Part shown: positions 1 through 34,337 of the stretch, piece after piece
Layout of the letters: every line of letters starts with the position of its first letter
Numbering within the stretch: position 1 is the first letter of the stretch
Source: Synechococcus sp. RedBA-s
GTDB taxonomy: Bacteria; Cyanobacteriota; Cyanobacteriia; PCC-6307; Cyanobiaceae
Length of the DNA stretch: 34,337 nucleotides
Assembly: GCF_024345495.1 (NCBI RefSeq)
Contig: NZ_JAGQBF010000027.1
Span: forward strand, 1-34,337
Reading direction: 5' to 3'
Notes under the pieces: generated by a model
The model's input: the letters and a program-made list of their open reading frames with translations, nothing else
The model's database searches: none
Told to the model about the DNA's origin: nothing
Made by a program: the position numbers and the translations under genes

Positions 1-11
1 CCCCACCCCCC

Positions 12-278
12 ATGGCCCACAAGAAAGGCACAGGCTCCACACGCAACGGACGCGACTCCAATTCCAAGCGACTCGGCGTCAAGCGCTATGGCGGTGAGAC
101 CGTCACGGCCGGCTCCATCCTCGTGCGCCAGCGGGGCACCTCGGTGATGCCTGGCGTCAACGTCGGTCGCGGCTCCGATGACACCCTCTTCGCCCTGGTG
201 CCGGGAGTGGTGAGCTTCGAGTCGATCAAGCGTGGTCTGCGGGCCCGCAAGCGCATCCACGTGGCTGCAGCGGCCTGA
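12..278 (+). CDS. rpmA: 50S ribosomal protein L27
   Basis: Structural protein of the large ribosomal subunit, located near the peptidyl-transferase centre. The 88-residue product starts [16 protein letters not shown] and continues with the [12 protein letters not shown] stretch, the family signature, and has the usual bacterial length. In many bacteria rplU (L21) lies just upstream; here the window begins 11 bases before the start, so this cannot be seen. The start is the only ATG that gives the conserved N-terminus. The gene is followed by a long hairpin (288-327) and by a convergent methyltransferase gene. Identification is essentially certain. Confidence 0.98.
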
Positions 279-287
279 GCCCAGGGA

Positions 288-327
288 GACCAGACCAGGG
301 GGAGGTGAGCCTCTACCTGGTCTGGTC
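288..327. terminator. 12-bp perfect inverted repeat between convergent genes
   Basis: GACCAGACCAGG (288-299) is repeated inverted as CCTGGTCTGGTC (316-327). The 16-nt loop can form a small inner GAGG/CCTC stem. It lies just past rpmA and just before the end of the convergent methyltransferase gene, so it could end transcription in both directions. There is no T-run on either side, so it is not a canonical intrinsic terminator. Confidence 0.4.
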
Positions 328-341
328 AATCCATCCACTGG

Positions 342-1139
342 TCAATCCATCAACCGGTAGGCCCGGGTGGTGATCAGCAGCGGGTGAAAGACCTCCAGAA
401 AGCGGCTCTGCAGGGTGCGAAAGAAGCGCTCCACCAGGGCCGGATCATCGAAGTGAAAGGGATATTCCCCGGCAAAGCCCTGGAAGAAATACCAGTTGAG
501 CAGGGCTGTTGCCCCTGGGTCCATGCGGGCGGCGAACTGCTCCAGTTGAGCGGCCGGATCACTGAGATGCTCCAGCACATCCAGGCAGACCACCGTGTCG
601 AAATGCCTGGGCAAGACTGAATCACTGAGGTCGCGGCACACCGTCAATCGATCGCTGAGCCCAAAGCGAGCGGCCCGCTCGGCCACGAAGGCGCGGTTGT
701 GGGGATTGAGGTCCACGAACCAGACCCGCTCCACTGCCGCCATTGACGCCGCCGCCAGGGCGTGGGTGCCAATGCCGCCACCGAAATCCAGCACGTGGCC
801 GCAAGCGAAGCGGGCCTGCAGACGCAGGGTGTCGGCGATGTAGTCCGCACTGCCCAGGTGCCAGGCGGCCAGCTCCAGCAGGTGGCCGGTGCCCACGGTC
901 TGCTCGTAGAACGCCTCCACCCGCTGGGGATCGAAGCCCACAGCACCGGGATGCAGCGAGGCCAGATCCGCGCAACTCCGCGGCAGGCGCTGCTCCAGCT
1001 GCTCGGCGCTGAGACCCAGATAGGAGGCCAGCTGCTGACGCAGGCCAAAAGCATCGCCAAGAAAGTTCTCCACCTCCGGGGTCGCCGCTGGGCCAGGCAC
1101 GGCCACGGGACTGGACAGGGGGCTCACACCGTCAGGCAA
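342..1139 (-). CDS. class I SAM-dependent methyltransferase, substrate unknown
   Basis: The 265-residue protein has a Rossmann-type methyltransferase core. Motif I is LDFGGGIGTHA (about residues 117-127), an acidic strand-2 end is VDLNPHN (about 142-148), and the post-motif is CLDVLEHL (about 185-192), typical of methyltransferase domains of the UbiE/Methyltransf_11-like group. The N-terminal 90 residues show no recognisable domain and may be a substrate-binding helical region. No signal peptide or membrane segment is seen. It is transcribed leftward, 29 bp downstream of the COG1738 transporter gene, and could share its transcript. The fold is clear; the substrate cannot be read from the sequence. 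Confidence 0.85.
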   Translation of the reverse strand: MPDGVSPLSSPVAVPGPAATPEVENFLGDAFGLRQQLASYLGLSAEQLEQRLPRSCADLASLHPGAVGFDPQRVEAFYEQTVGTGHLLELAAWHLGSADYIADTLRLQARFACGHVLDFGGGIGTHALAAASMAAVERVWFVDLNPHNRAFVAERAARFGLSDRLTVCRDLSDSVLPRHFDTVVCLDVLEHLSDPAAQLEQFAARMDPGATALLNWYFFQGFAGEYPFHFDDPALVERFFRTLQSRFLEVFHPLLITTRAYRLMD

Positions 1140-1168
1140 ACCGGTTCGTTACTGGGACTGATGTCAGG

Positions 1169-1993
1169 CTACGGCGGTCCCTGATCCTCCAGTTCCACGC
1201 CGGCACCGGGCACCTCCAGCCAGCGGCGCAGCCAGGCCACCAGCAGATAAAAAGGCAGGGTGTCGAGCAAGGCCGCCACCAGCTTGAACAGGTAGCCGCT
1301 GGCGATGAAGCTTCCCAGCTGGGGCAGCACCGCCTGCTCGGCCCGCAGGGGCAGCACGTGGGCGGCGTAGTGGCTGATCAGCACCACCGCCGTGGTGTCC
1401 ACCAGCTGGCTGATCAAGGTGGACCCGTTGTTACGCAACCACAGGGCCCGGCCGCCGCTGAGACGCTTCCAGAAATGAAACAGCCGCACGTCAGTGAACT
1501 GGGCGGCCAGGTAAGCCACCATCGAAGCCCCCACCGCCCCGAAGGCCAGGGTTCGCATCTCATAGAACAGGGGCAGCCGCTCCCCCGCCAGGGCCAGCGG
1601 CAGCCCAGCACTGCCGCCATGGCCATCGAGGCCCGGCAGGATTCCCCCCAGCCAGAGGATCAGCACGATCCAGCCATTGAGCAGCAGCCCCACCCACACC
1701 AACTGACTGGCCCGCCGCTCCCCCCAGATCTCACTGATCAGGTCGGTGCAGAGGAAGGTGATCGGGTAAGGCAGGGCCCCCACCGCCACCACGATCGGCC
1801 AGCCCGCGATCGAGCCAAGGGTGAGAAAGCGGGTGAGGCCAAGGATGTTGAGCATGCCCATCGTGCCCAGGAACAGGCCGGCCAGCACGAGAAAAGCCAG
1901 GTCACGGCGCTGCTGCAGGGTCACGGGCGACAAGCGAAACGGGCGTTCGCCCCAGCCTGCCGGCCCCGGCCCCGGATGCAACAGTGCCCCCAT
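1169..1993 (-). CDS. yhhQ: COG1738 (YhhQ/VUT family) integral membrane transporter, probable queuosine-precursor uptake
   Basis: A polytopic membrane protein with the family hallmarks YPITFLCTDLISEIWGERRA in the first half, STLISQLVDTT in the middle and SGYLFKLVAALLDTLPFYL near the C-terminus. E. coli YhhQ imports queuosine precursors (preQ0/preQ1), and that role is inferred here by family. About six membrane spans are visible. Start choice is uncertain. The ATG at 1993 has a purine-rich GGGGGTGG just upstream but shares its CATG with the truB start. TTG at 1933 or GTG at 1924 would remove a Pro/Gly-rich, family-unlike N-terminus and leave a short divergent spacer. The frame also stays open to an ATG at 2077, inside truB, which is unlikely. 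Confidence 0.82.
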   Translation of the reverse strand: MGALLHPGPGPAGWGERPFRLSPVTLQQRRDLAFLVLAGLFLGTMGMLNILGLTRFLTLGSIAGWPIVVAVGALPYPITFLCTDLISEIWGERRASQLVWVGLLLNGWIVLILWLGGILPGLDGHGGSAGLPLALAGERLPLFYEMRTLAFGAVGASMVAYLAAQFTDVRLFHFWKRLSGGRALWLRNNGSTLISQLVDTTAVVLISHYAAHVLPLRAEQAVLPQLGSFIASGYLFKLVAALLDTLPFYLLVAWLRRWLEVPGAGVELEDQGPP

Positions 1994-2912
1994 GACCACC
2001 CCCGGCAGCCACCCCAGCGCCCACCAGCCCCAGGCGCCGTGCGGGTTCCTGATCCTCGACAAGCCGGCCGGCCTCACCTCCCACGACTGTGTGGCGCGGG
2101 TGCGCCGCCGTTACGGGCTCAAGCGTGTGGGCCATGGCGGCACCCTCGATCCGGCCGTGACCGGCGTGCTGCCCCTGGCACTGGGGTCGGCCACCCGGCT
2201 ACTGCCCTACCTCGATGGGGCCAAGGCCTACCGGGGAGTGATCCAGCTGGGCCTTTCAACCGACAGCGACGACCTCAGCGGCAGCGTTCTGCAGCGCCGG
2301 CCGCTGCCGCCCCTCAGCCGGGAGCTGCTGGAGGCGGCCCTGGCCCCCTTCTGCGGTCCCATCCTGCAGCGACCGCCGCAGGTGTCGGCCGTGCACGTGC
2401 AGGGAGAGCGGGCCTATGCCAGGGCCCGCCGCGGCGAGCACTCGGAGCTGCAGGAGCGCGCCGTCACGATCGAGCGGCTGGAGCTGCTGAGCTGGGATCC
2501 CAGCTCAGGGCGACTGGAGCTGGAGCTACGCTGCAGCGCCGGCACCTACGTCCGCTCCCTGGCCAGGGACCTGGGTGAGGCCCTCGGCTGCGGCGGGGCC
2601 CTGGCCGAGCTGCGTCGCACCGAAGCCCTGGGTTTCCCCCTCAGCGCCGCGGTCCGCTTCGAGGAGCTGGAAGCCGAGCCGCCGCCGCCGCCCCTGGCTC
2701 CCCTGCTGGCCCTGGGTCACTACCCCAGCGTCAGCCTGGAGCCCGCCGATCTGGTGAGCTGGCGCTGCGGCCGGTGTCTGGTCGGCCCCGAGCACCTGGA
2801 GAAGGACCAGGTGGTGGTGATGCTGGATCCGGATGGCAACCTGGCAGGGATGGCCAGGGCCACTCCAGACGGCTGGCTTCAGCCCAGGCTGGTGCTGGAG
2901 GCCACTGGCTGA
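1992..2912 (+). CDS. truB: tRNA pseudouridine(55) synthase
   Basis: Isomerises U55 to pseudouridine in the T-loop of tRNAs. The 306-residue product has the N-terminal [15 protein letters not shown] motif, the catalytic block [18 protein letters not shown] with the active-site Asp at residue 53, and the later [15 protein letters not shown] motif of TruB. The ATG at 1992 gives a short leader before the conserved region; the frame is open further upstream but runs antisense into the divergent transporter gene. The stop is 26 bp from the yebC start, so the two genes are probably cotranscribed. Length matches bacterial TruB proteins. Confidence 0.96.
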
Positions 2913-2938
2913 TCCAACCCATCCTCGATCGATCCCCC

Positions 2939-3712
2939 ATGGCCGGCCACAGCAAGTGGGCCCAGATCAAACGTCAGAAAGCCGTGGTCGATGCCCGGCG
3001 GGGGGTGGTCTTCACCCGCCTAGGGCGGGAGGTGACGGTGGCGGCTCGCAACGGCGCTGATCCAGCCGGCAATTTCCAGCTGCGCACCGCCATCGACAAG
3101 GCCAAGGCCGCCGGCATGCCAAGCGCCAACATCGAGCGGGCCATCGCCAAGGGATCCGGCCAGGGCGGCGGCGAGGCCGATCAGTTCGAGGCGGTCCGCT
3201 ACGAGGGCTACGGCCCCGGCGGGGTCGCGGTACTGGTGGAGTGCTTCACCGACAACCGCAATCGCACCGTCGCCGACCTGCGCCTGGCCTTCAGCAAGCA
3301 GGGGGGAAACCTGGGGGAGAGCGGCTGCGTCGGGTACCTCTTCGAGCAGCAGGGGGTCGTGCGGCTGGAGCCGCCGCTGCCCGGTGAAGAGGCCCTGCTG
3401 GAGAGTCTGCTGAGCCTGGAGGAACAGGGTGGTCCGCCGGTGCTGAGCTACAGCCTGGAGGGGGAGAACGCCGAGGTGTTCTGTGCCTACTCCCAGCTGG
3501 AGGCCCTGCAGCACCAGCTGAGGCAGCAGGGCTGGCCCGTGCACGACTGGGAGTTGCGCTGGATGTCGTCCACCCCCTGCCGGCTGGAGTGCGAGGAGCA
3601 GCTGCGCCGCTGCCTGCGCATGCTCGATGCCCTCGAGGAACTCGATGACGTGCGCAGCCTCACCTCCAACCTGGAGGCCGACGCCGAGCTGCTGGATGCG
3701 GTGATGGGCTGA
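2939..3712 (+). CDS. yebC: YebC/PmpR family transcriptional or translational regulator
   Basis: The 257-residue protein opens [19 protein letters not shown] and contains [19 protein letters not shown] and [14 protein letters not shown], all signatures of the YebC family, with typical length. Members act as DNA-binding regulators, and recent work ties some of them to translation through proline-rich stretches; which role applies here cannot be decided from sequence. The ATG at 2939 is chosen because the conserved N-terminus starts there. It lies 26 bp after truB and ends 4 bp before the convergent nagB stop, leaving almost no room for a terminator. Confidence 0.95.
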
Positions 3713-3716
3713 ACAC

Positions 3717-4490
3717 TCAGCCCCCCATGGCTGCGCGATCCACGAACAGACGCAAGCCCGGATGGCCCTGCAGCCAGCTGGCCGGCAGCGAGGGCGCCGG
3801 GGGCTCACTCAGCAGTCGCGCCAGGATGCCGGCCTTGGTGGAACCACTCACCACCAGCAGGATGCGCTCGGCCCCGAGGATCTGCTCCAGGCCCAGGGTG
3901 ATGGCCCCGGCTGGCACCCGGCCTGGATCCCCGCCGAAGGCCGCCGCGTTCTGGTGGCGGGTTGCGGCGCTGAGGCGGAGGCTGCGGCTGGGGGCATCGG
4001 GGCCGCAGGGGGGCTCGTTGAAGCCCACATGGCCGTTGCTGCCCAGCCCCAGCAGCTGCAGGCCAATCCCTCCGGCTGCCGCCACGGCTTTGGCATAGCG
4101 ACTGGCCTCGGCGGCCGGATTCGCCGCGAGGCCATCGGGGAGCTGCAGCCGTGCGGACTTCAGGCTCAGGGGAGTGACAAGACGGCAGGCCATCTCCGCG
4201 GCAAACGAGCCCGGTTGCGCCGGCCCCAGCCCCACGTATTCATCGAGGTTGAAGCTGCGCCAGCGCTCTCGGATGGCCGTGAGCTGCTCGGCCGGCAGGG
4301 CCAGCAGCCGTACCACCAGGGCGTCGTAAACGGGCTCCATGGTGCGGCCGGTGGCCAAACCCAGGGGGCGCTTCAACCCGTCGCTGAGCTCCTGGTGCAA
4401 CAGTTCAGCGACACGCCCGGCCAGGGTCGATGGATGGTCGAAGCACTCGAAGCGGCCGGCCAACCAGGCGGGAAGAGCAGACGAGGGCAC
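3717..4490 (-). CDS. nagB: glucosamine-6-phosphate deaminase
   Basis: Converts glucosamine-6-phosphate to fructose-6-phosphate and ammonia in the cytoplasm. The 257-residue protein belongs to the NagB/6-phosphogluconolactonase superfamily. The subgroup is set by FNLDEYVGL (about 80-88) and GLGSNGHVGFNEP (about 148-160), the latter resembling the Bacillus-type enzyme, together with LGLATGRT near the N-terminus. No signal peptide is seen. It lies 53 bp downstream of the SpoIID-domain gene on the same strand, which may link amino-sugar recycling with an envelope protein; that link is inference. A 6-phosphogluconolactonase is the main alternative but fits the motifs less well. Confidence 0.9.
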   Translation of the reverse strand: MPSSALPAWLAGRFECFDHPSTLAGRVAELLHQELSDGLKRPLGLATGRTMEPVYDALVVRLLALPAEQLTAIRERWRSFNLDEYVGLGPAQPGSFAAEMACRLVTPLSLKSARLQLPDGLAANPAAEASRYAKAVAAAGGIGLQLLGLGSNGHVGFNEPPCGPDAPSRSLRLSAATRHQNAAAFGGDPGRVPAGAITLGLEQILGAERILLVVSGSTKAGILARLLSEPPAPSLPASWLQGHPGLRLFVDRAAMGG

Positions 4491-4543
4491 CGGAGGCGGG
4501 CGTGGTGATCAGCTGATCCGCCGCTGCAGCCGCGGATCGATAC

Positions 4544-5929
4544 TCAGGAGCCTCGCCCGGCGACGGCTCCTTGCGCCAGGGGGCCGGAGCCGGCCCGCAG
4601 CGGTTGCACCTCAACACCGCGGTAGTAGTGCTGCAGGATCTGATCGAATCGGCGGCCCTGCCGAGCGAGGGCATAGGCCCCCCACTGGCTCATGCCCACC
4701 CCGTGACCGAAGCCGCGGCCCACGGCGATGATCACCGGCGAGGGCGGAGCCAGGGGGCGCGACGGGGGCGGCGAGAGCAGGGAACCCAGCCCCACCGGCA
4801 GCGGCGTGGCGCCTGAGAGGGCCGGGGCATTGAAGCTGAAGGGGGCGGCCTCGAAACGCACCAGGGTGCTGCGCAACCCCAGCCGGCTGCGCAGCTGAGC
4901 ACCGGTGAGCACCACGGCTCCACTCGGTCCGATCACCCGTGCCTGGCGCACCCGGCCGCTGCCCGTGGTGGAGAGCACATCAATGCGGCTGACACCACCG
5001 ATCTCGGCAAAGGCGCCGGCCAGCATCTGGGGGGAGAGGGTCTTCTCCCAGCGGGCCACGGGGCTGGAGTCGTCATAGTCGGGGACGCTCACCAGGTAGG
5101 GCAGCTGGCGCGACCAGAGATCACCGCTGTTCTCGGTGCTGCCCCCGCTGCTGCTGTGGAAGACGGCATTGATCAAGCTGTTGCCGTGCATCAGCACCAG
5201 GCCCTGGGTGCTGCGCACCGCCTCACGGGTGGAGGCGGTTTCCGCCTCGAGGCCCTTGTAGGCCTGGCTGATGACTGTGGCGTGCAGATCAAAGGGGGCC
5301 GAGGGTTTGCGCTGGCGCAGGGCATAGGTACGCGCCGCCACGGCCTGGGCCCGCAGGGCCTCCAGGGGCCAGCTGGCGGGCATCTCACTGCCCACCACGC
5401 TGGGCAGATAGGTTTCCAGCTCGATGACGTTGATGGCCCGCAGCTTCGCGGCTTCCACCTTCACCTGCAGCCGGCCCCTGTAGCGGCGACTCTCGATCTG
5501 CAGGCTGGCGAAGCCAGCCGAATCGGGCAGGGGCTCCAGCCAGAGCTCGCTGAGGCTGAGGCTGCCGGAGCTGCCCTGGGTCACCGCCGAGGGTTGGGCC
5601 TGAATCCGGCCACCCACCTGGCTGAGGGCGAGGGTGGCACCAGCGGGCATCCTCAGCAGCTCCCCACCCCTGGCATCGCGCAGGCGCAGGCCGCTGCTGC
5701 CCGCCACCCGGATCGACGGCAGGTCCAGCAGCAGCACCCGCAGCTGGGGATTGATGGAGCGGCTGGCCAGCAGGGGTTGGAGTCTGCCGGCGGCCACCAC
5801 ATCCTCGGCCTCGTCCTGGGCCACCGCTGGGGCAGCCGCCAGCAGCCCTGACCCCAGCAGCAGCGCCTGGGGCAGCAGGGCCGCGACCAGGGCCAGGGAG
5901 CGGATCCGAGCGGTCTTGGGAACAGCCAT
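4544..5929 (-). CDS. exported SpoIID/LytB-domain protein
   Basis: The start at 5929 gives a Sec-type signal peptide: KTARIRS, a hydrophobic core, then APAVAQ at about residue 37. The SpoIID core follows, with [40 protein letters not shown], and [20 protein letters not shown] near the C-terminus. In Bacillus, SpoIID is a lytic transglycosylase that trims denuded glycan strands, and cyanobacterial homologues are thought to act on peptidoglycan. The C-terminus carries a Pro-rich stretch ([14 protein letters not shown]) between domain parts. The frame extends upstream to 6022, but that portion lacks conserved sequence and would bury the signal peptide. It is divergent from rnz and probably shares the promoter region. 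Confidence 0.9.
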
Positions 5930-6042
5930 CAACAGCGGCAGCCATGCAACGTGCGCGCCATTGTGACCAGCACATCCCCGAGTCGCCAGAGCCACCCTGG
6001 ACAGAGCCTGACGTGGCAGCATGCGCCAAAGGGTCAGCTGGA

Positions 6043-7005
6043 GTGCAAGTCACCTTCCTGGGCACCAGTTCGGGTGTACCCACCCGTTCCCGCAATGTCT
6101 CAGCGGTGGCCCTGCGCCTGCCCCAGCGGGCCGAGCTCTGGCTGTTCGACTGCGGCGAGGGAACCCAGCACCAGTTCCTGCGCAGTGAGCTGAGGGTGTC
6201 GCAGCTGCGGCGCATCTTCATCACCCATATGCACGGCGACCACGTCTTCGGCTTGCCGGGCCTGCTGGCCAGCCTCGGGCTTGCCGGGGCCTGCAGCGGC
6301 GTCGATCTCTACGGCCCCGATCCCCTGCGCGACTACCTCGAGGGCGTGCTGCGCACTTCCTCGACGCGAATCAGCTACCCCCTGCGCACCCACCGGGTGC
6401 ACAGGGCCGCCCACGAAGGAACGGTGCTGCTCGACGACGACGACCTGCTGGTGCGCTGCACCCCGCTCACCCACCGCATCCCGGCCTACGCCTACCGGGT
6501 GGATCAGAAGCCCCGGGCCGGTCGCTTCGACATCGAAAAGGCGCGCGAGCTGGGCATCCCAGCGGGGCCGATCTATGCCGAGCTCAAGGCCGGTCGGGAG
6601 GTGTGCCTCGCCGACGGACGGATCATCCGCGGCGAAAGCCTCTGCGGCCCCGATCGCCCAGGCGCCAGCGTGGTGTACTGCACCGACACGGTGTTCAGTG
6701 AAGCGGCGGTGGAGCTGGCCCGCGGAGCCGATCTGCTCATCCACGAATCCACCTTCGCCCACAACGAGGCGGAGATGGCCTTCCAGCGCCAGCACTCCAC
6801 CAGCACCATGGCCGCGCAGACAGCGGCGCTGGCAGGGGTGAAACAACTGGTGCTCACCCACCTCAGTCCGCGCTACGTGGCCGGCAACAGCGTCACCCCC
6901 GACGACCTAGTGAACGAAGCCCGGGCGATCTTCCCGAACACCCTCGTGGCCAAGGACTTTCTCAGCCTGGAGGTGAGCGCCGCAGGCGATGGCCAGGCCA
7001 CCTGA
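6043..7005 (+). CDS. rnz: ribonuclease Z (tRNA 3'-processing endonuclease)
   Basis: Cuts the 3' trailer from tRNA precursors that lack an encoded CCA, which fits the tRNA-Val in this window, whose gene has no CCA. The protein is about 320 residues. It begins [14 protein letters not shown] and carries the metallo-beta-lactamase motif [25 protein letters not shown], the zinc-ligand CTDTVFSE region, HESTF and LTHLSPRY. The GTG at 6043 is preferred because the conserved domain starts exactly there and GGAG-like sequence precedes it. An ATG at 5944 in frame would overlap the divergent spacer and add about 33 non-conserved residues. Length matches the long bacterial RNase Z form. Confidence 0.95.
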
Positions 7006-7122
7006 GGAGCCGCCGGGCAACGGTGATCGCTGCAACAGTTCTTGATTCCCGGCCAGCGGGCCCTTTGCCCGTGATACAAGGTCTCAGGTGCGGTGCCTAC
7101 CGCCTTTTCGCCGGCTCCCTTC

Positions 7123-7665
7123 ATGGCCTCTTTCCTTCCCACTGCCCTTCGGGCGGTTGTCCGGGCCCTTCGGGCGGTTGCCCGGACCCTGGTGGTTCTG
7201 CCCCTGGCGCTTCTGCTCAGTCTTGGCTTCTGCGTGACGGCCGCCCAAGCCGCCCAATGGGACACCGCCACCCTCACGGTGCCCGGTGACCCTGACGGCA
7301 ACCTGGTCACCTTCAGCGAAGCGGAGATCAAGGGGGGCCGCAAGCTCTTCAACGACAGCTGCGGCACCTGCCACGCCGGCGGCGTCACTAAGACCAACTA
7401 CAACGTGGGTCTCGATCCTGAGACCCTCTCTCTGGCCACCCCCTCGCGTGACTCGGTCGAGGCCCTGGTGGACTTCATCAAGGACCCCACCTCCTACGAC
7501 GGCGAGTTCAGCATCTCCGACGTGCACCCGAGCATGCGCAGCAGCGATGTGTTCGTGAAGATGCGCGACCTCGACGATGACGACCTGCGGGTGATCGCCG
7601 GTTACATCCTGGTGGCCCCGAAGGTGAGCGGCACCCAGTGGGGCGGCGGCAAGGTCTACTTCTGA
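7123..7665 (+). CDS. psbV: photosystem II cytochrome c-550
   Basis: Extrinsic lumenal PSII subunit that stabilises the oxygen-evolving complex. A signal peptide ends at AQA before AQWDTATLTV, leaving a mature chain of 137 residues, the known length of PsbV. In mature numbering the c-type haem site is C37-G-T-C40-H41, and the second axial ligand is His92 in DVHPSM, matching the bis-His ligation of this family. The WGGGKVYF C-terminus is also typical. The start at 7123 is the likelier ATG; an upstream in-frame ATG at 7093 is possible. The signal peptide contains an unusual tandem DNA repeat (7144-7185). A hairpin with a short T-run follows the gene. Confidence 0.97.
   Translation: MASFLPTALRAVVRALRAVARTLVVLPLALLLSLGFCVTAAQAAQWDTATLTVPGDPDGNLVTFSEAEIKGGRKLFNDSCGTCHAGGVTKTNYNVGLDPETLSLATPSRDSVEALVDFIKDPTSYDGEFSISDVHPSMRSSDVFVKMRDLDDDDLRVIAGYILVAPKVSGTQWGGGKVYF
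7144..7185 (+). repeat. two tandem 21-bp copies inside the psbV signal-peptide region
   Basis: 7144-7164 and 7165-7185 are identical except for one base (T at 7160, C at 7181). Each copy begins GCCCTTCGGGC, a small hairpin. In frame they encode A-L-R-A-V-V-R and A-L-R-A-V-A-R, lengthening the basic N-region of the signal peptide by seven residues. Confidence 0.9.
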
Positions 7666-7697
7666 ATCCGACTGGCTGAAGCCAGCTCCTCCTCCAT

Positions 7698-7730
7698 GCC
7701 GTGGTCCCTCCCCTGGGCCCACGGCTTTCT
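7698..7730 (+). terminator. probable intrinsic terminator of psbV
   Basis: GCCGTGG (7698-7704) pairs with CCACGGC (7719-7725), and the stem is followed by TTTCT on the plus strand. It lies 33 bp after the psbV stop and before the convergent small ORF. The T-run is short, so strength is uncertain. Confidence 0.45.
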
Positions 7731-7771
7731 GCTGGGTCCTCTCAGGGCCACGGCCAGCGATCGACTCAGCC

Positions 7772-8155
7772 TCAGGCCGCCTGCGCCAGATCGGGGGGAC
7801 TCACATTGGCGGCATCCATGGTGCCAGGCTGCTTGCTATACCACCACTCCTGCAAGGCCGGGGAGAGGCGCTGGGGGAAGAGGGTGAGCACGGTGCAGGT
7901 GGGTCTGGCGCCGGGCTGCAGCAGCTCCACGGCGTAGGAGGGGCAACGTCTGGAGGCCAGGTCGGCCACGAAGCGCCGGCCGATGCGACGCCAGCTGGGC
8001 TCCTTGCTGCGCCAGGCCAGGCGACAGCAGGGCCAGGGCAGCTCATCGCGATCGAACAGGCGACAGCAAGGACCCAGCACCCGGAAGCTGTACTGGCCAC
8101 CCGGGCTGCAGTGCTCACTGCCGGGCTCCATCAGGGTATCCACCAACGCGGGCAT
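7772..8155 (-). CDS. hypothetical protein, cysteine-containing, no recognised family
   Basis: A 127-residue product from the ATG at 8155 (142 residues from an ATG at 8200). No domain is recognised. The N-terminal half contains paired cysteines (GPCCRLF and PWPCCRLAW) and an EHCSPGG motif, with further Cys later; there is no signal peptide or membrane span. The 8155 start lies immediately after the T-run of the petF terminator. The 8200 start would place that terminator inside the coding region, so 8155 is preferred. No ribosome-binding site is evident. Codon composition is like its neighbours. It may be a lineage-restricted gene, and I am only moderately sure it is expressed. Confidence 0.55.
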   Translation of the reverse strand: MPALVDTLMEPGSEHCSPGGQYSFRVLGPCCRLFDRDELPWPCCRLAWRSKEPSWRRIGRRFVADLASRRCPSYAVELLQPGARPTCTVLTLFPQRLSPALQEWWYSKQPGTMDAANVSPPDLAQAA

Positions 8156-8156
8156 G

Positions 8157-8179
8157 AAAAAGCCACCCCGAAGGGTGGC
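8157..8179 (-). terminator. intrinsic terminator downstream of petF
   Basis: On the minus strand GCCACCC pairs with GGGTGGC across a TTCG tetraloop and is followed at once by TTTTT (complement of 8157-8161). It lies about 40 bp past the petF stop. This is a textbook Rho-independent terminator, and its T-run touches the ATG of the next leftward ORF. Confidence 0.85.
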
Positions 8180-8219
8180 AGAGATGGGATCTGGATTCAA
8201 GCCATGCCAGACCTGAGGC

Positions 8220-8519
8220 TCAATAGAGCTCTTCTTCGGCGTGGGTCTTGATGGTGCAGTCGGAGGTGGGGTAAGCCACGCAGGTCAGCACGAAGCCTGC
8301 TTCGATCTGGTCGTCGTCGAGGAAGCTCTGGTCCGACTGGTCGACGGTGCCGGTGGTGAGCTTGCCGGCGCAGGTGGAGCAGGCGCCAGCGCGGCAGGAG
8401 TAAGGCAGGTCGATGCCCTGCTCCTCGGCGGCATCAAGGATGTACTGATCGTCGGGAACCTCGATGGTCTTGTTGAGTCCCTCGCTCTCGTTGATGAGGG
8501 TGACCTTGTAGGAAGCCAT
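8220..8519 (-). CDS. petF: plant-type [2Fe-2S] ferredoxin
   Basis: Soluble electron carrier that accepts electrons from photosystem I and supplies FNR, ferredoxin-thioredoxin reductase and nitrogen or sulfur reductases. The 99-residue protein has the cluster ligands C42, C47 and C50 in [10 protein letters not shown] and C80 in VLTCVAYP, with the acidic surface and EEELY C-terminus of photosynthetic ferredoxins. The start is set by [10 protein letters not shown]. It is the last gene of a leftward serA-prmA-petF arrangement but has a 142-bp upstream spacer rich in inverted repeats and its own terminator, so it is probably transcribed alone at high level. ftrV, a partner of ferredoxin biochemistry, also lies in this window. 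Confidence 0.97.
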
Positions 8520-8541
8520 GGAAAGGATTGGGGCTCACAGA

Positions 8542-8600
8542 CTCCTGAGTGCTCAGGGCCTGTAGGACCGAACCGTCCTACATCGGACCGGGCCGATGTC
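8542..8600 (-). promoter_or_regulatory. petF leader with three adjacent inverted repeats, two mutually exclusive
   Basis: CCTGAG/CTCAGG (8544-8557), an 8-bp repeat TGTAGGAC/GTCCTACA (8561-8582) and ACATCGG/CCGATGT (8580-8599) lie in the 80 bp before the petF start. The last two share bases 8580-8582, so only one of them can form at a time in RNA. Function is not known; a structured 5' leader is inferred. Confidence 0.45.
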
Positions 8601-8647
8601 GGCGTTCCTGGCGGCGCAGCCCCGGAAGCCCAATCAAAGGGTGAGCA

Positions 8648-8668
8648 CGCATAAGCGTGATTTATGCG
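8648..8668. repeat. 7-bp perfect palindrome at the prmA stop
   Basis: CGCATAA (8648-8654) and TTATGCG (8662-8668) flank a 7-base loop. The prmA stop codon (complement of 8662-8664) sits in the right arm. There is no T-run beyond it, so it may be a weak prmA terminator or a protein-binding site upstream of petF. Confidence 0.45.
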
Positions 8669-9603
8669 ACATCTACGGGGATCACAGCCCGGCACCACTG
8701 GATCTGCAGCAGTCCCCAGACGCCCTGGGAGGCCACCAGCTCGGCTCTCCAGCCCTCCAGAGCCAGCAGCCGGCAGAGCTCCTCGGCCTGGTCCACCAGC
8801 AGGCCGCTGAGCAGGCCAACGCCGGCTGGTGCCAGCAGGGAGCGGAACTGGCCGGCCAGTTCGGCGATCACCGGCGCAAGGATGTTGCAGAGCAGCAGAT
8901 CGGCCGGTCCGGCCTCCCCCAGCAGGACCGCCAGCTCCAGGGCCGATCCCTCCACCACCTGCAACGGCCCACCGGGCCGCACGGGAGAGCCGTTGAGCTC
9001 AGCGTTGCTGGTCGTGGCCCGCACCGCCAGTGGGTCGGTGTCGGCCGCGGCCACGCAGCGGGCCCCCAGGCGCAGGGCACCGAGGCCGAGGATGCCACTG
9101 CCGCAGCCCAGATCGGCCACCCGCTGATCAATCGGCGCCAGCCGCTCCATCGCTTCAAGGCAGAGGCGGGTGGTCGGATGACTGCCGGTGCCGAAGGCGC
9201 TGCCGGGATCGATCCGGATGAGCTCACGGCCGGCGTACTCCACCGGCGGCTCCAGCCAGGCGGGCAGGATCAGCAGGCGCTCGCCCACCGGATCGGGCTG
9301 CCAGTGGCGCTTCCAGCTGAGGCTCCAGTCCTCCTCGTCCTGCAGCGCCCAGGTCAGGGGGGGCAGGTCGATGGCGAAGGGCTCGGTGAGGCGCTGCAGC
9401 TCCTCGGCCAGCCGCAACCGCTCCGGCTGGGGCCAGTCGACCTCCGGCAGCCAGGCCACCAGCTGATGCTCCCTGGGCTGATCAGGGCTGAACTGGATGG
9501 CCACCCGGCGGATGCCGAGGGAGGGCAGCTTCCAGAGCAGCGATTCCTCCAGCTCGGGAGGAGCCTCCATCTCCAGACGCCACCAGCGGGGAGCCGGGGA
9601 CAT
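8662..9603 (-). CDS. prmA: ribosomal protein L11 methyltransferase
   Basis: Methylates ribosomal protein L11 using SAM. The 313-residue protein has the PrmA signature DPGSAFGTGSHPTTRLCLEAM followed by VADLGCGSGILGLGALRLGA (motif I) and LLCNILAPVI, the NIL-A substrate motif of protein and RNA methyltransferases. The N-terminal region is divergent, as is usual for the L11-recognition domain. The ATG at 9603 begins MSPAPRWWRLEME. It lies 11 bp downstream of serA, so the two are very likely one transcript. The palindrome at its stop precedes petF. Confidence 0.95.
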   Translation of the reverse strand: MSPAPRWWRLEMEAPPELEESLLWKLPSLGIRRVAIQFSPDQPREHQLVAWLPEVDWPQPERLRLAEELQRLTEPFAIDLPPLTWALQDEEDWSLSWKRHWQPDPVGERLLILPAWLEPPVEYAGRELIRIDPGSAFGTGSHPTTRLCLEAMERLAPIDQRVADLGCGSGILGLGALRLGARCVAAADTDPLAVRATTSNAELNGSPVRPGGPLQVVEGSALELAVLLGEAGPADLLLCNILAPVIAELAGQFRSLLAPAGVGLLSGLLVDQAEELCRLLALEGWRAELVASQGVWGLLQIQWCRAVIPVDVA

Positions 9604-9614
9604 TGCAGCGGCGC

Positions 9615-11201
9615 TCAGAGCGTGACCGGATGGGCTTCCTGGATGCCATTGATCTCGTGGATCGAGATCAGCAGGCTGGGGGGGATCGGATCGTCGAGGC
9701 TGAGCACCATCACCGCATCGCCGCGGACGATGCGGCGGCCCACCTGCATCGAGGCGATGTTGACGTTGTGCTCGCCCAGCAGCGAGCCGATGTTGCCGAT
9801 GATCCCGGGCATGTCGCGGTGGCGGGTGATCAGCATGTGCCGGGTGGGCATCACGTTGACGGGGAACTCATCGATGGTGGTGATGCGCAGGTCGCCGTCG
9901 GCGAACACCGCTCCGGTGACGCTGTGGCTGCCCTGGCCGCCGCGGCAGGTCAGCTGCAGCGAGCCTCCGGCGAAGTCACGGCTGGCGTCGTCCTTGACCT
10001 CCAGCACGTGGATGCCGCGGCTGCGGGCTTCGATGCCGGCATTGACATAGTTGATGCGATCGCCGAGGGCGCTGGAGAGCAGGCCCTTGAGGGCGGCCAC
10101 CACCAGCGGCTGGGAGGGATGGTGGGCGAATTCGCCCTGGAGCCGCACCTCCAGGTCTTGGATCGAGCCCCCAGCCAGCTGACTGAGCAGCAGCCCGAGG
10201 GTCTCGGCCAGCTGCAGGTGGGGCTTGAGCCGCTCCATCACCTCCGGGGTCAGACCGGGGATGTTCACGGCGCTGCGGGCGGGCAGCCCCAGCAGCACGT
10301 CGCGGATCTGTTCGGCCACATCGACCGACACGTTCTCCTGGGCTTCCTCGGTGGAGGCACCCAGGTGGGGGGTGAGGATCAGGCGGTCATTCACCCGGCG
10401 CAGGGGGGAGTCGGCCTCCAAGGGCTCGTTGCCATAGACATCGAGGGCAGCGCCGGCGATGGTGCCGGAGCTGACGGCCTCGGCCAGTGCCTTCTCATCG
10501 ACGATGCCTCCGCGGGCACAGTTGACCAGCCGCGCCGTGGACTTCATCGTCGCCAGCAGCTCCGCGTTCACCAGGTTCTCGGTGTCGGGGGTGCGGGGCA
10601 GGTGCAGGCTGATGAAATCGGCTTCGGCGAAGAGCGGACCGATCGCCATCAGGCGAACCTGCAGCACCTGGGCGCGCTCGGCTGAGATGTAGGGGTCGTA
10701 GGCCAGCACCTCCATGCCCATGGCCTTGGCGACGCGGGCCACGTGGGAGCCGATCTTGCCCAGCCCCACCACGCCCAGCTTTTTCTTATAGAGCTCATTG
10801 CCGACGTACTTCTTGCGCTCCCAGCCGCCAGCCATGGTGCTGACGTGGGCCTGGGGCACGTGGCGGGAGAGGGCCAGCATCATCGCCAGCGCATGCTCGG
10901 CGGCCGCAATCGTGTTGCCCTCCGGCGAGTTCACCACCAGCACGCCCCGTTGGGTGGCGGCCTCCACATCGACGTTGTCGACACCGACGCCGGCGCGGCC
11001 GATGATTTTCAAGCGAGTGGCGGCCTCGATGATGGCGGCGGTCACCTGGGTGCCGGAGCGGATCATCAGGGCGTCGTAGTCGCCGATGATCTGCAGCAGC
11101 TGCTCCGGGGCCAGCCCCGTTCGCACATCCACCTGGGCCACCTGGGAGAGGATGTCGATACCCGTCTGGTCGATGGGATCAGAAACCAGAACCTTTGTCA
11201 T
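9615..11201 (-). CDS. serA: D-3-phosphoglycerate dehydrogenase (long form with ACT domain)
   Basis: First step of serine synthesis: oxidises 3-phosphoglycerate to 3-phosphohydroxypyruvate with NAD. The 528-residue product starts MTKVLVSDPIDQTG and has the NAD-binding VVGLGKIGSHVA loop (about 144-155), the dehydrogenase signature with VNCARGGIVDE, the catalytic HLGASTEEAQ stretch, an intervening domain, and a C-terminal ACT domain (MLITRHRDMPGIIGNIGSLLG) for serine feedback. Length fits the long bacterial and plastid type. The frame is open upstream to 11366, but the conserved N-terminus fixes 11201. An 18-bp palindrome lies 24 bp upstream of the start. Confidence 0.97.
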   Translation of the reverse strand: MTKVLVSDPIDQTGIDILSQVAQVDVRTGLAPEQLLQIIGDYDALMIRSGTQVTAAIIEAATRLKIIGRAGVGVDNVDVEAATQRGVLVVNSPEGNTIAAAEHALAMMLALSRHVPQAHVSTMAGGWERKKYVGNELYKKKLGVVGLGKIGSHVARVAKAMGMEVLAYDPYISAERAQVLQVRLMAIGPLFAEADFISLHLPRTPDTENLVNAELLATMKSTARLVNCARGGIVDEKALAEAVSSGTIAGAALDVYGNEPLEADSPLRRVNDRLILTPHLGASTEEAQENVSVDVAEQIRDVLLGLPARSAVNIPGLTPEVMERLKPHLQLAETLGLLLSQLAGGSIQDLEVRLQGEFAHHPSQPLVVAALKGLLSSALGDRINYVNAGIEARSRGIHVLEVKDDASRDFAGGSLQLTCRGGQGSHSVTGAVFADGDLRITTIDEFPVNVMPTRHMLITRHRDMPGIIGNIGSLLGEHNVNIASMQVGRRIVRGDAVMVLSLDDPIPPSLLISIHEINGIQEAHPVTL

Positions 11202-11224
11202 GACCCGGGGCACAGAGAGAGGTG

Positions 11225-11242
11225 GTCTGGAGAATTCCAGAC
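11225..11242. promoter_or_regulatory. 18-bp palindrome upstream of serA
   Basis: GTCTGGA (11225-11231) and TCCAGAC (11236-11242) flank GAAT, giving an 18-bp near-perfect dyad in the divergent serA spacer, 24-41 bp from the serA ATG. It could be a regulator site or an RNA hairpin in the 5' leader. The binding protein is unknown. Confidence 0.35.
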
Positions 11243-11349
11243 GCTGCCGGGGGTGAAGTGTAGTGAGCGGTGGCCACGACACCCCCCCACCAACGCCGAG
11301 AATCAGGCCTTTAGGGCGCTCGGTCTTGGGACTGTCGGTGGTGGTGGTG

Positions 11350-11829
11350 ATGAAGGACCGGCGCAAGCTGCAGCGGTTGCGCGATCAGCTCACTGAACTC
11401 CGGCCCGCCCCGAGGGTGCTGATGGCCCTTGGGGAAGGGGAGGCCAGCATCAATTCCGTCGAGATGCTCAATCCGGCTCTGGCCCGGCAGAGGCGGCAGC
11501 GCAGCATGGTGCGCTGGCTGATGCCGTTCGGCTTCTTCGCTGGACTGATGTTCACCTTCATCACCGACCTTCACACCTTTTCCTTCGCCGGCACCTACGG
11601 CGAACCCGTGATCGGCGGACTCCTGGGCATGGGCTCCGGCTGGATGGGCAGCTACGCCGCAGCCGCCAGCGTCCGCTCCGAGGCCGACGACCGCATCCGC
11701 AGCCTGCGCAACCGCCTGGAGGAAGGCAGCTGGCTGCTGCTGGTGGAGAGCAGCCCTGGGCAGGAGATTCCCTGGCTGATGATTCAGCAGTCCGGTCCCC
11801 AGGCGGTGGTGCGCCTGGGCGAAGGATGA
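11350..11829 (+). CDS. conserved cyanobacterial two-helix membrane protein, function unknown
   Basis: From the ATG at 11350 the product is 159 residues. It has a basic N-terminus (MKDRRKLQRLRDQL), a first hydrophobic span MPFGFFAGLMFTFIT, a second glycine-rich span EPVIGGLLGMGSGWMGSYAAAA, then a soluble tail that includes RIRSLRNRLEEGSWLLLVES. The two-helix pattern with FITDLHTF between spans is familiar from picocyanobacterial hypothetical proteins, but I know no function. In-frame GTG codons and an ATG at 11263 lie just upstream, so the N-terminus is uncertain. Its stop overlaps the next start in ATGA (11826-11829), so it is translationally coupled to the PSII S4-domain gene and may share its context. 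Confidence 0.75.
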   Translation: MKDRRKLQRLRDQLTELRPAPRVLMALGEGEASINSVEMLNPALARQRRQRSMVRWLMPFGFFAGLMFTFITDLHTFSFAGTYGEPVIGGLLGMGSGWMGSYAAAASVRSEADDRIRSLRNRLEEGSWLLLVESSPGQEIPWLMIQQSGPQAVVRLGEG

Positions 11830-12620
11830 GCCGCACGCCCCCCGGCGCCGAGCTGCTGCGCGGCAGCCACGATCCTGACGCCCTCGGACCGCTGATCGCC
11901 CTGGCCGAGCAGGCCCTGCGCGACTGGCAGCCCCACTGGTCGGGGTTCCTCTCCGCTGTGGTCCGGGAGGAGGCGATGGAGCGCCTCGGCAGCCTCAGCG
12001 AGCTGCAGCTGGAGGCCGAGGGCGGCAGGCCCCAGGCCGAACGCTGCCGGCTGCTGCTGCAGCGCCACGACCTGGCAGATGGCTCTCCCTCCCCAGCGGC
12101 GCCCCTGGCGGGGCTGGAGGTCAGCGGCAACTTTCTCTTTGATCCAGCCGAGCCTGGCGATGTGCGCAGCGCCCTGCTGGCCGCCGGTGCCCTCGACGGG
12201 GAGCTGGGCGATCTCTGGCTGCGCGGCGACCGGGGCGCCCAGGTGATCGTGGCCCCCGAGCTGGCCAACCGCCTGGGGGGGGGCAAGGCCGTGGTGCGCA
12301 GCGTGGAGGTGGTGCTGGAGGCCAGGGACCTGGATCAACTGCAGCCGCCCACCAGGCCCCAGCCCCGTCAGCTGGCCACGGTGGAGGCATCCCTGCGCCT
12401 GGATGCGGTGGCCTCGGCGGGGTTCGGCCTCTCCCGCAGCCGCATGGCCGAACTGGTGCGCAGCGGCGCCACCCGCGTGAACTGGCAGCCGGTGACCACC
12501 CCCAGCCGTGACCTCAGAGCCGGGGACCGCATCCAGCTGGACAACCGCGGCGAGCTGACGGTGCTCTCGATCCAGGCCACCAAGCGCCAGCGCTGGCGGC
12601 TGGAACTTCAACGCCACTGA
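11826..12620 (+). CDS. photosystem II S4-domain RNA-binding protein
   Basis: A 264-residue YlmH-like protein. The C-terminal S4 RNA-binding domain runs roughly from residue 190 (LDAVASAGFGLSRSRMAELVRSGATRVNW) to the end; the N-terminal two thirds is the YlmH-type domain. Cyanobacterial and plastid members are annotated as photosystem II S4-domain proteins, and the Gram-positive relative YlmH works in division and ribosome rescue contexts. No membrane span is seen. It starts in an ATGA overlap with the membrane protein upstream and ends about 105 bp before the tRNA-Val gene. Family assignment is good; the molecular role is inferred only from homologues. Confidence 0.88.
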   Translation: MSRTPPGAELLRGSHDPDALGPLIALAEQALRDWQPHWSGFLSAVVREEAMERLGSLSELQLEAEGGRPQAERCRLLLQRHDLADGSPSPAAPLAGLEVSGNFLFDPAEPGDVRSALLAAGALDGELGDLWLRGDRGAQVIVAPELANRLGGGKAVVRSVEVVLEARDLDQLQPPTRPQPRQLATVEASLRLDAVASAGFGLSRSRMAELVRSGATRVNWQPVTTPSRDLRAGDRIQLDNRGELTVLSIQATKRQRWRLELQRH

Positions 12621-12640
12621 GAGGCGGCAGGGCCGACTGC

Positions 12641-12646
12641 TAAGTT
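12641..12646 (+). promoter_or_regulatory. possible -10 element for tRNA-Val
   Basis: TAAGTT fits the TAnnnT form of picocyanobacterial -10 boxes and would place a start site near 12653, about 70 bases before the tRNA. No convincing -35 is seen. Confidence 0.3.
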
Positions 12647-12725
12647 GCCTGCTTCAATCCTGATGGCACCGAAAAGGAGCCAACCTCTCAGGATCGTATC
12701 GACGGAACTTCCAGGTTCCGAACCC

Positions 12726-12797
12726 GGGCGATTAGCTCAGAGGTAGAGCACTACCTTGACACGGTAGGAGTCACTGGTTCGATTCCAGTATCGCCCA
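12726..12797 (+). tRNA. tRNA-Val (anticodon GAC)
   Basis: A 72-nt cloverleaf. Acceptor GGGCGAT pairs with ATCGCCC; the D-arm is GCTC...GAGC; the anticodon stem CTACC/GGTAG encloses TTGACAC with anticodon GAC; there is a five-base variable loop; the T-arm is ACTGG-TTCGATT-CCAGT; the discriminator is A. The CCA end is not encoded, so it must be added after 3' processing, consistent with the rnz gene in the window. It reads GUC and GUU codons. Confidence 0.96.
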
Positions 12798-12824
12798 CTG
12801 AATCCTCTGCCCCAGGAGTTCAGA

Positions 12825-14216
12825 ATGCCCAGCTCGTCACACCCCCTGGCGGTGGTGATCGGTCTGGGGCGTTCTGGCAGCGGCGCAGCCCGCCTTCTGC
12901 AGGCCAGCGGCCAGCGGGTGCTGGTGCTGGAGAGCCGCCGCACCCCGGAGCTGGAGCAGCAAGCCACCGCCCTGCGCGCCGCGGGGGTGGAGGTGCAGCT
13001 GGGGCGATCCCTGAACGATGAGTGCTTCAGCCAGCTCCAGCCAGGCTGTGACCGGGTGGTGGTGAGCCCAGGCATCCGCTGGGATCATCCGGTGCTAGAG
13101 GCCCTGAGGGATCGGGGCGTGGGGGTCTGCGGCGAGATGTCGGTGGCCTGGGAGGCCAGTGGCGCCATCCCCTGGATCGGCATCACCGGCACCAACGGCA
13201 AGACCACCGTCACCCATCTGCTCAGTCATCTGCTCAACCACGCCGGGCTCGATGCACCGATGGTGGGCAATGTCGGGATCTCGGCCGCCGAATTGCTGCT
13301 GGAGCGCCAAGGCCCCGCGGCCAGCCCACCCGACTGGCTGGTGGTGGAGCTGAGCAGCTACCAGATCGAAGCGTCGGCGGAGCTGGCACCACGCCTGGGC
13401 CTCTGGACCACCCTCACACCCGACCATCTGGAGCGGCACGGAACGCTGGAGGCCTACCGGGCGATCAAGCGCAGCCTGCTGGAGAACTGCAGCGAGCAAC
13501 TGCTCAATGGCGATGACGCCGACCTGCGCGCCCATGCCGGTAGCTGGGGGCGGGCCAGCTGGGTCACCGCCGGCGGCCGTGATCAGCTGGGTGCCGGCCT
13601 TCAGCCCAGTCTCTGGATCGACGACGGGGTGGTGACGGCAGCCTCAGGGCCGCTGTTCCCGGCCACCGCCCTGGGCCTGCCCGGGGCCCACAACCGTCAG
13701 AACCTGGTGCTGGCCGCCGCAGCCGCCCTCAGGCTGGGGCTGGAGCCGGCTGTGATCGAGGCCGCCCTGCGCAGCTTCCCCGGGGTGCCCCATCGCCTTG
13801 AGCAGATCCGCCTGTTGGATGGCGTGCGCTGGTTCAACGACAGCAAGGCCACTAACTATGACGCCGCCGAGGTGGGCCTCACGGCCGTGGAGGGGCCGGT
13901 GGTGGTGCTGGCTGGGGGTGAGATCAAGCAGGGTGATCCCGGGGCCTGGCTTCGGGCCCTCGGGCAGCAGGCAGCCGCTGTGGTGCTGTTCGGCGCGGCC
14001 CGGCAGGCCTTCGCCGAGCTGCTGAGCGGCAGCGGCTATGGGGGCACGGTGCAGCTGGTGGAAGGCCAGGCCCAGGCCGTGCCCCTGGCCCGGCAGCTGG
14101 CCCACCGCCTCGGCTGCCCCACGGTTCTGCTCTCACCGGCCTGCGCCAGCTTTGATCAATACGAGGATTTCGAAGCCCGTGGCGACCATTTCCGCGCCTT
14201 GGTTGACGCCCTCTGA
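12825..14216 (+). CDS. murD: UDP-N-acetylmuramoylalanine--D-glutamate ligase
   Basis: Cytoplasmic Mur ligase that adds D-glutamate to UDP-MurNAc-L-Ala in peptidoglycan synthesis, using ATP. The 463-residue protein has an N-terminal Rossmann-like UDP-binding domain (VVIGLGRSGSGAARLL), the ATP loop GTNGKTT (122-128), central ELSSYQIE, and the C-terminal FNDSKATNYDA and LSPACASFDQYEDFEARGDHF motifs specific to MurD. Length is normal. It starts 28 bp after the tRNA-Val gene, so it may be transcribed through it. A 9-bp inverted repeat begins at its stop codon. It is not in a dcw cluster, as is common in cyanobacteria. Confidence 0.97.
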   Translation: MPSSSHPLAVVIGLGRSGSGAARLLQASGQRVLVLESRRTPELEQQATALRAAGVEVQLGRSLNDECFSQLQPGCDRVVVSPGIRWDHPVLEALRDRGVGVCGEMSVAWEASGAIPWIGITGTNGKTTVTHLLSHLLNHAGLDAPMVGNVGISAAELLLERQGPAASPPDWLVVELSSYQIEASAELAPRLGLWTTLTPDHLERHGTLEAYRAIKRSLLENCSEQLLNGDDADLRAHAGSWGRASWVTAGGRDQLGAGLQPSLWIDDGVVTAASGPLFPATALGLPGAHNRQNLVLAAAAALRLGLEPAVIEAALRSFPGVPHRLEQIRLLDGVRWFNDSKATNYDAAEVGLTAVEGPVVVLAGGEIKQGDPGAWLRALGQQAAAVVLFGAARQAFAELLSGSGYGGTVQLVEGQAQAVPLARQLAHRLGCPTVLLSPACASFDQYEDFEARGDHFRALVDAL

Positions 14217-14240
14217 ACGTCCCCAGGACGCGGGACGTTC
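14215..14240. terminator. 9-bp perfect hairpin between convergent genes
   Basis: GAACGTCCC (14215-14223) pairs with GGGACGTTC (14232-14240), starting within the murD stop codon and lying 11 bp from the stop of the convergent membrane-protein gene. There is no U-tract on either strand. It probably stabilises or ends both transcripts. Confidence 0.45.
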
Positions 14241-14251
14241 CACCCCTGCGT

Positions 14252-14980
14252 TCACAACAGCCCAGTGCTGGCCTCCTCACGGGGCGAGAGGGGTGCACCG
14301 ATCTCCCAGGCGGCCAGATACTGCTGGATGAAGATCGCCGCTAGGGGAACGGTCAGCAGTACAGGCAGCAGGCAGAACAGGGCCGAAATGGCGATCAGCA
14401 AGGCCGAGAGCAACTCGTAGCCCACCAGTCCCCAGCTGTGGGAGTTGGTGAAGAGATCGTTGAAACAGGCCCGGAAGGCGGGCCAGAGCGGCTCCTCAGT
14501 GGTGAACACCCGCCGCACGTAGATGGGGGTGAGCGCCATCACGATCAGGCCTGGAATCACGCACAGCAGAATGCCAAGCCCGGTGGCGACGGAAACCAGC
14601 AACCCTGCCAGCACGTAGCGGCGGGGGTTGGCGCGCAGCAGGGCCAGGCTCTCCCGGTAGTTCAGATGATGTCCCGTGGCGAACCAGAGGGCCGGCAGGG
14701 CGGAGATCATCACCCCCAGCAGGCCCCCCACCACCTGATAGAGGAGCGTGAAGGGCAGGTTCAGCGCCGACGCCACCAGCTGGGTGACGCTCTCGCGCAG
14801 ATCAGCCGAGACACCGCCCGTCACCGCGGTGGCGATCAAGGTGGTGAGCAAGCTGATGACCACCGAGACCACCGCCAGCCCGATCACCGTGAGCTGTAAG
14901 GACAGATAGCTGCGCCAGTGGGTCTCAAATAGGTTCCAGGCCGACTGGAGGGTGGGTTTCGGTGCTGCTGAAGGGCCCAT
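14252..14980 (-). CDS. polytopic membrane protein, function unknown
   Basis: A 242-residue protein with about five or six hydrophobic spans. An N-terminal amphipathic AWNLFETHWRSYL segment leads into long hydrophobic stretches, with a LLCVIPGLIVMALTPIYVRRV segment and an AFRACFNDLF region before the last two spans. The IPG-containing span and following Ala-rich amphipathic helix recall DUF975/YciC-type integral membrane proteins, a broad group without a defined activity. No signal peptide or catalytic motif is visible. It is convergent with murD and divergent from the EVE-domain gene. A remotely similar protein is encoded at 15584-16405. Confidence 0.75.
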   Translation of the reverse strand: MGPSAAPKPTLQSAWNLFETHWRSYLSLQLTVIGLAVVSVVISLLTTLIATAVTGGVSADLRESVTQLVASALNLPFTLLYQVVGGLLGVMISALPALWFATGHHLNYRESLALLRANPRRYVLAGLLVSVATGLGILLCVIPGLIVMALTPIYVRRVFTTEEPLWPAFRACFNDLFTNSHSWGLVGYELLSALLIAISALFCLLPVLLTVPLAAIFIQQYLAAWEIGAPLSPREEASTGLL

Positions 14981-15075
14981 GACAATCCTCTCGGCAGGTT
15001 GCTCCTGATGCTGTCTAGGCCAGAGCGGGCCTAAGGGGACGCTCCAGCCAATTCAACCGACACAAACCCGCTCGA

Positions 15076-15081
15076 TACAAT
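15076..15081 (+). promoter_or_regulatory. probable -10 box upstream of the EVE-domain gene
   Basis: TACAAT lies 45 bp before the ATG at 15126. A weak TTCAAC at 15052-15057 sits 18 bp upstream as a possible -35. This is the best promoter-like sequence in the divergent spacer. Confidence 0.4.
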
Positions 15082-15125
15082 CAAGCTTCCCTGACCCAAC
15101 GGCCCTGCAGGGCTCCCCAGGCGAG

Positions 15126-15587
15126 ATGGCGTACTGGTTGATGAAAAGTGAGCCAGATGTGTTTGGCATCAGCCATCTCGAGCGCGACGGCAGCACCCTC
15201 TGGGATGGCATCCGCAATTACCAGGCGCGCAATTTCATGCGCAGCATGACGGTCGGTGATCAGGCTTTTTTCTACCACTCCAACACCAAGCCCCCCGGCA
15301 TCATCGGTCTGATGGAGGTGATCGAAACGGGGCTGATCGATCCCAGCCAGTTCGATCCGGCCTCGAACTACTTCGATGCGGCCTCCAGCCGCGAAGTCCC
15401 CCGCTGGGACTGCGTGCGCCTCGCCCACCGGCGCACCTATCCCCAGCTGCTCAGCCTGGAGGCATTGCGCAGCACCTTTGATGAGCAGGAGCTGCCGGTG
15501 GTGCGCCGGGGCAATCGCCTCTCGATCCTGCCGGTGCCCGAGGCCACGGCCCTGCGGCTGCTGGAGTTGCTGGATCCCGGCCGATGA
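15126..15587 (+). CDS. EVE-domain protein (THYN1-like)
   Basis: The 153-residue product is a single EVE domain of the PUA-like superfamily. It opens MAYWLMKSEPDVFGISHLE and contains TLWDGIRNYQARNFMRSMTVGD, AFFYHSNTKPPGIIGLMEV and the C-terminal LPVVRRGNRLSILPV, all conserved with the human thymocyte nuclear protein 1 group. EVE domains bind modified bases in nucleic acids, for example 5-methyl- or hydroxymethyl-cytosine; the target here is unknown. No restriction or modification genes are adjacent, so a defence role is not supported by context. The stop overlaps the next gene in ATGA (15584-15587). Confidence 0.93.
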   Translation: MAYWLMKSEPDVFGISHLERDGSTLWDGIRNYQARNFMRSMTVGDQAFFYHSNTKPPGIIGLMEVIETGLIDPSQFDPASNYFDAASSREVPRWDCVRLAHRRTYPQLLSLEALRSTFDEQELPVVRRGNRLSILPVPEATALRLLELLDPGR

Positions 15588-16405
15588 ACTCGGAGCCCCG
15601 AGGACCCGGGGCCCGGCTGGCGGATGGAGCTCGCGAGGCCATGGCCGCGATCCAGGCCATGCGGGGCTGGTTGAGGCAGGGACGCAGGGCTTACGGGCAA
15701 GCCCCCTGGCTGTTCAGTGGCTTCACGCTGATGGGCAGCAGCACCCAACTGCTGGGCCAATCGTTGCAGAACTGGGCCAGTGATGCCCTGGCGGTGGGGG
15801 AGGAACCCGTGGCGATCTCGATGGCCCTGATGCTGGCCGGGTTGCTGCTGAGCGTGGGAAGCCTTCTCTGGCTGAATGTGGGGCTGCTGCGGGGGGCCTG
15901 GATTGCCCTGGGCGGGCGACCGCCCCGGTTGGCCGAACTGGTGCGCTGGCAGACCGCCGCCATGGGCCGACTGCTGGCGGTGGCGCTGCTGCTGCTGCTG
16001 CTGAACCTGCTGATCGTCGCCACGGCCGGACTGGCGGCCGGTCTGGTGAGCCTGGTTCACCCGCTGCTGGCTGTGGTGCCCCTACTGATCGGCACCACCC
16101 TGCTGGGGGGCCTGTTCGTGACGCAGATCTTCCAACTGCCGCTGGCCGTGGCCGCTGGCCTCTCGCCCGTGGCCACGTTCCGCCACGGCCGGACCCTGAT
16201 GCCCTCCCATGGCTGGCAGCTGCTGGCCCTGAGCCTCAGCCTCAGCCTGATCGTCCTGCTGCCCTTGGGACTGGCCCTGCTGATCGCCTGGCCCCTGGCC
16301 GCGGGATGGCTGGTGGCCTGGCCCCTGGCCCTCTGCAGCCTGACGGCGGCCTACCAGGAGATCGTTGGCGCCGAAGACCGGACAGGCCTGGCAGGCGCCG
16401 CCTGA
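15584..16405 (+). CDS. polytopic membrane protein coupled to the EVE gene, function unknown
   Basis: A 273-residue protein. An Arg/Ala-rich N-terminal 45 residues precede about six very hydrophobic spans, including a run of eight leucines (VALLLLLLNLLIVA). A conserved-looking amphipathic stretch PVATFRHGRTLMPSHGWQLL comes before the last two spans. The layout is like that of the membrane protein at 14252-14980, and both may be distant members of one DUF975-like superfamily. Translation probably depends on the EVE gene because the ATG overlaps its stop. Its 3' end overlaps the convergent DUF2811 gene by 55 bp. No transport or enzyme motif is seen. Confidence 0.75.
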   Translation: MNSEPRGPGARLADGAREAMAAIQAMRGWLRQGRRAYGQAPWLFSGFTLMGSSTQLLGQSLQNWASDALAVGEEPVAISMALMLAGLLLSVGSLLWLNVGLLRGAWIALGGRPPRLAELVRWQTAAMGRLLAVALLLLLLNLLIVATAGLAAGLVSLVHPLLAVVPLLIGTTLLGGLFVTQIFQLPLAVAAGLSPVATFRHGRTLMPSHGWQLLALSLSLSLIVLLPLGLALLIAWPLAAGWLVAWPLALCSLTAAYQEIVGAEDRTGLAGAA

Positions 16406-16683
16406 TCGGGCTGCTGTTCGCCCGCCCGCTGGAACATGTTGGCCACATAGCAGCGAGTGACCGCCCTGCTCTGGACTCCGTTCTGCACCAGAAAGCCCGC
16501 CAGCGCCGCCTGGATCAGGCGGTATTGATCCCAGTGGGGGTGGGCATCGATGAACTGAGCCATCGAGCTGAGCAGCGCTTCGGGCACATCGGCGCGGAAA
16601 CTCACCACCCCGGTATCCGGTTCGGCCAGAGCGCTCTGGGCGGCCGCGGCGACGGAAGCGGTCATGACCGGGGCGAGGTCCAT
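16351..16683 (-). CDS. DUF2811-domain protein
   Basis: About 104-110 residues, depending on whether the ATG at 16665 or 16683 is used. The centre is VSFRADVPEALLSSMAQFIDAHPHWDQYRL followed by IQAALAGFLVQNGVQSRAVTRCYVANMF, the hallmark of the cyanobacterial DUF2811 family, which is small, soluble and of unknown function. The C-terminal 25 residues are Pro/Ala/Gln-rich and fall partly in the overlap with the convergent membrane-protein gene. The frame stays open upstream to 16989, but that portion has no conserved sequence. The domain call is confident; the role is unknown. Confidence 0.85.
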   Translation of the reverse strand: MDLAPVMTASVAAAAQSALAEPDTGVVSFRADVPEALLSSMAQFIDAHPHWDQYRLIQAALAGFLVQNGVQSRAVTRCYVANMFQRAGEQQPDQAAPARPVRSSAPTISW

Positions 16684-17027
16684 GGACAGGGGGAGCTGGT
16701 GATGTCCTCCAGTTCTCCACAGCGCCGGGGCCGCGTCAACTCGGGGGCCCGGCCGGAGGAGCCGCTGCTCCCAACCCTGAGACTGGCTGCGGCGCAGGAG
16801 CTCGGCCGGCCCGCAGCGCCGGCGGCAGCGGGCGATAAAGTCGAACCAGGGGCCTGTCAAGGGGAAAGTCCAGCGGAGCCGGGTTCTCCCCAGACCCCTG
16901 CCGCCAGAGGCCCTGCGGCCACTGAACCTGTGGAAAACCTGTGCAAAAGACCGGGGCCCTGGCCACGCCCCTGGGGAAGGGAGCGGCAATCAGCAGTGCT
17001 GATCGCCCGCCAATCCCGCCGCCGGTC
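16684..17027. other. gene-free stretch between DUF2811 and DUF1818
   Basis: No reading frame here has recognisable conserved sequence, and the open frames look like GC-driven extensions of flanking genes. The only distinct element is the pair of DnaA-box-like 9-mers at 16929-16948. A promoter for the DUF2811 gene should lie at the left end, but none is obvious. No tRNA or strong terminator is seen. Confidence 0.6.
16929..16948 (-). promoter_or_regulatory. two adjacent DnaA-box-like sites
   Basis: Read on the minus strand, TTTTGCACA (16940-16948) and TTTTCCACA (16929-16937) both fit TTWTNCACA and lie in the same orientation with an 11-bp period. TTTTCCACA matches the form reported for cyanobacterial DnaA boxes. 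They sit in the only long gene-free region. Binding is not demonstrated. Confidence 0.5.
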
Positions 17028-17405
17028 TCACAGGGGCAGGGGCTCCAGGGCCCGCACCAGCCCAAGGCCTGCGCCCGGCGCCCAGGCGCCTTCCCAGCCC
17101 CGCAGCCCCGCAGCAGGCAGAAGAATGCAGCGCAACCCCCACTGGCTCGGGTTGCCATCAAGGCCCAGCCACCAGCCGCCACACTCCAGCTCAAGGCTGA
17201 TCAATTCCTCCTCCATCAGCTGATCGGCGATGGCCTCCAGCTGATCCAGCAGGCTGAGCAGGCCAGCACGCAGACGCGAGGCCTCAGCGGCCGTGAGCTC
17301 CACCGCCCAGTCGGCTCCACCGATCAGCAGGGGGAAGGGGACCTTCGACGGATCCCAGACCAGCCTCCAACTCTCGGTTTCAGCGCTGTACCCGCTGGGG
17401 GTCAA
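17028..17405 (-). CDS. DUF1818 family protein
   Basis: A 125-residue soluble protein of the cyanobacteria- and plastid-restricted DUF1818 family. It shows WRLVWDPSKVPFPLLIGG near the N-terminus, WAVELTAAEASRL, the acidic QLMEEELISLELE segment and WWLGLDGNPSQWGLR in the C-terminal half. The family has a Whirly-like fold in a solved structure as far as I recall, but no assigned activity. The ATG lies 3 bp after the rpoZ stop, so the two genes are almost certainly cotranscribed and possibly coupled in translation. The C-terminus is Gly/Ala/Leu-rich and less conserved. Confidence 0.85.
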   Translation of the reverse strand: MTPSGYSAETESWRLVWDPSKVPFPLLIGGADWAVELTAAEASRLRAGLLSLLDQLEAIADQLMEEELISLELECGGWWLGLDGNPSQWGLRCILLPAAGLRGWEGAWAPGAGLGLVRALEPLPL

Positions 17406-17408
17406 GGA

Positions 17409-17639
17409 TCAGCCGGGAAGGAGGTCGGGCTGGTCCTGCTCATCGCTGAGCTCCACGATCGCCCGCTGCACGGGCTTGACCATCGAGTCTTCGAGCAGGC
17501 CATCGAAATCATCGAAGCGACGCTGCTTGGCGCGGAAGGCGATGCGAACCGTGGTGAGGTAACGGTTGCTCGACTGACCGATCAGACTTTCAGCCCGCTG
17601 GGCCAGTTCCTTGGGATGAACAGTGGGACCGGTGTACAT
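17409..17639 (-). CDS. rpoZ: DNA-directed RNA polymerase omega subunit
   Basis: Small RNA polymerase subunit that helps assemble beta-prime. The 76-residue product has the cyanobacterial form: [21 protein letters not shown], then [20 protein letters not shown], then [23 protein letters not shown]. Picocyanobacterial RpoZ ends in the same acidic tail. The ATG at 17639 gives [13 protein letters not shown], a reasonable start. In cyanobacteria omega also influences sigma-factor use. It is divergent from the Hsp70-like gene with a 78-bp spacer and is followed immediately by the DUF1818 gene. Confidence 0.93.
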
Positions 17640-17717
17640 CGAAACGAACCCATTTCAGTCAGCTTAGGTCAGCCACTCTCTGGGCCACTGCCCCGCATCC
17701 ATGACTGCCCCGCACCC

Positions 17718-19301
17718 ATGGCCGTGACAGGCACCCTGGCGATCGACCTGGGCAGCAGCACCACGGTGCTGGCCTTTCAGCCCAGCGCCGGCGGCCCGCC
17801 GGAATTGCTGGCCATTCCGCCCTACAGCAGCGACGATCCCTGCGTGGTTCCCAGCCTGATCTGGCTGGCAAGCCCCCAGAGCGTCCAGCCCCTGATCGGC
17901 CGCCAGGTGCTCGATGCGGGCCTGGCCGCCAGCGGCGGCGGCGGCCTCTGCCGCGACTTCAAACGCCGGATCGGTGCCCTCGCTGGCGAGGCCGGTCCGG
18001 CGGCGGCGGCGCCGGGCGGCGGCGGCGAGCCGCTGACCCCTGAGCAGGCCGGCAGCCTGCTGATCACCCGCCTGTGGCAGGCCCTGCCCGCAGGCGTTGA
18101 GCCCACCCGGCTGGTGCTCACCGCCCCGATCGAGGGGTACCGGGGCTACCGCCAGTGGCTGCAGCAACTCAGCAGCCTGATCCCCGTGCAGGAGGTGGCC
18201 CTAGTGGATGAGCCCACCGCGGCCGCCATCGGCGCGGGCCTGCCGGCGGGCAGCCGGGTGCTGGTGGTGGACCTGGGGGGCGGCACGATTGATCTCTCGC
18301 TCGTGGCCCTCCAGGGCGGCGAGGGACGGGCAGCGCCGATCGCCCAGTTGCTGCGCTTCGGCGGCCGGGACCTCGATGGTGGCCGCCAGGCTTTGCGCTG
18401 CGCCGAGGTGATCGGCAAGGCCGGCAGCGCCCTCGGCGGGCGCGACATCGACCGCTGGATCGCGGCGAGCCTTGCCCCGGACCTGGGGGACGACCCCGGC
18501 CTGCTGGAGATCAGCGAGCGGCTCAAGTGCGGCCTGAGCGAGGCCGAGGAGGTGACGACCGTCTGGAGCGCTGCCGGAGCCCCCAGCCGCGCCCTGCGCC
18601 TTGATCGCCTCCAGCTCGATCGGATCCTGCGTGAGCGGGGGCTGCTGCAGCTGCTCGACGACCTGCTGGAGCGGGTGCTGGCGGCGGCGCGGGCCAAGGG
18701 ACTGGACCACGACCAGATCGATGCGGTGCTGCCGGTGGGGGGCACCAGCCGCCTGCCCAGCATCCGCCACTGGCTGGCGGAGCGCTGCGGCTCCATCCCC
18801 GTGCGCGACCAGCGGCCGGTGGAGGCAGTGGCCCTCGGCGCCCTCGCCCTCACCCCGGGGGTGCGGCTCAAGGACGTGCTGGCCCGGGGGGTGTCGCTGC
18901 GCTGCTGGGATCAGCGCGGCGGGGAACACCGCTGGCATCCCCTCTTTCTGGCTGGCCAGAGCTGGCCCACCGACCAGCCCCTGGAGATGGTGCTCTGCTG
19001 CAGCCGCGATGGGCAGCGAAGCCTGGAGCTGGTGCTCGGGGAGCCGATCGAGGAGGACCGCAGTGAGGTGGTCTTCATCGACGGGCTGCCCCAGGTGCGG
19101 CGACGGCCCGCTGGCGAGGCCAGAACACAGCTGTGGGGCTGCCAGCCCGCGCCCGTGACCCTCGATCCCCCCGGCAGCTGCGGCCTCGACCGGCTGCGGC
19201 TGCGCTTCAGCATCGACGCCGATGGGCAGTTGCTGCTGGAGAGCGAAGATCTGCTCAGTGGCAGCCTCAACGCCGCTCGGGTGCTCGGTGCGGTGCGCTG
19301 A
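17718..19301 (+). CDS. Hsp70-family protein, short divergent DnaK-like ATPase
   Basis: A 527-residue protein with the Hsp70 actin-like ATPase core: phosphate-1 LAIDLGSSTT (7-16), a VDEPTAAAIGAG connector (163-174), phosphate-2 VVDLGGGTIDLS (183-194), GGRDIDRWIA (240-249) and the adenosine motif VLPVGGTSRLPSI (337-349). After about residue 375 a shorter C-terminal part replaces the standard substrate-binding and lid domains, and no EEVD-like tail is present. A Gly/Ala-rich insert (GEAGPAAAAPGGGGE) lies near residue 90-104. No dnaJ or grpE gene is adjacent, so it is not the housekeeping DnaK. The ATG at 17718 is fixed by the start of the ATPase domain, although the frame is open far upstream. 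Confidence 0.9.
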   Translation: MAVTGTLAIDLGSSTTVLAFQPSAGGPPELLAIPPYSSDDPCVVPSLIWLASPQSVQPLIGRQVLDAGLAASGGGGLCRDFKRRIGALAGEAGPAAAAPGGGGEPLTPEQAGSLLITRLWQALPAGVEPTRLVLTAPIEGYRGYRQWLQQLSSLIPVQEVALVDEPTAAAIGAGLPAGSRVLVVDLGGGTIDLSLVALQGGEGRAAPIAQLLRFGGRDLDGGRQALRCAEVIGKAGSALGGRDIDRWIAASLAPDLGDDPGLLEISERLKCGLSEAEEVTTVWSAAGAPSRALRLDRLQLDRILRERGLLQLLDDLLERVLAAARAKGLDHDQIDAVLPVGGTSRLPSIRHWLAERCGSIPVRDQRPVEAVALGALALTPGVRLKDVLARGVSLRCWDQRGGEHRWHPLFLAGQSWPTDQPLEMVLCCSRDGQRSLELVLGEPIEEDRSEVVFIDGLPQVRRRPAGEARTQLWGCQPAPVTLDPPGSCGLDRLRLRFSIDADGQLLLESEDLLSGSLNAARVLGAVR

Positions 19302-19409
19302 AGCTGCTCCATGGTGCCAGTGGCAGTGGACGAAGCGGGGGCTGCCCCCTGTTGACGTTTCCTGGGCCCCTGCGTTCATAGAACGGAGACTTAGAATTTA
19401 GATCAGCAC

Positions 19410-20240
19410 TTGGCCATCCGCCGCCACAGGCTTCCGCGCTTCTGGCTGGCTCTCACCCTCGGCCTGGTGGCCACCGGAGTGGGCGGCGCTTGGTGGTGGG
19501 AATCGCAATTGCCGCGCCGGCTGGAGCAGGCCGCCAACGAGGGGCGCTTCGACGACTGCATCCGCTACAGCGATCAGCTGGCCTCCCTGCGCTGGTTGAG
19601 CGGGCGCTCACCGGCGGAGCAGGGCCGCTGCCGACGGGCCAAGGCTGAACAGCTCTGGCGGCAGCAGAAGCCCGAGGAAGCCCTGAAGCTGCAACTGTTG
19701 CTGGCCAATTCCGTGGCGGGAACCGAGGCCGACCGGCAGCAGCTGCTGGCCTGGCAGCAGGACCTCAAGGACCGGGCCCTGGCCCGCTTCCAGCAGGGCG
19801 ACCTGGAGGGGGCCTTAGCTCTGCTCAAGCCCATGGGCGAGCATCACCGGCCCGACGGCTCTGCCTTGGGTGACAACCTGCGGGAGTTCTGGGCGCGCAA
19901 CCAGCTGCAGCAGGAGCGGGCCGTGAAGTTCGTTTCTGAGAAGCGCTGGTGGGAGGCCCTTGATGCCCTCAACCGCATCGATCACCCCTGGTGGACCACC
20001 GCCACAGGCCCCCTGCGGGAGCAGGTGGACCAGGCGATCGCCGGGCTGAAGAGCAAGGAACAGGAGCACCACAGCCACGGCGATCAACCGATCGACAGCG
20101 TGCCGATCGCCAGTCTTGATGCCGCCGTGCAACGCCAGCTGACCACGGGCGTCGACGAGTGGACCGCCTTCACCAAGGCCTGCGCCGAGCTGGGCGGCCG
20201 GGTGGTTGAGTCGGGTCCTGAGACCACCTGCCGCCGCTGA
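19410..20240 (+). CDS. membrane-anchored protein with TPR-like helices, function unknown
   Basis: From a TTG start, the first possible start after an in-frame TAG at 19392, the product is 276 residues. A basic N-terminus (MAIRRHRLPR) is followed by one hydrophobic span (FWLALTLGLVATGVGGAWWW). The rest is soluble and helical, with repeated A/L/W/Q patterns such as LEQAANEGRFDDCIRYSDQL, LARFQQGDLEGALALLKP and RWWEALDALNRIDHPWW that look like degenerate TPR-type pairs. Signal-anchor topology would place the body outside the cytoplasm. It has three Cys, one near the end (TCRR). It lies about 108 bp after the Hsp70-like gene and 35 bp before ftrV. Confidence 0.72.
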   Translation: MAIRRHRLPRFWLALTLGLVATGVGGAWWWESQLPRRLEQAANEGRFDDCIRYSDQLASLRWLSGRSPAEQGRCRRAKAEQLWRQQKPEEALKLQLLLANSVAGTEADRQQLLAWQQDLKDRALARFQQGDLEGALALLKPMGEHHRPDGSALGDNLREFWARNQLQQERAVKFVSEKRWWEALDALNRIDHPWWTTATGPLREQVDQAIAGLKSKEQEHHSHGDQPIDSVPIASLDAAVQRQLTTGVDEWTAFTKACAELGGRVVESGPETTCRR

Positions 20241-20274
20241 AGGCCCCCCGGCGCCAGCCTCCACCCTGGGGCCC

Positions 20275-20532
20275 ATGACAGGATTGATCTATCCACTGGG
20301 TCCCCAGCACATGAAGGCCGGAGAACAGGTCCAGGTCAGCCAGAGCGTGGTCGTTTACACCCACCCGGAGCACCGCGGCAAGGCCTTTGATCTTCTCGGA
20401 CAGCAGGGCGAGGTGCTGCAGGTGCTCGACGACTGGAAGGGCAAGCCCATCAGCCCGACCCTGCCGGTGATCGTGGCCTTCGGACGCTTCCGCGCCCACT
20501 TCCGCCCCGACGAGCTAGAGGCGGTGGGCTGA
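20275..20532 (+). CDS. ftrV: ferredoxin-thioredoxin reductase variable (alpha) chain
   Basis: Non-catalytic subunit of the FTR heterodimer that passes electrons from ferredoxin to thioredoxin. The SH3-like barrel sequence is clear: MKAGEQVQVSQSVVVYTHPEHRGKAFDL, QGEVLQVLDDWKGKPISPTLPVIV and FRAHFRPDELEAVG. Family members are about 73-75 residues, which fits the ATG at 20311. The ATG at 20275 would add MTGLIYPLGPQH; I give the longer form but the shorter one is equally likely. The catalytic chain ftrC is not adjacent. The gene ends 5 bp before the convergent pyrR stop. Confidence 0.9.
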   Translation: MTGLIYPLGPQHMKAGEQVQVSQSVVVYTHPEHRGKAFDLLGQQGEVLQVLDDWKGKPISPTLPVIVAFGRFRAHFRPDELEAVG

Positions 20533-20537
20533 GGGGC

Positions 20538-21101
20538 CTAGCCGGGACGAATCAGGAACACGCCGTCTTCGCCGTCGGTCTGGCGCAGGCAGAGCTGAAT
20601 CGACTCTTGGCGGTTGGTGGGCACCAGGCGGCCACAGAAATCGGGCTGAATCGGCAGCTCCCGGTGGCCACGGTCCACCATCACCAGCAGCCGCACGAGA
20701 TCAGGACGCCCCCAGGTGTGCAGGGCCTCCAGCGCCGCCCGCACCGTGCGGCCGGTGAAGATCACGTCATCCACCAGAACCAGTTGGCGCCCTTCGATGT
20801 CGGAGGGCAGCTGGGTGGCCTCCACCAGGCGGGTGCCCACCCGCTCAAGGTCATCGCGGTGGAAGGTGGGATCAAGGCTGCCCTGGTCGATCGGGTGACC
20901 GCAGAGCTCCTGCAGTTGCTCGGCCAGCACCCGGGCCAGGGCCACCCCCCGGGTGGGGATGCCCAGCAGCAGCAACTGGCGACTGTCGATCACTCCTTCG
21001 AGCACCTGGGAGGCCAGGCGGCGCACTGTGCGGGCGAGATCGTCGGCGGAGAGGATCTCCAGTCGCCGCTGATCGGGTGACGGTGCCGTGGAAGTGTTCA
21101 C
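20538..21101 (-). CDS. pyrR: PyrR bifunctional regulator / uracil phosphoribosyltransferase
   Basis: PRTase-fold protein. In Bacillus it binds pyr mRNA to control attenuation and has uracil phosphoribosyltransferase activity; in cyanobacteria the RNA role is not certain. The 187-residue product has LEILSADDLARTVRRLASQVLEG at the N-terminus, GIPTRGVALA, the PRPP loop VLVDDVIFTGRTVRAAL, and VMVDRGHRELPIQPDFCGR, which is diagnostic for PyrR. The start is a GTG at 21101 (VNTSTAPSPDQRRLE). The frame is open to 21407, but upstream residues are not conserved and would overlap gpmI. It is divergent from gpmI. Confidence 0.93.
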   Translation of the reverse strand: MNTSTAPSPDQRRLEILSADDLARTVRRLASQVLEGVIDSRQLLLLGIPTRGVALARVLAEQLQELCGHPIDQGSLDPTFHRDDLERVGTRLVEATQLPSDIEGRQLVLVDDVIFTGRTVRAALEALHTWGRPDLVRLLVMVDRGHRELPIQPDFCGRLVPTNRQESIQLCLRQTDGEDGVFLIRPG

Positions 21102-21222
21102 AAGGAACGGAAGTTGGTCGTTCCATCGTATGGACGCAAGAATGTTGCCAAAAGCTGACGACCCCATTTCGCGGCCTGGATCATCGACCTTCAGGAGTAA
21201 CTTGGCCTCAGAAGACGCTTGA

Positions 21223-22908
21223 ATGACCATTCGGGAAGTCAGGGTGAGCGCAAGTCCCAGCTTCGGATCTCCAACCCTTCCCTCCGGTCGGGAATCAGCT
21301 TCGGGTCGGTTGCGGGACGGAGCGATTCCCCCCGTGGTGCTGACCATCCTTGATGGCTGGGGCTTTCGTGAGGAGGCAAGGCATAACGCTATCCAGGGGG
21401 CGAGCACGCCGGTGATGGATGCCCTCTGGGAGGCCTATCCCCACACCCTGATCCAGGCCAGCGGCGGAGAGGTGGGTCTGCCCGACGGCCAGATGGGCAA
21501 TTCCGAGGTGGGCCATCTCACGATCGGCTCCGGCCGGATCATCCGTCAGGAGCTGGTGCGGATCGGCAAGGCCGTGCGCGACGGCAGCCTGGCGGCCAAT
21601 CCGTCCATCAACGAGCTGGCGGACCGGCTGCTGCGCGATGGCGGCACCCTGCATCTGCTCGGACTGGGCTCCGATGGCGGCGTTCACAGCCACATTGACC
21701 ACCTCGGTGGGCTGCTGCAGTGGGCCGCCGGCCGAGGCCTCAGCGACATCTGCCTGCATGTGATCACCGACGGACGCGATACGCCCCCTCAGAGCGCCAT
21801 CTCCTACCTGGAGTCCATCGCAGCCCAGGTGGAGGCCGCCGGGGTCGGCCGGATCAGCACCATCTGCGGCCGCTACTGGGCCATGGACCGCGACAACCGC
21901 TGGGAGCGCACCGAAAAGGCCTACCGCCTGCTGAGCGAGGAGGGCGAGATCAGTTCCCTCTCCTTCCAGGAGGCGATCGAAGCGGCCTACGCCGACGGCA
22001 TCAACGACGAATTCCTGGAACCCCTGCGGCTGGCACCCGGCGTCCTCAAGCCTGGCGATGGGTTGATCTGTTTCAACTTCAGGCCCGATCGGGTGCGCCA
22101 GCTGATCCGCTCCCTGGTGCTCGACGACTTCGACCAGTTTGAGCGCCAGCGCATCAGCCCCCTCCATGTGGTCACCTTCACCCAATACGAACTGGGCCTG
22201 CCCGTGGCGGTGGCGTTTCCGCCGGAATCCCTCGATGGCCTGCTCGGTCAGGTGGTCTCCGCCCACGGACTGCGCCAGCTGCGCACGGCCGAAACCGAGA
22301 AGTATCCCCACGTCACTTACTTCCTCAACGGCGGCATCGAACAGCCTTTCCCCGGTGAAGATCGCCACCTAGTTCCATCCCCGCGCGTCGCCACCTACGA
22401 CCAGGCCCCGGCCATGTCTGCCGACCAGCTCACCGACAACTGCATCTCCGCCCTCAACAAAGGCGTGTATTCCCTGGTGGTGATCAACTATGCCAACCCG
22501 GACATGGTGGGCCACACCGGCCGGATGGACGCCACCCAGCAGGCCATCGCCACCGTGGACCACTGCGTCGGTCGCCTGGTGGAGGCCACCAATCGCCTGG
22601 GCGGCACCCTGCTGATCACCGCCGACCACGGCAATGCCGAGTTGATGGAAGGGGAAGATGGACGCCCCTGGACCGCCCACACCACCAACCCGGTGCCGGT
22701 GATCTTGGTGGAAGGCGAAAAGCGCAAGCTTGGAGGCCATGGTGCCGCTCCCCAGCTGCGCCAGGGTGGCGGCCTGGCCGACATCGCACCCACCCTGCTG
22801 CAGATCCTGGGGCTGCCCCAGCCTGCGAGCATGACGGGCACCTCCCTCGTGGAACCCCTGAACCTGATCAGCCCCCCGGCCACCTTCGCCGCCGCCGTGA
22901 AGGTCTGA
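21223..22908 (+). CDS. gpmI: 2,3-bisphosphoglycerate-independent phosphoglycerate mutase
   Basis: Interconverts 3- and 2-phosphoglycerate in glycolysis and carbon partitioning, using two Mn ions and a phosphoserine. The protein has [14 protein letters not shown] with the metal Asp at 44, the catalytic Ser94 in [63 protein letters not shown] and [10 protein letters not shown]. Length is 561 residues from the ATG at 21223. The first 30 residues are not conserved, and a GTG at 21244 is also plausible. It is followed after 21 bp by secG, with a possible separate promoter in that gap. Confidence 0.97.
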
Positions 22909-22917
22909 GCCGTTCGT

Positions 22918-22923
22918 TAGGTT
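22918..22923 (+). promoter_or_regulatory. possible -10 element just before secG
   Basis: TAGGTT fits TAnnnT and ends 6 bases before the secG ATG, so a transcript from it would be leaderless or nearly so. No -35 is clear and part of the sequence is gpmI 3' flank. Confidence 0.25.
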
Positions 22924-22929
22924 GGCTGC

Positions 22930-23160
22930 ATGCTCACCACTGTTCTGTCCTGGATCTGGTCGGCCATCGGCCTGTTGCTGATCGGTAGCGTGCTCCTGCA
23001 CAGCCCCAAGGGCGATGGCATGGGAGGCCTGGCCAGCAGTGGCGGCTCCATGTTCAGCAGCGCCCGCAGCGCCGAGGACACCCTCAACCGCATCAGCTGG
23101 ACGCTGCTGGGCCTGTTCCTCGCCCTGGCCGTGGTGCTCAGTGCCGGCTGGTTGCGCTGA
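22930..23160 (+). CDS. secG: preprotein translocase subunit SecG
   Basis: Auxiliary subunit of the SecYEG channel in plasma and thylakoid membranes. The 76-residue protein has two membrane spans (about 5-23 and 53-73) joined by the conserved LLHSPKGDGMGGLASSGGSMFSSARSAEDTLNR loop, a close match to cyanobacterial SecG. Length is typical. It lies 21 bp downstream of gpmI and 70 bp upstream of msrB on the same strand. No Shine-Dalgarno sequence is obvious ahead of the ATG. Confidence 0.95.
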   Translation: MLTTVLSWIWSAIGLLLIGSVLLHSPKGDGMGGLASSGGSMFSSARSAEDTLNRISWTLLGLFLALAVVLSAGWLR

Positions 23161-23230
23161 GGCGACTGAGGCGGCCTGTTCCGCACAGCTCTCTAGCGAG
23201 CTCGCTTTCCCTTCGTCTCCGTTCCCGCCT

Positions 23231-23719
23231 GTGGATCCGATCAAACGCCGCGGACTGCTCTCCTCCCTGGCCGTGGTGCTGGGCGCGGTCTGGGGTGGTG
23301 CCAGAGCCGAGGCGGCGTCCAAAGCCGCCGATCCCAGCTGGCAGCTCAGTGACAGTGAATGGCGCAAGCGTCTGAGTCCCGCCGCCTACAACGTGCTGCG
23401 GCGCGAAGGAACTGAACGCCCATTCAGCAGCCCCCTCAACAGCGAGAAGCGCCAGGGAACCTTCCTGTGCGCCGGCTGCCGCCTGCCCCTGTTCAGCTCC
23501 TCGGCGAAATTCGAGAGCGGCACCGGCTGGCCCAGCTTCTTTCAGCCCCTGCCTGGTGGGATCGTCACCAAAACCGACTTCAAATTGCTGGTGCCCCGCA
23601 CCGAATACCACTGCCGCCGCTGCGGCGGCCACCAGGGTCACGTCTTCAACGATGGGCCCCGGCCCACAGGCAAGCGCTACTGCAACAACGGCGTGGCCCT
23701 CGACTTCAAGGCCGGCTGA
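23231..23719 (+). CDS. msrB: peptide-methionine (R)-S-oxide reductase, probably exported
   Basis: Repairs R-methionine sulfoxide in oxidised proteins. From a GTG at 23231 the product is 162 residues. MsrB landmarks are WRKRLSPAAYNVLRREGTERPFSS, the zinc cysteines C80/C83 (CAGC) and C128/C131 (CRRC), SGTGWPSFF (96-104), GHQGHVFNDGP and the catalytic Cys151 in RYCNNGVALDF. The first 30 residues are KRRGLLSSLAVVLGAVWGGARAEAA, a twin-arginine-like signal peptide, so it may be periplasmic or lumenal. A 6-bp GC hairpin (23725-23739) follows the stop without a T-run. Confidence 0.93.
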   Translation: MDPIKRRGLLSSLAVVLGAVWGGARAEAASKAADPSWQLSDSEWRKRLSPAAYNVLRREGTERPFSSPLNSEKRQGTFLCAGCRLPLFSSSAKFESGTGWPSFFQPLPGGIVTKTDFKLLVPRTEYHCRRCGGHQGHVFNDGPRPTGKRYCNNGVALDFKAG

Positions 23720-23814
23720 AGAGACCCGCCCACGGCGGGATCGACCCAGGCCCAGAGCCTCCGGATCAAGACAGCATCGATCGCCGCCCTGTACAGGACA
23801 AAACCTGAACAGCA

Positions 23815-23844
23815 CAAAAAAAGAGGGGGGCTATGCCCCCCTCT
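23815..23844 (-). terminator. strong intrinsic terminator of groESL
   Basis: On the minus strand AGAGGGGGGC and GCCCCCCTCT form a 10-bp stem with a 3-nt loop (23822-23844), followed by a seven-T run (complement of 23816-23822). It lies about 50 bp past the groEL stop. Confidence 0.93.
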
Positions 23845-23895
23845 GCCGGGATCGATCCGGATGGCGGAGCGGATTGAGCGCTCCGCCGCTGGGGA

Positions 23896-25545
<1,650 letters not shown>

Positions 25546-25578
25546 TTACTAATGGGACGAGGATGAATTGAAGGGGAA

Positions 25579-25606
25579 TCAGATCTCCGAAGGTTGGAGA
25601 ATCTGA
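25579..25606 (-). promoter_or_regulatory. hairpin in the groES-groEL intercistronic spacer
   Basis: TCAGAT-CTCC (25579-25588) pairs with GGAG-(A)-ATCTGA (25596-25606), a 10-bp stem with one bulged base and a 7-nt loop. It sits between groES and groEL without a T-run. A role in mRNA processing or differential stability is inferred. Confidence 0.45.
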
Positions 25607-25628
25607 CATCACCGATCAACAAGGGTGC

Positions 25629-25940
25629 TCAGTTGACGATTGCGAGGATGTCTTTCTCGGAGAGGAGAACGAACTCGTTGCCGCCGAGCTTGATGTCGGT
25701 GCCGGCGTACTTGCTGTACAGAACCTTGTCGCCCACACTCACTTCGGGAGCCTGGCGGGTCCCGTCGTCACTGCGCTTGCCGGGGCCGACCTGCACCACC
25801 TCACCCACCTGGGGCTTTTCCTGGGCGGTGTCAGGCAGAAGGATGCCTCCAGCCGTCTTTTCGTCCGAATCGGACACCTTAATGAAAACGCGGTCTCCAA
25901 GGGGTTTGACCGTGGAAACGCTCAGAGAAACAGCAGCCAT
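25629..25940 (-). CDS. groES: co-chaperonin GroES (10 kDa)
   Basis: Heptameric lid of GroEL. The 103-residue product starts [22 protein letters not shown] and contains the mobile loop [43 protein letters not shown] and ends [11 protein letters not shown]. The ATG at 25940 is fixed by family alignment; the open frame to 26000 would run into the operator. A CIRCE element is centred about 67 bp upstream. It is divergent from atpD across a 272-bp spacer. Confidence 0.97.
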
Positions 25941-25993
25941 GAATCCATGCAAATGCGACAAAGTGACGCCTGCGGCGCCACGACAACGGCGAG

Positions 25994-26020
25994 TTGGCAC
26001 TCGTGCCCGTTGACTGCCAA
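25994..26020. promoter_or_regulatory. CIRCE operator (HrcA site) for groESL
   Basis: TTGGCACTC, nine bases, then GACTGCCAA. The consensus is TTAGCACTC-N9-GAGTGCTAA. Spacing is exact and 15 of 18 arm positions agree; two of the three changes are symmetric and keep the dyad. It lies 54-80 bp upstream of groES in the spacer shared with atpD. Confidence 0.88.
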
Positions 26021-26155
26021 CTTAGACGAAGCGCCTGCGCCTCTGCCTTCTGATCCCTGTGCGGGTCACCGAACCTGCCCAGTCAGTTCCCACCGCCAGC
26101 CGCCGTGGCCTGACGAACAGGCGGCGGCCTCAGCGGAGCCGGCATGAGCGAGTGG

Positions 26156-26161
26156 TAAGGT
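26156..26161 (+). promoter_or_regulatory. possible -10 element for atpD
   Basis: TGGTAAGGT (TAAGGT with an upstream TGn) fits an extended -10 and would give a leader of about 45 nt before the ATG at 26213. No -35 is apparent. Confidence 0.3.
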
Positions 26162-26209
26162 TGCGCCGCTTAAGGCGGGAGGCACCCGCTGCGCAAACCC
26201 CTTTCTTGA

Positions 26210-27691
<1,482 letters not shown>

Positions 27692-27729
27692 GTTCCACCA
27701 TCCCATCCGCTTCCTGAGCACCCGTCACC

Positions 27730-28137
27730 ATGACTCTCAACCTGCGCGTTCTGGCTCCCGACCAGAGTGTCTTCGACGGCACTGCCGACGAGGTGATCCT
27801 GCCCAGCACCTCCGGCCAGGTGGGCATCCTCACCGGCCATGTCTCAATGCTCACGGCCCTTGATGTGGGCGTGATGCGCCTGCGGGCAGGCAAGGACTGG
27901 ACCAGCATCGCCCTGATGGGTGGCTTTGCCGAAGTGGAGGCCAATGAGGTCACCGTGCTGGTGAACGGTGCCGAGCTGGGCTCACGCATCGACGCCGGCA
28001 AGGCCGAGCAGGAGTTGGAGCTGGCTGAGCAGAAGGCAGCCGGATTTGAAGGGCAGCCCGCCAGCACCGAGAAGGTGAAGGCTCAGCAGGACCTGGCCCG
28101 CTCCCGCGCCAGGCTCCAGGCCACCAGAGCCAACTGA
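27730..28137 (+). CDS. atpC: ATP synthase F1 subunit epsilon
   Basis: Central-stalk subunit that couples rotation and restrains ATP hydrolysis. The 135-residue product starts MTLNLRVLAPDQSVFDGTADEVILPSTSGQVGILTGHV, the beta-sandwich signature, and has DVGVMRLRAGKDWTSIALMGGFAEVEANEVTVLV before a helical C-terminus rich in Glu, Lys and Gln. Length is usual for cyanobacteria. It is 38 bp after atpD and 16 bp before the transaldolase-family gene, so read-through into the latter is possible. Confidence 0.97.
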   Translation: MTLNLRVLAPDQSVFDGTADEVILPSTSGQVGILTGHVSMLTALDVGVMRLRAGKDWTSIALMGGFAEVEANEVTVLVNGAELGSRIDAGKAEQELELAEQKAAGFEGQPASTEKVKAQQDLARSRARLQATRAN

Positions 28138-28153
28138 GGCGGCGGGGCTCTGC

Positions 28154-28828
28154 ATGAGCCTGCGATTCTTCCTCGATTCGGCCGATCCTCTCGCCTGGGA
28201 GGAATGGATGTCCACAGGGTTTTTTCACGGCATCACCACCAATCCCACGCTGCTGCGGCAGGCCGGCCAGGTCTGCAGCGTCTCTCACCTGCGCTCCCTC
28301 AGCCGGCGGGCCCTCGATTTCGGCTGCCAGGAGCTGCATCTGCAGGCCTGGGGGCGCGAGCCCGAGGCCCTGCTGGATTGCGCCCTCGCCCTCGCTGAGC
28401 TGGGCCAGGGGCAGATCACCATCAAAGTTCCGCTCACCAGGGCCGGCACCACCGCCGCGACAAAGCTGGTCGCCCGCGGCATTCCGCTCACCTTCACCGC
28501 CTGCTACGAAGCCCCCCAGGTGCTGGTGGCCGCAGCCCTCGGCGCCCGCTACGTCGCCCCCTACCTGGGCCGCATCCAGGACCTGGGCCGGGATGGCCAC
28601 CAGGAGCTGATCACGATGCAGCAGTGCGTGGATCACAGCGGCTCGAGCCTGAAGCTGCTGGTGGCCAGCCTGCGGGTCACCAGCGACCTCAGCCGCCTGG
28701 CGGCGGCCGGGATGACCACCTTCACCCTCTCCCCCCAGCTGGCGGCGGCCCTGTTCAGCTGCGAGGCCAGCAACGCCGCCGCGGCCCGCTTCGACGCCGA
28801 TGCCGACGCCACCCTGGTGCAGCGGTGA
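28154..28828 (+). CDS. transaldolase-family protein (small, fructose-6-phosphate aldolase-like)
   Basis: A 224-residue TIM-barrel protein of the small transaldolase group (TalC/MipB/FSA-like). It has RFFLDSADP with Asp8, ITTNPTLL (27-34), the Schiff-base lysine K91 in TIKVPLTRAG, LTFTACYEAPQVLVAAALGARYVAPYLGRI, and LLVASLRVTSD with the usual post-catalytic Arg. It probably forms or cleaves ketose phosphates through a lysine imine, either transaldolase or F6P aldolase; sequence alone does not separate them. It follows atpC by 16 bp, and its stop overlaps the next start in GTGA (28825-28828). Confidence 0.88.
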   Translation: MSLRFFLDSADPLAWEEWMSTGFFHGITTNPTLLRQAGQVCSVSHLRSLSRRALDFGCQELHLQAWGREPEALLDCALALAELGQGQITIKVPLTRAGTTAATKLVARGIPLTFTACYEAPQVLVAAALGARYVAPYLGRIQDLGRDGHQELITMQQCVDHSGSSLKLLVASLRVTSDLSRLAAAGMTTFTLSPQLAAALFSCEASNAAAARFDADADATLVQR

Positions 28829-29958
28829 GCAGCAAGGGACGGGAACTCGGTCTGCAGCTGAGGGCCTGGCACAAGGCCGGCACCCCGGGACTCAGCAACG
28901 GCAGGGCCATCGCCAACCGGCTGGTGGATCTGCTCGGGGCCGAGGAGCGCCTCAAGGGCCCTGTACGCGATCTGGCCGACCAGCCCCTGCTGCTGCGGGC
29001 CCTCCAGGAGAGCGGCGCCGGCCGCAGCACCTCCGTGCAGCTGCTGGCGGAGCAGCTGGGCAGCACCTATGCCCCAGCCGTGCTGGAGGAACTACTCGAT
29101 CTGCTGGAGGCGGCCACGGGGGTGACCATCACCCGGCCCCAGGGTCCTGGTCCCAGCGCTGACTCCTCTGCAGCCCAGAGGCCTGAGCCGCAGTCGGCGG
29201 GGCGGGCGATGGGGCACTCGCTGCGGGCCATGGGCCCAGGAGCGGCCCTGGCGGCGGGCGCGGCTCTGGTGCTGCGCTGGCTCAGCGGCGAGCTGGACCG
29301 CTGGCTGTTCCGGTCGTGGGGCTGGCAGGGCTGGCTGGTGCTGGCGCTCACCCTGGCCCTGCTGCAGGCCCTCAGCCTCGGTCCGCTGAAGTGGACACGG
29401 CGCCAGTGGCCCCTGGAGCAGGCCGATGCCAGCGAACCCCGCCAGGCCTGGCGCTGGATCACCGCCCCCTGGATCCACCACAACCCCCTCGAAGCGGTGC
29501 TGAATGTGGCGCTGCTGCTACTGCTCCTGAGGGCTCCCTCACCGCTGCCCCTGGCCGATGTGGTGCTGCGCTACACCCTCACCAGCCTGGCCACCACGGC
29601 CCTGGCGCTGCTGGTGGCGGAGCGGCGCACCAGCGAGCGGCGCTGGGATGGGGCCGCCGGAGCGGTGAGCGCCCTGATCGGCCTGGCGGCCGGCTCCAGC
29701 CTGCTGTACTGGCGTGCGCTCTCCTTCAACCTGGGCCCGATCGAGATTCCCAGCTGGGTGCTACTGCTGGTGTACGGCGCCCTGCAGCTGGGCTGGCAGC
29801 TGCCCCGCCAGAGCGAGGACGATGACAGCCTCCCCCTGGATCGCCTGCTCAGCAGCCAGTGGTGGTGGGGCCTGGCACTGGGGGTGGCCTGGGCGCTGGT
29901 CAACCGCTTGGACACCCTGCTGGACCTGGCTCTGAAGGCGAGGGGAGCCGGGGGCTGA
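28825..29958 (+). CDS. rhomboid-like integral membrane protein lacking catalytic residues
   Basis: A 377-residue protein from a GTG overlapping the previous stop. Residues 1-110 are soluble and helical, 111-130 a Ser/Pro/Gln linker, and the rest holds about six or seven membrane spans. The membrane part follows the rhomboid layout: AWRWITAPWIHHNPLEAVLN resembles the rhomboid helix with H-x4-H-x3-N, and DGAAGAVSALIGLAAG (275-290) resembles the GxSG active-site helix. The Ser position is Ala278, the second His of the first motif is Glu223, and the last helix has Trp where the catalytic His would be (WWWGLALGVAWAL, 346-358). Residues His219 or His218 and Asn227 remain. It could be a non-catalytic substrate-binding rhomboid relative; the assignment is by eye. 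Confidence 0.7.
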   Translation: MSSKGRELGLQLRAWHKAGTPGLSNGRAIANRLVDLLGAEERLKGPVRDLADQPLLLRALQESGAGRSTSVQLLAEQLGSTYAPAVLEELLDLLEAATGVTITRPQGPGPSADSSAAQRPEPQSAGRAMGHSLRAMGPGAALAAGAALVLRWLSGELDRWLFRSWGWQGWLVLALTLALLQALSLGPLKWTRRQWPLEQADASEPRQAWRWITAPWIHHNPLEAVLNVALLLLLLRAPSPLPLADVVLRYTLTSLATTALALLVAERRTSERRWDGAAGAVSALIGLAAGSSLLYWRALSFNLGPIEIPSWVLLLVYGALQLGWQLPRQSEDDDSLPLDRLLSSQWWWGLALGVAWALVNRLDTLLDLALKARGAGG

Positions 29959-29998
29959 ACGAGATCAGCTCACTCCAGATCTGGTTTCTAATCTGGGT

Positions 29999-32245
29999 TC
30001 AGCTCTGCTTCCCCGCACTGATCGCGGCCATGTAGCGCCCCCACAACTCGGCCACCAGGGCGCCGCTGGCCGCCTGGGCCGGCCGGTTATCGTCGTTGCC
30101 CATCCAGATGGCGGTGAGGATCTCCAGCGATGGGGAATAGCCGATGAAGAGCACGTCAACGCCGTTGTCGGTGGTGCCGGTCTTGCCGCGGCCATCGGCC
30201 ACCACCGCCGCCGCCCGGCCCGTGCCGCTGCGCACCACCTCCGCCAGCAGACCGTCCATCACGGCGGCATCGCTCTCGCGCAGCAGCTGGCGGGGCTGCT
30301 CACCGATGGGGGTGGTCACCCCCCGCTCCGGGCAGGTGGCGAGGCTGTAGATCGAGCGGCAGATGCCCAGGTCGTAGATCTTGCTGACGCCATGCATCGG
30401 CACACTGCGGCCCCCGTTGGCCACCACGGCATAGGCCCGGGCCAATTCGTAGAGCAGGGTTTCACGGCCGCCGAGCATGGTGTTGAAGTCAGCGTCGAGG
30501 GGGGTGCTGATCCCCAGCTGACGGGCCTTGCGCACCACCTGCTTCAGGCCGGCTTTCTCGGCCAGGCGCAGGGCCACCACGTTCTCGGAATCGGCGAAAC
30601 CCCGCACCACACTGATGCTGCCGCTGCCACCACTGCCCTGGCGACAGCCGGCCACATAGGAGAGGGGGGCACAGGAGATGGCCTCCTCGGGGCTGGTGCC
30701 GGTCTCCAGCGCCGTCAGGTAGGGGAAGAGCTTGAAGGTGGAGCCGGGCTGACGCAGGGCCTGGACCCGGTCGAAGCTGGAGCGGGAATAATCACCGCCG
30801 CCCACATAGGCGAGGATCTTGCCGCTGCGGTAATTGAGCGAGATCAGGGCCCCCTGGGTGAGCCCCACCCCCGCGGCTGGCCCCTCAAGAAAGCGCTGCA
30901 ACTGCTGCTGGGAGAGCTGCTGCAGCTTCGGATCGATCGTGCTCACCACGTAGTAGTTCCCGCCTGAGGCCTTCTGCGAAAGGTTGAGGCCGAAGCGGGT
31001 GCCCTCCAGCTCGCCGAGCACGTAGTCGCTGAAGAAGGGATAGCTGGAGAAGCTGGAGTCGCGGCAGGCCGAGGGATCGATGTTGAGGGGCCGCCGCTGA
31101 GCATCGATCAGTTGCTGATCGCCCAGATAGCCCTGCTCATGCATCAGCTTGAGCACCAGGTCGCGGCGCTCACGGCCGGCGGTGGGATCCTTGGTGTTGC
31201 AGGGGCTGTAGCCATTGGGGCTGGGCAGCAGGCCCACCAGGAAGGCCGCCTGTCCCACGTCAAGCTCCGTGGCCGACTTGCGGAAATAGAGCCTGGAGGC
31301 CTGCTCGAAGCCATCGGTGCCGAGGCCCAGATGGGCCCGGTCGAGGTACATCTTCAGGATCTGGTTCTTGCTGTAGCCCACCTCCAGCTGCAGGGCCACC
31401 CACAGCTCCCGCAGCTTGCGGCTGAGGCTGTAGTCGGTACCAACTTCGGGGTAGTAGATGCGGGCCACCTGCTGGGTGAGTCCGCTGCCGCCGCCGCTGC
31501 CCAGCAGCACCGAGCGCAGGGTGCCAAACAGATCGACCCCGCTGTTCCAGCCGAAGCGCGCCTCCTCCGAGGCCATCAGCGCCTGGCGCAGGTGCAGGGG
31601 ATAGGCCTGCAGGGAGGGCAGAGCGGTGGCGGAGCCCTCCTTGGCGTCAATCTGCTGACCGGAGGCCGAGACGATCTTCACGGGGCCCGAGATCAGGCGA
31701 ATGCGCGAGCCACCACCGACGGAGGAGACCAGCAGCAGACCGCCCACCAGCAGTCCGGAGCCCAGCAGGCTGCCCAGGCCCAGCAGGTGCAGGGCCTGCT
31801 CCAGCGGGCTGCGGAAGTGCAGGTAGCGCAGGCGAGGAGCCGAGCCCCTGAGCGGCGAGCCCAGCTGCACCTGATCGCCATGGCGCAGGCGGATGGAGCG
31901 GATGCGGCGGTCACGGTGGAAGAGGCCGTTGGCGGAGTTGAAGTCTTCGAGTGCGAAATCGCGCTCACCGGGGCGCGGCTTCTCCAGGATCGCGTGCACA
32001 CGGCTGAGGCTCTCCGCCTCGATCGGCAGCTCACAGGCTGGATCGCGGCCGATGCGATAGCGCCCCTCCGAGAGCACGGTGCGGCTGATCCGCCGCTCCC
32101 CGAGCCAGAGTTCCGCCACGGCCTGGCGTTCCAACAGCTGGCCCCACGCAAGGCGAATGGCGGCGGGGCGCCCATCGGGCCCTCCACGCCTCCAGGCGGC
32201 CAAGAAACGGCGCCAGGCGCTCCCCGGAGTGGACGGCTCGACCAT
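29999..32245 (-). CDS. FHA-domain class A penicillin-binding protein (glycosyltransferase/transpeptidase)
   Basis: Bifunctional peptidoglycan synthase of 748 residues. In order: an N-terminal cytoplasmic FHA domain (about 45-145) with YRIGRDPACELPIE and SLSRVHAIL, the phosphothreonine-binding Arg/Ser/His set; one membrane span (151-176); a GT51 glycosyltransferase domain (about 205-370) with MASEEARF, which holds the catalytic Glu, and GGSGLTQQVAR; and a transpeptidase domain (about 435-740) with S502-T-F-K505, S553-E-N555 and K688-T-G690. FHA domains on class A PBPs are known in cyanobacteria but not in the E. coli model enzymes. It is divergent from the FHA/kinase cluster, which suggests control by phosphorylation. 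The ATG at 32245 lies upstream of all domains. Confidence 0.93.
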   Translation of the reverse strand: MVEPSTPGSAWRRFLAAWRRGGPDGRPAAIRLAWGQLLERQAVAELWLGERRISRTVLSEGRYRIGRDPACELPIEAESLSRVHAILEKPRPGERDFALEDFNSANGLFHRDRRIRSIRLRHGDQVQLGSPLRGSAPRLRYLHFRSPLEQALHLLGLGSLLGSGLLVGGLLLVSSVGGGSRIRLISGPVKIVSASGQQIDAKEGSATALPSLQAYPLHLRQALMASEEARFGWNSGVDLFGTLRSVLLGSGGGSGLTQQVARIYYPEVGTDYSLSRKLRELWVALQLEVGYSKNQILKMYLDRAHLGLGTDGFEQASRLYFRKSATELDVGQAAFLVGLLPSPNGYSPCNTKDPTAGRERRDLVLKLMHEQGYLGDQQLIDAQRRPLNIDPSACRDSSFSSYPFFSDYVLGELEGTRFGLNLSQKASGGNYYVVSTIDPKLQQLSQQQLQRFLEGPAAGVGLTQGALISLNYRSGKILAYVGGGDYSRSSFDRVQALRQPGSTFKLFPYLTALETGTSPEEAISCAPLSYVAGCRQGSGGSGSISVVRGFADSENVVALRLAEKAGLKQVVRKARQLGISTPLDADFNTMLGGRETLLYELARAYAVVANGGRSVPMHGVSKIYDLGICRSIYSLATCPERGVTTPIGEQPRQLLRESDAAVMDGLLAEVVRSGTGRAAAVVADGRGKTGTTDNGVDVLFIGYSPSLEILTAIWMGNDDNRPAQAASGALVAELWGRYMAAISAGKQS

Positions 32246-32304
32246 GCGGAGCTGAACAGGCAGGCCTTGGGGATACGCTACGCGCAGCGATCTCCCCGCC
32301 CGTA

Positions 32305-32577
32305 CTGAGCCAGCGCGATCCCTGGGAGCCCTTCAGGCTCTGGCTGGCCATCACGATCGGGCTCTATGCGATCCGGGCCAGTTTTGCCGCCACCTGGGTG
32401 GGGGCCATTCCCGGCTGGGTGCTGCTGGTGATGGTGCTGGTGGCCCTGCTGCTGGCCAGCAAGGCCCTGCTCTTCCCCGGCCGGGTGACCCCGCAGCGAA
32501 CGGGCGATGGTGGCTGGTGGAGCGACCTGCAGGACGACTGGCGCCTGTGGTGGCACCGCCGCCAGGGCAACCCATGA
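32305..32577 (+). CDS. small membrane protein between the FHA genes, function unknown
   Basis: A frame of about 90 codons ends in TGA at 32575-32577, overlapping the next ATG. The product reads LSQRDPWEPFRLWLAITIGLY, then AIRASFAATWVGAIPGWVLLV, then MVLVALLLASKALLFPGR, with two hydrophobic spans, then a Trp-rich tail (GWWSDLQDDWRLWWHRR). No ATG, GTG or TTG lies at the right place. CTG at 32305 is used here as the left limit, and the frame continues upstream without a stop toward the divergent PBP start. The amino-acid pattern and the ATGA coupling support a real gene; the start is unresolved. There is no known family that I recognise. Confidence 0.6.
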   Translation: MSQRDPWEPFRLWLAITIGLYAIRASFAATWVGAIPGWVLLVMVLVALLLASKALLFPGRVTPQRTGDGGWWSDLQDDWRLWWHRRQGNP

Positions 32578-33290
32578 CCCCACATCCAGCCCAGCTGCGC
32601 CTGCGGGATCAGCCGGACAAGCTGGCCCGGCTCGATCCCGCCCGGCCCCTGACGATCGGGCGGGAGAGCAACAACCGCCTCTGCATGCCTGAGCAGCTCG
32701 GGCTCTCCCCCCACCACGCCGTGGTGCGCCACTCCAACAGCCACCAGAGCTGGGTGGTCTGCGACTGGCAGAGCGCCGATGGCACCTTCCTGCGCGGGGA
32801 GCGTCTGCAGCAGTGCCGGCCCTTGGCCGATGGCGATGAGATCCGGCTCGGGATGCGTGGTCCAGTGCTGATCTTCGAGCTCACTGCTGCAGCCCCCGCG
32901 GTTCAGCCAGCGGCCCGGGCGGCAGCGGCGCCAGCGGCCCAGCCGCCGGCGGCAGCGGTCAGCAGCCTCGACATCGCTGGCCAGCAGATCCCCCTGGAGC
33001 AGATCCGATCGGCCACGGTGCAGAGCCTGCCCCGCCACCCCCACATCTTCAGCTGGTGGCTGCTGGTCTGCCTGGGCGGTCTGCTGCTGCTGCCGTTCCC
33101 CGTCCTGTTCTGGCCCCTGGAACTGGCGGCCCTGGCCGGCTGGATCCTGCTGGGCTCCCGTAAGGAGCACACCCTCACGGTGGAGCTGCGGGATGGCCGT
33201 GCCCAGCGCCGCAGCTTCGCCAACCGGCTCACGGCCCTCTCCCATCGCAACGGGATCCGCAAGGCCATCGGCCAGAGTCTGGAGGCCTGA
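32574..33290 (+). CDS. FHA-domain membrane protein
   Basis: A 238-residue protein. The FHA domain spans about residues 8-103, with LTIGRESNNRLCMPE (Arg30), GLSPHHAVVRH (Ser45, His48) and QSADGTFLRGERL in place of the more common NGTF. An Ala/Pro-rich linker (about 104-128) leads to a short soluble piece, a hydrophobic hairpin (about 159-194, WWLLVCLGGLLLLPF and LAALAGWILLG), and a basic C-terminal tail with LTVELRDGRAQRRSF that may form a small beta unit. FHA domains bind phosphothreonine, so a phosphoprotein partner is expected. The start overlaps the stop of the small membrane-protein gene, and the kinase-like gene begins 19 bp after its stop. Confidence 0.9.
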   Translation: MTPHPAQLRLRDQPDKLARLDPARPLTIGRESNNRLCMPEQLGLSPHHAVVRHSNSHQSWVVCDWQSADGTFLRGERLQQCRPLADGDEIRLGMRGPVLIFELTAAAPAVQPAARAAAAPAAQPPAAAVSSLDIAGQQIPLEQIRSATVQSLPRHPHIFSWWLLVCLGGLLLLPFPVLFWPLELAALAGWILLGSRKEHTLTVELRDGRAQRRSFANRLTALSHRNGIRKAIGQSLEA

Positions 33291-33309
33291 ACGCCGAAGC
33301 CAGCCCTCC

Positions 33310-34337
33310 GTGACCTGGATCCTGCCGGAAGGCGCCAGCCTTGATCTGGAGGGGATCTCCAGCCCACTGCAGGTGCTGCGCGGGCTCGGTGGCGGCAGCC
33401 AGGGCCAGGTGTTCGAGGTGGAGGTGGCCGGCGAGCGCCTGGCACTGAAGTGGTATCTGCCGGCCTGCATCGCCCGCGATCCCCACCTGAAGCGGCGCCT
33501 GGGCGAGAGCATCCACGCCACCGCCCCCAGCGAGGCCTTCCTCTGGCCGCTGGCCCTGGTGACGCCCGGCCCTGGCGCCTTGCCGCTGCTGCGGCTCACG
33601 GAGCCGGGCTTCGGCTACCTGATGCAGCTGCGGCCGCCGGGGTTTGTGGGGGCCCATGAGCACGTGGGCGGCCACCTGGCCATCGGCCTGCTCCAGGTGC
33701 TGAGGGCCGGCTTTTTCCTGGCTGAGGCCTTCCACTCCCTGCACCTCAAGGGCCTCTGTTACAAGGACATCTCCCTGGGCAACCTGTTCCTTGAGCCCTC
33801 CAGCGGCCGCATCCTGATCTGCGACAACGACAACGTGGATGTGGATGGGCGGGATCTGGGCAGCGTGCTCGGTACCCCGGGATTCATGGCCCCGGAGATC
33901 CTGATGGGCCGGGCCCGGCCGGGGGCCAACAGCGATCTCTTCTCCCTGGCGGTGCTGATCTTCCGCCTGCTCACCCGCCACGATCCGCTGCGGGGCCGGA
34001 GGGAGCTGGCGATCCACTGCCTGGATGAGCCCGCCCGGCGCCGTCTCTACGGCGAAGACCCCCTGTTCATCTTCGATCCGGTGGATGCGAGCAACCGCCC
34101 CGATCCGATCGAGCACGCCGCGGCCCTGATCACCTGGCCGATCTATCCAGAACCGATCCAGCGGCTGTTTGAGCAGACCTTCTGCGCCGGGATGCAGGAC
34201 CCCCAGCGTCGGGCGCTCACCGGCCAGTGGATGGCGGCCCTGGCCGCGGCCCTCGACCAGCGTCAGCTCTGTGGCTCCTGCGGCCAGGAAACCTTCCCCG
34301 CTCCCAGCGAACCCGCCCCCCTGTGCTGGAGCTGCGG
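33310..34337 (+). CDS. divergent Ser/Thr protein kinase-like protein with C-terminal zinc ribbon (partial)
   Basis: The frame from a GTG at 33310 runs off the window end (342 codons seen). Kinase features are a glycine-rich loop LGGGSQGQVFEV (26-37), Lys47 in LALKWYL, the catalytic loop YKDISLGNLFLE with Asp153 and Asn158, DND (172-174) in place of DFG, and GTPGFMAPEI (188-197). HRD is changed to YKD and the usual catalytic-loop Lys is Ser155. After the kinase domain come CGSC (321-324) and CWSC (339-342), a zinc-ribbon pair. It resembles the atypical kinases found with FHA, PP2C and VWA genes in some bacteria (YegI/TerY-associated type); that comparison is from memory. It is probably cotranscribed with the FHA gene. 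Confidence 0.85.
   Translation, partial: MTWILPEGASLDLEGISSPLQVLRGLGGGSQGQVFEVEVAGERLALKWYLPACIARDPHLKRRLGESIHATAPSEAFLWPLALVTPGPGALPLLRLTEPGFGYLMQLRPPGFVGAHEHVGGHLAIGLLQVLRAGFFLAEAFHSLHLKGLCYKDISLGNLFLEPSSGRILICDNDNVDVDGRDLGSVLGTPGFMAPEILMGRARPGANSDLFSLAVLIFRLLTRHDPLRGRRELAIHCLDEPARRRLYGEDPLFIFDPVDASNRPDPIEHAAALITWPIYPEPIQRLFEQTFCAGMQDPQRRALTGQWMAALAAALDQRQLCGSCGQETFPAPSEPAPLCWSC

Follow-up and report, generated by a model that had tools for sequence, protein, structure and literature searches.

The stretch of DNA analysed here (the window) is an entire contig of 34337 bases (C20), the right end of which falls inside a kinase gene. All four genes described in an earlier note are present in the window (Table 1): a class A penicillin-binding protein with an N-terminal FHA domain (PBP-A), a small Trp-rich membrane protein, an FHA membrane protein and a kinase. 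The first two had been placed divergently and about 60 bp apart, and the gap is 56 bp when counted from the aligned start of the small gene at 32302, where the first codon is GTA in the window and GTG (10/11) or TTG (1/11) in the aligned relatives. The ATG of the FHA membrane protein gene overlaps the stop codon of the small gene, and the start codon of the kinase gene is GTG. VWA and PP2C genes had been predicted further to the right, and both were found in relatives and in the same genome, where the end of contig C7 carries kinase residues 345-444, the VWA gene, the PP2C gene and a sixth gene. The product of the sixth gene, here labelled IMS, matched no Pfam family above the cut-off.

Table 1 Features of the locus and their positions in the window
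Feature	Position	Strand	Basis
PBP-A, class A penicillin-binding protein with N-terminal FHA domain, 748 aa	29999..32245	-	Pfam FHA, Transgly, Transpeptidase; conserved in relatives
PBP-A FHA domain	31859..32059	-	binding-site R, S, N 48/48
PBP-A GT51 motif I (E227 to G236, SEEARFGWNSG), Asn234	31538..31567	-	alignment including A. baumannii PBP1a (PDB 3udf)
PBP-A GT51 motif II (GGSGLTQQ)	31469..31492	-	alignment including A. baumannii PBP1a (PDB 3udf)
PBP-A transpeptidase domain, aa 468-706	30128..30844	-	Pfam; active-site Ser 48/48
Spacer between divergent start codons, 56 bp	32246..32301	.	aligned start of small Trp-rich gene
Small Trp-rich membrane protein, 91 aa as aligned	32302..32577	+	alignment with relatives
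FHA membrane protein, 238 aa	32574..33290	+	Pfam FHA 9.3e-14
TerY-P-type protein kinase, 342 of about 444 aa before contig end	33310..34337	+	Pfam; catalytic residues invariant
Kinase zinc ribbon (C321-C342)	34270..34335	+	four Cys invariant in 25 rows

Judged by their sequences, the kinase with its zinc ribbon, the VWA protein and PP2C are a triad of the TerY-P type, for the definition of which Anantharaman et al. 2012 is reportedly the source cited. The kinase matched Pfam Pkinase at 1.6e-13 in its longer ATG reading and at 9.6e-14 in a further Pfam scan. In accordance with the kinase-like protein with a zinc ribbon that had been described, the catalytic residues K47, D153, N158 and D172 and the ribbon cysteines C321, C324, C339 and C342 (CxxC...CxxC), which are the last features in the window, are invariant in 25 rows, and we infer a kinase function from them; the ribbon itself reached only 0.83 against Pfam, under the family cut-off. 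The kinase model has a pLDDT of 83.2, and the 50 PDB matches listed are mainly or wholly protein kinases. The C-terminal domain, which was considered as a degenerate FHA domain, is all-beta in the model, and the Foldseek matches listed are kinases. The VWA protein matched Pfam VWA at 1.1e-07, above the cut-off, with the MIDAS Ser/Thr conserved, and PP2C matched PP2C_2 at 5.2e-24 with VADGHGG and GSGDD conserved. The three genes are adjacent in 39 of the 41 cyanobacterial loci, and the contig ends in the other two. As set out in an excerpt of a published account, a TerY-P triad consists of a kinase-zinc ribbon protein, PP2C and a TerY-like VWA protein (PMC11090510), and a beta-rich domain follows the zinc ribbon in TerY-P kinases (PMC7159879). 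All three proteins, their adjacency and a kinase that continues at its C-terminus into a zinc ribbon followed by a beta-rich domain are found here as well, but the present triad is coupled to an FHA-PBP and to two membrane proteins, one small and one with an FHA domain, and no restriction or tellurite genes are among the neighbours named here.

PBP-A has both class A domains and its FHA domain (Pfam FHA 1.3e-14, Transgly 2.6e-40, Transpeptidase 2.6e-21). The phosphothreonine-binding residues R, S and N of the FHA domain (R67 and S81 for the first two in the window protein) are each retained in all 48 distinct sequences, which is consistent with the proposal that this domain reads phosphothreonine. 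The two GT51 Glu residues (48/48 each) and the transpeptidase Ser (48/48) are also kept. PBP-A shares these residues, and the architecture of FHA, transmembrane, GT51 and transpeptidase segments, with the widespread cyanobacterial FHA-PBP (PBP-B), a copy of which lies in the same genome (C5:6969-9182). In contrast, PBP-A alone carries Asn at the motif I position and Gly at the motif II position of GT51, has a long stem and stands divergently to the triad. In the alignment of distinct sequences, motif I has Asn in 48/48 PBP-A and His in 28/28 PBP-B, and motif II has Gly in 48/48 PBP-A and Thr (26/28) or Ser (2/28) in PBP-B, so that both changes occur in every PBP-A and in none of the 28 PBP-B. 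The canonical A. baumannii PBP1a (PDB 3udf alignment) also has His at the motif I position, and this His and the motif II Thr are conserved pocket residues of GT51 (PMC6053601). The PBP-A rows form a single clade (n = 48) on a stem branch of 1.73 and, by sequence comparison, PBP-A is a strongly diverged duplicate of PBP-B. Because the motif I His and the motif II Thr are replaced, we do not call PBP-A an active polymerase; with this site changed, it probably works mainly in cross-linking, as a transpeptidase under regulation, or else polymerises slowly or in dependence on a partner. On balance we lean slightly towards a weakened or altered polymerase, which may still work since both catalytic Glu residues are kept. 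The AlphaFold model of PBP-A (pLDDT 63.9) is too poor for judging the glycosyltransferase site.

For the partner of the FHA domains, the earlier note had suggested the small membrane protein as a phosphorylated adaptor. This candidate was rejected, as no conserved soluble Thr is present among 46 distinct sequences; the sole Thr that reaches 90% conservation sits in the first of two hydrophobic stretches identified by eye. The view that a phosphorylated partner recruits or gates both FHA proteins fits the intact binding residues of PBP-A and is weakened for the FHA membrane protein, in which binding Arg and Ser are both kept in 40 of 49 distinct sequences, including that of the window, and one or both are lost in 9. 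This protein has a hydrophobic hairpin toward its C-terminal side (by eye). A better candidate for the phospho-site is predicted in the VWA protein, the C-terminal tail of which carries, after a variable linker, PPTxxD with Thr in 50/51 and Asp at +3 in 49/51. Across seven alignments, T247 of the VWA protein is the only Thr with 90% conservation to sit in such a tail and to be followed by a conserved acidic residue at +3. As exceptions, the tail of locus L136 is without the +3 Asp, that of L182 is without the Thr although an FHA gene is present, and among seven outside VWA proteins a TxxD tail occurs in L180 only. As a precedent from archaea, the FHA protein ArnA has as its binding partner ArnB, a vWA protein with a phosphorylated C-terminus to which ArnA attaches (PMC6509490), and a title in a reference list pairs FHA1 of Rad53 with pTXXD (PMC3146460).

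From these features we propose a TerY-P-type switch with a dedicated FHA class A PBP as its output, to which we give a probability of about 0.5. In response to some cue, the kinase would phosphorylate the Thr of the VWA PPTxxD tail, the cytoplasmic FHA domain of PBP-A would dock on this phosphothreonine, and docking would recruit or gate PBP-A on the cytoplasmic side of the membrane and thereby might affect the wall, while PP2C would reverse the phosphorylation. The FHA membrane protein and the small membrane protein would likely serve as a membrane scaffold. Docking of the FHA domain on the VWA tail, taken as a step of its own, is plausible at somewhat below even odds. Genomes G060 and G148 encode the kinase together with a VWA protein that has this tail, and gave no FHA-PBP match; therefore the tail is not specific to PBP-A, and its conservation could have another reason.

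The strongest alternative, which we regard as possible though clearly less probable, is that the triad controls PBP-A while its FHA domain has a different ligand (the kinase, PP2C, the product of the sixth gene or a protein from an unlinked gene), the VWA tail having some other task, for example docking to the membrane or to a partner. Phosphorylated kinases are frequent ligands of FHA domains, and Thr189 of the kinase (GTPGFMAPE) is Thr in 53/53, with the sixth gene product and PP2C as further candidates; however, T189 lies within a folded kinase segment near the APE motif, and T247 alone combines tail and acidic +3 among the conserved Thr residues.

The earlier note had named conserved linkage of the four genes as a check, and the survey of related genomes bore it out; since the arrangement persists down to 55% kinase identity, it is not due to chance. 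Synechococcus sp. WH 5701 is among the carriers of the operon (L091). Among 201 genomes of the family, PBP-A was found in 34 and the kinase in 36, and in all 34 genomes with both, the two genes lie on the same contig, on opposite strands and 1.0-1.6 kb apart; no PBP-A gene (0/34) lies away from the kinase. In mixed genera, genomes have both or neither (g54, 2/9 listed; g58, 1/9; g6, 9/10). A phylum search of 386 genomes (E ≤1e-40) found the kinase in nine genomes only, each belonging to the same family as the window, and added no further tails. A PBP stands beside the operon in 40 of the 41 cyanobacterial loci, most of which have common flanks with housekeeping genes as neighbours, and much of the kinase/PBP-A linkage is shared descent at one locus. 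The whole block is also found at three other chromosomal sites (L133, L134 and L136), where none of the nine usual neighbours accompanies it. In both trees, that of the kinase and that of PBP-A, L133 pairs most closely with L085 and L134 with L089; the two trees disagree on the placement of L135. We consider it highly probable that the triad is wired to PBP-A as a single functional unit.

A role in defence or in envelope stress, with PBP-A as an effector that would turn on the wall of its own cell only once the cell is attacked, is an unlikely reading, although TerY-P triads are associated with restriction systems in other settings. The unit occurs patchily in some genera and moves between sites, and the kinase matched PADLOC mad6 (1.3e-13) and PD-T4-6 (2.9e-13), but these matches are confined to the general kinase fold, over a span of about 105 residues, the VWA protein reached only 0.0011 against the TerY model, the other four of the unit's own proteins scanned had no PADLOC match at 0.01, and the common site lies among housekeeping genes. 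Least probable is that PBP and triad are old neighbours kept by shared descent with no functional tie: descent alone could yield the 40 loci and their common flanks, but the block at three other sites, the joint presence or absence within mixed genera, the invariant FHA residues of PBP-A and its constant company with the kinase all argue against it.

The proposed switch can be compared with two further systems. In mycobacteria, PknB with FhaA/MviN is a Ser/Thr kinase with an FHA protein acting on peptidoglycan synthesis, and we know of no VWA protein in it. The parallel with this system drawn in the earlier note stands for function only; in the present locus the synthase carries the FHA domain in its own chain, and the kinase has no Pfam PASTA match at E 1 and groups with TerY-P kinases. 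The ArnA-ArnB pair of Sulfolobus shows the kind of contact predicted here, an FHA protein on a phosphorylated vWA C-terminus, but it controls motility genes, its site has the form of a helix bundle, and mutating single sites there left motility unaffected (PMC6509490).

Kinase-phosphatase-VWA switches are best known from stress and anti-phage systems. TerY-P triads are described as widespread, with hypothetical outputs and with metal sensing and phosphorylation as a hypothesis, in the excerpt of the account cited above (PMC11090510). The putative output in the present case is an identified enzyme that has a domain for reading phosphorylation, and the prediction narrows the substrate site to a single residue, which makes the triad logic testable. 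What is new is the PBP-A output, the triad itself being known, and our literature search, whose coverage did not extend to the original 2012 TerY-P study, found no paper tying TerY-P to a PBP. If the reading is true, a peptidoglycan synthase carries its own phosphothreonine reader and a class A PBP has conserved polymerase-site changes. The back-to-back arrangement of the triad with this altered enzyme suggests that, in a group of small cyanobacteria, one branch of wall synthesis is under the control of phosphorylation. More speculatively, TerY-P may have captured a duplicated FHA-PBP and made it a conditional, polymerase-weak or polymerase-dead cross-linker, switched on by FHA docking on the phosphorylated PPTxxD tail, in a cassette that changes its place in the chromosome and can exchange one FHA output for another, of which the FHA-ABC transporter near the triad in G060 might be an example; we hold this wider scenario as tentative only.

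Other genes were also considered. A kinase-profile (KIN) match at 1992-2912 was attributed to chance (E 4.5e-04 over 43 residues). The rhomboid-like gene (28825-29958) was rejected as a core part, as it was not found near L133, L134, L136 and L137; a search without a positive control did not find it in eight operon-less genomes. At its catalytic Ser position, 40 sequences have S (25), A (12) or T (3). In hhalign comparisons with a three-sequence alignment of the membrane proteins of L131, L133 and L134, the N-terminal helical domain of the rhomboid-like and sixth gene products scored 96.1% and 96.9%, which is no more than suggestive of a shared domain, and the two products scored 1.2% against each other directly. 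Against four proteins beside outside triads, the sixth gene product scored 85.5%, the rhomboid-like product 1.1% and the L131/L133/L134 trio 5.2%, with ten column-shuffled controls at 0.58% or below.

The operon-type class A PBP with an FHA domain in the window (PBP-A) and the TerY-P triad, which consists of a Ser/Thr kinase with a C-terminal zinc ribbon, a VWA protein and a PP2C phosphatase, travel as one unit. The neighbourhood reported in the earlier note was recovered in full: a small Trp-rich membrane protein, an FHA membrane protein and the kinase, which is cut by the contig end, are encoded divergently from PBP-A. The first two genes are joined by an ATGA overlap, and the kinase begins 19 bases past the stop of the second. 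The small protein gene carries GTA at its start codon, where relatives have GTG (10/11) or TTG (1/11); either the start was lost, or another start codon is used, or this is a sequencing error. The window is contig C20, one of 61 contigs in a 2.7 Mb genome, and using a 4-kb stretch of the relative G007 as query, its continuation was found at the end of contig C7 of that genome (96-97% identity). The VWA and PP2C genes expected to the right are present there and in G007 (locus L038), where PBP-A (minus strand) comes first, followed by the genes for the small protein, the FHA membrane protein, a kinase of 444 aa, a VWA protein of 260 aa, a PP2C of 428 aa and the sixth protein, a membrane protein of 332 aa. 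Pfam matches were obtained for VWA (1.1e-07), PP2C_2 (5.2e-24) and Pkinase (9.6e-14), and the Pfam search with the sixth protein gave nothing above the cut-off. Beyond the zinc ribbon, the kinase is modelled with an all-beta C-terminal domain, which could be a degenerate FHA-like fold. On the other side of PBP-A lies a rhomboid-like gene, whose product has Ser (25), Ala (12, including the close relative L038) or Thr (3) at the catalytic Ser position in 40 sequences.

Coordinates of the features discussed
Feature	Sequence	Position	Strand	Remark
Rhomboid-like membrane protein gene	window	28825-29958		convergent with PBP-A gene
PBP-A, class A PBP with FHA domain	window	29999-32245	minus	right end
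Small membrane protein start codon	window	32302-32304
Kinase start	window	33310		GTG
Kinase residues 345-444	L038	7393-7692
Membrane protein near triad	L038	9777-10775
Membrane protein near triad	L134	14033-15280
Membrane protein near triad	L131	6643-7389
Triad with FHA-ABC and protease-like proteins nearby	L131 (G060)	3347-5659, 6643-9367
Triad genes	L099	2165-5954
Triad with FHA genes	L180	4180-6696

Linkage in related genomes was borne out. Across the same 201 family genomes, FHA-PBP-type matches (1e-30) occurred in 98, PBP-A (better than 1e-80) in 34, the kinase (1e-20) in 36 and both in 34 (Fisher 1.8e-36, relatedness ignored), and all 34 pairs lie on one contig, on opposite strands, with 1.0-1.6 kb between them. 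In mixed genera, the two are gained or lost jointly (2/9 of the genomes listed for g54, 1/9 for g58 and 9/10 for g6). A class survey gave FHA-PBP-type matches (1e-40) in 111/145 genomes and the kinase (1e-15) in 11/145. In the first genome set, strong kinase matches were found in 8/8 same-genus and 4/28 other family genomes. Scanning named genome contigs gave 42 kinase loci, some from genomes also counted in the surveys, and 41 of them appear to come from cyanobacteria such as Cyanobium, Synechococcus, Vulcanococcus and Aphanothece. These 41 hold PBP-A (40), the small protein (40), the FHA membrane protein (41), VWA (39) and PP2C (39), and the gaps fall at contig ends. One such locus (L080) sits on a contig titled Bifidobacterium breve MAG, yet is cyanobacterial; the bin is probably mislabelled or contaminated. 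The 42nd, from a Bacillota MAG (L099), has kinase (34-36% identity), VWA and PP2C genes related to the cyanobacterial ones and lacks PBP-A, the small protein and the FHA membrane protein; no FHA-PBP was matched across its 13 kb.

The FHA-PBP search likewise gave no match in the two kinase-only genomes, G060 and G148 (74% complete, 4.9 kb readable at the locus). Because their kinases are nested within the PBP-linked clade, the absence of PBP-A there may be secondary. In place of PBP-A, G060 has a protein encoded on the opposite strand, 5 kb upstream, that carries ABC transporter domains and an FHA match in two stretches. Proteins resembling trypsin-type proteases with TPR repeats also occur there.

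PBP-A is distinct from the widespread cyanobacterial FHA-PBP (PBP-B). A tree was built from 48 PBP-A, one canonical PBP and 28 PBP-B, the latter comprising the copy in the own genome and those outside loci with the best scores that were retained. In it, PBP-A forms a single clade (support 100, stem 1.73); this clade groups with three PBP-B of the family at support 84, a placement flagged by the program for a possible long-branch effect. GT51 motif I has Asn in 48/48 PBP-A versus His in 28/28 PBP-B, and motif II has Gly in 48/48 versus Thr (26) or Ser (2); the His and Thr match pocket residues named as conserved in PMC6053601. Both catalytic Glu, the transpeptidase Ser and the FHA R/S/N are invariant in all rows. 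The own genome encodes three GT51 genes: a canonical one on C34, PBP-B and PBP-A.

The six-gene block also changes place. In G130, G167 and G188 (L133, L134 and L136), none of the nine usual flanking genes lies alongside. The PBP-A tree (quick IQ-TREE) and the kinase tree (FastTree) agree in pairing L133 with L085, which occupies the usual chromosomal site, and in pairing L134 with L089; they differ over the position of L135. Membrane proteins close to the triad in L038, L134 and L131 may have an N-terminal helical domain in common, one for which there is no Pfam family.

The gene content corresponds to a TerY-P triad as defined in PMC11090510. Other papers describe a kinase-ribbon-beta domain protein with PP2C and vWA in actinobacteria (PMC7159879), a phospho-dependent FHA-vWA pair in archaea (PMC6509490) and type VI secretion activated by FHA binding to a membrane protein pThr (PMC3953482). 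Among the papers that a literature search listed, which did not include Anantharaman 2012, none linked TerY-P to a PBP.

The earlier proposal of a phospho-controlled cell-wall system was right in outline, but wrong in making the small membrane protein the adaptor. The phospho-mechanism that we infer is specific and testable, with the VWA tail as predicted site for the PBP-A FHA domain. In seven proteins, PBP-A (48 rows), small protein (46), FHA membrane protein (49), kinase (53), VWA (51), PP2C (43) and sixth protein (17), every Thr kept in 90% or more of the rows was considered, and only VWA Thr247 has an acidic +3 residue and lies in a tail past the folded domain. After a variable linker, the tail consensus is NIPLPDLPPTxxDPxDDVGPLVW, with Thr247 in 50/51 (Lys in L099), the +3 Asp in 49/51 (missing from L136 and L099) and the terminal Trp in 51/51. 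The own-genome VWA protein carries the PPTxxD tail, and the same tail occurs in G060 and G148, which lack PBP-A. The FHA membrane protein retains both binding residues in 40/49, which suggests that PBP-A would be the more constrained reader. Among seven outside VWA proteins, TxxD was not found in L182 (which has an FHA gene), L099, L050, L183, L184 or L185, and it is present in L180, whose triad adjoins two FHA genes. L180 lies outside the family, and one of these genes encodes an FHA membrane protein, the other an FHA-PrsW protease.
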